DNA of 64,000 bases from Planctomycetaceae bacterium (GTDB taxonomy: Bacteria > Planctomycetota > Planctomycetia > Pirellulales > Pirellulaceae): the NCBI GenBank assembly GCA_002709225.1, contig PAQH01000126.1, forward strand, positions 1 to 64,000, read 5' to 3'. Position 1 is the first letter of the stretch, and each line of letters opens with the position of its first letter. The translations under genes were made by a program, and so were the position numbers. Shown in pieces: positions 1 to 64,000 of the stretch. The notes below the pieces were generated by a model. The model saw only the letters and a program-made list of their open reading frames with translations, was not told the DNA's origin and made no database searches.

Positions 1-120
1 CGAGTGTCGGCAAGGCGAGTGGACGGGGTACCTCGGGTAGCAAACCGGCGGGTCGCAAGGCGAGTGTCGGCAAGGCGAGTGGACGGGGTACCTCGGGTAG
101 CAAACCGGCGGGTAGCAAGC
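1..120 (+). repeat. Two near-identical 60-bp tandem repeats
   Basis: Bases 1-60 and 61-120 are identical except near their 3' ends (ggtcgcaagg vs ggtagcaagc). Confidence 0.9.
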
Positions 121-269
121 TGACGGAACGAAAAACAGCGGGACGAAAAACAGCAGGGCAGGGGACTACGGGTAGCAAACGCACAGGACGTTCTAGTTCG
201 AACCGTACTCAGGTCAAAGGGGTGACTGGCCGAGTACGGAGGAAAAAGACAGCCAAGAGACGCTCGTGA
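3..269 (+). CDS. 3' end of a CDS (5' end outside window) with a basic, Ser/Gly/Lys/Arg-rich repetitive C-terminal tail
   Basis: Frame starting at base 3 is open to TGA 267-269: SVGKASGRGTSGSKPAGRKASVGKASGRGTSGSKPAGSKLTERKTAGRKTAGQGTTGSKRTG...RVRRKKTAKRRS*; its stop overlaps the GTG start of the next gene (GTGA). Confidence 0.6.
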   Translation, partial: SVGKASGRGTSGSKPAGRKASVGKASGRGTSGSKPAGSKLTERKTAGRKTAGQGTTGSKRTGRSSSNRTQVKGVTGRVRRKKTAKRRS

Positions 270-1138
270 CCAATCCGCTGCACGCATCCTACTACGCTGA
301 CCATGCCCTGCAGGCGACTGTTTCCATTGTCGAGAATCGGCAAGTTGCGCGGGATACCTTTCAACTGCGGTTCGACTGTCCGGATTTGGCCCGTCGCGTG
401 CTTCCCGGGCAGTTCTTGATGTTGAGAATTTCCGGAGCCACCGACCCTTTGATCGGGCGACCCTTGGCACTCTATGACACTGTGTTGGATGCAGATGGAA
501 CGCCGCGTGGTGTCGACGTGATGTATCTGGTCAAAGGTAACCTGACCACGAATTTATGTCGACTACAGACTGGCCAACGGTTGGACATCTGGGGCCCGTT
601 GGGCAATGGGTTTGCGGACCCGGCGGCAAAGCACCTGATTATGGTTGCCGGGGGAATTGGGCAAACACCCATGCTGGCGCTGGCCCGAGAACGAATGGGG
701 TTGAGGAGTTTCGGAGATCCTGGTCGCAGCGTTCCGCAAGCAGAAAGAGTAACGTTTTGTTACGGGGCGCGGTCTGCGGACTATCTGGCGGGTGTCGATG
801 ATTTTCAGCAAACCGGCGCTGAGGTTTGCTTGGCCACGGATGATGGAAGTCTTGGACATCGAGGGCTCGTCACCGACCTGCTGTGTGAGATCCTCGACGC
901 GGAGGAAGCAGATACAGAAGTCGTTTGCTGTGGTCCCGAGCCAATGATGAAAGCCGTATCTGAACTTGCGATCGAGCGCGGTGTTCCTTGCCAGGTTTCG
1001 CTGGAAACCCCCATGGCCTGTGGAATTGGAATCTGCTTTACGTGCGTTGCCAAAGTTGCCTGCGGTGCGACGTGGGATTATCAGCGCACCTGTGTCGAAG
1101 GTCCCGTCTTTGATGCGCGGCGGCTTGTGTGGGAGTAG
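266..1138 (+). CDS. pyrK: Dihydroorotate dehydrogenase electron transfer subunit (PyrK-like, FAD/NAD/2Fe-2S)
   Basis: Ferredoxin-reductase-like fold motifs (GQFLMLRI, RPLALYD, VAGGIGQTPMLALA) and C-terminal 2Fe-2S motif CGIGICFTC...C. Confidence 0.85.
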   Translation: MTNPLHASYYADHALQATVSIVENRQVARDTFQLRFDCPDLARRVLPGQFLMLRISGATDPLIGRPLALYDTVLDADGTPRGVDVMYLVKGNLTTNLCRLQTGQRLDIWGPLGNGFADPAAKHLIMVAGGIGQTPMLALARERMGLRSFGDPGRSVPQAERVTFCYGARSADYLAGVDDFQQTGAEVCLATDDGSLGHRGLVTDLLCEILDAEEADTEVVCCGPEPMMKAVSELAIERGVPCQVSLETPMACGIGICFTCVAKVACGATWDYQRTCVEGPVFDARRLVWE

Positions 1139-1374
1139 CTGGTGGGCGCCGCTGCGCGGGGAGAATGGTGTGCCGCTGATGCGAGGGCGCCACGCAGGGT
1201 TCGTGGTCGGGCGGGGTGGCTCAGAAAGAACCCTCGCTCGGCTCGGGGTGTGTTTGTAACGTGTTGTGGGTAAACGAGTTGCGGAAAGTCCAGTGGCCGT
1301 TTGTGGCGGCGCGAGAAAGCGGCCGCTGCCAGGGCCCGGGGAGCTTTGAGCTCGCGCACGGACCCGCCAGGCAG

Positions 1375-1449
1375 TCGGGGCGGCCAGATTCGAACTGGCG
1401 ACTTCCTGCTCCCAAAGCAGGCGCGCTAACCAGGCTGCGCTACGCCCCG
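1375..1449 (-). tRNA. tRNA-Pro(TGG)
   Basis: Reverse complement CGGGGCGTAGCGCAGCCTGGTTAGCGCGCCTGCTTTGGGAGCAGGAAGTCGCCAGTTCGAATCTGGCCGCCCCGA folds as a cloverleaf; anticodon loop TTTGGGA. Confidence 0.95.
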
Positions 1450-1518
1450 CAGGTCACGTAATGCTACCGCTACACCCCGTGGGACGCAATTGGGACGCCC
1501 TGAATCACCGGAGGCTGT

Positions 1519-2499
1519 TTACCCTCGATGTAGCCGGAGTTCCGTTTTTTCCTGATCGAGGAGCATTCCTTGGATACGTTCAAATTCCGCGTGGTTGGCG
1601 AAATGGACCACGATGCGTCCGCGTCCACTGCGCGCGGTGTGAATTTCAATCCGCGTTCCCAGTACGCGTCGCAGTTCTTGCTCGAGGGCGGTCAGTTGTG
1701 GATTGCGCCGCCGCGTACCTTTGGGATTGGTGGTTGACAAGCCGTCGAGCTTTTCTTCGTCTTCCTCCTGGATGTACTCTTGCACCGCTCGCTCCGTGGC
1801 CCGCACACTGAGTCCATCGTTCGTGACGCGCTGGCTGAACTCAATTTGTATGGGTTGGTCGCCGAGTGGTAGCAGGGCCCTGGCGTGGCCGGCGGAAATC
1901 CGGCCATCTCGCACCGCCTGTTGGACTTCGTCTGGTAGGTCCAAAAGGCGCATCAAGTTGGCGATGGTTGAACGATCGATCTTTAGTCGGTTGGCCAGTT
2001 CTTCCTGGGTGGCTTCATGTTCGTTCAAGTAGCGTTTGAACGAGAGCGCTTTCTCGATCGGGTTGAGGTCTTTGCGTTGGAGATTCTCGACGATTGCCAA
2101 TTCGGCCACCAAACGATCATCTGCTTCTCGGAGGCGGGCGGGGATCGTCTTCCAGCCTGCCTTGATGGCCGCTCGCAACCGTCGTTCACCGGAGATGAGT
2201 TGGTACCTCTGGCCGAGTCGGCGCACCAGGACCGGTTGTAGCATGTCGTGTTCCTGGAGGCTTTCCGCCAGCGATCCGAGTTCTGATTCGCTGAAATCTC
2301 GGCGTGGTTGGAACGGATTGTCCTCAATTTCATTGACATTCAACCGTAGTTCGTGGTCGGCAGATGAAACATCTGTGTTCGCTTCCGTTGCCGCGGTATG
2401 CTGATCGGTGGCGGAGCTGGAAACAGATCCCGAGACAGCATCTTGTGGGGTGCCCAGTAAAGCCGCCAGTCCCTTACCTAAACGTCGATCCTTGCTCAC
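1519..2499 (-). CDS. parB: ParB/Spo0J chromosome partitioning protein
   Basis: MSKDRRLGKGLAALLG; IEDNPFQPR; ISGERRLRAA; HTH region EELANRLKIDRSTIANLMRLL. Confidence 0.95.
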   Translation of the reverse strand: MSKDRRLGKGLAALLGTPQDAVSGSVSSSATDQHTAATEANTDVSSADHELRLNVNEIEDNPFQPRRDFSESELGSLAESLQEHDMLQPVLVRRLGQRYQLISGERRLRAAIKAGWKTIPARLREADDRLVAELAIVENLQRKDLNPIEKALSFKRYLNEHEATQEELANRLKIDRSTIANLMRLLDLPDEVQQAVRDGRISAGHARALLPLGDQPIQIEFSQRVTNDGLSVRATERAVQEYIQEEDEEKLDGLSTTNPKGTRRRNPQLTALEQELRRVLGTRIEIHTARSGRGRIVVHFANHAEFERIQGMLLDQEKTELRLHRG

Positions 2500-3239
2500 C
2501 GGTCTAAGACCTCCATACAGAGTTCAATGTAGGCACGTGTGCCGCGCGAGCGCGCCGCGTGCTCCAATACGGACTTGCCATGGCTGGGTGCCTCCGAGAC
2601 GGCCACATCCCTCGGGATGACCGTGTCAAAGACGATATCCCCGAAGAACTCACGAACCTCCGCATCGACTTCGTGTGTGAGTTCCAGGGAATGGTCGTAC
2701 ATCGTCAAGAGAATGCCACCGAATTCGAGTCGCCCCGTTTGTTGTTGCATGACATCGCCGATCACCCGAATCATCTGGGTGAGACCTTCCATCGCGAAAT
2801 ACTCGCATTGAATAGGCATGACCACTTCGGTCGAGCATGACAGAGCGGTTTGCGTGAGCGGGCCCAACGACGGTGGGCAATCGATGAGCACAAAATCGTA
2901 GGAGGTGGTCCCACGTGTTAAATGGGCTTGTAGTGTTGCCGTCTGTCCGTTCGTGGCGGTAGCTAGAGTTTCTACATCCTGGAATCGGCGACTTCCAGGT
3001 AAGAGATCTAACGCTTTGGTGCGCGTGGGGAGTAGGGAGTTGCGCAGCGAATCGGACTGCAGGAGTGGATGTTGGTCGCACGGTTCGTGGCCGAGGCCAG
3101 TTGTTGCGTTGCATTGAGGATCCAAGTCGACCAGTAGTGTTTTGGACCCAGCGCGGGCGAGGGCGGTTGATAAGTTGATTGCCGTGGTCGTTTTGCCGAC
3201 GCCACCTTTTCGATTTGCGATGCAGAGAACACGACTCAC
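2496..3239 (-). CDS. parA: ParA/Soj ATPase
   Basis: MSRVLCIANRKGGVGKTTTAINLSTAL deviant Walker A; 4-bp overlap with parB. Confidence 0.95.
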   Translation of the reverse strand: MSRVLCIANRKGGVGKTTTAINLSTALARAGSKTLLVDLDPQCNATTGLGHEPCDQHPLLQSDSLRNSLLPTRTKALDLLPGSRRFQDVETLATATNGQTATLQAHLTRGTTSYDFVLIDCPPSLGPLTQTALSCSTEVVMPIQCEYFAMEGLTQMIRVIGDVMQQQTGRLEFGGILLTMYDHSLELTHEVDAEVREFFGDIVFDTVIPRDVAVSEAPSHGKSVLEHAARSRGTRAYIELCMEVLDR

Positions 3240-3423
3240 TGGACGGCTCCGAGCAAATGGACCGTCGGCCCATATTCAAGAGATACGTGGCGTTCGTTGT
3301 TGGCCTGGTATTAGTGCGCATGACAGGGGCGCGACACGCGGCTGAGAATTGTAACTGGAGGTGCCCGGATCCCGAATCCCATTTTGCAGGGAGCGCTGAT
3401 GTATCCGTGTCAGACGGATCGCC

Positions 3424-3439
3424 CGTTTCACGTGGAACG
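3424..3439. promoter_or_regulatory. parS-like site (degenerate)
   Basis: CGTTTCACGTGGAACG, 13/16 match to TGTTTCACGTGAAACA, upstream of parA. Confidence 0.55.
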
Positions 3440-3455
3440 ACCCTTCGGATCCGGT

Positions 3456-3471
3456 TGTTTCCCGTGAAACA
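3456..3471. promoter_or_regulatory. parS-like site
   Basis: TGTTTCCCGTGAAACA, 15/16 match to TGTTTCACGTGAAACA. Confidence 0.8.
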
Positions 3472-3568
3472 CCCTTCTTACCGGCTCGGTGTGGTGGTGA
3501 AGTGGCGTGGGCGGTGGTCACACCAGGTGCTGGCCTGGATTGGATCACGCGGCACCACGGACTTGCGA

Positions 3569-4891
3569 TCAGGACTGGTTCAGCGAGTGGAATACCAGCC
3601 CGCTGACCAGCTTGGGGAAGAAATAGGTGCTTTTCGCGGGCATCCGTTCCCCCGCCCGACTGATAGAACGGATATGCTCCAGGCTGGCTGGCATCACCAA
3701 TGCTGCTAGCGGAAAGTGCTCACCCTGTACAGAGCCGTGTTGTAGACCCTCGATGACTTCGTCGACACGATGCACGTACTGCGGCTTGGGGTGTGACTCG
3801 ATTTCCAGCAGGGTTTCAATGACCAAGCGGTGCAAGATTGAAACCCCCAGCCCTTGCCAGCTGCGGCTTTGGTCGGGCGAGATAGCGGCCATCTGTTGAC
3901 GACCCGAGTCGGTCAAGGTTGCTAGCACCCATTGTTGGTCGGAGGCGGTGTAGAGCCCCAGCATTTCCTGGCGGTCCGCGGACTCGATTCCTTCCCAGAC
4001 CGTCGTTGCCTGGTCCGGACCCGCACCTGCCGGTTGAATGGTAAAGCAATCGGCCAATCTGGCTTGCAGCTCTGGGGAACTCATTTCGGGAACTCCCCGA
4101 AACAGTCGGTGTGTGGGTAGCACGATCATGCCAGGGTCGTTCATGCTGACACACATCATTAACACACCATTGGCAGGGTCCGTTGCTGCCAATGGCTCTT
4201 GTTGTTGTCGCTCTGCGAGAAAGTTGCAGGCTGTTTCGTAGCGATGATGACCGTCGGCAATAAAGAGGGGCAACGTGGCTATGTCGGTTGCGACCTGCTG
4301 GATCACAGCCAAGTCAGTGACTGGCCAGATCCGATGGGTAACTCCCAAATGGTCAACAGCTTCGAGAGGTGCTTGGGTGGTTATTGCGGCCTCCAAACCC
4401 TGTTGCACGACATTTTCAGGGTCGGGGTAGACCGAGAAGATTTGGCTTAGATTAGCTTGGCAGGCGCGGGTCAATTGCAGACGATCGGCTTTGGCGGCGG
4501 CGTGCGTCTCTTCGTGTGGGTAGATGGACCCGGAGCCGAGCTGCTCCAGACTTACACGTGCCATGAAGCCTCGCCGCGTGAATGACTCACCTCCGTGCGT
4601 GTAAATCTGGTGGTAGACGTAAATGGCCGGATCTGGATCCGTTTGCAGGACACCCTCTCGTTGCCAACGGCGCAGTGTCGCCGCAGCCCGCGTGTACTGA
4701 TTTTGGAGTTTGTCGTCACCTGGTTCGGTACGATTGAGGATCAGGCGAATGACATTCAATGGATGTTGATCGTAAAGCTCATCCTGCAGGGCGGGATCGA
4801 TGACATCGTAAGGGGGCGCGATCACATCGCTGAGTGCGCCGACCTGGCCCAGGTTGTAGCGGATGCCACGGAAGGCATGGATTCTTGCCAT
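3569..4891 (-). CDS. DUF1015 family protein
   Basis: MARIHAFRGIRYN..VIAPPYDVI..HPLNVIRLILN..YVYHQ..FIADGHHRYETA. Confidence 0.85.
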   Translation of the reverse strand: MARIHAFRGIRYNLGQVGALSDVIAPPYDVIDPALQDELYDQHPLNVIRLILNRTEPGDDKLQNQYTRAAATLRRWQREGVLQTDPDPAIYVYHQIYTHGGESFTRRGFMARVSLEQLGSGSIYPHEETHAAAKADRLQLTRACQANLSQIFSVYPDPENVVQQGLEAAITTQAPLEAVDHLGVTHRIWPVTDLAVIQQVATDIATLPLFIADGHHRYETACNFLAERQQQEPLAATDPANGVLMMCVSMNDPGMIVLPTHRLFRGVPEMSSPELQARLADCFTIQPAGAGPDQATTVWEGIESADRQEMLGLYTASDQQWVLATLTDSGRQQMAAISPDQSRSWQGLGVSILHRLVIETLLEIESHPKPQYVHRVDEVIEGLQHGSVQGEHFPLAALVMPASLEHIRSISRAGERMPAKSTYFFPKLVSGLVFHSLNQS

Positions 4892-5117
4892 AGCGGATTC
4901 TGTGTCATACGGGTGGAGCGGGTGGTGAATGAACGGGTTGGAGACGTACTGGAATTGAATATGCGACCGCCGGGTTCGCCGAGAGACGCAAACATAATCT
5001 CACCGCGCCAGGCGGCGGCGCTGCTAGCAGTAAATTCGTCTTTTCTGTTTGGCCCTTAGCGGGGGCCATCGTAGGCCGCGTCCGGACCCGTCTGGCGAGT
5101 GGCGAGGATCTCTAGCC

Positions 5118-6452
5118 CTAGTACCTGTAGTGCTCGGGTTTGTAAGGACCCTGGACAGGAATTCCCAGATAATCAGCCTGTTTGTCCGTCAGCGTGGTCA
5201 ACTCCGCGCCCAGGTGGTCCAGGTGCAGTCTGGCGACCTCTTCATCAAGTTGTTTGGGAAGTAGATGAATACCAAGCTCAAAATCATCCGGGTTTTGCCA
5301 GATTTCAATTTGTGCCAGGACCTGATTGGTAAAGGAGTTGCTCATCACGAAGGAAGGATGGCCAGTGGCACAACCCAGATTGACGAGCCTTCCTTGGGCC
5401 AGCAATAGAATTGCGTGGCCATCGGGAAACTCGTATCGATCGACAGGGCCTCCGACGTCGGTGTCTTCCTTGATGCGCGTCTTGGTGATGTGGTCGCTGT
5501 TCTCAAGATACGCGACATCGATTTCGATGTCGAAATGACCAATGTTGCAGACGATGGCGTCATGACGCATTTTTTCCATATGGTCGCCCGTAACGATATC
5601 GCAGCAACCAGTCGTGGTGACAAAGATATGACCTGTGGCGCAGGCTTCTTGCATCGTAACAACCTGATAGCCTTCCATCGCGGCCTGGAGCGCATTAATA
5701 GGGTCGATTTCGGTGACCAGCACGCGTGCTCCCAACCCTTGCATGGATTCAGCGCATCCCTTGCCAACATCTCCGTACCCACAAACGACGACGGTCTTAC
5801 CTGCGACCATGACGTCGGTAGCTCGTTTGATGCCGTCGGCAAGCGATTCACGGCAGCCATATTTGTTGTCGAACTTGCTCTTGGTGACTGAATCATTGAC
5901 GTTCATCGCGGGCACCTTCAGGTCTCCGTTGTCGAGCATCTGCTGCAACGCGTGGATACCGGTGGTGGTCTCTTCGGTGATGCCACGAATTTCACCAAGC
6001 AGTTCCGGGAATTTCCGATGGACGATGGCCGTCAGGTCACCCCCGTCATCGAGGATCATGTTTAAGGGTTGGCCGCTGGGGAAATAGAGCGTCTGTTCGA
6101 TACACCATTCATATTCTTCTTCGGTCTCACCCTTCCAGGCGTATACGGGTACCCCGGCCACAGCCATCGCAGCTGCGGCATGGTCCTGGGTTGAGAAGAT
6201 GTTGCAGCTGCTCCAAGTGACTTCCGCTCCAAGTTTGATCAGTGTCTCAATCAAAACCGCGGTTTGAATGGTCATGTGAAGGCAGCCTGCGATTCGCGCG
6301 CCGCGCAGCGGCTGCTCGCCTTCATATTTGCGGCGCAGCGCCATTAACCCAGGCATTTCATTTTCAGCCAGTTCGATTTCCTTACGGCCCCAGTCAGCCA
6401 GGGAGAGGTCACGTACCTTGTAGGGAAGTTTTTCAGTACTGGTGCCGGACAC
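5118..6452 (-). CDS. ahcY: Adenosylhomocysteinase
   Basis: [30 protein letters not shown]...[10 protein letters not shown]...KPEHYRY C-terminus. GTG start at 6452 preceded by AAGGAG with 6-nt spacing (minus strand). Confidence 0.95.
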
Positions 6453-6771
6453 AGTGATCTCCTTGACGTCGAAAAAAACTGCCGCAGCGGCAGATGTGAT
6501 GGATATGGAAGTGTTGTCCGCGTGAACTACGGAAAGCCAGGCATTCCGGTGGGCTGCGCGTGATTCAACCGCACGACTTTTACTACGATCAATCATAGCC
6601 AGGATGGGGGTGAATCGACAACTCTCCAAAATTCGGGTTGCCGTGCGCTCTCCTGACATTGGGTTTCTTTCCCGTATGTCGCGTGTTAAGGAAACGCGGT
6701 TCCGCTGGAGGTTGGTTCCTCGAGCAGGTCTCGGCATCGTATTTGACGGCCTAGCCCTGAGCCGCGCCGGC

Positions 6772-7443
6772 TTACCCTGAGCCGCGCTGAATCTGTGAGA
6801 AAGCATTCCGCGCTGCGATGGCAAATTCGCGCATTTTTTGCGGATCCTTGACGCCCGGTTTGCTCTCCACCCCGCTGGCGGTGTCGACCGCATCGGGTCG
6901 TACTCGCTCAATCGCAGTGGCTACATTGTCCGGAATTAGCCCGCCAGCCAGTATGAGCTGTGCGCCTTGCAAGCTGCCAGGTAACGCGGCGACGGCGTCC
7001 CAATCCGCGGTACGGCCTGTGCCACCGTATTGGCCTGACTGGTAGCCATCGACCAATATTGCCTCGGGAAGGCAGGCGAGGTTCTGGCATGCATCGAGAA
7101 AGGAAAGCAAAGAATCAAAACCAGCGGGGCAGCGGCGGGCCGCAATCACGCGATAACCACGGAGCTCGGCGACGTCTTCCGGAGTCTCATCGCCATGCAA
7201 TTGAATCATGTCGAGTTGCAAGCGGGCTGCGGTAGCCAGAATGGTCTCGCGGCTGGCGTTCACGAACAGGCCGACTCGACAGACCGCGTTCGGGAGCGTC
7301 CTGACGATCGCATCGGCTTGGTCTGGAGTTACATAACGCGGGCTTGGGGGGAAGAAGTTGAGGCCGATCGCATCGGCGCCCGCCGCAACGGCTTGCTGTC
7401 CATTGGCGGCCGTGGTGATTCCGCAGATTTTGACGCGAAACAT
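6772..7443 (-). CDS. trpF: Phosphoribosylanthranilate isomerase
   Basis: [57 protein letters not shown]. Confidence 0.93.
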
Positions 7444-7697
7444 CGCTTGCTCACTCTCCGTGGCACGGCAGGTCGTCGGTAAAAAAAATGTTGGAAGAGA
7501 GGATTAGGTCAGGGTCGGTATTGACCAGGCCAGGGTCTCTAGATGCAGTTGTAGCCTTAGTTTATCCCAGCGGCCGGTGTCGCGAGGACCGAGTGTTACA
7601 ACCGGCAGAACCGGAAAAGTTTGACTCAAGGCGAGCCACCGACCAGGTCGATATCTCGGACGCGACTGCGTCCATCCAAACTTGGTGTCACTACGCT

Positions 7698-8753
7698 ATG
7701 TCACTTGTCCAATGTATCGAACAGTGGGTGTCTCGCCCTGTTTTCCGCACGGCGTACGCCATGGCGCTTACCGGCCTGGTCGTGTTTTCTGTTTTGATCT
7801 GGGTCCGTGGTGGGCCGGCGCGACAGTATACAGCGCAGGCGGCAGTCAAGCTTGTGGGGCCTGTGAAGACATCCGGAGAAGCTCGGAAAATTGTGGGCGA
7901 AATGTCCGCCGCAGTTCACGACCAGATGCGTCTCTGGTGTAACCAGGTTGCACCAGCTGTGCTGGCATGGGACATCGGCAGGGGGGGGGGGCAGTCGGTC
8001 TTGAGGGTTACCATCGACGTAACAGCTTCTTCCACTGGTGCGGCTTGTGCGACTGCCAATGCAGCCGCGCTGGAAGTCGTCAAGACGGGGCGCAGGGTGC
8101 TGGCCGCGCAAGAAGGTGCCAGGCAGCGGCGACGCTTAGAGGCAGCACTCGAAGAAGCACGTCACTATGAAACCAAAGCGCGGCATGCGGTTGAATCGCT
8201 GACGGCACGCGCCGAGGACCCTGGGTCGGCGTCGTTAGATCAACAGGGCATGGTTGCAGAATTGGACTCGGCATTGTCGCGTCGCCAACAGGCAGAGATG
8301 GCGCTTCGTTCAGCGGCTCCGATGATTTCCCGTGGTCGCTGGGCGAGTCAGCGAGCTCAAGTGGTAGCCAGATCCTCGGGAAAACCAACGGTAGCAACAA
8401 CCGTTTGGACACTGGTGTCCGCGTTCGGTGTTGCGTGTGTGATTGGTACCTGGATTGTGCGTGGGCGTCTTTACCGGGTGTGGACATCGGCGCGAGAAGT
8501 AGAGAGTTCGCTGCAGACACCGGTGCTGGCAAACCTGTCACAACATGACGTGAACCCGCTCGTGCCACGGATACAAAATCGGCGGAGATTCCTTGACGGC
8601 TGGATTACGGGTTGTGAATTCGGGATCGCAATGATTTTGCTGCTCATCGTTATCTTCGCCGCCATGGGCAACCAGGCTAGCGCTGATCTGGTTCGTGATC
8701 CTTTGGCAATGTTGGCACAACGTTTTACGCCGGTATCGTACGGCTCTCCCTGA
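7698..8753 (+). CDS. Wzz-like / polysaccharide chain-length-determinant-type membrane protein (weak family assignment)
   Basis: N-terminal TM (AYAMALTGLVVFSVLIWV), coiled region, two C-terminal TM segments; immediately upstream of ExeA-type ATPase and BY-kinase-like genes. Confidence 0.5.
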   Translation: MSLVQCIEQWVSRPVFRTAYAMALTGLVVFSVLIWVRGGPARQYTAQAAVKLVGPVKTSGEARKIVGEMSAAVHDQMRLWCNQVAPAVLAWDIGRGGGQSVLRVTIDVTASSTGAACATANAAALEVVKTGRRVLAAQEGARQRRRLEAALEEARHYETKARHAVESLTARAEDPGSASLDQQGMVAELDSALSRRQQAEMALRSAAPMISRGRWASQRAQVVARSSGKPTVATTVWTLVSAFGVACVIGTWIVRGRLYRVWTSAREVESSLQTPVLANLSQHDVNPLVPRIQNRRRFLDGWITGCEFGIAMILLLIVIFAAMGNQASADLVRDPLAMLAQRFTPVSYGSP

Positions 8754-8786
8754 CACGGTAGCGACAAACCACCTACGGAATGCGCC

Positions 8787-10601
8787 ATGTATGAACAGCA
8801 CTTCGATCTGACCGGACGGCCTTTTGGTTCAGCGCCAAATGCAGGTTGTTGGTTCCCGGCAGAGGCCATCGAACAAGCGCGTTTGATGTTGACACAGAGC
8901 ATTGATCTAGCGGGTGGGGTCGGTTTGCTGGTCGGGCCTTCAGGTACCGGGAAATCCCTGCTCGTGGAACGCTTGGCCGCAGATTTTGGTACGGGGTTTC
9001 AGGTTGTAAACTTGGCAAGCACACGGCTCTGTAGTCGGCGCGCCCTGTTGCAGAACATCCTCTTCGAATTGAAGCGCCCGTATCGCGGTTTGGCAGAGGG
9101 CGAACTGCGATTGGATCTGATCGAGCACCTCCGCACACGACAGGATGGCGTACGCGGTGTGTTGTTCTTGGTCGACGAAGCGCATGGCCTGCCGCTCAAA
9201 CTTCTGGATGAACTACGCATGCTCACGAACGTCGTGCGTGATGGTGATCCTTGTGCCCAACTTGTGTTAGCCGGCACGACGAATCTCGAAGAGAAGCTGG
9301 CGGATCCCCGCATGCACTCTCTCAACCAGCGTATCTCAGCACGTGGTTACCTAGAGTCGATGGTCTATGCGGAGTCGTGTGACTATGTACGCTTCCAGAT
9401 CGGTCGAGTAGGAGGAGCGGGGAATCTCTTTTCGGAGGACGCGCTAGGTGCCATTTACCACGCCAGTGGCGGTACGCCGCGGGTGATCAATCAGTTGTGT
9501 ACTCATGTTCTAGTGTCCATTGCACAGCGCCAGGAATCACAGGTTACGGAAACAGCGGTGGAACGGGCGTGGGCAGAACTTCAGCAACTTCCGGCACCGT
9601 GGAATGAACTTCCGACTAACTCAGGAACTAGGGACGTGGGACAGGAAACCGGTGACACAGGTGTGATTGAGTTTGGGCCACTGGAGGATGAAATTCCCGC
9701 CCCGGCAACGGTCGAGGGCGCGGAACCAACCGACGATGCGGGTAACGCCCCGGACAATCCGGAGAGGTCGGTGGCTATGGAAGCGGCCCTGAGTGATGCC
9801 GTTACGGAGTCAAATAGTGCCGCGGCGATGCAGGGCACGGAGGATCCTTTTGCGGAAGAATTTGAAGAAGAATTCCTAGTACTCGACCGCTATCAGGCGG
9901 GCCCTGCGGAGATGTCACAGGCCGGAGATCTCGTTTCACAGGCGCCGCCAATGGTCGCGATTCCAGGGTTGAACATGGACGTTGTCGAGGCACAGGCGAT
10001 GCAATCATCGTTGTCAGGCGATCAGCATCTCATGCCATTGACGATCACCGTCGAGGAGCATGACAACCAGCAGACGCCAGGTCAGCAACCGGGTCAGGCC
10101 GTCACCGAAGTACCTGATGAAGTACGTAAGCGACGGGAAGTGGCCAGTCTCATTGAAGATATGGCGGCGCCACTGCGGGCTGGAGCGGTGAATCCGAGTA
10201 TGCCCGCAGAGTCTCGATCCGAGAGCACTCCGGAGGCAGTTGCGCTGGCCGGGGAAGAACAGACGCCGGTTGCGGGTGATGGTCTTCGGCATGTTCAGAA
10301 TGTTGGGCAAACGCAACCAGGAATGTGCCCTGCACCGGGTAAGTCCGCAGTCGTGTCCTGTGATCTTGGGGCAAACGATGCCTACCTGGTCTTACATTCA
10401 CAGTCCACTACGGAATCGGCTTTGTATGCCCAGCCGATGGCGGAACCGAATCCGATCTGTCCTGTTCCGGACCTTTCGTCAGTGGGTACACATACGCAGG
10501 TCTCCGACGAGGCCGCTGCTGCGTCGATAACGCAGCAGCAGGCATTTCGTGATCTTCTCAAGCCATTTATTTCGGCTGCCCGCGGGCGCGTTGCCGGTTG
10601 A
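8787..10601 (+). CDS. ExeA/GspA-type AAA ATPase with long acidic C-terminal extension
   Basis: MYEQHFDLTGRPFGSAPNAGCWFPAEAIEQA; Walker A GPSGTGKS; Walker B VLFLVDEAH; sensor LAGTTNLEEKL. Confidence 0.85.
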   Translation: MYEQHFDLTGRPFGSAPNAGCWFPAEAIEQARLMLTQSIDLAGGVGLLVGPSGTGKSLLVERLAADFGTGFQVVNLASTRLCSRRALLQNILFELKRPYRGLAEGELRLDLIEHLRTRQDGVRGVLFLVDEAHGLPLKLLDELRMLTNVVRDGDPCAQLVLAGTTNLEEKLADPRMHSLNQRISARGYLESMVYAESCDYVRFQIGRVGGAGNLFSEDALGAIYHASGGTPRVINQLCTHVLVSIAQRQESQVTETAVERAWAELQQLPAPWNELPTNSGTRDVGQETGDTGVIEFGPLEDEIPAPATVEGAEPTDDAGNAPDNPERSVAMEAALSDAVTESNSAAAMQGTEDPFAEEFEEEFLVLDRYQAGPAEMSQAGDLVSQAPPMVAIPGLNMDVVEAQAMQSSLSGDQHLMPLTITVEEHDNQQTPGQQPGQAVTEVPDEVRKRREVASLIEDMAAPLRAGAVNPSMPAESRSESTPEAVALAGEEQTPVAGDGLRHVQNVGQTQPGMCPAPGKSAVVSCDLGANDAYLVLHSQSTTESALYAQPMAEPNPICPVPDLSSVGTHTQVSDEAAAASITQQQAFRDLLKPFISAARGRVAG

Positions 10602-10721
10602 ACTGGTAATGAGAAGTGATGGTGGTTGGAGGTGGGTATACCAGAATCGAAAACCGGCCTTGTGGCCACGAACGGACGGTTTGCTTAGAGAGATCCAGTT
10701 GATGTGGCGGGAATTCAGCAC

Positions 10722-11576
10722 ATGGCTTCAGTAAAGACTACGCGTGCTACAGGCACTTCCTTACGAATGCTGGCTGGGGCCGAGGCGGAACCAGAAGGTC
10801 GCGACTTGGCTGGAGACCAGCAGTTACGCGCGGCGCCGGCGGCGCATAGTGGCAAGCAACATCTCTGGAGTCTTCGTGATGCGCTGGCGACCCACGAGGC
10901 TGCCGAGGCAGCCCAGCCTGATGCGCGGCAGCAGCAGGTGTCGGCGATATCCAGTGGGTCTTCCCCTGCTCGTCTTCCGGAGGTCACTCCGATGATTCCC
11001 AGCGGGTTCCCGAAGGCGGATCTTGAACGGCTGGTGGAGGGAGTCAGTTCCTTGCCGTCAACGGAGGTGGCTTGCTTGTATTTACTTGGATTTAACGTGC
11101 CAGTCGCCACCGCCGCGATTGCTGGTGGCTTGGCGAAAAGTCTAGCTCAGCGGGGACGTACCGTCTTGCTGGTCGACGGTGATCTGGAGCTTGGGACATT
11201 GAGTCGCGATGCCGGAAAGTGCGAACACAGAGGGCTGATCGAGATTCTCAATCGTAGTACGCTGTGGCGGCAAACGCTCTATCCAACGTCTTATGAAGGC
11301 TTGACATTCTTGCCCTTAGGGCGAGGCGCCATAAGCCAAGCTGGGATTGACAGGGCGCGTTGGACGAGCTTGTTACAGGACTTTCGTGCCCGATTTACAC
11401 ATATTGTCGTGTCCGGTGGCGGATGGTGTCCCGACTCCATCGATCTGGGACGGGCCTGTGACAGGACAATTCCCATTATCCAACTAGGTGTAACACTGCG
11501 TTCGCAGGTGGAGCACAGGGTCCGTGCGTTGTGCCGTGCGGGGGTGACGACAACGGGTTGCGTGGTGATTGATTGA
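10722..11576 (+). CDS. BY-kinase/ParA-like ATPase with degenerate Walker motifs
   Basis: LLVDGDLELGTLSRDAGKCEHRGLIEILNRST resembles CpsD/CapB Walker A' and downstream region; the Walker A position reads FNVPVATAAIAGGLAKSLAQRG. Start codon approximate. Confidence 0.6.
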   Translation: MASVKTTRATGTSLRMLAGAEAEPEGRDLAGDQQLRAAPAAHSGKQHLWSLRDALATHEAAEAAQPDARQQQVSAISSGSSPARLPEVTPMIPSGFPKADLERLVEGVSSLPSTEVACLYLLGFNVPVATAAIAGGLAKSLAQRGRTVLLVDGDLELGTLSRDAGKCEHRGLIEILNRSTLWRQTLYPTSYEGLTFLPLGRGAISQAGIDRARWTSLLQDFRARFTHIVVSGGGWCPDSIDLGRACDRTIPIIQLGVTLRSQVEHRVRALCRAGVTTTGCVVID

Positions 11577-11654
11577 GTGGCGGTTGGGATTGTTGGCAAG
11601 TAACTGGTGTCACCGAGCCCGCCAGCGCCCGAGCGATACTGGAGGAATGTTGAC

Positions 11655-12599
11655 ATGGCGCGTTTTCTAGTTACGGGCGGGGCAGGTTTTATTGGCTCAC
11701 ATCTGGTCGCGGAGTTGTTGCGTCGCGGTGAGACGGTTGGAGTGCTGGACAATCTGAGTACCGGACAACGGAGCAATCTGGATGCTTCCGCAGGCCAGGT
11801 TGAATGGTATGAAGGTGATGTCAATAACCCGGAGCTACTAGGGCGTGCGCTGGTTGGCGTTGAGGTCGTGTTTCATCAAGCAGCCTTGCCCTCAGTACCA
11901 GTCAGCATCGAAAACCCAGTGGCGACGCACTCAGCGTGTGCCAGTGGTACTCTGCAGCTTTTGGACCAGGCGAGACGCAGTGGTGTGAGGCGGGTGGTCT
12001 ACGCCGCATCCAGTAGTTTGTATGGTGAGCAGCCACACATGTCGAATCGGGAAACAGATGTCCCATCGCCGCAATCGCCGTATGCGGTGGCTAAGTTGGC
12101 AGGAGAGTATTACTGTCATGCGTTTTACCATTGTTTTGGGCTGGAAACGGTCTGCTTGCGTTATTTCAACGTCTTTGGTCCACGGCAAGATCCGCAAAGT
12201 CCGTATTCGGCAGTCATTCCCTTGTTCATCACAGCGCTGCTCGATGGTCGGGCTCCAACCGTTTTTGGCGACGGCTTGCAATCCCGTGATTTCACTTACG
12301 TGGGGAATGTTGTCCACGGGAATTTATTGGCCGCCGACGCGGCTGGAGCGGCGGGTAAGTCGTTCAATCTGGCAGAGGGAGGCAGGATCACTTTGTTGGG
12401 CTTGATCGCTGCGTTGAATCGACATTTGGGTACCGACGTGCAACCGGTTCATGCGGACCCGAGGACTGGTGATATTCGGGACAGCTCCGCCGATATCACA
12501 CTGGCTCGTCAGGTACTCCATTACGAACCGCAGGTGAGTTTCGACGAGGGCCTGCGTCGGTCGATCGACTACTATCGCCAGCTGGCCGAAACGGATTGA
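11655..12599 (+). CDS. NAD-dependent sugar-nucleotide epimerase/dehydratase (UDP-glucose 4-epimerase-like)
   Basis: MARFLVTGGAGFIGSHLVAELLRRG; YAVAKLAGEYYC; GGAGGA RBS upstream. Confidence 0.88.
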   Translation: MARFLVTGGAGFIGSHLVAELLRRGETVGVLDNLSTGQRSNLDASAGQVEWYEGDVNNPELLGRALVGVEVVFHQAALPSVPVSIENPVATHSACASGTLQLLDQARRSGVRRVVYAASSSLYGEQPHMSNRETDVPSPQSPYAVAKLAGEYYCHAFYHCFGLETVCLRYFNVFGPRQDPQSPYSAVIPLFITALLDGRAPTVFGDGLQSRDFTYVGNVVHGNLLAADAAGAAGKSFNLAEGGRITLLGLIAALNRHLGTDVQPVHADPRTGDIRDSSADITLARQVLHYEPQVSFDEGLRRSIDYYRQLAETD

Positions 12600-12783
12600 C
12601 CAGAGAACTGTCGCCGCGAACTGCCGGTTTCTGATACCGCCCCTGCGGTATTGATTGCGCGGTTGGGGTAGACTGTGCACAAACTGTTGTTGATGCAACC
12701 TGTTTTGCTGCGCAGCTTGGCTTGGGGTTTTCAGTTCCCCTCGCATGCGGGCCAGCAGAGAGCCGGATAGAGGAGAGAAACGA

Positions 12784-13548
12784 ATGCGGTTATTTGATCT
12801 CAACGGACATTGCGCGCTGGTGACCGGGGCCAGCAAGGGAATTGGCGCGGGTCTTGCGCGGGGACTGGCGGAAGCGGGGGCGGACTTGATCCTGCTGGCT
12901 CGTGGGAAACAGGATCTGGAGGAGGTTCGTGACGAATTGAGGGATACCGGACGTGCAATTGAGATCGCCGCGGTTGATTTGCTGGAGACGGATGGAATTG
13001 CGGCGATGTACGCGGATCTGGTGGAACGATTTAGTGCCCCAGACATACTGGTCAATAATGCTGGTATGACGCGTCGTGGCGCAGCCCATGAGGTGAATCT
13101 GGCCGACTGGCAACAGGTACTCGATTTGAACTTGAATGCCGTATTCGCACTCAGTCAGGCATTTGCTCGCCAACGGATTGCTGCGGGTGAACCTGGGAAA
13201 ATCATCAATATCGGTTCATTAATGAGTCAATCCACCCGCCCTAACAACGCGCCTTATGCGGCCTCGAAGGGGGGGATCCTCTTGTTGACAAAAGCGTTGT
13301 CAGTTGACTGGGCGCCGCACGGTATTCTGGTCAATGCGATTGGTCCAGGTTACATTCAAACTCCGCTGAATCAGGCGTTGGTTGATGATCCTGAGTTCAG
13401 CCAGTGGGTTGAAGGGCGCTGCCCCCTGGGCCGGTGGGGCCAGCCAGCGGATTTGATCGGCGCGGCGGTTTTCCTGGCATCTGCCGCGTCGGATTTTGTG
13501 ACAGGACAAATGTTATATGTTGACGGTGGCTGGTTAGCCCGTTTTTGA
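12784..13548 (+). CDS. SDR family oxidoreductase (gluconate 5-dehydrogenase-like)
   Basis: ALVTGASKGIGAGLA; NNAGMTRRG; YAASKGG; GQMLYVDGGW. Confidence 0.88.
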   Translation: MRLFDLNGHCALVTGASKGIGAGLARGLAEAGADLILLARGKQDLEEVRDELRDTGRAIEIAAVDLLETDGIAAMYADLVERFSAPDILVNNAGMTRRGAAHEVNLADWQQVLDLNLNAVFALSQAFARQRIAAGEPGKIINIGSLMSQSTRPNNAPYAASKGGILLLTKALSVDWAPHGILVNAIGPGYIQTPLNQALVDDPEFSQWVEGRCPLGRWGQPADLIGAAVFLASAASDFVTGQMLYVDGGWLARF

Positions 13549-13638
13549 GTCAGTTGAGGATGGCGGACGCCGTGCTGGCTGGGTTGCAGGGAAACCGATC
13601 AAACCCTCCATGGCGCAATTTCACTAAGGAGTGGCCCA

Positions 13639-14892
13639 ATGGTCTGCATTTCACCTCGTGGGATCTGTGTATCACTGTTGGTATGGGTGTGTCTCGCGGC
13701 ACCGCTGTACGCCGCGGAGCGTGATTCCGACGGTGGCGCGTCGTCGCTAGTGGCACTCCGCGAGTATCTCGCGGAGGCACGTGAGCAACGAACGCCCCTG
13801 GCTCAGCAAGCATTCGCTGGCCAGCCGCTCTCGCGCGCTGTCGCCAGGCAGGCGAGTGATTTGCTGTGGAAGGATCACGTTGCGTTCATTCGCCAATCCC
13901 GGCAACAGGAAATGCAGGACAAACGCATCGCATTGGGGAAGCACGCGTTACGGTTTGATTACAAGATCTTCGGGAAAAAGCCTGCTAAAGGTCGCAGTTT
14001 ATATATTTCAATGCATGGCGGTGGCGGCACAACCCAGGCAGTGAATGACCAGCAATGGGAAAATCAGAAGAGGCTGTACCGTCCCCAGGAAGGGGTTTAT
14101 CTCGCGCCCCGGGCACCCACAAATACCTGGAATCTATGGCACCAAGGTCACATTGACCCACTGTTTGATCGACTGATCACGAATCTCATCGTATTCGAGC
14201 AAGTCGACCCGAACCGCGTTTACTTGATGGGGTATTCGGCGGGAGGAGATGGCGTCTATCAATTAGCGCCACGCATGGCGGATCGATGGGCTGCTGCGGC
14301 GATGATGGCAGGACATCCAAACGAGGCCTCGCCACTCAGCTTGCGAAATATCGGTTTTACCTTACATATGGGTGCGCTCGACAAAGCATACAACCGCAAT
14401 GGAGTGGCGCGACAATGGCAGGCACGACTCGCGAAGTTGAAAGAGGACGATCCCCATGGTTACCCGCATCACGTGCGGTTGCATGAGGGAAAAGGACATT
14501 GGATGGACCGCCAAGACGCGGTGGCTGTTCCCTGGATGGCTCGTTTTCGTCGTGATCCCGTTCCGCAACGCGTCGTTTGGCATCAAGACGATGTGACCCA
14601 TTCCGCCAGTTACTGGCTGGCGGTACCAGAGGCGGCCAAAGCGCGGGCGCTGGTGAGGGCGGATCGCGACGGGCAGCGGGTTACCTTGACCAGTAGCGAT
14701 GTGAAACGGTTGACGGTCCGTCTTGATGACAGAATGGTCAACCTGGATGACAAGGTTGTGATTGAGGGGAATGGCGAAATGGTCTTTGCGGGACGTCTCA
14801 CACGATCGATTGCGAATCTTGCTGCTTCACTGGCGGTACGAGAAGATCCCGCTCTGATGTTCAGCGCGGCTGTAACTGTTGAACTTCGCTAG
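13639..14892 (+). CDS. Secreted alpha/beta hydrolase (esterase/polysaccharide-esterase-like)
   Basis: Signal peptide; SMHGGGGTTQAVNDQQWENQ; LMGYSAGGDGVYQLAPRMADRWAAAAMMAGHPN (GYSAGG nucleophile elbow). Confidence 0.75.
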   Translation: MVCISPRGICVSLLVWVCLAAPLYAAERDSDGGASSLVALREYLAEAREQRTPLAQQAFAGQPLSRAVARQASDLLWKDHVAFIRQSRQQEMQDKRIALGKHALRFDYKIFGKKPAKGRSLYISMHGGGGTTQAVNDQQWENQKRLYRPQEGVYLAPRAPTNTWNLWHQGHIDPLFDRLITNLIVFEQVDPNRVYLMGYSAGGDGVYQLAPRMADRWAAAAMMAGHPNEASPLSLRNIGFTLHMGALDKAYNRNGVARQWQARLAKLKEDDPHGYPHHVRLHEGKGHWMDRQDAVAVPWMARFRRDPVPQRVVWHQDDVTHSASYWLAVPEAAKARALVRADRDGQRVTLTSSDVKRLTVRLDDRMVNLDDKVVIEGNGEMVFAGRLTRSIANLAASLAVREDPALMFSAAVTVELR

Positions 14893-14960
14893 ACTTGCAG
14901 ATGCGGCGTATGTAACGCCTCTGTTCGCAGCCCGGGCAGGCTGGGTACCCACGACAATCT

Positions 14961-15746
14961 CTAGTCACCGATCGGCCAATTCCAGCCGGCGGTAAATCCA
15001 CCGTCGACAAAAATAGTCTGTCCGGTAAGAAACGCTGATGCTGGGGACGCCAGGAAGATTGCGGTCCCCAGCATGTCTTCGGGAACTCCCAGACGCTTTT
15101 GTGGAGTGTGTTCCAGTCCCCAGTTTTGCATCGTCTCATCGGACCAGAGTTTGCGGGTCAGGTCGGTCAGAATGAACCCAGGTGCCAGTGCATTGACGCG
15201 AATGCCCTGCGGACCCCACTCCAACGCGAGCGCCCGAGTCATGGAAGACATGCCGGCTTTACTAACGGCATAGGGGAGTACATTCCTCAGCGGGCGGTCC
15301 GTATTCAAAGAAGCGATATTGATTTGCGAACCTCCCCCTTCACGTAACATCACGCGGGCCACGCTTTGCGAGAGCAGGAAGGCTCCTTTGAGATTGATGT
15401 CGACAATCGCATCGTAATCAGCCTCGCTAACTTCCAAGGCCGGTTTGCGGCGGTTGATTCCCGCGACGTTAATGAGCGTGTCGATGCGTCCATGCTGTTT
15501 GTCGACGTGTGCCACGAGCGCTTCAATTTGCCCGGGTTGCGCGACGTCGCAGGCGAATGGGATGAGTTGCCCTGCGCCCGGATTCATTTCTTCGGCGGCT
15601 GTTTCCGTAGCGGCTTGCTCCCGGCCGGTGATAATTACAATGCTCCCACGCTGGGCAAAACCTTCGGCGAGGGCGCGGCCAATGCCGCGGGTGCCTCCGG
15701 AAACGAGAGTGATTTGATCCGTGACACTGAACAGGGGGTCTAGCAT
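14961..15746 (-). CDS. SDR family oxidoreductase
   Basis: TLVSGGTRGIGRALAEGFAQRG; YAVSKAG; TGQTIFVDGGF. Confidence 0.88.
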   Translation of the reverse strand: MLDPLFSVTDQITLVSGGTRGIGRALAEGFAQRGSIVIITGREQAATETAAEEMNPGAGQLIPFACDVAQPGQIEALVAHVDKQHGRIDTLINVAGINRRKPALEVSEADYDAIVDINLKGAFLLSQSVARVMLREGGGSQINIASLNTDRPLRNVLPYAVSKAGMSSMTRALALEWGPQGIRVNALAPGFILTDLTRKLWSDETMQNWGLEHTPQKRLGVPEDMLGTAIFLASPASAFLTGQTIFVDGGFTAGWNWPIGD

Positions 15747-15854
15747 GTCTGGCGACTCGCAAAGTTGAAAGAACTGGGCGCAGAAGTATCGGCTGGCGGG
15801 GTGCGTTCAATAAGGGATATCGTAGTCGATTTCACCACCTTGCCAGCTCAGCGC

Positions 15855-16919
15855 CTAGGGGCCCAGCTGCGATGCGGGGCCCGCTAACGAGGGGAGTTGC
15901 CGGTGTGACTGCAGTGTTTCCAGTTTCACGATCTGTCCTGATTGCTGGTAACATGTCTCCAGGAGCTGGCGGGCGGGAATGTAATTGGCGCAATCCTCCA
16001 ATGCGAGTTCGAGCACGGACGCGGCGTGAGTCGGGTCTTGTTGGCGGTAGAGAGCCATTCCCAGGTTGTAGTAGATGCCGGCGGCACAAGGGACACGTTG
16101 GAGGATCTCGCGATAGCCCTCGATTGCCTTGCTTAGTTGTCCGCGGCGGGCCCATTGGTTCGCTGGCTCCAATCCGCGGTAGGCATCGGTATCGCGATCT
16201 TTGCGGTAGGCACGCGTCAATTGAATGATCGCGGGGATCACGCCGACAATAAAAAACAAATTGCCGGCCAACATCCTCCACGAGGCGCTGCGCCTGCAGC
16301 CGCGACAACGTTTGGAGCTGTGGGTATGGATCCCGGAGTGGACCACCAGATAATAAAAATAGAACGATGTGAAAGTACGTGGGCGACTGAACATGCCACA
16401 GTTTTCACAGAGACGAAAAACAGCTTCGTTTTCTGGTGGTACGAGATTTGACTGAATGGTGGAAAGCGTTTCACAGTACGGGCAGAACATCTGAGGTGTT
16501 TTGGGAAACCGGGTGAGGTCGACGGTGACGCTGCAGGCTGGGCAGACAATGTGCCGAAGACGGGCGTGTTCCTGGGGTGTGGTTAGCTGTGCCCGTGTGC
16601 GTTCTGCCCGCAGTCGCGTGCGATGCACATCCAGGTGGTGCTTGAGCTGCGACGAGGTGATTCCGCTGACCGAGAACGTGACGGTGAGTGGGGGAGTCTG
16701 CGGCGGTTGCAGCAGCAGGAGCAAACGCGAACCTTCTTGTTCGACGGCGGCCAAATCGACAAGATTCCAGGACTTGGTGCCCAACTGCAACGATTTGTCA
16801 TCAGTAGAACCGCGCTGGCGGCGGCCGACTGGCGCGTCCTCGCCTGTTGGGGACAGGCGAAACCGGAACCGCTGTGATGTCGGGGCGAGCGTGGAAACGG
16901 AAGCGGAAGGCCTCATCAT
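15855..16919 (-). CDS. TPR-containing protein with CxxC zinc-ribbon-like segments
   Basis: CPACSVTVDL...FCPYC; KRCRGCRR; TPR-like AGIYYNLGMALYRQQDPTHAASVLELAL. Internal MMRPSASV taken as start; start uncertain. Confidence 0.5.
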   Translation of the reverse strand: MMRPSASVSTLAPTSQRFRFRLSPTGEDAPVGRRQRGSTDDKSLQLGTKSWNLVDLAAVEQEGSRLLLLLQPPQTPPLTVTFSVSGITSSQLKHHLDVHRTRLRAERTRAQLTTPQEHARLRHIVCPACSVTVDLTRFPKTPQMFCPYCETLSTIQSNLVPPENEAVFRLCENCGMFSRPRTFTSFYFYYLVVHSGIHTHSSKRCRGCRRSASWRMLAGNLFFIVGVIPAIIQLTRAYRKDRDTDAYRGLEPANQWARRGQLSKAIEGYREILQRVPCAAGIYYNLGMALYRQQDPTHAASVLELALEDCANYIPARQLLETCYQQSGQIVKLETLQSHRQLPSLAGPASQLGP

Positions 16920-17144
16920 ATCGGCTGTAGTATGGTCTGGCTGAACCGGTGGGTGGCGGCGACTGGAGGTATTTCTGCAATAGCGGGCAAGCTTCCGCAG
17001 ATCACGAGGCAGAGTGTGATTTGGAAGGTGCCCCGGGGTGGTGTGACTTGCACGTACCCGTTGGACGGCGTAGCATGTCGTCAGGGTATTCATGATATCG
17101 TTTTCTTGATCGTAGTAGTGGTCCATCACGAAAGGGAATTGAAG

Positions 17145-17720
17145 GTGAAGTTTCTAGCGCTATTTGGCGCCGGGCTGTTGGCTTTGACCGTCAGCACTGT
17201 GCAGGCTGATGACAAAGCGGAGACACCCGCCGCCCTGAAATTCAAGATGAAGTCGATCGACGGCAAGGTGGTAGATCTGGCAAAGTACCAGGGTAAGGTT
17301 GTTATGATCGTCAATTTGGCGAGCCAGTGAGGCCTTACCCCTCAGTACCTGCAGTTGCAGGCAATGCATGAAAAGTACGGTAAACAAGGTTTGGTCGTAC
17401 TCGGTTTCCCCTGTAATCAGTTTGGGAACCAGGAGCCGGGCACAAATCTGGAAATCAAGGAATTCTGCACGTCCAAGTACAAGGTCAGCTTTGACATGTT
17501 TGCCAAAGTGGACGTCAACGGTAAGACGGCTTGCAAACTTTACCAGCACCTCACCAAGTCGGATGCCAAGCCTAAGGGCGGACCCGGCAAAGTCGCTTGG
17601 AACTTCGAGAAATTCGTGTTGGGTCGCGACGGCAGCGTCATCGGACGTTTTGGCCCGCGAGTCAAACCGGATGATGCGGCCGTTGTCAAGCTAGTGCAGG
17701 CCGAGCTTGCCAAGAAGTAG
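17145..17720 (+). CDS. Glutathione peroxidase, predicted selenoprotein (in-frame UGA 17328-17330 = Sec62), N-terminal signal peptide
   Basis: GTG start: MKFLALFGAGLLALTVSTVQADDK...VVMIVNLASQ-[UGA]-GLTPQYLQLQAMHEKYGKQGLVVLGFPCNQFGNQEPG...VAWNFEKFVLGRDG...; reading frame identical before and after UGA; GPx motifs intact. Confidence 0.85.
17335..17383 (+). promoter_or_regulatory. Candidate bacterial SECIS (bSECIS) element
   Basis: CCTGC-AGTT-GCAGG hairpin at 17348-17361, apical loop 23-26 nt after UGA, with possible lower stem TTACC (17335-17339)/GGTAA (17379-17383). Confidence 0.5.
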
Positions 17721-17753
17721 TTACCTGTGTGTTGTCGGATACGAGGCGTTTTC

Positions 17754-17789
17754 AACGGTCGCTTGCATTCACGGCAAGCGGCCGTTTTT
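17754..17789 (+). terminator. Rho-independent terminator after the glutathione peroxidase gene
   Basis: AACGGTCGCTTGC-ATTCACG-GCAAGCGGCCGTT followed by TTT. Confidence 0.85.
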
Positions 17790-17886
17790 GGTTTCGGTTT
17801 GGATTTTTCCGGGCACGTTGACGCCGCCAGGCACAATGGCCCAAGCGGAGCACCCTTCGCATCTGGAACAGGTAGTGTTGAGGTAA

Positions 17887-18598
17887 TGGCTGCGGCACTG
17901 TTTAGTTTGCTGTTTAGTTTGCTGGTTTTGCTGCCGGGCCAACAGCCCGCAGTTTCGGCGGTTGCGCCACCTGTGAAGTCCATTGCGCCGCGGCGCGTGC
18001 ACGATATCGGTGTGGAAATGAGACGCCTGTTACGGACGCAAGCGCGCGCAGTGATCGGGAGAGTTATCGTTCTGTGCAGCAGATATGCGCTCTATTTCGC
18101 GAGGTTGTGCACCATCCACGCTGGGAATCCAGCGACCGCTTGCTGGCTTATAAAGCGCAGTTGTCGGCGCGGTTGCGAAAAGTTTTGCAGAGCCAGCAAC
18201 GCCGCCTTTTGCGTCGACAGCGAGCGGTATTTCGCCGGACGTACGAACCAGAAATACTGGCAGCGACCGACCGCTTTGCCGAGGAACTACAGTGGATGGG
18301 GACAACATTCGGGGGTCCAACGCAACTTGTTGCTTATGCGCAGGGTGTGTCCGAGACAACACTCGACGGCACGCAGCGCTCGGTGGGCGGCGCCGGCGGA
18401 CGCGCGACTGTGGACGAAGGGCAGCAGCTCATCGAACTGATCCAGAGAACCATTATGCCGGAATTCTGGGATCGCAACGGAGGGCCTGGAACGATTGTCT
18501 ACTATGCCCCATTACACGCTTTGGTGGTGCGTGCTACGAGAGGGGGCCATCGGCGGTTGGAAGGCGTGCTCGAGGGGGCCCGCCGTGGCGGCCGTTAG
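17887..18598 (+). pseudogene. Hypothetical secreted protein, apparently frameshifted (signal peptide and mature region in different frames)
   Basis: Frame of ORF 17727..18440 encodes MAAALFSLLFSLLVLLPGQQPAVSA; frame of ORF 18074..18598, open further upstream (SDRESYRSVQQICALFREVVHHPRWESSDRLLAYKAQL), encodes the protein-like body. Confidence 0.4.
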
Positions 18599-18740
18599 GA
18601 GGAATCTGTGCCGATAGTGCCAGGCCGAGCTGGTCGGCGGGGTGTGGTTTGTAGTGACTTATCGAGGATCGCGGATTACCAAGGATTGCTGACTGTCAAG
18701 GATCTCCGGCTTCTTGAGCACCCTGAAGAGGTCTCCGAAA

Positions 18741-19418
18741 ATGACGCGTTCTACACCGCGGCGACACGCTTCCAGTGGGCGGAGGCAGCCGCTCTCGTCG
18801 CCTGCCACCACGCTACGCATCATTGGTGGCGACTTTCGCGGTCGTAAGATCGGGTACACCGGTGATGTGCGTACCCGGCCCATGAAAGACCGCTTGCGAG
18901 AAGCCGTGTTTAATTTGGTGGGGCCGGCGGTGCGAGGAAAGCATGCGGTCGATTTGTTCGCGGGTACAGGTGCTTTGGCTCTGGAGGCGCTCAGCCGGGG
19001 CGCCCGTTGTGCAACCATGATCGAATGCCATTTTCCGACAGCGAAGTTTCTCGATGAGAATGCCAGTATCTTGCGAGTGGAAAATCGCTGTACGGTAGTG
19101 CGCGGAGATGTGTTCGTGTGGGGGCGTACCTTCTCGGTCAACGATAAGACCATAATCCCGCAAGCCGCGCCCCTGGCGTGGGTGGTGTTTTGTTGTCCAC
19201 CTTACGCCTTCTATCGCGACCGCTGGGAACAGCTGCGACCGTTGTTGTCGCAGTGTCAGCGGCTGGCTCCCGCAGGGAGTCTTTTGGTTGTTGAGTCGGA
19301 TCTCAATTTTGCCACCGATACACTGCCTCTACCTGAGACGTGGGACACCCGTAGCTACTCTCCAGCACAAGTGTCGATCCACACGGTCTCCGCTTCGTCC
19401 CGCGGCGAGCGTGGATGA
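18741..19418 (+). CDS. rsmD: 16S rRNA (guanine(966)-N(2))-methyltransferase RsmD-like
   Basis: LRIIGGDFRGRKIGYTGDVRTRPMKDRLREAVFNLVGP; DLFAGTGALALEALSRGA; PPY motif (VFCCPPYAFY). Confidence 0.88.
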   Translation: MTRSTPRRHASSGRRQPLSSPATTLRIIGGDFRGRKIGYTGDVRTRPMKDRLREAVFNLVGPAVRGKHAVDLFAGTGALALEALSRGARCATMIECHFPTAKFLDENASILRVENRCTVVRGDVFVWGRTFSVNDKTIIPQAAPLAWVVFCCPPYAFYRDRWEQLRPLLSQCQRLAPAGSLLVVESDLNFATDTLPLPETWDTRSYSPAQVSIHTVSASSRGERG

Positions 19419-19537
19419 CCGCTGCCGGTTTGGTGGGTTGTGATAGGGCGAAGCGGAGGTAAGTTCCAAGCAACTTGCCGCTGAGGCGTAACTCCAGCTA
19501 GACTGCATGCGGGTATACTGGTTCGGGAGGATGACTT

Positions 19538-20410
19538 ATGGCATCGACGGCTTTCCTCAACTGTGCTGACCGACCGTTGAGGACGAAACGTGTGCTCTGC
19601 TTTGTACTGGGCTTGCTGTTCGCTGCGGCGATGGTTAGCGGTTGTACCGACGTGGATGTTGCCACGACATCCACGCGGCAAGGCAGTTCACCTGAGCCGA
19701 CGCATCCGCCTGGTCTGAATACTCAGCCTCAGAACACCCGGCCAGCCACTGATCAATCGGCCGCGGTGGGTTCTGCCGGAGCGCCCGGGAACTCTTCGTC
19801 GTACGCCGAATCGGGAGCCAATAGGTCGCCGTCCGGTGATGCACGCCAGCCAGAGAACCAGCCAGAGAACCAGCCAGAGAAACCGTCAACACCTGCTGGC
19901 AAGAATCCAAGCCAGGTGAGTCCGGTGCCGGACGAAACCCGCAATGAGAGTGTTGTTGAGAGCGCTACGGGGCCCGCGGATGCCGCTACCGCGCAGCAGA
20001 TACGTCAGGCGATGGAGGCGTTGCGTAGTGAAAGTGGCAAGATTCAGGTGGTAGGTCGCGCACTCTCTCCGGCCGAACAGACGCGTGTCAAAGACCTGGC
20101 GCAGGCCATCCAGTATCTGGAAACCTCATTGCAAGCGTTGGTTCCGACGCTAACGAAGAGTTCGGGTGAGGTGGTTGGGGATGATGTTCCGGTCAATGCG
20201 GAACAACTGATTGATGAATTGATCAAGAGCACCGACGCGTCGATTGTCGAGCTGCAGGTAGTGGGTCGCGCAATGACGGATGCCGAGTTGAGTCGCGCTC
20301 GAACGCTACTCCGCGTCGCGGACGGATTGCGTCGTGCCGTTGGTGAGATTGCCTTGGAAAGCACCGGGAACAGGCCACAGCCAGATTTGCTGGATTTATT
20401 GCCAGATTGA
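19538..20410 (+). CDS. Predicted lipoprotein with internal duplicated VVGRA-containing motif
   Basis: Lipobox VSGC after hydrophobic segment; Pro/Gln/Asn-rich linker; two copies of QVVGRA(L/M)(S/T)xAExxR. Confidence 0.6.
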   Translation: MASTAFLNCADRPLRTKRVLCFVLGLLFAAAMVSGCTDVDVATTSTRQGSSPEPTHPPGLNTQPQNTRPATDQSAAVGSAGAPGNSSSYAESGANRSPSGDARQPENQPENQPEKPSTPAGKNPSQVSPVPDETRNESVVESATGPADAATAQQIRQAMEALRSESGKIQVVGRALSPAEQTRVKDLAQAIQYLETSLQALVPTLTKSSGEVVGDDVPVNAEQLIDELIKSTDASIVELQVVGRAMTDAELSRARTLLRVADGLRRAVGEIALESTGNRPQPDLLDLLPD

Positions 20411-20440
20411 TCCCGGGGGGTATGTTCCGAGCTGGCTGGA

Positions 20441-21688
20441 CTATCGCCGGTCCGGTGCGAACGGTGTGACATCGAATCCCGGATCCCCGCCGAGCACCAT
20501 TCGTGCAATGATCTGGGCGCTCACCACGGATTGCGTCAAGCCGAGCATGCCGTGCCCGGTTGCTATCAGCAGGTTGTCGAATCGTTTCGATCGACCGATG
20601 ATCGGTAGGCCATCGCTACACAACGGTCTCATGCCAGTCCAGGTTTCCAGAGGTTCCGCAGCGGTGAAGCGCGGCAAGTATTCTTGGGCCGCTCTGATGA
20701 TCGCTGCAACTCGGCGTTCGTTGATCTTCAGTTGTAGCCCTGCCAGCTCCATTGTGCCGGCCAGTCGGATCGTGTCGCGCCAGGGGGTGACACCGACTTT
20801 TGCCTCCGCCAGATTGAGTGGATTGTGCGGTGTACCCGCTTGTCGTTTCAGCGTAACGCTGTAGCCTTTGGCGGGTTCGACCGGCAGCCGGAGGCCTAGC
20901 TTACGGGCTTGAACCAGAGTCCAGGCCCCGGCAGTGAACACAATGTTCTCTGGGTGCAAAACGCCGTTGGAGGTAGCGACTTCAGTGATTTGGCTTCCCC
21001 GCACTGCGTAGCCGTTGACTGTGGTGTGGTCCAGAATCCGCACGCCTTGCCGCGGTAGACGGGTTGCGAGTTGCTTGACAAATTGATCTGGGACACAGTC
21101 CGCTTCACCCGGATAGAAAACACCGCCACACATGGTGTCTGACAACTCAGGCTCGCGCGACCGTAATTCGTGCGGGGAAAGCACTTCACCTGGGATTCCG
21201 TGGTCATTCAGGCGTTCGCATTCACGGATTCCCTTTTGAAGTCCCTTTTCCGTGCGAAACGCATAGGTGATACCACGTTGTTCGAACTGGCAGTCGATTT
21301 GGTGCCTCTGGACAAGTTCTTTGGTCAACGGCAGGACGTGTCGGTTCAATTCCGCCATCGCCCGCAAACCACGCAGTTGGGCAGGCTCATTACAATGCCG
21401 ATAGAATCGCCACAGCCAGGTCCAGAGAGCCGGGCGGAGTGTTGGTTTGATATACAGGGGAGAATCACCCTGGAGCATCCACTTTAACGTTTGGTAGACA
21501 AGTCCTGGGCCTGGGATGGGAAGTGAATGGCAGGGCGTTACCCAGCCCGCATTGCCGTGTGAGCAGCCGCTGCATACCGTGTTCTGTTCCACCAGCGTCA
21601 CAGACCGCCCCGCATCCGCGAGGGCCAGTGCGCAATTGACTCCGAGCACGCCACCTCCGACGACGAGGTCTTGGATAGATTGATTCAT
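20441..21688 (-). CDS. FAD-dependent oxidoreductase, D-amino-acid dehydrogenase (DadA)-like
   Basis: LVVGGGVLGVNCALALADAGRSVTLVEQ; GNAGWVTP; TWTGMRPLCSDGLPIIG; ATGHGMLGLT. Confidence 0.85.
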   Translation of the reverse strand: MNQSIQDLVVGGGVLGVNCALALADAGRSVTLVEQNTVCSGCSHGNAGWVTPCHSLPIPGPGLVYQTLKWMLQGDSPLYIKPTLRPALWTWLWRFYRHCNEPAQLRGLRAMAELNRHVLPLTKELVQRHQIDCQFEQRGITYAFRTEKGLQKGIRECERLNDHGIPGEVLSPHELRSREPELSDTMCGGVFYPGEADCVPDQFVKQLATRLPRQGVRILDHTTVNGYAVRGSQITEVATSNGVLHPENIVFTAGAWTLVQARKLGLRLPVEPAKGYSVTLKRQAGTPHNPLNLAEAKVGVTPWRDTIRLAGTMELAGLQLKINERRVAAIIRAAQEYLPRFTAAEPLETWTGMRPLCSDGLPIIGRSKRFDNLLIATGHGMLGLTQSVVSAQIIARMVLGGDPGFDVTPFAPDRR

Positions 21689-21840
21689 GTGACGCGGCCG
21701 ATTGGGATCCGTTGGTCATGAGTCAGGCAAGCGATGCGCGCCAGTCGACTCGGTTTGCATTGTAGCGAGTCCGCGTTAACACGAAGTGTGGGTCGTAAGA
21801 GAACACCTCCTTGGGACCGCCCGACGCGCACGTAGTGAGT

Positions 21841-24800
21841 CTAACGTTGTAATTCCCGCGCGGGAGGTTGCGAACCGGGGGGGGGGAACCGTGACGCAGG
21901 ACTGAGCGCAGCCCCCGGGGGAGGCGTTTGTCGACTAGTGGGCAGCGCGCTATTGAGTTCGACCGACTGAACACCTTCCAGATTAAGTTGATTCGTTCGT
22001 GGCTGATAGACAATCCGTTCCAATCGAGTCGTTTGAGGTTCTGCTCCAATGCGCTGTTGTCGCGTGAGTACGGCGAACGTGCGGCCGGTTCCTTCCAGAA
22101 TCAATAAATCTTTGTGATGGGCGTACTTCAACGCGTGTCCAGTGGCGGTAAAAAAACCGCTTTGTTCTTGTCCTTCAACCCGGATATTGCCACGTGCCAG
22201 CAGCTCAACCCCCGGAGATTGTTTGTCCGGTAGGTCCGCGACAGTAAGTTGATCGCTGTGCAGTACACCTCCCGGACGCGCGCGGCTGACGATTTCTTCC
22301 GCGGACACCTGGTCAACCCACTGCGCGACCGGTCCGTACACCGCTTGAACTTGTTGTTTGAAGGTGACTTCCCGATAGTCGAGATTGCCGGTCATTTCCT
22401 GAGCAAAACGGACATCCAGATAGAACAGTTCAGCAGCCGATGACGTTTCGATTGAGCCGTTACCGGCCGATTGTAGAGGATCACGATTGTAGCGAACCGA
22501 ACTGAGCCAGCCTGGTCCGTCGGCTCTGAGTTTTCCGGTCGCACCTTGAAGACTCAAGTTGCTGACTTCCAGACGTTCTTGCGATTGTTGTAGTGCGGCC
22601 TTGTTGAAAGTGCGATTTTCCAGAACGCTAGGCCCCACAAAGAAGAGTTGCTGGTATTGAATACTGCGTTGCCGATCGGGTTTGGAGAAATCGAGTTTTT
22701 CAGCAAGGGTGACCCGCACGTCTTCACCGAGTGCCACAAAGTCACTGAAGTCACCGCTGGGTTGGATTTGTTTCCCCTGGATGATTACCTGTCCTCGTGC
22801 CGCGGCCGTCTGCCCGTCAAATGCCAGATGTCCTGTCCATTGCAGTTGGAGGGGGCCGTTGGTTTTGTTCTTGGTTTTGGGTTGTGCCGTGATGCGTCCC
22901 GCGCCATTAACCCACAGTTGATTGGTTCCCTGGTGCATTTGGATCGTCTGTCCGGTAAGGGCCACACCTTCAGCGGCAATATGCGCCGGCCGCCTCTCAG
23001 CGGCAGCGGCGGCTCCATCACCAGTGAAAACGGGTGAACCGACCAGCATAAGTTTCGGGTTGTTTGAGCCACCAGCGGTCATTTCGAGATGATTGCCCGC
23101 GAGAGTGATCGATCCGCCTGGGTTCACTGGATTGCGGATTTCGACAAGTTCGACATTCCCGTCGAGGCTGGCATTTTCCAGGGTAGTCCGCTGTTGGTCA
23201 CGTACAAAGTGAAGCTGTGCAGTGCGGCTAGTCAGCCGAAAGATCCGTTGGAATGACGGCGGTGTAGCCGCGTTCCCGCCACGCGGTACGGTGGGTGTGA
23301 ACGAAGATGACGCCGCTGTTCTGGGCTGATTGGGGGGCGTTGTGGGGGTGAGATCATCCAACCAGACTTCGAGACGTTCGACGTTTGCCATGATCTGTTG
23401 GCTATCGAGTTGGACACTGCCGGTGGCGAGCATTTTTTCGAGTTGAATTCGCCCCTCATTGGGCTGTGTTTTTGCTGCGGGTGGGGGGGCGGTTTGTCGG
23501 AGCCACGCATGGATTTGATTGGCAGCCAAGGAGCCTTCTCCTGCCGATTGTAGCTGTGCGCCGCCAGACAGCGAAAGCACGTGTGCATGGCCTTGCGGTT
23601 CCAACCTTAATTCTTCCGTCCAATCGGCCTGCAGCGTTACTTGTCCCTTGTCGTGTTGTCGAAACTGTCCACCGCCACCAGCCCACAAGCGTCCCAACCG
23701 GTGGGGTTGCTTACCGAGTTCGTATTCGATCTGAGATGCGGTGACGGTGTGGTTGTCATGTTTAAGTTCGACGAACCGAGAATCCTCGAGTTGGAGCGTA
23801 CGACGTGCCAGGTCGTATGCCAGCTTTTCGCAGCGTACGCGGGTCGCTGTGGTGTTCGCTTCCAGGGTCACTGGTGTTCCCACCGCGATGATTTTTTTGA
23901 CCATTCCGCGGCGAGGCATGCGTTCTTGCTTTTCGCCTCGAGCACCAACAGAAGATTCAAGAAAGGCTTTCAGTTTCTCGCAATACAAGCGGTCGGTGAC
24001 GCTGGAATCGCCGAAATGAGTGACTTGGACGTTCTCTTCCAGTGAGGCGGTTTGTTGCAGGAAGTCAAACAGCAGCGGACCTTGGCAGCGCAATTGCAGC
24101 TGCGTTGCCTGCGCTGTAGAAGATGGATTTTGTGGAACGCTGGGCGCCAGCAGCGGTTGTTTACCAGTCCTTGGTATTTCGATTTGCAGCTGATCGAGAT
24201 GGATGAGTTCCAGTGTTCGTAATTTTCCGAGCGCAAGGTGCCCCTCCACGTCGTCGGTATTATCGAAATCCAGTAAGAGCTCTCGGCCCGTGCCGGCATT
24301 GGGGCCAAAGCGGAATTCGACTGCGGCGGTAGTCCAAATCCGATCGAGTGTGATTCGTAGATTCCGGGTGCGTACGAACAGGTCATTGTTGCCGCCGGGC
24401 TCGGAAGGTGGGCTCCAGAGTGTGACTTCTCCGCGTAGCCGACCGCCGAGCAGCTTGCCTGCTTTGGTGGACATCAGCGAGAGCGCACGTTGAAACTGCA
24501 ACTCGGCACCTTCGGGGGCTTGCATTACGACCCATCGTGCGTTGGTCGCGGTCTGTCCCTCGGCGGCCGGGGATTCCACTTCCACGATCATGGTCACCGG
24601 GTGCAAGTTCAAGCGACCGTTTGATCCGGTGCGGTAATCTTGAAAGAGGAGGCTGCCGTGCGGTGTGCGGAGCATCTTGGGCTTGTCGCGTTCCCAGGCG
24701 CCTGCAGGAAAAAAACGAGCGTAGTTATTGTGCGTGAGCTTACTCGCATTCCCCGACGGTAGTAGATCGAAAGGTTTGGCGACCGGCTCAAAGGCCGGCT

Positions 24801-24876
24801 CAAACACTGGAACGAGGGCCACCTGGTAGAGTCCAAACGCAGCCAAAGTGCATCCCAGCGCGACCACAAAACGCAT
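21841..24876 (-). CDS. Giant LptC/LptA (OstA-like) LPS-transport-type protein
   Basis: Single N-terminal TM (MRFVVALGCTLAAFGLYQVALVPVF), then long repetitive beta-type sequence; located directly downstream of kdsD-kdsC as lptC/lptA are in Proteobacteria. Confidence 0.55.
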   Translation of the reverse strand: MRFVVALGCTLAAFGLYQVALVPVFEPAFEPVAKPFDLLPSGNASKLTHNNYARFFPAGAWERDKPKMLRTPHGSLLFQDYRTGSNGRLNLHPVTMIVEVESPAAEGQTATNARWVVMQAPEGAELQFQRALSLMSTKAGKLLGGRLRGEVTLWSPPSEPGGNNDLFVRTRNLRITLDRIWTTAAVEFRFGPNAGTGRELLLDFDNTDDVEGHLALGKLRTLELIHLDQLQIEIPRTGKQPLLAPSVPQNPSSTAQATQLQLRCQGPLLFDFLQQTASLEENVQVTHFGDSSVTDRLYCEKLKAFLESSVGARGEKQERMPRRGMVKKIIAVGTPVTLEANTTATRVRCEKLAYDLARRTLQLEDSRFVELKHDNHTVTASQIEYELGKQPHRLGRLWAGGGGQFRQHDKGQVTLQADWTEELRLEPQGHAHVLSLSGGAQLQSAGEGSLAANQIHAWLRQTAPPPAAKTQPNEGRIQLEKMLATGSVQLDSQQIMANVERLEVWLDDLTPTTPPNQPRTAASSSFTPTVPRGGNAATPPSFQRIFRLTSRTAQLHFVRDQQRTTLENASLDGNVELVEIRNPVNPGGSITLAGNHLEMTAGGSNNPKLMLVGSPVFTGDGAAAAAERRPAHIAAEGVALTGQTIQMHQGTNQLWVNGAGRITAQPKTKNKTNGPLQLQWTGHLAFDGQTAAARGQVIIQGKQIQPSGDFSDFVALGEDVRVTLAEKLDFSKPDRQRSIQYQQLFFVGPSVLENRTFNKAALQQSQERLEVSNLSLQGATGKLRADGPGWLSSVRYNRDPLQSAGNGSIETSSAAELFYLDVRFAQEMTGNLDYREVTFKQQVQAVYGPVAQWVDQVSAEEIVSRARPGGVLHSDQLTVADLPDKQSPGVELLARGNIRVEGQEQSGFFTATGHALKYAHHKDLLILEGTGRTFAVLTRQQRIGAEPQTTRLERIVYQPRTNQLNLEGVQSVELNSALPTSRQTPPPGAALSPASRFPPPGSQPPARELQR

Positions 24877-25092
24877 TGTTGATGCCAGTGGGCCGTTCGT
24901 GATGTTTTGGGGGAACAGGGTGAACAGGGGCATCCAGGGGGCTTCCTGCCGGGGCTGGCGACATCCTGAGCCGCTTTCTCAGGATGTTGGCGTTGAGTGG
25001 AATTGGAGTTGCGGTAGTTGGATCTATCGTGCGGTGTCTACACAGAGCTCGCTTTCCACGAGAAAGCTCACGGAGTGACCTGAACCAACGCG

Positions 25093-25623
25093 TTAGCTTT
25101 CTTCGATTCCGTATTTAGTGAGAAGTTCTCCCCAGCGCTGTTTGGCCTTCAAGGCGACTTCGATGACTTCGCGGACAGCACCTTGTCCGCCAGGTGTTGT
25201 TGTCACGTAGTCCGCCGCTGCGCGGACCTCCGGGGCGGCATCTGCCACGGCGACCCCCCAGCCGACGTATTGCATGACCGGTAAATCAGGGAGGTCGTCC
25301 CCGATATAACAGACCTGTTCGGCCGCTAAATCCAATTCTTCGAACAGGTCGCAGGCGGCCGGCAGCTTGTCTTCGAAGCCTTGCCGCACCGAATCGATTC
25401 CTAATTCGTTGGCCCGTAGTTTGACAATGTGGGAAACGCGACCGGTCAACAGCCCGAAACGAAAACCGGCTTGCGTCCAGAGTTTGATGCCGAGTCCGTC
25501 GCGGGTATGAAAACGTTTCGTTTCGATTCCCTGGTTGTCGTAGATGATGCCGCCGTCAGTTAACACTCCATCGACATCAGAGAGAATGAAAACGACCTCC
25601 TGGGCAGTAGCGGGTGTGCTCAT
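25093..25623 (-). CDS. kdsC: KDO-8-phosphate phosphatase (HAD, KdsC-like)
   Basis: ILSDVDGVLTDGGIIYD; FHTRDGLGIKLW; YIGDDLPDLPVM. Confidence 0.9.
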   Translation of the reverse strand: MSTPATAQEVVFILSDVDGVLTDGGIIYDNQGIETKRFHTRDGLGIKLWTQAGFRFGLLTGRVSHIVKLRANELGIDSVRQGFEDKLPAACDLFEELDLAAEQVCYIGDDLPDLPVMQYVGWGVAVADAAPEVRAAADYVTTTPGGQGAVREVIEVALKAKQRWGELLTKYGIEES

Positions 25624-26732
25624 TGGTTTCCCTTTGGAGTCACGACGGCAGGAGGAAACTGAAGGGTACCGGGACGTGTGTCGGGATTTGAGTTTCCTGG
25701 GGGATCCTCCGAGGGTGGTCCGGGTGCCGGCATGGCGCCGACGACGTCGGTAATGTCGAGCATGCCGACCGGTTGGTTGTTGCCGTTGACGACGGGGAGC
25801 TCGCTGATCTTGTGTTCGACGAGGACAGTGACTGCATCCCTTACGGAGCTGTTGAAGGCAACGGTTCGTGGCGCGGGGGTCATGACGTGCAGAATCGGTT
25901 GGTCGAGTATCTGGTCTTGTCCCGATTCAAGCAGTCTCGCCAGGTCGCTGTCTGTGAACAGGCCCGTCAACGTGCCCGCGGGGCCGGTCAGCATAATGGC
26001 ACCGGTACGACGTCCGGGCCGGCTGGTCTGGACGATGATCTCGCGCACCGTTTGTTTTTCGTCGGCGACTCGGCAGGCATCGAGCTTTCGCATCAGTTCT
26101 TCAACCTGTGCTAGTCTGCGCCCTAAACTCCCGGCGGGATGGCGGCGGGCAAAGTCCTCAGCTGAAAAATCGCGGTTGCGGCTGACTACCAGCGCGAGCG
26201 CATCTCCCATACTGAGCATGGCCGTTGTACTTGTTGTCGGGGCCAGACCAAGACGGCACGCTTCATGCAGATGTCCCAAGTCGAGTACCAAGTTCGCAGC
26301 TTTCCCAAGCTGGCTTTCAGGGTTTCCGGTCATCGCGATCAAGCAGATGTCGAGCCTGCGCAGTGTCGGTAACAGCCGTAGCACTTCTTCTGTTTCTCCA
26401 CTGAACGAGAGCGCCAGCACGAGGTCGCCGCGGGTAATCTTGCCGAGGTCGCCATGGACGGCCTCGGCAGGATGTAGGAAGTGGCTAGGGGTGCCAGTCG
26501 ACGCCAGGGTGGCACAAATTTTCTGGGCGATCAGACCGGCTTTACCCATGCCTAGCAGGATGACATTTCCGCGACATGCCGATATCTGGTCCGTGGCGTC
26601 CAGGAAATCGTCGGAAAGCTGGTCGGCCAAATGGACCACTGCCTGCCCCTCGGTGCGCAGGATCTCCGAGGCATAACGCAGTTGTTCGAACCGGTTGAAG
26701 CCTGATTTGAGCGCAGGAGCTTCCATACTCAT
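25620..26732 (-). CDS. kdsD: Arabinose-5-phosphate isomerase (SIS + CBS domains, KdsD-like)
   Basis: VILLGMGKAGLIAQKICATLASTGTPSHFLHPAEAVHGDLG; CBS pair; 4-bp overlap with kdsC; start at internal Met. Confidence 0.9.
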   Translation of the reverse strand: MSMEAPALKSGFNRFEQLRYASEILRTEGQAVVHLADQLSDDFLDATDQISACRGNVILLGMGKAGLIAQKICATLASTGTPSHFLHPAEAVHGDLGKITRGDLVLALSFSGETEEVLRLLPTLRRLDICLIAMTGNPESQLGKAANLVLDLGHLHEACRLGLAPTTSTTAMLSMGDALALVVSRNRDFSAEDFARRHPAGSLGRRLAQVEELMRKLDACRVADEKQTVREIIVQTSRPGRRTGAIMLTGPAGTLTGLFTDSDLARLLESGQDQILDQPILHVMTPAPRTVAFNSSVRDAVTVLVEHKISELPVVNGNNQPVGMLDITDVVGAMPAPGPPSEDPPGNSNPDTRPGTLQFPPAVVTPKGNQ

Positions 26733-27135
26733 CGCGTCATCCTTGACTCGACAGGACTTGATTGCCTTCACAGAGCTCGGGGGATTGTAGCCAAGTCGTT
26801 GGCTGCGAGCAACGCGAAGCCGTGGCAGCCTAGGAACAAAACAACGTGTGTCAGCGAGCTGGGGAAGCAGCCCACTTGACTTGTCGTCACAGTCCACGAT
26901 ATTCGGGCGTACCTGGAAGATTTCGGCGTTGCGGTAACTTCGTTTCGACGTGAGAACTGCCGTGAGACTCCTGGTGTAACGCCGATGTGTGGCTTTCGGC
27001 CCGCGGCGAACTGGCTGGGACGCGTCCAGCTATTTGGCTGCTGGACGTGGCTTCGCGGTCAGCGGGGAAGACTTTCACGGGAAGACCGGCGTCCGTCCCG
27101 TGTTCGAAATGGACCATCTAACCAATCAGCTTTGA

Positions 27136-28098
<963 letters not shown>

Positions 28099-28373
28099 GG
28101 GCTGACGATTCTTGATGCGGAGTAGGCTTGAACACAGCTGGGCGCGACCGTCCGGCGTTGCTGCCTCATGGTGCGCAATGTTCGCCTCGCCGGTAGGCCT
28201 GCGGTGGGGCTGCCCCACGGGTTCGGTCGTACAAATGGGATTGACACCGCCTTGTCTCGGGTTTCATAATCCCGCCGCGCTGGTGGGGCGTGCGGTCGGA
28301 GTCGTGGGAGGTAGCCCAGCAACAGCGCCTTCAGTCGGTCCTGCGTAGAAGCGTAATTCCCACGTGAAGAGAC

Positions 28374-29108
28374 GTGATGAGGCAGCCACTTTCTTTTCAG
28401 TCGGCCAAGCGGACGGTTGCCAGCGGCGTCTGGCAGGCTGGCGCGGCGGGAATACGGACTGGCAGCAAAGCTGTTGCTTTAGGCCAGACGCACAGCTGTT
28501 ATTGTGGTCCGTTGCACTACGAGTCCGATTACGCGTATCCCGTTTTCGTGTGGCTGCATGGGCCGGGCGCAAACGAACACCAATTGCAGCGCGTCATGCC
28601 ATTGCTGAGCACACGCAATTATGTGGGTGTCGGGATACGTGGCGATGTTTGTTTGCAGCGTGGAGCAGGTTACGATTGGTCTTTAGCCGCGCGCCGGTTG
28701 CCTCGGGTGGTCGACTGTATCATGACGGCGGTGAATGCGGTTGGGCAACGCTACCATGTCAACTCCCAGCGGGTATTTTTGGCCGGTTTGGGAACAGGCG
28801 GCGCTGCTGCACTACAGGTTGGCTTACGTCATCCCGAAGAATTTGCGGGTGTGATTTCCTTAGGTGACGCCGGTCTCGCGGAACGCATGCCGCCTTTGCA
28901 GTCGGATGGCTTGCGCGGTTTTCCGGTCCTGGTTGCCAGGCAACGGGGATCCCAACAAGCGGTGCGTTCCGAGGACTTGCTGTCGCAGGCCGCTGGAATC
29001 GATTGCACGGTGTGCGAAACGCCACGGCCGGTGAGTATCACGGAATCGCTTTTCGGTGGTGTAAACGCTTGGATTATGGCCCGCGCGGCGCGTCATCTGA
29101 TCCGGTGA
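28374..29108 (+). CDS. Alpha/beta-hydrolase-fold protein with substituted nucleophile elbow
   Basis: PVFVWLHGPGANEHQLQRVMPLLSTRNYVGVGIRGD; RVFLAGLGTGGAAALQVGLRHPEEFAGVISLG. Confidence 0.6.
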   Translation: MMRQPLSFQSAKRTVASGVWQAGAAGIRTGSKAVALGQTHSCYCGPLHYESDYAYPVFVWLHGPGANEHQLQRVMPLLSTRNYVGVGIRGDVCLQRGAGYDWSLAARRLPRVVDCIMTAVNAVGQRYHVNSQRVFLAGLGTGGAAALQVGLRHPEEFAGVISLGDAGLAERMPPLQSDGLRGFPVLVARQRGSQQAVRSEDLLSQAAGIDCTVCETPRPVSITESLFGGVNAWIMARAARHLIR

Positions 29109-29452
29109 GTTCCGATCTGAGCGTGGTAGCTGATACCGTTTCAGTCGGGGCCTGTTCACGCTAGCGGGGTAGTTGTCCCAGCGTAAATGTAGAGCCTGCG
29201 GAACGCGCGGTAAGGGGTTGGAGAAACGCCGGGCTCGCGAGCTTGGGTGATTGGTTTGCGGCGGATGATTGTGAAGATCCACATTGACAGTCAGACGGAA
29301 GTGACGCTACAAACCTCCAGTTTTTGGGGGGCGGGAATGTCTTCGGAGGGGAGGCTCGGGTCCGTCTTGGTGGCGGAGCGGACATGAGTGTCAAAGTAAA
29401 CCGTCAAACCTGATTTACAGGACTTCCTGCCGCGGCAGAAGAGGTTTCTATT

Positions 29453-29974
29453 GTGTATGTCTTTCCTGGTGTAGGTGCCCAACGCGAAGAGGTTTGCTGG
29501 CGTTTTCCCGTTCGGGAACTCGTCGAAGAGGTCTGCCAGAATCTCGCCACGCGGTTGTCGATGCAGCGCGCCGTGTTGCATGTTGAGGTGCCTCCGGAAA
29601 TTGCGCTTGTGGCGGACCGAGAGTTGCTCTTTCAAGCTATCGAAACGCTCGTTGAGGGTTGGTTAAACGTCACCGAGGATGGTGGGCATTTGACGATTGG
29701 CGCGTTTCCTGGACCGTTTGGTTTGGAGATCGAATTGGCTGTCGATGGCCCTGGTCTCGACAGTGGCAATCTCCAGGAACTATTTATGCCCGCTGTAAAC
29801 TCGCTGGTTATGCCCGCTGTAAACCCGCTGGATCAAACCGTCACGCCAACCTTCAACACCGTTCGAGAAGTCCTCGAATTGCATCACGGCTACCTTGAAG
29901 TTGGCGAGGATTCAAGGGGGCGCGGAGCGGTTACGTTGATTATTCCGGACCGTGATCTGGAGTCCGCCGACTGA
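29453..29974 (+). CDS. HATPase_c-like domain protein lacking a DHp domain
   Basis: LVADRELLFQAIETLVEGWLNVTEDGGHLTIGA...ELAVDGPGLDSGNLQELF resembles histidine kinase N and G1 boxes. Confidence 0.5.
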   Translation: MYVFPGVGAQREEVCWRFPVRELVEEVCQNLATRLSMQRAVLHVEVPPEIALVADRELLFQAIETLVEGWLNVTEDGGHLTIGAFPGPFGLEIELAVDGPGLDSGNLQELFMPAVNSLVMPAVNPLDQTVTPTFNTVREVLELHHGYLEVGEDSRGRGAVTLIIPDRDLESAD

Positions 29975-30275
29975 AGCCAGCCGTTGGGCGAGCGGTGCTG
30001 GAAAGCCTGTCGAGGACGCTGGGAACGTTTCTTGATTGGATTCGCTCAGGCGCACGCATCCATGGCGGTCCCGCCGGCCGTTCCGAGTGCTTGCCAGTGT
30101 TCTTGCGGATTTGAGATGTTTTCCTGTTGCTGTGTGACTGGTATTCGAGGAATATCCGCGTTCCATCGACGGTGGCCAGTGAGGTGCGACGGTGGCGAGT
30201 GAGGTGATCGGATCGTGGAGTATCGCTCCCGATCGGGTAGGAGCGACTTTCGGATTGAATCGTTGAGAAGACGCG

Positions 30276-31847
30276 ATGGAATTGTTGCAACAGACCAGCA
30301 CCAAGCTAGTCAACGGACTGCGCGAAATGACCGCCACGGCACGTACAGCGTTGGCGATTGTCGCGTTGCTGTTCGTGGCGGGAGCGGTCCTGTTGATCCG
30401 TGGTCGCGATGCCAGGACGGATCACTATTTATTGGGTGGCCGGGCTTTCCAACCTGCTGAATTGGCACGTATAGAGACTGCTTTTTCAACGGCCGGATTA
30501 AATGACTACGTTATTCGTGAGAAACGGATTTGCATTCCGCTCAAACATCGCAACGAATACCTAGCGGCTCTGGATCGGGGTCACGCTTTACCAGCCGAGA
30601 TTGGCGATGTGTTTGATGAAGTTGCCCGGAATGACAGTTGGTTTGAATCGAGTGAACAGCGGCAATTGAAGGTCCTGGCGGGCCTGGAAAGGCAGGCCTC
30701 CCAGCTGTTTTCCGAGATGGAAGGTATCGAACGCGCTGTGGTGAAGTTCGGTGAGATGAATCAAGGCGCGTTTGCGAGACGTTCAAAGCGCAGCGCTACT
30801 GTCGCGTTGCGGTTGGCAGCTGGTGCCGAACTTGAGCTGCCTCAAGTCAGAGCGATCCAGAATTCCCTTACTGGTTTTGGCGTCGCTGCAGAGAATGTTG
30901 CCGTATTTGATCTGGAGGGCGGGGTGACCTACCTGGGGCAGGAGCATGCGCAACCTTTCGAGACAGGGAGCCGAATCTATACGGCGGCACAATCGCTGCA
31001 CGAAAAACGACTTACTGCCCGGATCCGAACGATGCTCTCACAGTATCCCGGTGTTCAAGTGGGCGTGCATGTGCAACTGCGCAGTGATGGTGCATCTCAA
31101 ACCGCCATCGTTGCAACGGATCGAGGGGTTTCGCAACGCGACACGCCAGGTGAACTGGATGGTGAACCGACTGGCAGTGTTCTGACCCACGCACGTCTGC
31201 GGCAGGTTTCCCGGGCGGCCTCAGCGATGGCGGAGGGTGCTAAGCAGTCGCAAACAACTGGGATGCGGTGGGTGCCGGATCGTGTAACCGCATCGATTAG
31301 TTTGCCCCGGAGTTATTTTCATTGGCGCTGGCGGCACGAGCAAATCAATGGGCGGTCACCGGAGGCGGCAAACCGCAGTCCCACCGTGGGGGAATTGCGG
31401 CGCGTACTGGAGGCCACGAGCGCCGAAATCAGTCCCCGCGTTGCGAATCTTCTACCACCCTGTGAAAACCCGGCGGATCGAATTGCCCAGGTGGACGTAG
31501 GGATGCATCCAGACCCTGAGACCGCTGCGGCGCCGGCGCCAGCAGGAGCGGTCTGGCATTCCGTAAGCTGGGTGCCATTAGCAGGTTGGGTAGGAGTCGG
31601 GGCGCTCGGGTGCTTGCTCTGGGGAGCGGCTCGGCAGTGGGGTGCAAGTCGCGACGCAGCGTTTGCCACAACGGTTGATCCAACTGCGGATGAGAAGTCG
31701 CCAGTGATCCAGCCTGAGAGCTACAGCAATCAGGCCGCGGAAGTTGGCGGGACAGGACAGGTTTTCAGAGAGCTGGAGGCACGGATCGATTCGGATCGGG
31801 ACGCCGCGGTCCGGGTGTTGCGTAACTGGGTCGAGTCGGCGGCCTGA
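30276..31847 (+). CDS. fliF: Flagellar M-ring protein FliF-like
   Basis: TM after short N-terminus; LERQASQLFSEMEGIERAVVKF; C-terminal FliG-binding-like DRDAAVRVLRNWVESAA; followed by FliG/H/I/J. Confidence 0.85.
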   Translation: MELLQQTSTKLVNGLREMTATARTALAIVALLFVAGAVLLIRGRDARTDHYLLGGRAFQPAELARIETAFSTAGLNDYVIREKRICIPLKHRNEYLAALDRGHALPAEIGDVFDEVARNDSWFESSEQRQLKVLAGLERQASQLFSEMEGIERAVVKFGEMNQGAFARRSKRSATVALRLAAGAELELPQVRAIQNSLTGFGVAAENVAVFDLEGGVTYLGQEHAQPFETGSRIYTAAQSLHEKRLTARIRTMLSQYPGVQVGVHVQLRSDGASQTAIVATDRGVSQRDTPGELDGEPTGSVLTHARLRQVSRAASAMAEGAKQSQTTGMRWVPDRVTASISLPRSYFHWRWRHEQINGRSPEAANRSPTVGELRRVLEATSAEISPRVANLLPPCENPADRIAQVDVGMHPDPETAAAPAPAGAVWHSVSWVPLAGWVGVGALGCLLWGAARQWGASRDAAFATTVDPTADEKSPVIQPESYSNQAAEVGGTGQVFRELEARIDSDRDAAVRVLRNWVESAA

Positions 31848-31881
31848 TCATGCGGAATCCTAGTAGAGGGAGCACTCAAGG

Positions 31882-33045
31882 ATGAGCAGCTCGCACACGT
31901 CGTTGCGTCGTGCGGCGATTTTGCTGACTAGTTTGCCTGCCGGCGAATTAGACGCATTCTTGGCTGAGTTAGACGAAGCCTCGCAAGCAAGATTGCGAAC
32001 CGCGGTTGAGCGATTAGAGAACGTGCCGAGTGATGAGCAGTGCCGGGTCATCGAAGAATTTCTGACGGCGTTGGAGTCGGAAGTCCAAGCTGCGGGGACA
32101 TCTTCGGAGGCCGTCGGGACTGTGCGGGTCGGACCGTCCGAAACGAGTGGTGACGCGGCTAGTGGTTTACACGTTGGTGCGGCTCGATTCGGTTTCCTGA
32201 GTGAGACGCCAGTGGAATCCCTGGCTCGTCTGCTTGTCAAGGAACAACCACAGACGGTGGCTGTGGTCGCGGCGCATCTGCCTGTGGAACGAGTGGTCGA
32301 CTTGCTGAAACGATTGCCGGCAGCTTTCCGCGCCAGCGTGTTGCAGCGGCTGGCTACCTTTGACGATGTCGATGTCGAGTCGGTGCAGGCAATTGAGCAG
32401 GAGATGGAGCTGCTCCTCGTTGAGGCTCAGGCGACTTTTCCGGAGCCACCTGTGGGCTTGACCACAGTTCGGCGCATTCTGGCGGCAGCGGGAACACAGG
32501 AGTCACTGCAGTGGGTCAACGAGCTGGCCGGGGAGGATGGCGCACTTGCCGAACACCTGGAAGATGAGATGCCAGCGGAGCGGAGGCAAGAACCGGAGAA
32601 TGGCAGTGGCTTGAGTAGTTTGACACCGTCCAACGCGGGCAGCGCAGGGGGCCAGAAAACGGCGGACAGGTTGGCGGTCCAGACCCGCAAAGTCCTTGTC
32701 GAAGACAAGGTGGTGGTTCCCCAGCCGGTACCTTCCAGATTGCTCGCATTTGCGGATTTGGAGTACCTCGATGACGAGGCCTTGGCGCGTGTGCTGCAGG
32801 ACTGTGATCCGCATACGATCATGCTGGCTTTGGCATGTGCGCGTCAGTCGTTCGTCACGCGCCTGGTAAAGCAGCTTCCCGGACGCGAATCACGTGAACT
32901 TCAAAAGCGTCTACGCAGCGTTGGTCCCTTGTTGCTCTCCGACGTAGAGACGGCGCAGCAGCGGCTTGCGGAGGCTGCGAATGAGCTGGCCGCGCGGGGG
33001 GAGATAGTAGTGCAGATGAAAAGGCATCTGCTGACGATGGCGTGA
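31882..33045 (+). CDS. fliG: Flagellar motor switch protein FliG-like
   Basis: RRAAILLTSLPAG; LLVKEQPQTVAVVAAHLPVERVVDLLKRLPAAFRASVLQRLA; YLDDEALARVLQDCDPHTIMLAL. Confidence 0.85.
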   Translation: MSSSHTSLRRAAILLTSLPAGELDAFLAELDEASQARLRTAVERLENVPSDEQCRVIEEFLTALESEVQAAGTSSEAVGTVRVGPSETSGDAASGLHVGAARFGFLSETPVESLARLLVKEQPQTVAVVAAHLPVERVVDLLKRLPAAFRASVLQRLATFDDVDVESVQAIEQEMELLLVEAQATFPEPPVGLTTVRRILAAAGTQESLQWVNELAGEDGALAEHLEDEMPAERRQEPENGSGLSSLTPSNAGSAGGQKTADRLAVQTRKVLVEDKVVVPQPVPSRLLAFADLEYLDDEALARVLQDCDPHTIMLALACARQSFVTRLVKQLPGRESRELQKRLRSVGPLLLSDVETAQQRLAEAANELAARGEIVVQMKRHLLTMA

Positions 33046-33089
33046 TGGGCTGTGAGTCTTGCCCATCTTGTGGTTCCTAGGAGCGGTTC

Positions 33090-33734
33090 GTGAAGTACAC
33101 AATGATTGAAGTCATCAAATCACCGGATCTCGCGCCGCTCGGCGAACGGCTTGCACCATTCGAGTTTGCAGCCCAGTCGTGGCATGCCGGAGAGGCACGC
33201 CGCGTGGCCCGACGTCGTGCGGCACGGATATTGTGGTCGGCCCGGGCTCGGGCGTCGCATATTCGAGATAATGCCGTGCGCGCCTCACAACGTTTGCAGG
33301 AAGATCAATTGGAGCAGCAGACGGAGACTGCCATTAGCAGTTTGGTAAAGGCAGCGGCTGAGATGGGTGAGCAACGCGAAGTCTGGAAAGGTGATTGGGA
33401 GGCGCAGTTGCTCCCCTTGGCAATTGCCATTGCCGAACGGCTTGTCCGCCGCGAGTTGCAATGTTCTACCGATATTCCGTTGGCTTGGATTCGTGAGGCG
33501 TTGGATTTAGTTAGTGGTAACGGACCGTTGCGGTTGCGTGTGAATCCCGACGATTTGCGTGCGCGGCGGGGAAGCATTGAAGAACTGTTGATTCAACAGG
33601 GCCTCACTGAAATTGTGGAGTTGGTGGTTGACGATGAGGTATCCGCTGGAGGGTGTCTGGTGGAGACCGCGACCGGGAGTATTGACCAATGTTTGGAGAC
33701 GCAGATGAAACGTCTCGAAGAGGAGTTGGTGTGA
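33090..33734 (+). CDS. fliH: Flagellar assembly protein FliH-like
   Basis: LALAIAIAERLVRREL-type FliH/YscL segment (LLPLAIAIAERLVRREL); operon position between FliG and FliI. Confidence 0.75.
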   Translation: MKYTMIEVIKSPDLAPLGERLAPFEFAAQSWHAGEARRVARRRAARILWSARARASHIRDNAVRASQRLQEDQLEQQTETAISSLVKAAAEMGEQREVWKGDWEAQLLPLAIAIAERLVRRELQCSTDIPLAWIREALDLVSGNGPLRLRVNPDDLRARRGSIEELLIQQGLTEIVELVVDDEVSAGGCLVETATGSIDQCLETQMKRLEEELV

Positions 33735-33833
33735 GTGCCGCCTGTTGGTCGCGGCGACGCGAAAAGAGGGGATTGGTGAACCGGCGGCTCCGGTGGAAGT
33801 GACAAGCGAAATGCTTGGGGTAGGGTGTGGAGT

Positions 33834-35198
33834 ATGCGGGATTTGGTGCAACAGGTTGAGCAGACGATTCCCAGTGCGATACGTGGCAGCGTGATCAGTA
33901 CCGCAGGGATGACTGCTGAGGTTGCCGGATTTCCGGTTCCAGTGGGTGCGCAGGTCAGTATCGAACGTCTTTCTGGCGATCCTCTGGCTGGCGAAGTAAT
34001 CGGTTTTCGTTCACAAGTTACTCGTATTGCGCCCTTCGGCAAAATGGATGGAATCCGTTACGGCGCTGCGGTACGTCTGACACAGACACATCGTAGGCTC
34101 AAGGTTGGGCCGCGATTATTGGGGCGCGTGCTGGATGCGTTAGGGGAATGCCGAGACGGGCAGCCGGCACCACGTCTGACATCTCGTGTACAACCCGATC
34201 AAATCGCGCCGGACACCGTAGATCGGCAGCCCACCAGGCGGCCTTTGTCGACGGGCATTCGCGCCATTGATGCGTTTCTGACCTGTGGATTGGGGCAACG
34301 GCTGGGAGTGTTTGCTGGCGCTGGTGTCGGCAAAAGCCTGTTGCTTGGCATGCTGGTAAGGCAGGCCCAAGCGGATGTCGTTGTCGTAGCATTGATTGGG
34401 GAACGTGGACGGGAGGTCACCGATTTTCTTGAGCGAGAGCTTGATCCGGAAGTCAGGGCGCGCAGTGTGGTTGTGGTTGCAACTAGTGATGAGCCGGCAA
34501 TTCGGCGCGTCCAGGCCGCACAGACGGCAACCGCCATCGCCGAACATTTTCGGGACACGGGAAAGCACGTTTTGTTGGTGATGGATTCGCTAAGTCGATT
34601 CGCCTCGGCGCAGCGTGAAATTGGTTTGGCGAATGGTGAACCGCCGACCACACGCGGTTATCCACCGTCGGTGTTTGCCCAGTTGCCGAGACTCGTCGAA
34701 CGCGCTGGCTGTACCCGCCGCGGTACGATTACCGGGTGTTACGCTGTGTTGGTCGAAGGTGACAATCTCAACGAGCCAGTGAGTGATTGCGTGCGCTCGT
34801 TGCTTGATGGGCACATTGTGCTTTCCCGTGAATTAGCAGCCCGCGGCCATTATCCAGCGATTGATGTGTTGGCTAGTGTCAGCCGGTTGATGCCTCGTGT
34901 CGCCACTCCCGCGCAGCGTGAATCGGCCTCTGTTTTGCGGGGAATGCTGGCGGTCTTAGCGGAATATGAGGATTTGATCGCGATCGGCGCTTATCGACCG
35001 GGAGCCAATCAGAGGCTTGACTCGGCGATTCGCTATCGAGATGAACTCAACCAATTCTTGCGCCAGGGTCTCAGGGTGTGTGCGACGCCTCGGGAAACCC
35101 AAGAGTGGGTCACGCGGCTTACGGAGAAATATTGTGCTGGTTGTCTGCATCCGGACGTGCCAGCAGAGGCGGACGCCATTACGGAATCAGAGATGTGA
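33834..35198 (+). CDS. fliI: Flagellum-specific ATP synthase FliI-like
   Basis: GLGQRLGVFAGAGVGKSLLLGMLVRQA; ALIGERGREVTDFLE; VLLVMDSLSRFASAQREIGLANGEPPTTRGYPPSVFAQLPRLVERAG. Confidence 0.93.
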   Translation: MRDLVQQVEQTIPSAIRGSVISTAGMTAEVAGFPVPVGAQVSIERLSGDPLAGEVIGFRSQVTRIAPFGKMDGIRYGAAVRLTQTHRRLKVGPRLLGRVLDALGECRDGQPAPRLTSRVQPDQIAPDTVDRQPTRRPLSTGIRAIDAFLTCGLGQRLGVFAGAGVGKSLLLGMLVRQAQADVVVVALIGERGREVTDFLERELDPEVRARSVVVVATSDEPAIRRVQAAQTATAIAEHFRDTGKHVLLVMDSLSRFASAQREIGLANGEPPTTRGYPPSVFAQLPRLVERAGCTRRGTITGCYAVLVEGDNLNEPVSDCVRSLLDGHIVLSRELAARGHYPAIDVLASVSRLMPRVATPAQRESASVLRGMLAVLAEYEDLIAIGAYRPGANQRLDSAIRYRDELNQFLRQGLRVCATPRETQEWVTRLTEKYCAGCLHPDVPAEADAITESEM

Positions 35199-35656
35199 TC
35201 GATTTTGTGTTTCGATGGGCCACTCCATTACGCATTCGCCTGCAGGAACGGGAGCAGCTGCATCTCCAATTGGTTGAGGCTATGGACATCTGGCAGCAAA
35301 CAGTGAATCGTTTAGCACGCTGCCGTGAAGCGAGATCTGCGGTGACAGACCGCTTGCGTAGCTTGCGCCGGGCGGGCCGTGTTGATCTTCACGCGTTACG
35401 CCGTCAGTACTTGCGACGCGCGTCGCTCGACCAGCAGATTCTCATGTTGGAGCGAGAAGCGGGTTGTCGCTATCAGCGACTGGAGGTCTGCCGGGGGGCA
35501 TTTCGGGAGGCGGAGCGCGCCGTACGGGCGCTCCAGAAGTTGCGTTCCCGCGAGACGGAGCGGCGTCAAGGACAGCAGCAAGAATCGGAGATGGAGCAGC
35601 TCGACCAGTCAGGCGCGACCAGTTGGTTGGCAAGACGGATGACAGAAGACGCTTAG
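35195..35656 (+). CDS. fliJ: FliJ-like coiled-coil flagellar protein
   Basis: GTG start overlapping fliI stop (GTGA); FVFRWATPLRIRLQEREQLHLQLVEAMDIWQQ...; operon position. Confidence 0.6.
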   Translation: MIDFVFRWATPLRIRLQEREQLHLQLVEAMDIWQQTVNRLARCREARSAVTDRLRSLRRAGRVDLHALRRQYLRRASLDQQILMLEREAGCRYQRLEVCRGAFREAERAVRALQKLRSRETERRQGQQQESEMEQLDQSGATSWLARRMTEDA

Positions 35657-35724
35657 CCCTGCCGTGTGCGGTGAGATCCCGGGCGCAAAGCCAACGCCGG
35701 GGGGCTGTTTCCGCGCCGCATACC

Positions 35725-37380
35725 TCACCTGGACAGTTTGCGGTCACCGCGGTCCGGCGCTGTGGCAGTCCGTTTGACGAACAGGTCGCTCGTTCCCAAC
35801 GCATGTGCTTTCTCGCCCGCGACGTACACGCGCAACTGGCACGCGCCCCGCGCAGCGGTGGGGATTTGGAGTTCCACGTGGGACGCGCCGGCGGCCATGG
35901 TGAAATCCTGCCGCGACCAGGTCGGTTGATTGGCGTCCTGGTAGGCCCGGTCGTAACGGCTCAACGCCGCGGGGGTCGCGACATAGACCGAACGCGTCGG
36001 AGCTGGATGTCGTAGTTGTCCACGTCGACAAATCAACTCGACACTACACCTGCCGGCAATTTCGGAATGGAGTTGCAGTGCGATGACATCTCCTGACGTC
36101 GCGATCTTTGGGGCGTCGATCTGGATGCGCTGAGGCTGATGTATGCGCAGGAGGGGATCACCCAGGAGGTTAATCAGTTGAAGGTGTTCTCGGCGTTCCG
36201 CAGCCAGTAAGTCGGGTGAACTCGCAAAGGCTCCGGCCAGCGCGTCCAGCAATTGTCGTGTCGTGGCTTGAGATCCGTTGATCGTTTTAGCCGGTGGCGT
36301 TCCCAGGGTGCGTTTTGCATACATAATCACTTGGCCCAGCGAGGCCCGGCGTTGCTGAAACAGCTGATCCATCAGGCCGGTTGCCAATACGGCCATCCCG
36401 TATGGCATGGTGACGCGTGTTCCTCCCAGGACCGCGACGGGACCGTTTGGCGCTCTTAACATCATTTCACCCAGACATTCCTGTGGCCCATCGAATGCGG
36501 TCGTATAACAAGCCAGAAAGATCGCGATTGGGGGCGTGCTTACGGGCGCCAGTCTGGTGATATCTTGTTTGCCGAAAATGTGGTAGGAACGCCCGGGAAC
36601 CTGGACACGATCGAGAAAGGTCCGCTGGCCGTGTCCGATGTAGATCCAGAACAGGCAGCCTTCGTTGAAACGTTCCACGACGGCATCGTCAAATCGTGAT
36701 GGGTTAGGGCAATAGGGGCTTTGCCAGCTGCCGTATGTCATGTGAGTGGCATAGCTATCGGGTACACCATCGGTCAGAAACTTTCGTGTTGTGAGTTCTA
36801 GAACGGAATCGACCAGTGCTCCAAATCCGCCCACGCCGGCAACTAAATTTATGCGTCTACGCCACTCGCCATGATCGTTGCTTGTTTCATATGCCAGTAT
36901 TTTTGTCAGCATGTTACGGAGTTGTGCCAGGTTCGCGGCCGGTAAACGGCCGATCGCCAAATCCGGAAGATCGTCGTCGTCCAAATCCGCGTACCAGTTG
37001 TCGGTGGCAATTTCTGGCTCCGAGCCCCAACGCACATTGACATGAGCCTTGGCGAGGTGGGTGGGTATGTGGAGGGCGTCGGTTTCTCTGGACACATCCC
37101 CGACGAGCAGGACGTATTGCAACCGACCGCTTTTTGCCACTTGGCGGATGCTGGCGCGAATTTGGGAAGCCGTGCCACTGGGGCGCACAGTGATTACGTG
37201 CCCCTGGGCCTGCCGATGTGTGAGCCAGGGGCGCATTGCGGGGCGAAAATCCGCGGGACAGATCACCACGGTGTCAGCAGGTGGTGCCGCCACCGTCGCG
37301 CCAGAGAGAGCACAGCCCAACAGAAAAGCCAGCATGCCGCGGTCTCCCCATACCATGTTCAGGAGTGGTTGCCTGGTCAC
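35725..37380 (-). CDS. Peptidase C25 (gingipain-like) family secreted protein
   Basis: VVICPADFRPAMRPWLTHRQAQGH; YVLLVGD; DLDDDDLPDLAIGRLPA; YIGHG and LACYT catalytic-type motifs. Confidence 0.8.
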   Translation of the reverse strand: MTRQPLLNMVWGDRGMLAFLLGCALSGATVAAPPADTVVICPADFRPAMRPWLTHRQAQGHVITVRPSGTASQIRASIRQVAKSGRLQYVLLVGDVSRETDALHIPTHLAKAHVNVRWGSEPEIATDNWYADLDDDDLPDLAIGRLPAANLAQLRNMLTKILAYETSNDHGEWRRRINLVAGVGGFGALVDSVLELTTRKFLTDGVPDSYATHMTYGSWQSPYCPNPSRFDDAVVERFNEGCLFWIYIGHGQRTFLDRVQVPGRSYHIFGKQDITRLAPVSTPPIAIFLACYTTAFDGPQECLGEMMLRAPNGPVAVLGGTRVTMPYGMAVLATGLMDQLFQQRRASLGQVIMYAKRTLGTPPAKTINGSQATTRQLLDALAGAFASSPDLLAAERREHLQLINLLGDPLLRIHQPQRIQIDAPKIATSGDVIALQLHSEIAGRCSVELICRRGQLRHPAPTRSVYVATPAALSRYDRAYQDANQPTWSRQDFTMAAGASHVELQIPTAARGACQLRVYVAGEKAHALGTSDLFVKRTATAPDRGDRKLSR

Positions 37381-37629
37381 GGTGGTCTATTGGCGCGCCA
37401 GAACTAGCTGGCAGGACGACACAACTCGATCGGTCAACCGATGCGGGGGATTTTAGCTTGAGGGTTGCGCGAGTCACAAGATGAAATGCGAGTGCGGTGT
37501 TTGCCGGTCGCTACGTCAGGTTTACCAGTCGCTACGAAATTCGTTGCGGTACGTTGCCGGGTCCACCTGGCAGCGGCCAACGCACACATACACCCAGTGG
37601 ACTCGCACGACACCTGTTCGGGTAGCAAG

Positions 37630-37700
37630 AGCGGGTGAAGGGAATCGAACCCTCGTATCAAGCTTGGGAAGCTTGTGTTCTACCATTGAACTACACCCGC
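37630..37700 (-). tRNA. tRNA-Gly(CCC)
   Basis: Reverse complement GCGGGTGTAGTTCAATGGTAGAACACAAGCTTCCCAAGCTTGATACGAGGGTTCGATTCCCTTCACCCGCT; anticodon loop TTCCCAA. Confidence 0.93.
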
Positions 37701-38002
37701 GGCGCTAGCGGTTCGACACCCGCTTCGGCCCTGAGCTGCATTACCGATAGAGACGCGGCGCGTCTGGCCATGGTGCCACCTTCTCGAGAGCCATGCACGA
37801 CTGCTGGCCAGTTTAGCACATCCGCACACGTTGACTACCACGGCTATATTGACCGCTGTACAGGCCGTTTTTCAACGGCTCAATGCCACCAACTCAAACC
37901 AGTCAAGAAAGGGTAACCATGTAGGCGAAATCACGTAGGCGAAATGTGGTACAACACGGCCTTGCAAGAATCGTATCAGTGTTGCACGAGGAATCGACCG
38001 AC

Positions 38003-39283
38003 ATGGCAAATGACACCGCGTTTCAAATGGCCGCGTCCAACATTCGCTTTGGGGAGGGGATTACCCGCGAAGTGGGGATGGACTTGCAGGAACTGGGGGC
38101 TCGGCGCACTTTGCTGGTAATCGATCCGGCATTGGTCGATTTGCCGGCCGGGCAGACGGTTCTGGCGGCACTTCGCGATGCGCAAATCGGGTTCGATTGT
38201 TTCAGTGAAGTTTCTGTGGAACCGACCGATGCCAGTTTCCAACGTGCGATCGAAGTGGCCACCGAGGGAGACTACGATTCGATTCTGGCGGTTGGTGGCG
38301 GTAGCACGCTGGACACTGCCAAGGCAGCGAATTTGTATTCCACCTACCCGGCTCCATTTCTGGAGTATGTCAACGCACCCATCGGTCGCGGCGCGCCGGT
38401 ACCAGGACCGTTGAAACCGATGATCGCAATTCCCACGACCGCTGGGACGGGAAGTGAAACGACCGGTGTCGCGATCTTTGATCTGGTTGAGAGGAAGGCC
38501 AAGACGGGGATTGCAAATCGCTATCTGAAACCGACGTTGGGTTTGATTGACCCCAACAACACAGAGACACTGCCAGGCGCGGTAGCCGCTGCGAGTGGCT
38601 TGGACGTGTTGAGCCATGCTCTGGAGTCCTTTACCGCGATGGCTTTTACGATGCGTCCCAAACCAGCCCGCCCAGCCGAACGCCCTGCATATCAGGGCGC
38701 TAATCCGATTAGTGACATCTGGGCTGTGCGCGCTCTGGAGATGGTTGACGCATTCTTGCTTCGCGCTGTGCGTGACCCGTCAGATGTTGAGGCACGGGGA
38801 CAGATGTTGCTGGCAGCTGCGATCGCTGGGATCGGTTTTGGCAATGCGGGAGTCCATTTGCCACATGGAATGTCCTATCCAGTGGCGGGCATGGTGCGCG
38901 ATTATCAACCCGCAGGATACGAAGTGGACCACCCGCTGGTTCCGCATGGCTATTCGGTAATCTTGCACACGCCAGCGGTTGCCCGTTTTACCGCACCGGC
39001 ATCTCCCGACCGGCATTTGCGCGCGGCCCGCGCGTTGGGCGCCACGGTTGACGGCGTGGCGCCCGAAAATGCAGGTGATCTGCTTGCCGATCGGGTGGTT
39101 TATTTCATGCGAGAATTGGAGGTGCCGAACGGGCTGCAGGCGGTCGGTTATTCCAGTGCTGACATTCCCGCCCTGGTCGAGGGAACTTTGCCCCAACACC
39201 GGGTGACGAAATTGTCGCCGATTCCTGCTGGGGAGGCCGAACTTACCGGCTTGTTTACAGCTGCGATGACCGTGTGGGATTGA
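38003..39283 (+). CDS. Iron-containing alcohol dehydrogenase (hydroxyacid-oxoacid transhydrogenase-like)
   Basis: ILAVGGGSTLDTAKAANLY; IAIPTTAGTGSETTGVAIF; GVHLPHGMSYPVAG. Confidence 0.88.
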   Translation: MANDTAFQMAASNIRFGEGITREVGMDLQELGARRTLLVIDPALVDLPAGQTVLAALRDAQIGFDCFSEVSVEPTDASFQRAIEVATEGDYDSILAVGGGSTLDTAKAANLYSTYPAPFLEYVNAPIGRGAPVPGPLKPMIAIPTTAGTGSETTGVAIFDLVERKAKTGIANRYLKPTLGLIDPNNTETLPGAVAAASGLDVLSHALESFTAMAFTMRPKPARPAERPAYQGANPISDIWAVRALEMVDAFLLRAVRDPSDVEARGQMLLAAAIAGIGFGNAGVHLPHGMSYPVAGMVRDYQPAGYEVDHPLVPHGYSVILHTPAVARFTAPASPDRHLRAARALGATVDGVAPENAGDLLADRVVYFMRELEVPNGLQAVGYSSADIPALVEGTLPQHRVTKLSPIPAGEAELTGLFTAAMTVWD

Positions 39284-39540
39284 GCCGTCGGTGTTGTCGT
39301 TCTTCTGTTGCGATCAGCAGCGTAAGACCATTTACGCAGCTTGTGCGACCCGCGGGGATTGGTGGCAGGTTGGGGTTTGACAAGTGCCCAGAAACGCTGG
39401 CGGACGCCTGGCCAAGTGCGCTATGGAAACGCTATTTACCGGGGTGCCGCGGGGTCGCAGAGGCTCAGCGGCGTGTTGACTCGACATCCGGAAACGATGG
39501 TTTATACTGGGAATCGAACCCCAGGAGCTTGCGTACTATT

Positions 39541-40008
39541 ATGACCAATGATCCCAATTTTCCGCCGATGTTTCGCATTGATGTGTCGGCTGATTCGAAC
39601 AGTCAGGAATGTGCCGACGACGTAGGTGTTAATGAAGTGATTGTCGCTTTGTTACGACAGCTTGTTGTGGGGCAGGAACGTCAGCAGAAAGTTCTTGAAG
39701 AACTGGTGCAACAGACCGGCCAGGCTCAGAAGCAGCGTTCTCAGGAATTAGGCCAGTGGAAAGAAGCAAACCCGGGGTTAGCACGTAGTTGCCGGCGCGC
39801 TTCGGAAGCGTTGAGCCAGGCACAATCCCAGTTTTTGTCCAATCTCACCGAGGAAATCGCGGATCAGGCAGATTCCCTGCTGGACGGCGAGTTTATGCTC
39901 AACGAATTTGTGGATCGGTTCGGTCCACGGCTGGCACATCTGAATGGCTTGTTGCAGGCACTTTCACAGTTAAGCAGTGTTCCCGACAGCCACAATACGG
40001 CTTCCTGA
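39541..40008 (+). CDS. Conserved-looking hypothetical coiled-coil protein
   Basis: Heptad-rich LLRQLVVGQERQQKVLEELVQQTGQAQKQR; ATG at 39541 in an open frame. Confidence 0.5.
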   Translation: MTNDPNFPPMFRIDVSADSNSQECADDVGVNEVIVALLRQLVVGQERQQKVLEELVQQTGQAQKQRSQELGQWKEANPGLARSCRRASEALSQAQSQFLSNLTEEIADQADSLLDGEFMLNEFVDRFGPRLAHLNGLLQALSQLSSVPDSHNTAS

Positions 40009-40266
40009 TCAAGGTTTTGTCTCCCGGGAGCGTTACCGCTGACGCGCATGCGCTCATTGGGCTGGCAATGGCCAGGTTCGAGTAGACACTCCAAGCCTGT
40101 TTCTGGAATCGCGCCACCGATACGACCGCCGAGCAGAACCGAGGTGTCCTACGGCAACGCCGTGCCATGGCGTTTGGGACGGGGCTCTGGTTATCTTTGC
40201 CGGGGAAGGTCGCTGGTCGCTCGCGCCGACTAGCTTGTCTCGCGCAAAACGCTACGATGAGAGTTA

Positions 40267-41580
40267 TTGGTGATGCACGCATTCATGGGAGAACAAGCTG
40301 TGAAGACGATGATTTCCATCGCCTTGGGGGCGGGGCTGGGGTTTTTGTTAGGCAGCGAGCCCTGTGCCGGGCAAGAATCGCCCGCGGCCTCGGTGCGCGA
40401 AGACTGGTCTGATTGGCGCGGGCCGCGACGCGATGGGATTTCGCGTGAGACCGGCTTGTTGCTGGAATGGAAAAAACGTCCGCCGCAGCGACGTTGGCAA
40501 CGTCCACTGGGATCGGGCTATTCGTCGATGACGATTGTTGAAGGGCGCGTCTTCACCATGGCGGTGACCGCCGATGGAGAATTTGTTTTTGCCCTTGATG
40601 CTTCTAACGGCAAGACCCTCTGGCAAGTGCGATCGGGTGCGACGTTTGAAGATTCGTATGGCGATGGGCCGCGGGGTACACCCGTAGTTGATCATGGCCG
40701 AGTTTATGCGTTGGGAGCCCACGGCGATCTGCTGTGTTTACAAACAGCGACAGGGGAGGAGGTCTGGCGGCGAAATATCCTCAAGGACTTTGGCGCGCCC
40801 AATATTCGCTGGGGGATATCCTCCACACCGCTGATTGTCGATGATCACTTGATTGTTCAGGTCGGCGCGAAGACGGCATCGATTGTCTCGCTGAACAAGT
40901 CGACGGGAAAGCTCGTTTGGCAGACGCATGATGACGTCTCCGGCTATTCTTCACCGCTCTTAATTCGGGTTCCTGGACCAGCCGGACCGCTGCCGCACAT
41001 TGTTGTCCATTGCGGTCGCTCACTTGTAGGTGTTGCTCCTTCCGATGGAGAAGTGCAATGGAAGTTTCCCTGGCTCACGACGAACGATATGAATATTGCG
41101 ACGCCGATCTTTGATCCGCAACGCCGCTTGTTGTTTGTTTCCGCGTCACGTGACACCGGACGTTGTTCCGCCTATCGATTGACAGTGACAGACAACAAGG
41201 TTCGCGCTGAGGAAGTCTACACCAACAAGCAGATGCGAAATCACTACAACGGGTGCATTCTGGTCGGCGATTACTTGTACGGATTCGATAACGCGATTCT
41301 CAAATGCCTGGAACTGGAGACGGGTCAGGTCATGTGGGAAGACCGGACCGTCGGCAAAGGGTCTTTGCTGGCGGTTCAGGATCATCTGCTAGTGCTCGGC
41401 GAAAAGGGTGAGATGGCAGTGGTGGTGGCAACGCCTGAGAAGTATGTCGAAAAAGGACGGTTCCCTGTCCTCCGGTCCCGTCGGGCCTGGACACCGCCCG
41501 CCCTGGCACAGGGACACTTGTACGTGCGCGATCTGCAAGAGATTACCAGTATCGACTTGAACGACGCCGCGGCCCGTTGA
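40267..41580 (+). CDS. PQQ-binding-like beta-propeller protein, exported
   Basis: DWRGPRRDGIS; repeated FALDASNGKTLWQVRSG / LCLQTATGEEVWRRN / LNKSTGKLVWQT blades; N-terminal hydrophobic signal. Start approximate. Confidence 0.88.
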   Translation: MVMHAFMGEQAVKTMISIALGAGLGFLLGSEPCAGQESPAASVREDWSDWRGPRRDGISRETGLLLEWKKRPPQRRWQRPLGSGYSSMTIVEGRVFTMAVTADGEFVFALDASNGKTLWQVRSGATFEDSYGDGPRGTPVVDHGRVYALGAHGDLLCLQTATGEEVWRRNILKDFGAPNIRWGISSTPLIVDDHLIVQVGAKTASIVSLNKSTGKLVWQTHDDVSGYSSPLLIRVPGPAGPLPHIVVHCGRSLVGVAPSDGEVQWKFPWLTTNDMNIATPIFDPQRRLLFVSASRDTGRCSAYRLTVTDNKVRAEEVYTNKQMRNHYNGCILVGDYLYGFDNAILKCLELETGQVMWEDRTVGKGSLLAVQDHLLVLGEKGEMAVVVATPEKYVEKGRFPVLRSRRAWTPPALAQGHLYVRDLQEITSIDLNDAAAR

Positions 41581-41734
41581 GAGGCTGCCAGTCACAACAT
41601 GTGTGTCCGGAGTCGCCGGATTTCGGCAATACCGGGCGCGGCCGCCGCGACGTAATGAGCGCTATGGAGTTCACTGGAGATTGTCCCAATAGTGCCCCCT
41701 TGCAGGGTGTCAGGCTGTCTCGCACAAACCCGCT

Positions 41735-42649
41735 TTGACGAACCTGGGTATGTCAACAAATCGGACACCGGACGAACCCCTCTTGAGCCCTCATTTGTTG
41801 GCTCAGCTCGAGCGTCTGGAGTTGGTGACGCGCAAGATGTTTCGGGGCCAGATGAAAGGTGAACGTCGTAGTCGGCGCAAAGGTCAGAGTGTCGAGTTCG
41901 CGGATTTTCGGAATTACGTCCCCGGGGACGATTTGAGGTTCATCGACTGGAATCTTTATGCGCGTCTGGAGAAACTGTTCTTGAAGATTTTTGTGGAGGA
42001 AGAGGATCTTCATTTTTACGCGTTGTTTGATGCTAGTGGATCGATGGAGTTTGGTGATCCCACCAAACTGTACTACGCCAAACAACTCGCCGCGTCACTC
42101 GGATTTGTAGGGCTTTGTCGGGCCGATCGGGTAAAAGTAGAAGCGCTGGGAGCGTCCCGGCGGTTTCCGGGATTGGCCTTGCGTGGCCGGCACAGTCTAC
42201 CGCGTCTGCTCGAGTACCTGGACAAGGTGGAAGCGAACCAGAATGTGTCCTTGGAACAGGGTGTCAAGGATTTCTGCTTGCGAAACACGGGTAAGGGGAT
42301 TCTCGTGTTAATCACCGACCTGATGGATAAGGCTGGGTACGAATCCGCGCTGCGGATGCTGGTGGCGCAGCAGATGGACGTATTTGTGATCCATCTCCTC
42401 AGTCCGGAGGAAATGGATCCGGATGTGACCGGCGACCTGCGTCTGGTTGATTGCGAAGACCAGGATACCGCCGAAGTCACCATTAGCCGACCTTTGCTGG
42501 AACGGTACCGGCGGACCTTGGCGAGTTTTATCCAGCAGGCTCGCGAATTCTGTACTCGACGTGGCATGGTGTATGTTGCCACAACGACGGAAAAGCCTGT
42601 CGAGGACCTGGTATCCAACTATCTGCGGGAACGGGGCCTGGTACGGTGA
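41735..42649 (+). CDS. DUF58 domain protein
   Basis: LERLELVTRKMFRGQMKGERRSRRKGQSVEFADFRNYVPGDDLRFIDWNLYARLEKLFLKIFVEEEDL. Confidence 0.9.
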   Translation: MTNLGMSTNRTPDEPLLSPHLLAQLERLELVTRKMFRGQMKGERRSRRKGQSVEFADFRNYVPGDDLRFIDWNLYARLEKLFLKIFVEEEDLHFYALFDASGSMEFGDPTKLYYAKQLAASLGFVGLCRADRVKVEALGASRRFPGLALRGRHSLPRLLEYLDKVEANQNVSLEQGVKDFCLRNTGKGILVLITDLMDKAGYESALRMLVAQQMDVFVIHLLSPEEMDPDVTGDLRLVDCEDQDTAEVTISRPLLERYRRTLASFIQQAREFCTRRGMVYVATTTEKPVEDLVSNYLRERGLVR

Positions 42650-44724
42650 ATCCAGTACAGTTTTTTTCCCAGCCATGGCTGAATGGGGCAACTTGGGCGG
42701 CGTTGTTGACATTACCCGTGGCGATTGTGCTGTTGTATTTTCTCAAGCTCAAACGCCAGCCGTTGGAAGTACCGAGCACATTTCTGTGGACTCAGGCGAT
42801 CGAGGATTTGCGAGTGAATACGATCTGGCAGCGTTTGCGCCAGAATCTCTTACTGTTTCTTCAGCTGTTGCTTGTCGCCCTCGCCATTTTGGCCTGCCTC
42901 CAGCCTGGTTGGCGGGGCAGTCAATTGGTAGGGGATCGTTTTATTTTCGTTCTTGACGCCTCGGCGAGTATGCAGGCCACCGATGTGTCGCCAACCCGTT
43001 TGGAGTCAGCCAAGCAGACGGCCCTGGGTTATATCGATGAGATGAAGTCGGGTGACGTCGCCATGGTGATTAGTTTTTCGGAGACGGCCAGAGTAGAACG
43101 TGAATTCACCGACAACCGGTCTCGTTTGCGGACTGCGATCAAGAACATCCGTCAGACGAATCGTCCTACTGACTTGTCAGAAGCGTTGCGTGCGGCAGTT
43201 GGACTGGCGGCACCCGGCCGTTCCGCGTTTGAGGCCGGTGATGTGCAAGTGGCTCAAGCTAAGCCCGCGACCATGTACATTTTCTCAGACGGTGGTTTTC
43301 CGCAGGTCGACAGTTTTACCGGGTTATTGGAGTTCGCCGAAAACCAGGATGGTGCGTTCCGGGAACAGCCACCGCTGCGTGGTTTACGCCCGGTGTTTAT
43401 TGCTGTTGGCGATGTGGTTACTCCGGACAATGTGGCCGTGGCCGCGTTTACAACGGAACAGAGCCCGGTGGACGAAGAGCAGACTCAGGCGTTTGCGCAA
43501 TTTGAGAACCACGGAATGGCAGAGGTCGTAGTTGATGCGGAGCTGACGCGCGATGGTGCGTTTCTGGATGCGGCTCGCGTACGGGTCCCCGCCAAGAGGG
43601 AAGGAGTGGCGAGCAATCTCGCGAGCGTTACTTTTAGCCTGGGTTCGATGAATGAGGGAGTGCTCAAGATCGACATCAAGGCGGCTGATTCCCTGAGCAT
43701 TGATGATGTCGCCTACGCGGCGCTCAATCCTGCGCGGCGTTCGAAAATTCTGGTGGTGACCGCTTTTCAAGAGGGGGCCCCGGCGAACCCGGCCCTGGTG
43801 ATCGCGATGAAGACCTCGGCCATTGAGCGGCTGGCCATTATCGATTACGCGGATACAGCGATTCTGCAGGATCCACAGCACCAGCAGCTGGCCGCCGCCG
43901 GGGCTTATGACTTGATTATCTATGACCAGGTGCAGCCGACTGAAATGCCACAAGCCAACACGCTGTTTTTCGGTCGCGCCCCACTCGCGGGTGGTTGGTC
44001 GTTGACGCCGGTGACCGACGATCGGGCCCCCGTCATTATTGATGCGGACCAGCTTCACCCATTAACTCGATTGTTGAACTTGAACAACGTGGTGATTCTC
44101 AACAGCGCGATCGTCGTTGCACCACAAGGAGCGACGGAGCTGATTACAGGCAATATTGGCAGTTTGTTTGCAATTTCACCGCGCCAGGGGTTTGAGGATG
44201 CGGTGCTCGGTTTCGGAATGCTGGCTACGGATGACCAGGGAGGGAGCTGGAATACACAGTGGTGGCGGGACCGCAGTTTTCCAGTATTTATTTACAACGT
44301 GGTGCGGTATTTGGGAGGGAGTTTGGGAACGTTGTCGACGCCATCTTACCAGCCAGGTACACCTGTATTGATTCGCACGGAAGGCACGATCGAAACGGTT
44401 CGAGTCGTCAAGCCGGATCGGACGAGTACCGACTTGAATCGCGACGGTCAAGCCACGTTTGTTTTTGACGACGCGAACCAGCAGGGTGTCTATCAGGTCT
44501 ATGAAAAGGGACAGTCACGGCCGTTGCAACAGTTCTCCGTCAACCTGTTCGATGCGATGGAGAGTGATCTGTTGGTGCGGGATCTCAATATCAACGATAC
44601 GACGGTGAAAGCGACTGCGGGCCTGGTGCCAATTCGTCGAGATCTCTGGAAATGGCTCGTGCTGCTCGCACTCGGTCTGCTCGCATTTGAGTGGTATGTC
44701 TACAATCGGCGCGTCTACATTTGA
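42646..44724 (+). CDS. BatA/VWA domain membrane protein
   Basis: BatA-type N-terminus (WAALLTLPVAIVLLYFLKLKRQPLEVPSTFLW); VWA MIDAS-type DASASMQ; C-terminal TM. Confidence 0.88.
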   Translation: MNPVQFFSQPWLNGATWAALLTLPVAIVLLYFLKLKRQPLEVPSTFLWTQAIEDLRVNTIWQRLRQNLLLFLQLLLVALAILACLQPGWRGSQLVGDRFIFVLDASASMQATDVSPTRLESAKQTALGYIDEMKSGDVAMVISFSETARVEREFTDNRSRLRTAIKNIRQTNRPTDLSEALRAAVGLAAPGRSAFEAGDVQVAQAKPATMYIFSDGGFPQVDSFTGLLEFAENQDGAFREQPPLRGLRPVFIAVGDVVTPDNVAVAAFTTEQSPVDEEQTQAFAQFENHGMAEVVVDAELTRDGAFLDAARVRVPAKREGVASNLASVTFSLGSMNEGVLKIDIKAADSLSIDDVAYAALNPARRSKILVVTAFQEGAPANPALVIAMKTSAIERLAIIDYADTAILQDPQHQQLAAAGAYDLIIYDQVQPTEMPQANTLFFGRAPLAGGWSLTPVTDDRAPVIIDADQLHPLTRLLNLNNVVILNSAIVVAPQGATELITGNIGSLFAISPRQGFEDAVLGFGMLATDDQGGSWNTQWWRDRSFPVFIYNVVRYLGGSLGTLSTPSYQPGTPVLIRTEGTIETVRVVKPDRTSTDLNRDGQATFVFDDANQQGVYQVYEKGQSRPLQQFSVNLFDAMESDLLVRDLNINDTTVKATAGLVPIRRDLWKWLVLLALGLLAFEWYVYNRRVYI

Positions 44725-44778
44725 CCGAGGAGGTGTGGCCCGCGTACCGGAGACCGCGTCTAGGGTGATTGTACGGGT

Positions 44779-46212
44779 CTAGGACGTTTGCGGTGCATTG
44801 AGGTCGAAGATCTCAGGTCCCACATGGTCCGTGACGACGTGTCCAAAGAGTGTGTGAGCGCTCGCGTCGTAGATCGTAACGGGTAGCAGGTGCCCTGCCT
44901 GACGCTGGTTTCCGTCCCAGACGACGATACGATCGCAGTGAGTGCGCCCCGTCATCTGAATGACGTGCCCTCCACTGGGGTGTCGCAATTCGCGTTTACT
45001 GGGACCCTCAACAAGGACATCGATAGTGCGTCCTAGGAATACTTGATTGTCGGCTTCGCTGATTTGGTTTTGCAGGGCCAGCAGATCCTGATTCCGACGT
45101 TGTTTCACTTCCCGTGGCACGTCATCTGGCAGTTGATCGGCCGCTTTGGTGCCGGGCCTTTCGCTGTACTTGAAGATGAAACTATTCTTGAATCGGTACT
45201 TGTTTACCGCGGCGACGGATTTGTCGAAATCGTCTTCGGTTTCACCACAGAATCCCACGATGAAATCGCTCGAGATGGCAGTCCCGGGAATCGTCTCACG
45301 AATTCGTGTCATCATTTCGTCGTAGATCTCCAAGGTGTACCCCCGTTTCATCCGCTGCAAAACACGGTTTGATCCACTTTGCAGCGGAAGGTGCAGATAG
45401 GGGGAGACCTTGGGAAGATCGCGTATTGCGTGTAGCAAGTCATCGGTCATGTCACGGGGGTAGTTAGTGACGAATTTCAAGCGTTCGATACCATCGATCT
45501 GGTGCAGACGCACTAACAAGTCCGACAGACGCGTTATTGTGTCACCGGATTGATGGCGGTAGCTATTGACCGTTTGACCCAGCAGGATAAGTTCACGGGT
45601 TCCTTGGTCGGCCAGCACGCGTGCTTCAGCTTCGATTTGTTCCGGGGCGCGACCTTGTTCCGGGCCACGCGTGTTTGGCACCACACAGTAGGTGCAGAAT
45701 TTATCGCAACCGATCTGGATCCGCAGGTAAGCCTGATACGGTGAAGATCGCATGTCGGGGTCGCGCAAGGGATCGAAAGTCTCATGACTACGTTTGATTT
45801 CCTCGAGCGACCCATCTCGGCGGCCTAGTCCGACCGCAAGTTGTTTTTCTTTGCCGGAGCGGGATTCCTCAATCAGCCTGGGTATTTCCTGCAATTGGCC
45901 AGGCCCCACCACAAAATCGACATAGGGAGCGCGCCCAAAAATCAGCTGCTGGTCTTTTTGGGCCATGCACCCCATCACACCGATGGTGACATCAGGGTGT
46001 CGTTGCTTGTGGTCTTTGAGCTTTCCCCGTGAGCCGTAGGTTTTTTCTTCGGCTTGCTGTCGAACACTGCAAGTGTTGAACAGTACCGTATCCGCCTGTT
46101 GAGGCTGGTTGGTTAGTTCGTAACCCTGACGGCGCAGATTAGCCACCACCATTTCACTGTCCAGCATGTTCATCTGGCAGCCAACGGTTTCAATGTACAG
46201 TCGTTTGGGCAT
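44779..46212 (-). CDS. miaB: tRNA-2-methylthio-N6-dimethylallyladenosine synthase
   Basis: YIETVGCQMNMLDSE; radical SAM CDKFCTYCVVPNTRG; LPLQSGSNRVLQRMKRGYT; TRAM-like C-terminus. Confidence 0.95.
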   Translation of the reverse strand: MPKRLYIETVGCQMNMLDSEMVVANLRRQGYELTNQPQQADTVLFNTCSVRQQAEEKTYGSRGKLKDHKQRHPDVTIGVMGCMAQKDQQLIFGRAPYVDFVVGPGQLQEIPRLIEESRSGKEKQLAVGLGRRDGSLEEIKRSHETFDPLRDPDMRSSPYQAYLRIQIGCDKFCTYCVVPNTRGPEQGRAPEQIEAEARVLADQGTRELILLGQTVNSYRHQSGDTITRLSDLLVRLHQIDGIERLKFVTNYPRDMTDDLLHAIRDLPKVSPYLHLPLQSGSNRVLQRMKRGYTLEIYDEMMTRIRETIPGTAISSDFIVGFCGETEDDFDKSVAAVNKYRFKNSFIFKYSERPGTKAADQLPDDVPREVKQRRNQDLLALQNQISEADNQVFLGRTIDVLVEGPSKRELRHPSGGHVIQMTGRTHCDRIVVWDGNQRQAGHLLPVTIYDASAHTLFGHVVTDHVGPEIFDLNAPQTS

Positions 46213-46329
46213 CGTGGCGCAACTTCAAACTCGCGAGTCAAACTATGTCAGGCCAATATTGAACAACCATCCTACCGCGCCGAGCGGCAGAGCGAAGCGG
46301 GGCTTTCGCATGAGGTGGGTAGAAGGTGT

Positions 46330-46896
46330 TCAGGGTGTTGGACGCGACATGGGACCAGCGCAGTCATGAAACAACCTAGAGAGGGCTGCCTGGCGGAAGT
46401 GGAAAATTCTTCGCAGGTCGTGTTTTACGAAAAGGCTGTGGATCAGTACGCCACCGGGAACACGGTAATCGACGATGTCGCGAACGAGGGTGTCGGGGCC
46501 AGCTTCCAGAAAAGTGTGCTCATGGTGCCAACGACGATAGGGACCTTTTAATTGTTCATCGACAAAACGGAAAGGTGGTTCCCACTCGCGGATTCTAGTT
46601 TTCCAACGCAGCGGGAGGCCATGTAGACGCAAACGGTAGTCGATCAAGGTGCCGGTTTGAATGTCGAGGGGACGGGAGGCGAGTACCGCGAAGTGGAGCC
46701 AGGCAGGAGTGATCCGTTCCAGTTGAAACGCATCGGCAAAAAAGGCGAAAACATCCGCCCGTGGTCCTGGCAGAGTCTGTTCCGCTACCAGCTGAAACTC
46801 TCCGGGCACTTCACGACTGGGGCCAATCGAGAGGGTTGGCTCGGCGCCAAGGGGCGGCCGGGTTGGCGAATTCGTGGACAGGGGTTTGGTAGCCAT
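46330..46896 (-). CDS. SRPBCC (START-like) family protein
   Basis: AEQTLPGPRADVFAFFADAFQLERITPAWLHF..LRLHGLPLRWKTRI..HEHTF. Confidence 0.75.
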   Translation of the reverse strand: MATKPLSTNSPTRPPLGAEPTLSIGPSREVPGEFQLVAEQTLPGPRADVFAFFADAFQLERITPAWLHFAVLASRPLDIQTGTLIDYRLRLHGLPLRWKTRIREWEPPFRFVDEQLKGPYRRWHHEHTFLEAGPDTLVRDIVDYRVPGGVLIHSLFVKHDLRRIFHFRQAALSRLFHDCAGPMSRPTP

Positions 46897-47105
46897 AGAG
46901 TCGCATTTTGCCTTGCATCCTGAAAATTGACTAGTGTTAAAGCAATGTTTGATGCCGGAAATGAACTGACCCGTCGGGCCAGAACTGGCTGTGTTGCTTT
47001 CAAGGGGCGTTGGTTCAACGGGTAGGGTTGGGTATACAGGGGCCAGAGTGGCTCTCGCACGCGGAGAGGCACGGTGTTTGTAGATTTGGAGAGGGAAGGC
47101 GATTC

Positions 47106-47585
47106 ATGCCCGAGACATGGGAAGGCGAACTGATTGGCGGGGAGTCTCGATTCGCAGTGGTGGTTTCTCGCTACAACGAATCCATTACGGCGCGCCTGCT
47201 GGAGGGAGCCCTGCAGACTCTGGCGGCGGCAGGGGTGAGCGAAGACGCGGTCCAGGTAGCGTGGGTGCCGGGAGCCTGGGAGATTCCACTGATTGCTGGC
47301 AGGTTTGCCCGCTCGGGAGACTACGCCGGCGTGATCTGTCTGGGAGCGGTCATTCGGGGTGAAACGACACATGACCAGTACATTAACCAACAAGTCACTG
47401 AGAGTCTGGGACGTGTCGCGTTAGAGGCGGACGTTCCCGTCGGGTTTGGCCTGCTGACTTGCAACTCGCTCGAGCAGGCGATCCAGCGAGCGGGGGGCAC
47501 TGTTGGAAACAAAGGTGTCGAGTGCGCTGAAGCGGTATTGCGGATGGCTGATTTGATGAGCCGGTTGCCGTCACAGCCTCGCTGA
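47106..47585 (+). CDS. ribH: 6,7-dimethyl-8-ribityllumazine synthase
   Basis: FAVVVSRYNESITARLLEGAL; WVPGAWEIPL; LGAVIRGETTHDQYINQQV; GNKGVECAEAVLRM. Confidence 0.95.
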   Translation: MPETWEGELIGGESRFAVVVSRYNESITARLLEGALQTLAAAGVSEDAVQVAWVPGAWEIPLIAGRFARSGDYAGVICLGAVIRGETTHDQYINQQVTESLGRVALEADVPVGFGLLTCNSLEQAIQRAGGTVGNKGVECAEAVLRMADLMSRLPSQPR

Positions 47586-47719
47586 AGTACATTTGCCCAG
47601 CCGTCTCCATTATCCGTACGTTAGGCGGCGTGCGACGTGGTCAGTTTGGTTCGCGCGAGTTCCTTTTTGTTGTTTTTCGGGACCGGCTGCCCGTGTGGAG
47701 CGGCCGGTGCAAGGCCGCA

Positions 47720-48127
47720 ATGAGTCGTCGTTCACGAGCCCGAGAGGTGGTGTTGCAAGTGCTTTATCAGGAGGACTTGAATCCTGATGCGCTGCAGAGT
47801 GTGACGGACGACTTTCTCACGAGCCGACTGCGCGGCGATGCGGAACTGATCGCGTTTGCCAGATCTTTGCTTGCGGGGGTTCGGTCCCAGGCCGCGTCGC
47901 TCGACACGCTCCTCGAAGAACATACGGAGAATTGGCAATTGAGCCGAATGGCGGCAACCGACCGCAATGTACTTCGTCTGGCAGCGTTTGAGATTCTCCA
48001 TGCGGATACACCAGGTCCCGTGGTGATCGACGAAGCCGTTGAATTAGCGCGTCGATTTGGTACGCGTCAATCTTCAAGGTTTGTCAACGGCGTATTGGAT
48101 CGCGTGCTACGTGAATCTCTGAAGTGA
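47720..48127 (+). CDS. nusB: Transcription antitermination factor NusB
   Basis: SRAREVVLQVLYQEDLNP; DRNVLRLAAFEIL; VVIDEAVELARRFGTRQSSRFVNGVLD. Confidence 0.92.
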   Translation: MSRRSRAREVVLQVLYQEDLNPDALQSVTDDFLTSRLRGDAELIAFARSLLAGVRSQAASLDTLLEEHTENWQLSRMAATDRNVLRLAAFEILHADTPGPVVIDEAVELARRFGTRQSSRFVNGVLDRVLRESLK

Positions 48128-48278
48128 AGCTTGGCTCGCAGAGTGCCATGACGTTGCGGTGAGCGCGGCGACCGTGCTGCCTTTGGTGGCCTATATTAGG
48201 GCCCACGACAGCCTCTCGCAGGGACGGTAAAATGCGTTCACGTTGAGTTGCCCAATGCCTATGGCCGGAGCGGAATGG

Positions 48279-49196
48279 ATGGGTTTTTTTGATCGAATAA
48301 AACGCGGATTGGAGAAAACCGCGACAGTCCTCAGTACGGATATTCGTGATCTCTTCAAAGCGGAAGGAAGGCTGGTCGATGATGCCTTCCTGGGTGAGAT
48401 ATTCGCCATTCTCGTGAAGACCGATATGGGTGGTGGGCCCGCGACGGAGATTCGTGATCAAATTCGCGCTGATTTTCGCGGCCGCGTGATCGAAATGTCC
48501 GAAGCGTTCGATGTGATCAAGACAAAGGTGAGCGAGTTGTTGGCACAGCCACCCCAACCGCTGCGGTTTGCCGAGAACGGGCCGACGGTGATCATGGTGG
48601 TCGGTGTGAACGGTTCCGGCAAGACAACTTCGATTGCCAAATTAGCGACGCTCTGCAAAAGCCAGGGTAAGCACGTTGTGTTGGGGGCGGCGGATACATT
48701 TCGGGCTGCTGCTGTTGAGCAGTTGACGGTTTGGTCACAACGAATCGGCGTCGATATTGTGACCGGCGCCGCGAACAGTGACCCCGCGAGTGTTGCCCAC
48801 CGAGCAGTTGCCAAGGCAGTCGAGGAAAATGCAGGCGTGTGCATCATTGATACAGCGGGGCGCCTGCAGACGCAGGTGAATTTGATGCGTGAGTTGGAGA
48901 AAATCCAGCGTGTCGTAGGGTCTCAGATTCCCGCAGCGCCGCATGAGGTATTGTTGGTCCTGGATGCCACCGCGGGACAAAACGGTGTCAGCCAGGCGCG
49001 GGGGTTCTCTGAGGCGGCGGGATGTACGGGGATTGTGCTCGCCAAACTGGACGGTACTGCCAAAGGAGGCGTGGTCATTCCCATCCGACAGCAGTTTGAC
49101 TTACCCGTTGTATTCGTTGGTGTAGGCGAGCAGCCAGATGATTTGGTGATCTTCGATGTCGAGCGGTTTGTCGACGCTTTGTTTGCGGAAGTCTAA
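48279..49196 (+). CDS. ftsY: Signal recognition particle receptor FtsY
   Basis: MGFFDRIKRGLEKT; VVGVNGSGKTTSIAKLA; AADTFRAAAVEQL; DTAGRLQTQVNLMREL; KLDGTAKGG. Confidence 0.95.
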   Translation: MGFFDRIKRGLEKTATVLSTDIRDLFKAEGRLVDDAFLGEIFAILVKTDMGGGPATEIRDQIRADFRGRVIEMSEAFDVIKTKVSELLAQPPQPLRFAENGPTVIMVVGVNGSGKTTSIAKLATLCKSQGKHVVLGAADTFRAAAVEQLTVWSQRIGVDIVTGAANSDPASVAHRAVAKAVEENAGVCIIDTAGRLQTQVNLMRELEKIQRVVGSQIPAAPHEVLLVLDATAGQNGVSQARGFSEAAGCTGIVLAKLDGTAKGGVVIPIRQQFDLPVVFVGVGEQPDDLVIFDVERFVDALFAEV

Positions 49197-49314
49197 GGTG
49201 TGGTCCGCTCGATCTGCGTCCAGTCCGCGCTACCCAGCGAGATGCGCGAGCGGACCTTTGGGCGTTCTCTGACCAACTGTGCGTCGCGTACCGAAGACTG
49301 CTACAATAAGTGCC

Positions 49315-49518
49315 ATGGCCCAGCAAGCGAAAAAACAGCGACGATCGCGTGTTCCCAGTAAGGGGGGAGCGGTGGCCGCCGAAGATTTACTGGAACGGAT
49401 CGACCAGCACTACCACCACTTGAATGCCGGATTAGACGCATTGGAGGCGCGGTTGAAAGCGAACCGCGACGTGGACGATATTGCTGTGTCGAAGTTGGTT
49501 CGACGCAAGCCGCGCTAG
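49315..49518 (+). CDS. Small hypothetical protein
   Basis: 67 aa, ATG at 49315; charged helical composition. Confidence 0.45.
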   Translation: MAQQAKKQRRSRVPSKGGAVAAEDLLERIDQHYHHLNAGLDALEARLKANRDVDDIAVSKLVRRKPR

Positions 49519-49532
49519 CACGCTGCTAGTCG

Positions 49533-51839
49533 TCAGGAGGTACCTTCCTCGGTGAGTTCAGGCTGTGGGCGTAGGGTCTGACGTTCCGTGGAATTGGTTA
49601 TTAAGGTTGCTCGCGGCAGGTGTCCCGGAGGTTCGATTGGGCCGGGCGTCCGTTTGTTCTTGCGTGTTTCCACGGTGAGCCGCAGCACGACAAACCACAA
49701 GAGCGTCACGGTAAGCAGCATTCCGAGCAATGCCAAGACGCCTTCACGTACGAGCTGATTTCCCAGCTGCCGGACGGGATCGATGGCACCACCCTCCTTC
49801 TCTTGCACCATGACAATCAGATCGGTCACTTGCCCCGCTGCCGAGGAACTTGTGTTCGATGCCGAAAGGCGGACACGCTCGATAGCGGCAATCCACGTCT
49901 CCTGTTGGTCGGGCGCCTGCTCTGCAGCGGAGAGTGGGTCGCGATACTGGTAATTCCAGTCTTGTGCGATTCGATTGAGTTGTTCGCGTGACACTTCAAA
50001 CTGGCGCGTATCCTGGATCGGCGCATCGGGGTCGTCGCTATTGCCAGTTTGTAGGGGGTGTTGCAAGATGACCCCTGCGTTGTCGCCGCGCCGGCCATCA
50101 ATTAGTACCGCAAAGCGGTCGAGTGGTTGTGTTTGGGTTTCGGTTTGTTGGGGCTGTTCTTGCCCGAGAAACTCAAAGCCGCCGATTCTCACGGTGAACA
50201 CGAGGACACCTGTAAATTTGCCGCTACCATCGGGATGCTCAAAAATGGGCGTCGAGATACCAATTTTCCAAGTCCTTGTCGTCGTGCTCTGGAAAGCAGC
50301 CGACAGGTGAGACCTTTCAATGTGAGAGACCTCAGGGGGCCGGATTTGTTTATCAGACAGGTCGTTTGGGCCTCCGTGAAAATAGGTGCGGTAGGCGAAG
50401 TTCTTGCCCACGGATTGCGAGCGAATGGCAGGATTATCGTAGGCAACCGCCACGATGGTGCCGGCCGCATCGAGGGCAAAGAGACTTGCGAATCGAGGTT
50501 GTAGTCCTTTTTCTTGATCCGATCGCAGGTAGAACTGCAGTCGCTGGTTCAAATACTCGCGTAGCTGCAGTCTGTCGACGTTCTCGGAAAAGGCAGAACG
50601 AAGTGTGGCGAAAGCTGTTGCGTCGGGTTGCAGCGTAGCGATTTGCTTGAGGGACTCTGAGCGTCGCACTTTGTGGAACCGCTCATGAAATGTGGGTTCA
50701 CCGGCCTCTTGTGTTGCGATCTCAAAATACCGCTTGATTTCATCTTCAAGGCGTCTGGCAATGTGGAAAGCTGCGAACCTATTGCTTTCGTACGCCCGCC
50801 GCCTGATTGCGTCGGTTGATTGGTCGGTTGCCTGTTGATAGCCACGCCAGGCAAAGATGGTCATCAAGCACAGGAGGACCAGGGGGCCGACGACGCCCAG
50901 TACCATCAGTGGACGCCGCAACCGCGTACGAGATCGAACACGCAGAGCATCGAGGATCTGCTCGATTGTTGCGTAGCGGTCGTTGGGGTCGTGGGCCAGG
51001 CACCGTTGCACGATCTCTGCCAACGGCCGGTCGAGCATCCCGCGGAGTGCGAGGTCGGCGCTGATCGGTGGTGAGGATTTCAGTAACGCTTGATATTGCT
51101 CCAACCGTTGCGGAAGATCCCCCGAGGCGTCGATGGCATCGACTACCTCGTCATTGCGATAGGGTGGCTTACCAGTGAGCATGGTATACAGCAGCGCGCC
51201 CAACGCGTAGACGTCCCAGCCGGGGTTGGGGTTTGCCGCCAGGCTGGCCTGTTCGGGAGCCATGAAAAACAGTGTGCCCAATGCCGGGGATTGTTCTGAG
51301 GAAAGGCGTGACTGTCCAAAGTCGGCGAGCCGCGGTTTGTGATCTTCGTCGAGAAGAATGTTGGCCGGCTTAATATCACAATGCAGGACTCCCTTCCCAT
51401 GGGCGTGCTGTAAACCCACCGCAATTTCACGAAACAGCTCAACCGCTTCGCTGACCGATAGTGGACCACTCTTCTGGAGATAGTCGTCCAAGGAGCCGTT
51501 TTCCACGTACTCCATCACATAGTAGGGCGGGTTGGCATTCCAGCCGACATCCAGTAGCTGGACGACGTAGCGGTCGGCAGCCAGAAAAACCAGTTTTTCT
51601 GTTTCTCGATCCAACAGTGACCAGTCCAGGCCACTCTGGTGCAGGTAGAACTTGATCGCTACTTTACGGCGGGTGGTGGTATCGACGCCAATCCAGACTT
51701 CACCGTAGGCACCGCTTCCGAGGAAGTGTTGTAGTTCATAGCCCGGGACCTCGGCCGGAGGCCTGGCGCGGCGCAGGCTCAAGTCCTTCGTGCGCTCAAG
51801 GTCTTTGCTGGATTGCTGCTCTGTCCGATCGCCGACCAT
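49533..51839 (-). CDS. Ser/Thr protein kinase with extracytoplasmic Cache-like sensor region
   Basis: LGSGAYGEVWIGVD; HCDIKPANILLD; DFGQSR; TM (LMVLGVVGPLVLLCLMTIFAW), sensor region, then second TM near C-terminus. Confidence 0.88.
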   Translation of the reverse strand: MVGDRTEQQSSKDLERTKDLSLRRARPPAEVPGYELQHFLGSGAYGEVWIGVDTTTRRKVAIKFYLHQSGLDWSLLDRETEKLVFLAADRYVVQLLDVGWNANPPYYVMEYVENGSLDDYLQKSGPLSVSEAVELFREIAVGLQHAHGKGVLHCDIKPANILLDEDHKPRLADFGQSRLSSEQSPALGTLFFMAPEQASLAANPNPGWDVYALGALLYTMLTGKPPYRNDEVVDAIDASGDLPQRLEQYQALLKSSPPISADLALRGMLDRPLAEIVQRCLAHDPNDRYATIEQILDALRVRSRTRLRRPLMVLGVVGPLVLLCLMTIFAWRGYQQATDQSTDAIRRRAYESNRFAAFHIARRLEDEIKRYFEIATQEAGEPTFHERFHKVRRSESLKQIATLQPDATAFATLRSAFSENVDRLQLREYLNQRLQFYLRSDQEKGLQPRFASLFALDAAGTIVAVAYDNPAIRSQSVGKNFAYRTYFHGGPNDLSDKQIRPPEVSHIERSHLSAAFQSTTTRTWKIGISTPIFEHPDGSGKFTGVLVFTVRIGGFEFLGQEQPQQTETQTQPLDRFAVLIDGRRGDNAGVILQHPLQTGNSDDPDAPIQDTRQFEVSREQLNRIAQDWNYQYRDPLSAAEQAPDQQETWIAAIERVRLSASNTSSSAAGQVTDLIVMVQEKEGGAIDPVRQLGNQLVREGVLALLGMLLTVTLLWFVVLRLTVETRKNKRTPGPIEPPGHLPRATLITNSTERQTLRPQPELTEEGTS

Positions 51840-51950
51840 ACCGGGTATCGTAACACATCGAGTCTGAAGTGTGGGGCCAGACGTGTGGAGTGCCCCGTGG
51901 GGCCGCCGGGGCACCACGGCCGGAAGCACCTCTTGTCTGCCCTGACAGGA

Positions 51951-53201
51951 TCAGAGTGCGCGGCGGTAGCGTTTGGGCGGACGTCGCAGCATTTCCGCGG
52001 GTGGCTCACGTTTCGGTTGAGCACTGGCGGTGGATTCGGCGGGGGCCGCCATTCCAGTGATTCCCTCGATGTCATCTCGGACCAGTTCGCGGTTGATCCG
52101 CTGTTCAATCTTTGTCAGTTCTGAGCCCTCGTCCGGGGAGACGAACGTGAAAGCGACACCTTCTCGTCCCATCCGGCCGGTACGACCTACGCGATGGACA
52201 TAGTCATCACTAAACTGGGGAGTGTCGTAATTTACGATGTGAGAAATATTGCTGACGTCGATTCCCCGACCGACGACGTCAGTTGCGATCAGGTATGTCA
52301 GCTTACCGGATCGGAAAGCACCCATCACACGATCTCGCGCGCCCTGCGCCAGGTCGCCATGAATGCAACCCAGGTTGTCGAATTGTTTGTTGAGTCTCTG
52401 AAAGATCCGCTCAGTTCCTCGCTTGGTGCGGCAGAAGACAATTGCTTGCTGAGGTTGCTCACGTTTCAGTAACTCGACGAGCAGTTCAAATTTGCGGTCG
52501 TTTTCAACCGTAAAATAATACTGATCGATGGTCTCGACGGTGATTTCTTTAGGGCAAAAGTTGAGCGTCTCGGGTTCATACATGTAGCGTTTGGCAAGAC
52601 GCAGAATAGGCGGTGGAAGCGTGGCACTGAACAACATCGTCTGGCGGTCTTCAGGACACCGGCGGAGAATCTTCTCGATGTCAGGGCGAAAGCCGATGTC
52701 GAGCATGCGGTCGGCTTCGTCGAGTACGACGCACCAGAGGTCTTTGAGCACCAGTGAGCCACGCTGTATGTGGTCAATGACCCGCCCCGGTGTGCCGACT
52801 ACGATTTCGACGCCACGCCGGAGTTTCTCGATTTGCCCACGGATGGGTTTGCCACCGTAAACTGCCAGCGAGCGTGCTTGTGTGCCGTGCGACAGTTTGC
52901 GAATTTCCTGGTCCACCTGGACGGCCAGCTCTCGTGTCGGACAGAGAATCAGGGCTTGCGGATGAGCGGTTTCACCGGGAGGATCTAGCAGGTCGATGAT
53001 CGGGATCGCGAAGGCCGCTGTTTTCCCGGTGCCCGTTTGAGCTTGCCCGATCACATCGTAACCGTCGATGGCTCGGGGAATCAGACCACCTTGAATCGGG
53101 GTGGGGGCGTTGTAACCTGCCTTGACGAGGGCCTCACGCATAGGTTGCGAAAGGTCCATTTCTTCAAAACTGGCGTTCGGTTCTACGGTTTCTTTTGCCA
53201 A
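51951..53201 (-). CDS. DEAD-box RNA helicase
   Basis: AQTGTGKTAAFAIP; PTRELAVQ; LDEADRMLD; FSATLP; HRVGRTGRMGREG. Confidence 0.95.
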   Translation of the reverse strand: MAKETVEPNASFEEMDLSQPMREALVKAGYNAPTPIQGGLIPRAIDGYDVIGQAQTGTGKTAAFAIPIIDLLDPPGETAHPQALILCPTRELAVQVDQEIRKLSHGTQARSLAVYGGKPIRGQIEKLRRGVEIVVGTPGRVIDHIQRGSLVLKDLWCVVLDEADRMLDIGFRPDIEKILRRCPEDRQTMLFSATLPPPILRLAKRYMYEPETLNFCPKEITVETIDQYYFTVENDRKFELLVELLKREQPQQAIVFCRTKRGTERIFQRLNKQFDNLGCIHGDLAQGARDRVMGAFRSGKLTYLIATDVVGRGIDVSNISHIVNYDTPQFSDDYVHRVGRTGRMGREGVAFTFVSPDEGSELTKIEQRINRELVRDDIEGITGMAAPAESTASAQPKREPPAEMLRRPPKRYRRAL

Positions 53202-53596
53202 TTCCTAGATTGCTCCGACTGTGGTGTGGTGCTCGAAAGTTAGCACTCGAACTGGAGGTGGTCAACGGCCGATTTTCATAGTCCGGCAGTGGCTTAAGGG
53301 CAGGAGCGGTCGCTGATAACTTGCAGATCAGTGTGACGCCAGCCCGGGCGGTAGGCGCCAGCGCCTCCGTGAAGCAAGTTCGCATCGGCTGTGGCTCGGA
53401 CTTGGCGTCGATTCGCAAGTAATTGTTATGAAAAGACTTGTGGAAATCGTGCTGGACCTCTGCGTCATGGCGGAAGCGGTGGTGGCAAAGTGTGTTCCCT
53501 GGCATTTCGGTAGGGGTCGGACAGGCTTGGCGTGCTATTCAGCTGCGTTCACCACCCGCATAATTCGGGAATTCGAGTTTCAGGAGAGGAGCAGCA

Positions 53597-54631
53597 ATGC
53601 GAGCGTTTATATGGATATTTCTGGTTGTGCACCTGATTGGCGTTGCTGTCGGCAGGGTGCCGGGACAAGAACCGGAGACGATTCTGGAGAATCCGTTGCG
53701 TGGTGCAATCGATTTTCATGTGCATTCAGGGCCGGACAGCTTTACCCGCAGTATGACCGATCTGGAAGTGGCTCGCTTGGCGCGAGATCGAGGCATGCGT
53801 GCACTGGTACTGAAAAATCATTTTACGATGACAGCGGATCGTGCTTGGTTGGCGGAACGCTTGAGCGGAATGCGGTGTTTCGGCGGTATTGTTCTCAATC
53901 GCAGTGTGGGGGGAGTCAATCTGGAAGCCGTACGAAGGATGGTGACCTTTACCGGAAATCGTGGGCGAGTGGTCTGGCTGCCAACGTTTGATGCGGAAAA
54001 CCACGTGCGGCGTTTTCAACAGGACCGGCCGTTTGTGTCCGTTGTGGAACAAGGAGAGCCGGTCGCCGCGGTGCGCAGCTTGTTCAAGTTGATCGAGCAG
54101 CACCAGCTCGTACTGGAAACGGGTCACTCGTCGGCCTCGGAGTGCCTGATCTTGATACGAGCCGCCCGCGCTGCGGGCGTAGAGAAAATCCTGGTGACCC
54201 ATGCAATGGCTGACCCGGTTACGATGTCGATCGAGCAAATGCGTCAGGCGGCAGCCCTCGGCGCGAAACTGGAATGCGTCTGGCTGACCAACCTGCAGGG
54301 GCCTCGTTCCCATTTGGCGAGCATGCGCCACTGGAAGCACGTTCCCACACAGGTCTATGCGGAGGCCATTGCGGAAGTGGGGGCAGAGCATTTTGTGCTG
54401 GCGTCGGATCTTGGGCAGTACCTGAATCCTGTCCACACCGATGGACTCAAAGCTTTCGTGATCGGTTTGCGAAAAGCCGGGATCGATCAGGGCCAGATTG
54501 ATCGCATGGTGAAACAGAACCCGGCGGAATTATTGGGGTTGTCCAAGGTCCGTGGTGGGGTTGCCAACGGAAAGGCCGGTCGGCAGCCTGCGGACACGCC
54601 AGACGCTCGTTCGCGCCGACGATCAATGTGA
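53597..54631 (+). CDS. Secreted DUF6282/amidohydrolase-like protein
   Basis: Signal peptide; AIDFHVHSGPDSFTRSMTDLEVARLARDRGMRALVLKNHF. Confidence 0.75.
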   Translation: MRAFIWIFLVVHLIGVAVGRVPGQEPETILENPLRGAIDFHVHSGPDSFTRSMTDLEVARLARDRGMRALVLKNHFTMTADRAWLAERLSGMRCFGGIVLNRSVGGVNLEAVRRMVTFTGNRGRVVWLPTFDAENHVRRFQQDRPFVSVVEQGEPVAAVRSLFKLIEQHQLVLETGHSSASECLILIRAARAAGVEKILVTHAMADPVTMSIEQMRQAAALGAKLECVWLTNLQGPRSHLASMRHWKHVPTQVYAEAIAEVGAEHFVLASDLGQYLNPVHTDGLKAFVIGLRKAGIDQGQIDRMVKQNPAELLGLSKVRGGVANGKAGRQPADTPDARSRRRSM

Positions 54632-54789
54632 GCTGCCGGTGAACCCTTGTGCGTTGACTTGATCGGACAGCAGCTCCTCGGGGAATTGGCGTGGCGCGCA
54701 CAATGCGATAGAGATAGGAGTCTGGGAGCGTCCGCTGGTTTCGTGGCGGCGGTTGGTGCGTGTCTCTTTTGTGTAAACAGGATGGCTCG

Positions 54790-55770
54790 ATGCGAATTGT
54801 GCTTTGCTACCCGGTGGAAGAAAAACACCGACAACAGATCGCGGCCGCGGCGCCGGAGGCTGAAATCTGTGACGCCGGCCAGCAGCGGATCGCGGAAGAA
54901 ATCTTACAGGCTGATGTTTTCATTGGTCACGCCAAAGTACCCGTTCCCTGGGACCAGGTGGTTGCCCAGGGGCGCCTCAAGTGGATCCAGTCTTCAGCGG
55001 CTGGAATGGACCATTGCCTGGTGCCCTCGGTAATCGATTCCGAGATCCCGGTGACCAGCGCTTCTGGACTATTTGCCGATCAGGTTGCCGAACAGGCATT
55101 GGCGTTGTTGCTTGGACTATTACGCAGTCTGCCGGTTTTTTTTCGGGCCCAGCAGCAGCGTGAGTTCATTCGCAGACCCACCGCGGACTTACATGGCAAG
55201 ACGATCGGGATTGTTGGTTTTGGTGGTAACGGGCGCCGAATCGCAGAAGTCTTGGCACCGTTTCGGACACGCATCCTGGCTACTGACCTGTTCCCCGTGG
55301 ACCGGCCATCCTGGGTGGAGCATTTATGGCCTGCGGACCGACTAACGGCATTACTGGGCAGCAGCGACGCGGTGATTCTCTGTTTGCCCCTCAACGCGTC
55401 GACGAGTGGTTTGATCGATCGAGAGCACTTGGCCAGGATGCGCAGTAGCAGTCTGCTGATCAACGTGGCGCGAGGTCCGGTGATTGAGGAAAGCGCTCTA
55501 ACGGAAGCCCTGCAAGCTGGCGTGTTGGCAGGTGCGGGACTCGATGTGACCGAGGTCGAGCCGTTACCTGAGGAAAGCGCGCTCTGGAATTTGCCAAACG
55601 TCATCATTACGCCGCACGTGGGAGCCCAGTCCGCGCACCGGGTTGATACGACTACCGATTTTGCCTGTGAGAATCTCCGGCGTTTTCTGGAGGGTCGTCC
55701 ACTGCGCAACCTGGTTGACAAGCGACTGGGGTTTCCGGTTCCCGTTGGCTGTGATGTGCCGGAGTGTTAG
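54790..55770 (+). CDS. D-2-hydroxyacid dehydrogenase
   Basis: LHGKTIGIVGFGGNGRRIAEVL; LLINVARGPVIEESALTEAL; LWNLPNVIITPHVGAQSA. Confidence 0.9.
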   Translation: MRIVLCYPVEEKHRQQIAAAAPEAEICDAGQQRIAEEILQADVFIGHAKVPVPWDQVVAQGRLKWIQSSAAGMDHCLVPSVIDSEIPVTSASGLFADQVAEQALALLLGLLRSLPVFFRAQQQREFIRRPTADLHGKTIGIVGFGGNGRRIAEVLAPFRTRILATDLFPVDRPSWVEHLWPADRLTALLGSSDAVILCLPLNASTSGLIDREHLARMRSSSLLINVARGPVIEESALTEALQAGVLAGAGLDVTEVEPLPEESALWNLPNVIITPHVGAQSAHRVDTTTDFACENLRRFLEGRPLRNLVDKRLGFPVPVGCDVPEC

Positions 55771-56105
55771 CGGATATTGGACCGGGGCTTCACGATGTTG
55801 CACACGACTTTCTGCATCGGCCGTGGATGTGGCCTGCTAACGGAACCTGATGAGGGGGCCTGTCGAACGGCGAGCGGGTTCTGGAGTGGTGGGCAGCTAA
55901 GGTTACGCTAATCACACTAGACTCGTGCTCGCCAGCACCGCTACACTAGGTGACCGCCGCTTTAGGTGGTCGGTGTCATGCGGGCTGCGAGACGAGTTGA
56001 GAGAGTGCGCAGGACAGTAGCTTTGACCGATGGACACGCTGCGTAACGCACGTCGAGAGGGACGTGCGCCGGGGCGTCCGCCCCGAGACCTCTTTGTTAT
56101 TTGCC

Positions 56106-57230
56106 ATGCTGACGACGACGCGGACCAATCCCAACGCAACCGAGAATGCCGAAGGGGTTGCCGTAGACCGGCGACTGAACAAACTTGTTCCGCGTTTTGA
56201 GTCCATTGTCAATAGTCAACGTCTCAACTGGACCTGCTACCATCGATTCAATCGACGTCTGGGGTCGGGTGGGCAAGGAGTCGTATTTCTATCCGAACGC
56301 CGCGGCGCAGATCGCTTTGCATTGCCTGTGGCGTTGAAGATTTTCTCTCCCGAACGCTATGCGACAGCTGCCCTCTACCACGCCGCTATGGAGCGGATGG
56401 CTCATGTGGCTTGCTGTGTGGCACGTATCCAGCAGGACAATTTATTAGACGTCCACAATTTTGTGGACCGTGATTCACTGCGCATCATGGTGATGGAGTG
56501 GGTCGAGGGATATGACCTTTATCGCCTCCAGCTTCCCTGGATGCTGAGCTGTGTCGAGGGGCGTGTGAGCACCCGCCGCTGGGAATATCTTAACCGTGTT
56601 GTTGTGACACGCGGTCCTGAACAGTCGCTGTTTCGGCCTGGGGTGGCGGTGGCGGTGGTCCGTGATTGTCTGGCAGCCCTCTCCGCCTTGCATTGCGAGG
56701 GTATTGTCCATGGGGACATCAAGCCGTCGAATATCATGCTCAAGTGCACGGGCGCCGCGAAGATTATTGACATCGGCTCCGCCTTTGAGCTGGACGACCC
56801 ACCTGCCTGCCGCACGTGTACTCCCGCGTATGCCGCGCCGGAAGTCCTGGAAGGTGACGTACCCACACCGCTCAGCGATCTGGCGTCACTCGGTTACGTG
56901 CTGATCGAGCTCCTGGGAGGGCGGCGGTTGTTCAAAGCAGCGCAGACACGCCAAGAACTGCTGGCGGCAAAACGTGAATTGCCCACACGGCTCCATGAAA
57001 TGGTTCCGCGTGAAGTGGCTGTCAACGAACTGTTGATGAAATTTTGTCGTGGCCTGATCGCGGCGGACCCCTACCGCCGGTTTCCCAGTGCGGAGGCTGC
57101 AGAGCTGGTGGAATCCGGCGCGGCGGATTTCCATCGACAGCTAATTCACGGAAATCTGGCCAGCGAGTACGACAGCGAGATTCGCAAGTGGCTGGAAGAA
57201 TTGCGGGATCTGGACACACAATTGTGCTAG
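56106..57230 (+). CDS. Ser/Thr protein kinase-like protein
   Basis: RLGSGGQGVVFLSERRGADRFALPVALKIF; IVHGDIKPSNIML; KIIDIGSAFE; AYAAPEVL. Confidence 0.85.
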   Translation: MLTTTRTNPNATENAEGVAVDRRLNKLVPRFESIVNSQRLNWTCYHRFNRRLGSGGQGVVFLSERRGADRFALPVALKIFSPERYATAALYHAAMERMAHVACCVARIQQDNLLDVHNFVDRDSLRIMVMEWVEGYDLYRLQLPWMLSCVEGRVSTRRWEYLNRVVVTRGPEQSLFRPGVAVAVVRDCLAALSALHCEGIVHGDIKPSNIMLKCTGAAKIIDIGSAFELDDPPACRTCTPAYAAPEVLEGDVPTPLSDLASLGYVLIELLGGRRLFKAAQTRQELLAAKRELPTRLHEMVPREVAVNELLMKFCRGLIAADPYRRFPSAEAAELVESGAADFHRQLIHGNLASEYDSEIRKWLEELRDLDTQLC

Positions 57231-57260
57231 CCCCGACGCTGTCGGGATCAGCGTCGGGGC
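57230..57260 (+). terminator. Strong hairpin directly after the kinase stop codon
   Basis: GCCCCGACGCTG-TCGGGAT-CAGCGTCGGGGC perfect 12-bp stem; no T-tract. Confidence 0.55.
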
Positions 57261-57311
57261 GGGTAACCGGTTTTCGCTGAACCAGGCTTCGGTTAGACTC
57301 TCCATTTCGAC

Positions 57312-57400
<89 letters not shown>

Positions 57401-57429
57401 TCGATCGGAAAATGTACCTAGGTACACCG

Positions 57430-57460
57430 GGTCACACTCGCGGCGGGTGTGGCCTTTTTT
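57430..57460 (+). terminator. Rho-independent terminator downstream of tRNA-Lys
   Basis: GGTCACAC-TCGCGGCGG-GTGTGGCC followed by TTTTTT. Confidence 0.8.
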
Positions 57461-58187
57461 GTACCCAGAGGTCCGCTTTGCATCTATTCGGCGAACCCCG
57501 CGGCCTCACACCGGCCCACGATTGAAGAAGTGAGTCGGTAGCACTTGGCCGCCCGTGTTGGTCACGGGACCAGCTCTGCTGGGGTTGTGAGCGATGTGCG
57601 TTAGTCACGCCACAAGCGATGAGAACGTCGGTAAAATAACGCTTGCGAGAATAGGGAATCCCAACCCGACACGGCGAGGCACCCGACTCGTCTTCCCGTC
57701 TTTCTGCGACTCGGGACCCCACCGTCGGGATGACCCGATGCCTGATACTGCAGGTACTGCCAGGATGGGATCGTCGCGGTGAGCTCAGATCACCCGGTCC
57801 GCCGGCGTTCTGGTTGCTGTCCCCCTGCGCGGTGTTCCACACCAACGTTCCACATTGCGCTGTGCCACAACGCAACGCCGTGCAAGCGGCCCACTGCTGG
57901 ACTGCGGTGACAGCGGGTAACGTCAACAGCAGCGGCAGCGGGCCGCGCGCTGGATGGCCCTGTCGAGATTCCAATCGAATCGCACAAACTGGTCTGGTGG
58001 GCGGCGCGCCGCCAGGTCCGGCGGAACGGCCCCGGAAAACGGTCGGACAACACGTAAACCGGCGTGGCCTGTTCGAAACACGTTGCAACCTGCCGACAGC
58101 CCTGGTAGGGTGGTAACTATTGATAGGGTAGTCGTTTAGGTGGAATAGTGGCCGCCGCATTGTCCCCTCGGATCAGGAGCTCGGATC

Positions 58188-60155
58188 GTGGACCCTGCGT
58201 TTCGACCGCTATTTTTCGGCTCTCTTGCAGCGGTGGTTCTGTTTCTATTGATCTACTGGCGCTGGGGAACGGCGCCCGCCGTGGTCACGGCGCTCTCGGG
58301 CTTCGCGGTCATCTATTTGGCGCTGTCGCTGGTGGTGGTGCGATCGATGTCCGAACCGCCGATGGAGGTCAAAGCGTCTCGCGGCGAGCCGGTGTTTGTG
58401 GCCCGCAGACCGCGGCAGCAGCTGGGCGATGGCTATATCTCGTCGTCCGCCTGCCGGGAATGTCATCCGGAGAATCACGCCAGTTGGCACGCCTCGTATC
58501 ATCGGACGATGACACAGGTCGCGTCGACCCGCACGGCGCTGACTTCCTTTGATGGTGTCGAAGTGCGGGTCGGTGACCAGCAGGTTCAGCTCGAAGTCGA
58601 GGGGGACCAATTGTGGGCCACGATGGATGACCTCGACGCGCCACCAGCGGATCGGCCCAAACGTATACGGCGCCCGATCGCCCTGACAACGGGTTCGCAC
58701 CACATGCAGATTTACTGGTACGCCACGGGCCAGTCACGGGTGCTCGGGCAGTTGCCGATCGTCTATCTCACGGCCGATGATCAGTGGATTCCCGCCGCGG
58801 CGACGCTTCTGCAAGCACCGGTTGCCGGCGGGTATTCCAACACCGGTCGCTGGAATCAGAGCTGTGTCTACTGCCATTCCACGCACGGACGGACCGCGCC
58901 GACCGATACCGGCGAAGTCGACACGCAAGCGGCTGAATTTGGAATCTCCTGTGAAGCCTGTCACGGGCCCGCTGCGGACCACGTCGATTTTCACCGCGGT
59001 CAGCCAACCCCCGGCCAGCTCGATCCGATCGTGCATCCGGCGAAGTTGTCAAATCAGTTGTCATCCCAGGTCTGTGGCGCCTGTCACAGCTTTACCGCGG
59101 CGTTGACGCTCGAGGAGTATCAGCACGATCTGTTGGAGGGGTACCGTTACCGTCCGGGTGACGACATCACCGAGACGCGTCTGGTGGAAGGCGTGAACGA
59201 CGCGACGCGGGCCCATCTGGCCCGCTCGGGCGGCGACCACGAGATCTACTTCAGGTCGAGGTTTTGGAGCGACGGTATGGTGCGGACCGCGGGACGCGAA
59301 TTCAACGGTTTGGTGGGGTCCCCCTGCTACACGGCGAAGTCCGGCGGAATGACCTGTTATTCGTGCCATAGCATGCACCACAGCAGTGATGATTCCCGGA
59401 CGGTAAAAGAGTGGGCCGACGATCAGCTCAAACCGGAGGCGTTGCACGACGGGGGGTGCACGCAGTGCCACTCCGCCGATAGCTACCAATCCACCGGTCA
59501 CACGCACCATCGGGCCGAGTCGAGTGGCAGCCGGTGTTACAACTGCCACATGCCGCATACCACCTACGGGCTGTTGAAGTCGGTTCGTAGTCATCAGATC
59601 GATCGCCCTTCGGTCTCCGCAGAGTTGGCCACCGGTCGCCCCAATGCATGTAATCTGTGCCATTTAAACCAGACGTTGGGATGGACCGCTGAGCATTTGA
59701 CCCGCTGGTACGGCGCCCCTGAAGTGGAATTGTCGCTCGACCAGAAATCGGTCTCGGCGGTCGCGATGTGGTCTCTGACCGGGGACGCTGGACTGCGCGC
59801 GCTGGCGGCGATTGGGATGGGGTGGAAACCGGCGGTGGAAGCCAGTGGCGATGGGTGGATGGCTCCTCTGCTGGCGTCTCTGCTGGAAGATCCGTACGAC
59901 GCGGTACGGTATTGTGCCGCCCGCAGCTTGCGACAGATCGAGGCCTACCAGGATCTGCGGTACGACCATGTCGGAACGCCGCTGCAGCGTGCTCGGGTTG
60001 CCAGTCAGGTGCTGGAGACCTGGAATCGGCAACCGCGGGCAGCGGGACTGCGGCAGCCGGCCACGCTGATCGACCCCGAGGGGAAATTGCGGCAGGACGT
60101 GTTCAGCAGACTCCGTCAAAAGCGAGACAATGCGGTGGTGAATTTGGCCGAGTAG
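58188..60155 (+). CDS. Membrane-anchored multiheme c-type cytochrome (8 CxxCH) with helical-repeat-like C-terminal region
   Basis: CRECH, CVYCH, CEACH, CGACH, CYSCH, CTQCH, CYNCH, CNLCH; two N-terminal TM segments. Confidence 0.9.
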   Translation: MDPAFRPLFFGSLAAVVLFLLIYWRWGTAPAVVTALSGFAVIYLALSLVVVRSMSEPPMEVKASRGEPVFVARRPRQQLGDGYISSSACRECHPENHASWHASYHRTMTQVASTRTALTSFDGVEVRVGDQQVQLEVEGDQLWATMDDLDAPPADRPKRIRRPIALTTGSHHMQIYWYATGQSRVLGQLPIVYLTADDQWIPAAATLLQAPVAGGYSNTGRWNQSCVYCHSTHGRTAPTDTGEVDTQAAEFGISCEACHGPAADHVDFHRGQPTPGQLDPIVHPAKLSNQLSSQVCGACHSFTAALTLEEYQHDLLEGYRYRPGDDITETRLVEGVNDATRAHLARSGGDHEIYFRSRFWSDGMVRTAGREFNGLVGSPCYTAKSGGMTCYSCHSMHHSSDDSRTVKEWADDQLKPEALHDGGCTQCHSADSYQSTGHTHHRAESSGSRCYNCHMPHTTYGLLKSVRSHQIDRPSVSAELATGRPNACNLCHLNQTLGWTAEHLTRWYGAPEVELSLDQKSVSAVAMWSLTGDAGLRALAAIGMGWKPAVEASGDGWMAPLLASLLEDPYDAVRYCAARSLRQIEAYQDLRYDHVGTPLQRARVASQVLETWNRQPRAAGLRQPATLIDPEGKLRQDVFSRLRQKRDNAVVNLAE

Positions 60156-60366
60156 CGACCGCACCCCAACTGGCTATCCGAAGCGCCCATGCTCCGGACC
60201 CCATCCCGGCAAAGAGCGCAGTCAGGAAGAACTGCGATACAATGATGACAACAGCAACCTGCTGGGAAGTTTCGTTTTCCCGCGAAACGGTGGAGAGCGT
60301 CACCAATAGCACCACCAGGTGAAACACAAACAGTCCCGGTAGGACGTAATATCGCAGTTTCTGCAT
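60103..60366 (-). CDS. Small predicted membrane protein overlapping the 3' end of the cytochrome gene on the opposite strand
   Basis: MQKLRYYVLPGLFVFHLVVLLVTLSTVSRENETSQQVAVVIIVSQFFLTALFAGMGSGAWAL: two convincing TM segments. Confidence 0.4.
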   Translation of the reverse strand: MQKLRYYVLPGLFVFHLVVLLVTLSTVSRENETSQQVAVVIIVSQFFLTALFAGMGSGAWALRIASWGAVATRPNSPPHCLAFDGVC

Positions 60367-60480
60367 TGTGGTCTCTCACAACGTTTGTTGGCGTATCCAG
60401 ACGCCAACCATATAGAGGCTGCCGTGGCGGCGTGTGGCCGAGGGCCGGACCCGCACCGCCGGCAGGAGGTGAAAAACGCC

Positions 60481-60507
60481 AGGCCACAGTTGGCCAAACT
60501 GTGGCCT
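60481..60507 (-). terminator. Hairpin terminator candidate inside the island
   Basis: Perfect 11-bp stem AGGCCACAGTT-GGCCA-AACTGTGGCCT; on the minus strand it is followed by GGCGTTTTT. Confidence 0.45.
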
Positions 60508-60611
60508 GAAATCGACTCGCACTGGCAGAGCAGGGCATGGGAAAACTGCCGCCGAACACGTATAACGCAATGAGAACGGTTACCGAAGGCAAACCGAAAC
60601 GTACCCTGGTC

Positions 60612-60669
60612 CTTTTAATCCGTAGGTCCAGGGTTCAAGTCCCTGCACCCTCACTCGACTTACGACGAT
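60612..60669 (+). repeat. Direct repeat copy 2 (attR-like, partial tRNA-Lys 3' half)
   Basis: 58 bp identical to 57343-57400; no 5' half of a tRNA upstream. Confidence 0.95.
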
Positions 60670-61361
60670 GTGTGCCCCAGAGCGTGACCCGGAGTTGGGG
60701 CTTTCTGGGCTCATGTCGGAGTATCTCGCGGTTCTGCCCCCGCTTCTCATGGGTGGTTTCGGTCGTGTAGCGCCGCTGGCTGGGCCGCGAATCACTATCT
60801 CCAGCTCCACCTCGTGAACTGAGAGGGCGGGCGCTGGAATAACGGCGGCACCTGGCCAACATACGTCTGCGGTGATGTCCATGGATAAACCGGGGGTTGC
60901 CCAAGTTGTCGAGGGTAAGTTGGTGAAGTGGCATTCCTTGGATGAGGTACGCCTGTTGCGCGAGTACGTGCGTCGGAATGCCCCGCGCATCCGTAACACG
61001 CGATTGTGACATCGTTCAGCGGGTGAACTACTCGCTGGGACAATTTGCCGCGTGTTATTGAAGCGATGCGAAACGTAGTGACTGAGAGAGATGGCATGTG
61101 GGGGGGGGGCGCGGCGGCTGGTACCCGATTGGTGGTGCTCTTCTGGCTCCGAGGCCTACGAGCGGTGGTCCGTACCAGCAACGCCAGCAGCAGGATAGTG
61201 TTGGAAAGAGGGGCCGCTGAGCCAATTTCCTGTCCTTACTGTGTGGGCGCGTCGGGCAGTCTCTGACCTGGCCGACCCAGAATTTCCCCTGGACACGGTT
61301 CCCCGATTTCGGCTACGCTCTTCCCCGCCTGACATTCCCTGCGATTCGAGGACGTTTCATC

Positions 61362-62123
61362 ATGCGCACGCTTGTGACCATGTCCTGCCTGCTGGGCCTG
61401 CTGGTGACCAGTTCCCAGGCGGCTGATTTTCACGTCGATACCGATATTTACGTGGGTCAGGGTAAAAGCCCTGTGGCCAAGACGCTGACGGTCTTCCTTG
61501 ATGGGAAAGTTTATGACTTTCTACTGACAGGTCCGCAGGAGATTACGATCTTTGAACCGGCCGGTGGGGCGATTCACTTGATCGACCCACGCCGTAAGGT
61601 GCGGGCGACGTTGACGACCAAGCAGCTACAAGATTTGCTGGCGCGGGTCAAAGTGGAGGCGATTCAAGCCAACAAGCTGGCGGTTGTGAAGCCGGAGGTC
61701 AAATTTGAATTCGACGACAAAGAGAAGGCGGTACGTCTGCTGACCGAGCGGATCCGCTATCATGTGAAAGGGAAGGAACCGCGTTTTCCAGAGGCGGTAG
61801 CACAGTACCGGGAATTTGCCGATTGGATTGCTCGTTTGAATGCCATCCGGGATGGATTTCCACCGTTCATCCGCACCGAACTCAACCGCCAACTGGCCGA
61901 ACGCGGGTGGTTGCCTCAAGAGGTCGAACGCGTAGCGGAAGGCCGTCGTTCCAGTGGCAGGACACGAATCCGTTCACACCACATACCCTACTGGACACTA
62001 ACGAAACAAAACCGCAAACGGGTGACGCGCGCCAACGCACAACTGGTGGAGTTTGAGCTGGTCACGCTGGCGAATTATGTGCGGGCGCGAAAAGTTGCGG
62101 CTCGACCGCAGCAGACACGCTAG
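61362..62123 (+). CDS. Secreted hypothetical protein
   Basis: Signal peptide MRTLVTMSCLLGLLVTSSQAADF; long well-behaved ORF. Confidence 0.65.
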   Translation: MRTLVTMSCLLGLLVTSSQAADFHVDTDIYVGQGKSPVAKTLTVFLDGKVYDFLLTGPQEITIFEPAGGAIHLIDPRRKVRATLTTKQLQDLLARVKVEAIQANKLAVVKPEVKFEFDDKEKAVRLLTERIRYHVKGKEPRFPEAVAQYREFADWIARLNAIRDGFPPFIRTELNRQLAERGWLPQEVERVAEGRRSSGRTRIRSHHIPYWTLTKQNRKRVTRANAQLVEFELVTLANYVRARKVAARPQQTR

Positions 62124-62351
62124 TTGGGTCCGCGATCAACAGCCGGTGGATCGTTTTCCCGCGGGGCGCTCTGTAGCGGGATCCCCGGTGCTTCTTCGAG
62201 TCCCCGCCAGCGGGCGTGGCGACCGTTTTCCTGTCATTGTGCGAGGTTGCTGGTGCGCTGCTGGGGCAACCGTTAGGATGGTGGGCGGGTGATGGTACCG
62301 GTTTGCCATCCGCGAGGGGCAGAGGTTTCTCCAGTTGCGAGGAGGTGGGGT

Positions 62352-63377
62352 ATGTTGGTGATGCGCGTTGTGGTGGCCGCGATGGTGTTGGTGTCGGGAG
62401 TCGCTGCGCGGGCAGCGGACTTCGCGGTCGTCAAGCAGGAGGATCGTGGTGTCAAGGTGACGCTGGCGGGAGAAACCTTTACCGAGTACCTGGTGAAATC
62501 AGGCCATAAACCGGTTCTCTATCCTCTGATTGGTCCCGGCGGCGAAGAACTGACCCGCCGATACCCTTTGCAAGAGGCGATAGAGACGGAACGTTCGGAC
62601 CACATTCACCATCGCTCTTTTTGGTTCACGCACGGCGATGTCAACGGGATTGATTTCTGGGGTGAGAGTGAAAAGAGTGGTCACATTCTGCATCGTGAAT
62701 TTCTCCAAGTGCGTGGGGGCGAGACCGCTGTGATTTCCACTCGCAATGACTGGGTGGATCCAGCCGGAGAGACGCATTGCTCCGATGTGCGCACGTTGAC
62801 GTTTGGCGCGGAGCAAGAACGTCGCTGGATTGATTTTGACATTACGATTACAGCGGCCCGTGAGGTGAAATTTGGTGACACCAAAGAAGGCAGCTTTGGT
62901 GTCCGGTTGGCCGGCACTATGAAAGTGGACGCCAAGCTCGGTGGCAAAATCCTTAATAGTGAGGGGCAAACAGACAAAGGGGCCTGGGGCAAGGCTGCCA
63001 AATGGGTTGATTACGTTGGGCCGGTTGCTGGGAAAACGGTCGGTGTGGCGATTCTCAACCACCCGAGTAGCTTTCGCTATCCCACCCACTGGCATGTACG
63101 GACGTATGGCCTGTTTGCGGCCAACCCTTTTGGTTTGCACCATTTTTATGGTGACAACAGCATTGATGCCGGGCACACCATGCAAAAGGGGGAGTCTTTC
63201 TCGCTGCATTATCGAGTGCTACTCCATCAGGGGGACACAGCGGCAGGAGAAGTAGCTGAGGCGTTTGGCGAATACGCCCAGACAAATCGGAAGGTGGCTA
63301 TGGACAGAGACCAGCCAGGGCGTGCGCGGCCGCTGCGCGGGTTGGTACGTCGCCTGCTGGGGCGACTTGGTCAATAG
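62352..63377 (+). CDS. DUF6807 (PmoA-like) family secreted protein
   Basis: TFTEYLVKSGHKPVLYPLIGPGGEELTRRYPLQEAIETERSDHIHHRSFWFTHGDVNGIDFW. Confidence 0.8.
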   Translation: MLVMRVVVAAMVLVSGVAARAADFAVVKQEDRGVKVTLAGETFTEYLVKSGHKPVLYPLIGPGGEELTRRYPLQEAIETERSDHIHHRSFWFTHGDVNGIDFWGESEKSGHILHREFLQVRGGETAVISTRNDWVDPAGETHCSDVRTLTFGAEQERRWIDFDITITAAREVKFGDTKEGSFGVRLAGTMKVDAKLGGKILNSEGQTDKGAWGKAAKWVDYVGPVAGKTVGVAILNHPSSFRYPTHWHVRTYGLFAANPFGLHHFYGDNSIDAGHTMQKGESFSLHYRVLLHQGDTAAGEVAEAFGEYAQTNRKVAMDRDQPGRARPLRGLVRRLLGRLGQ

Positions 63378-63721
63378 CCAGGCACCGATTCGCGTCGCAG
63401 AGTCGGCACGTAGTGCATGTTGGTCCCTCGCGCGGCGGGTGTTTTCCCTGTTCTTGCGCGGCGGCACCGCCAGTTAAGCGCTGGGCTGGCCTGGCCGCAG
63501 GCCAGTTTAATCTGGCAAAAACGGCTAGTAGCAATACGGCCGTTTGTGCCTCTCGGGCCGCAGCCGGGCCGGTGTTGTCCCAGGCTATTTATTGTTTCTA
63601 TATTAACTGGTCCAGCCAAAGTACCGATAGTCTACTTTGTCCTTGTTTTGTTTGTAGTGTCTTGCCCTTCTGTTTATGGTCTGGACGGGCGGGAAATTGC
63701 TTTCGGGAGGTTGTTTATATT

Positions 63722-64000
63722 ATGCCTGAACCCGTACAGGTTAACGATTTGACGGAATTGAGGCAGTATGTTCACCAAGCCCTGTGCGACCAGAATGAGT
63801 TGGAAATAGGTGCTTTCCACATGACGGAAAGGCAGCTTTCGCGCAGCCAGCGACCGTGTGGCAGGTATTTTTGCTTACACGGGCCTCGCAGTGTCCGATT
63901 TGTCGCAATCTGGGATTCTGAACGCAATTCGGTGTTGTTTTACGATGCGACGGGAGAACGCCGCGAGCAGACTCGCCTGAGTTCCTCCGGTACCCTGGTA
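63722..64000 (+). CDS. 5' part of a conserved-looking hypothetical protein (runs off window)
   Basis: Open frame from ATG 63722: MPEPVQVNDLTELRQYVHQALCDQNELEIGAFHMTERQLSRSQRPCGRYFCLHGPRSVRFVAIWDSERNSVLFYDATGERREQTRLSSSGTLV. Confidence 0.65.
   Translation, partial: MPEPVQVNDLTELRQYVHQALCDQNELEIGAFHMTERQLSRSQRPCGRYFCLHGPRSVRFVAIWDSERNSVLFYDATGERREQTRLSSSGTLV

Follow-up and report, generated by a model that had tools for sequence, protein, structure and literature searches.

A giant one-piece LptC-LptA-like protein encoded behind kdsD-kdsC in Planctomycetota, a probable one-chain lipopolysaccharide bridge

The stretch of DNA analysed here (the window: 64,000 nucleotides, positions 1 to 64,000 of contig PAQH01000126.1 from a Planctomycetaceae bacterium, assembly GCA_002709225.1) carries kdsD and kdsC and, behind them on the same strand, an open reading frame for a protein of 1030 residues (Table 1). 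The kdsD and kdsC products both score above their NCBIfam subfamily cut-offs, and the ORF coordinates bear out the 4-bp overlap of the two genes described in an initial annotation. That annotation had given the third frame a length of about 1010 residues; the protein is indeed large, its actual size being 1030 aa, and both peptides quoted from it are present. Between the kdsC stop and the start of the giant ORF lie 159 bp. The order in E. coli is, as the same annotation had stated, kdsD-kdsC-lptC-lptA-lptB, and the giant gene occupies the position held there by lptC-lptA. It was also right that no lptB follows directly: the giant gene is succeeded on its strand by one for an FAD-dependent oxidoreductase, and lptB lies elsewhere.

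Table 1. Genes of the locus and modules of the giant protein, in window coordinates.
Feature	Residues	Position	Strand	Basis
kdsD (kpsF/gutQ family), arabinose-5-phosphate isomerase		25620..26732, ATG at 26732	-	TIGR00393, 266.3 bits (cut-off 203.7)
kdsC, Kdo-8-phosphate phosphatase		25093..25623	-	TIGR01670, 154.7 bits (cut-off 106.95)
Giant one-piece LptC-(LptA)n-like protein, N-terminal TM and all-beta periplasmic part	1030 aa	21841..24933	-	ORF; relatives; AlphaFold; Foldseek
N-terminal transmembrane helix, LptC-like inner-membrane anchor	15-44	24802..24891	-	AlphaFold helix; hydrophobicity in relatives
LptC-like jellyroll, about 11 strands	86-253	24175..24678	-	Foldseek of residues 1-265; PF06835 match in relative G017
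OstA/LptA-like module M1	277-412	23698..24105	-	PF03968/TIGR03002 at 343-409; profile match to C-terminal module
OstA-like stretch M2 (boundary chosen by the analyst)	415-527	23353..23691	-	Model strands; profile matches
OstA-like stretch M3 (boundary chosen by the analyst)	564-683	22885..23244	-	Model strands; profile matches
OstA/LptA-like module M4	692-815	22489..22860	-	Profile matches
C-terminal OstA/LptA-like module	836-986	21976..22428	-	hhalign to E. coli LptA; PF03968 in relatives
Proline-rich tail, pLDDT mostly <50	987-1030	21844..21975	-	AlphaFold

Conservation shows that the giant ORF is not a chance open frame, since it is encoded in 59 of 60 relatives, nearly always as an ORF of about 950-1250 aa. 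Among the genomes sampled from the class, 117 of 119 encode the protein. A profile search that used a 10-member subset of the alignment yielded 60 named loci carrying it, all of them from Planctomycetota or from metagenome assemblies assigned to no more than 'bacterium'. Wherever these loci contain enough upstream sequence, kdsC adjoins the giant gene in 49 of 56 and kdsD is found nearby in 44 of the 46 that are testable, and the order of the locus is kept across the order. Of the named loci, 45 extend at least 1.5 kb downstream, and none of these encodes an LptB above 40% identity there. The length of the protein varies from 948 to 1243 aa with a median of 1043 in the 50-member alignment, and, counted from stop to stop, the open frames of some families in the class extend to about 1570 aa.

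The overall architecture was approached with an AlphaFold2 model of the whole chain, built with 50 homologues. It consists of the N-terminal transmembrane helix (15-44) followed by about 57 beta strands spread over residues 86-986, with a mean pLDDT of 79, 451 residues at a pLDDT of at least 90 and a pTM of 0.60. Searched against the PDB with Foldseek, the full model retrieves LptD entries best (E-values down to 7e-9) and next LptA, LptH and LptC; the match to LptA (2r19_A) spans 161 columns with a TM-score of 0.75, normalised to LptA. The fold prediction thus agrees with the reading first given to this gene: the N-terminal module resembles LptC, the rest resembles the jellyrolls of LptA and LptD, and the modules repeat. 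OstA-like folds, without which that reading would have been lost, are found in the predicted structure.

The anticipated single membrane segment at the N-terminus is also there. The hydrophobic segment covers residues 23-41 (Kyte-Doolittle 2.01), all later 19-mers staying at or below 0.97, and the most hydrophobic 19-mer falls within the N-terminal 130 residues in all 50 relatives compared. Judged from the models and from the hydrophobicity of the relatives, the protein therefore has the LptC feature of a single N-terminal anchor with a periplasmic remainder. Folded separately, residues 1-265 reach a pLDDT of 83.7, and a Foldseek search of this model against the PDB returns LptC as hits 1 to 5, ahead of LptH and LptA, with TM-scores of 0.69-0.70 to the LptC crystal-structure chains 3my2 and 4b54; the E-values are only about 0.01, at a probability of 1.00. 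An LptC-type jellyroll straight after the anchor is thus present by Foldseek. In profile-profile comparisons the N-terminal module is set apart from the later repeats. The relative G017 has a PF06835 match at residues 138-236 with 23.2 bits against a cut-off of 21, the sole PF06835 match in the 60 relatives. Aligning the N-terminal profile to the single sequence of E. coli LptC with hhalign was uninformative, so this module is assigned to LptC on the basis of structure and of HMM matches in the relatives.

Behind this part, profile-profile comparisons reveal OstA repeats that resemble one another, three to five of them at the least. The first module matches the C-terminal one over 115 columns with a probability of 96 and M4 with a probability of 95. 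M2 resembles M1 (probability 73) and M4 (89), and M3 resembles M1 (80) and the C-terminal module (78). M4 in addition matches the LptC-LptA fusions of 655 and 664 aa from another class, described below, with a probability of 91. The C-terminal module aligns to E. coli LptA in pairwise hhalign with a probability of 76, the controls KdsC and LptB remaining below 1, and in several relatives PF03968 exceeds its cut-off at this position. Together with the match to 2r19_A, the repeats and the hhalign result identify the OstA jellyroll fold as an LptA feature of the giant protein.

Matches to curated families are fainter. The 1030-aa protein reaches 18.7 bits with PF03968 (cut-off 20.4) and 27.9 bits with the LptA model TIGR03002 (E-value 1.7e-6, cut-off 71.7). 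The matches of both models at residues 343-409, in M1, are thus below cut-off in this protein, and relatives exceed the PF03968 cut-off. It also stays below the cut-offs of PF06835 and of the LptC model TIGR04409, the latter giving 17.5 bits against 38 and at residues 360-409 rather than at the N-terminus. Matches to PF03968 occur in 20 of 30 relatives (best E-value 1.4e-8) and matches to TIGR03002 in 19 of 30 (best 3e-9), and they cluster at two sites, around residues 280-412 and at the C-terminal module. Searching the PDB sequences with phmmer, and a profile search from a 30-member alignment, gave nothing useful, and PF04453 has no match in the 1030-aa protein.

Distant homologues add to this picture, as a profile search finds weak but significant relatives in other Planctomycetota. 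Two of them, L141 (655 aa) and L145 (664 aa), are encoded directly behind kdsD-kdsC and start with a TM-like segment, followed by a PF06835 match (E-values 7e-17 and 6e-19, respectively) and then by two or three PF03968 stretches (1.3e-23 and 5e-20). L141 and L145 lie well above the Pfam cut-offs for both LptC and LptA; the PF06835 cut-off is also exceeded by a third distant fusion, L146, and a homologue of 501 aa combines an LptC match with a weak LptA match. In some of the other classes the homologues measure about 500-660 aa and hold one to three LptA modules. The proteins of 655 and 664 aa, with an LptC domain and several LptA domains at kdsD-kdsC, are the clearest proof that the two have been fused. 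These homologues imply that the one-chain LptC-LptA(n) arrangement is not confined to the class and that its length varies between classes.

A long beta groove behind an N-terminal helix is also the gross shape of the AsmA, TamB and YhdP proteins, and the giant protein could in principle be a phospholipid bridge of this kind, unrelated to LPS transport. Few AsmA-like structures exist in the PDB, which biases a structure search against them. The sequence and fold matches nevertheless go to LptA, LptC and LptD, the linkage to kdsD-kdsC is conserved, and homologues at the same locus exceed the Pfam cut-offs for LptC and LptA, so we give this explanation almost no credence. Pfam models of AsmA, TamB and DUF3971 have no match to the 1030-aa protein at E-values up to 10, and an AsmA/TamB identity was rejected on this ground.

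Taken as a whole, the giant protein is very probably a natural one-chain fusion of LptC with several LptA-type jellyrolls that acts as an LPS bridge, a reading drawn from sequence and structural models. The initial annotation had proposed that an LptC-like anchor and serial OstA modules replace both LptC and oligomeric LptA, and the fold, the repeats and the homologues at the same locus with scores above the Pfam cut-offs support this. With LptC (YrbK; PF06835, TIGR04409) the protein shares the single N-terminal TM anchor, the jellyroll that follows it and the place of its gene behind kdsC; LptC, however, stops at about 190 aa with a single jellyroll, and in the giant protein some 750 further residues with OstA modules continue in the same chain. 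LptA or LptH (YhbN; PF03968, TIGR03002) has the OstA jellyroll that is repeated in the giant protein, and the gene neighbourhood is that of E. coli lptA. LptA, however, exists on its own as a soluble protein of the periplasm, about 185 aa long and made with a cleaved signal peptide, and oligomerises with itself. The repeats of the giant protein are covalently joined and membrane-anchored behind the LptC-like module, so that the gene determines how many there are. The N-terminal domain of LptD shares the jellyroll, but the giant protein lacks the outer-membrane barrel. As it scores below the curated cut-offs of both LptC and LptA and differs from both in architecture, we class it as neither; it is a fusion made of both kinds of module and most likely works like LptC plus LptA. 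A similar solution is the long transenvelope MlaD of diderm Firmicutes, likewise one envelope-spanning protein that makes separate shuttle parts unnecessary (PMC10665443). MlaD carries an MCE domain and an outer-membrane barrel and its cargo is phospholipid, and the analogy is one of design only. Searches of the open-access literature brought up no account of an LptC-LptA fusion occurring in nature, and as far as this literature shows the one-chain bridge would be a previously undescribed form of the known Lpt bridge.

The remaining Lpt parts are encoded elsewhere in the genome, where the initial annotation had suggested looking for lptB and lptFG. LptB lies on another contig (321.9 bits, cut-off 240) between an upstream gene of signal-peptidase type and dnaG downstream, and two LptF/LptG proteins (PF03739) are encoded on two further contigs. 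LptD, a protein of 1106 aa, was found as well; it scores above its cut-off, and its PF04453 match begins only at residue 616. A separate canonical lptC or lptA, which would speak against a fusion, was detected neither in this genome nor in the 60 relatives with HMMs that are insensitive in this lineage: PF06835 finds no separate LptC in the genome itself (83% complete) or, outside the giant protein, in the relatives, and PF03968 finds no separate LptA in either. The sole PF03968 match outside the giant protein among the 60 relatives, in G030, belongs to a BlaR1/M56-secretin-type protein and was rejected as an LptA.

It is conceivable that the giant protein replaces LptC and only part of the bridge, and that an LptA encoded on its own, and strongly diverged, still connects it with LptD or stacks onto it, in which case the bridge would not be of one piece. 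Such a small protein could have been overlooked, as PF03968 detects even the giant protein in only 8 of 60 genomes; for this reason, and because the genome is 83% complete, the missing separate LptA and LptC count as weak evidence. The uncertain placement of modules at a pTM of 0.60 also leaves room for it. On the other side, the giant protein already has an LptA-like C-terminal module and several repeats, a family profile finds no second OstA protein in the genome, although the same profile also misses LptD, and no OstA protein adjoins lptB or lptD. On balance we regard an additional LptA as unlikely.

How the fusion of LptC and LptA-type modules might work can be outlined from E. coli, where the N-terminus of LptA contacts LptC and its C-terminus contacts LptD (PMC10094684). 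By analogy, the fused order of anchor, LptC, LptA repeats and free C-terminus would have the right polarity to lead from LptB2FG to LptD. The N-terminal helix would be anchored in the inner membrane, and the first jellyroll, acting like LptC, would receive lipopolysaccharide from the extractor LptB2FG. Behind it, the three to five OstA modules would line up as one continuous hydrophobic groove that spans the periplasm. Docking of the last module on the N-terminus of LptD is predicted, and this module would pass the lipid to the jellyroll there. A pTM of 0.60 leaves it uncertain how distant modules sit with respect to one another, and the continuous groove is therefore a prediction; likewise, LPS binding, contacts to LptF/G and LptD and independence from a second periplasmic protein would be expected of such a bridge. 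LptA and LptH have 16 strands (PMC7347655). On the model, the roughly 11 strands of the LptC part and the roughly 46 after it would correspond to some one LptC plus three LptA. If the strands are divided between two sheets and each adds 4.8 Angstrom, simple arithmetic suggests a groove of very roughly 14 nm.

The nature of the cargo deserves separate consideration, as the same fusion could carry another Kdo-bearing molecule or a glycolipid instead of classical LPS. The window holds Kdo precursor genes only, and the envelope lipids of planctomycetes are little characterised. Against this, the lipid A genes lpxABCDKL are almost all essential in Planctopirus limnophila (PMC10632474) and LptD and BamA are present in all planctomycete genomes examined (PMC3422733), which makes a different cargo very improbable next to LPS; the LPS-bridge function of the giant protein is itself inferred.

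For Planctomycetota, we lean towards the view that a single polypeptide alone links LptB2FG to LptD in place of LptC and self-assembling LptA, with module number and periplasmic span encoded in the gene and a length that has diverged between classes. The finding would fill a gap in the description of the planctomycete envelope, for which only LptD and BamA had been traceable by BLAST (PMC3422733). The copy number of LptA in the bridge is described in the literature as unknown or debated (PMC7347655, PMC10094684), and a one-chain bridge with countable modules would offer a natural system of fixed length in which to address stoichiometry, the continuous-flow model and the width of the periplasm. 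In nearly the whole class LptC and LptA appear to be welded together, which would fix the length of the bridge by the gene.

Outside the class of the window, OstA proteins of Planctomycetota measure about 500-1050 aa (loci L141 and L145-L148), and the number of modules in these proteins seems to vary between classes of the phylum. At two Gemmatales loci, L120 and L121, kdsD lies directly 5' of the gene for the giant LptC-(LptA)n-like protein; no kdsC was detected in between or found beside that gene.

Within the first OstA module of the giant protein, C283 and C318 are 35 residues apart and occur together in 37 of 50 homologues. They could form a disulfide staple joining adjacent jellyroll turns. 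Cysteine columns 113, 893 and 765 are frequent among the relatives and missing from the window protein.

Coordinates of the features discussed
Feature	Location	Remarks
OstA protein	L141:3720-5687	directly 3' of kdsC
OstA protein	L145:3640-5634	directly 3' of kdsC
OstA protein	L146:1498-3003	
OstA protein	L147:1388-3955	
OstA protein	L148:2463-5618	directly 3' of kdsC
C283, giant protein	about 24087	first OstA module; kept in 43/50 homologues
C318, giant protein	about 23982	first OstA module; kept in 44/50 homologues
965-aa protein	L149:3250-6147 (G030)	BlaR1-type M56 peptidase, secretin-like, C-terminal LptD_N-like
LptD, own genome	L044:1582-4902 (contig C118)	1106 aa; PF04453 match

The 965-aa protein of one relative (G030) is an odd architecture without relation to the Lpt bridge; its LptD_N-like match is short and C-terminal.

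The genome's own LptD compares with 784 aa in total for the E. coli protein, and PF04453 matches it only from residue 616 onwards. Its periplasmic N-terminal part therefore looks much longer than that of E. coli LptD. The bridge may be extended at the outer-membrane side as well.
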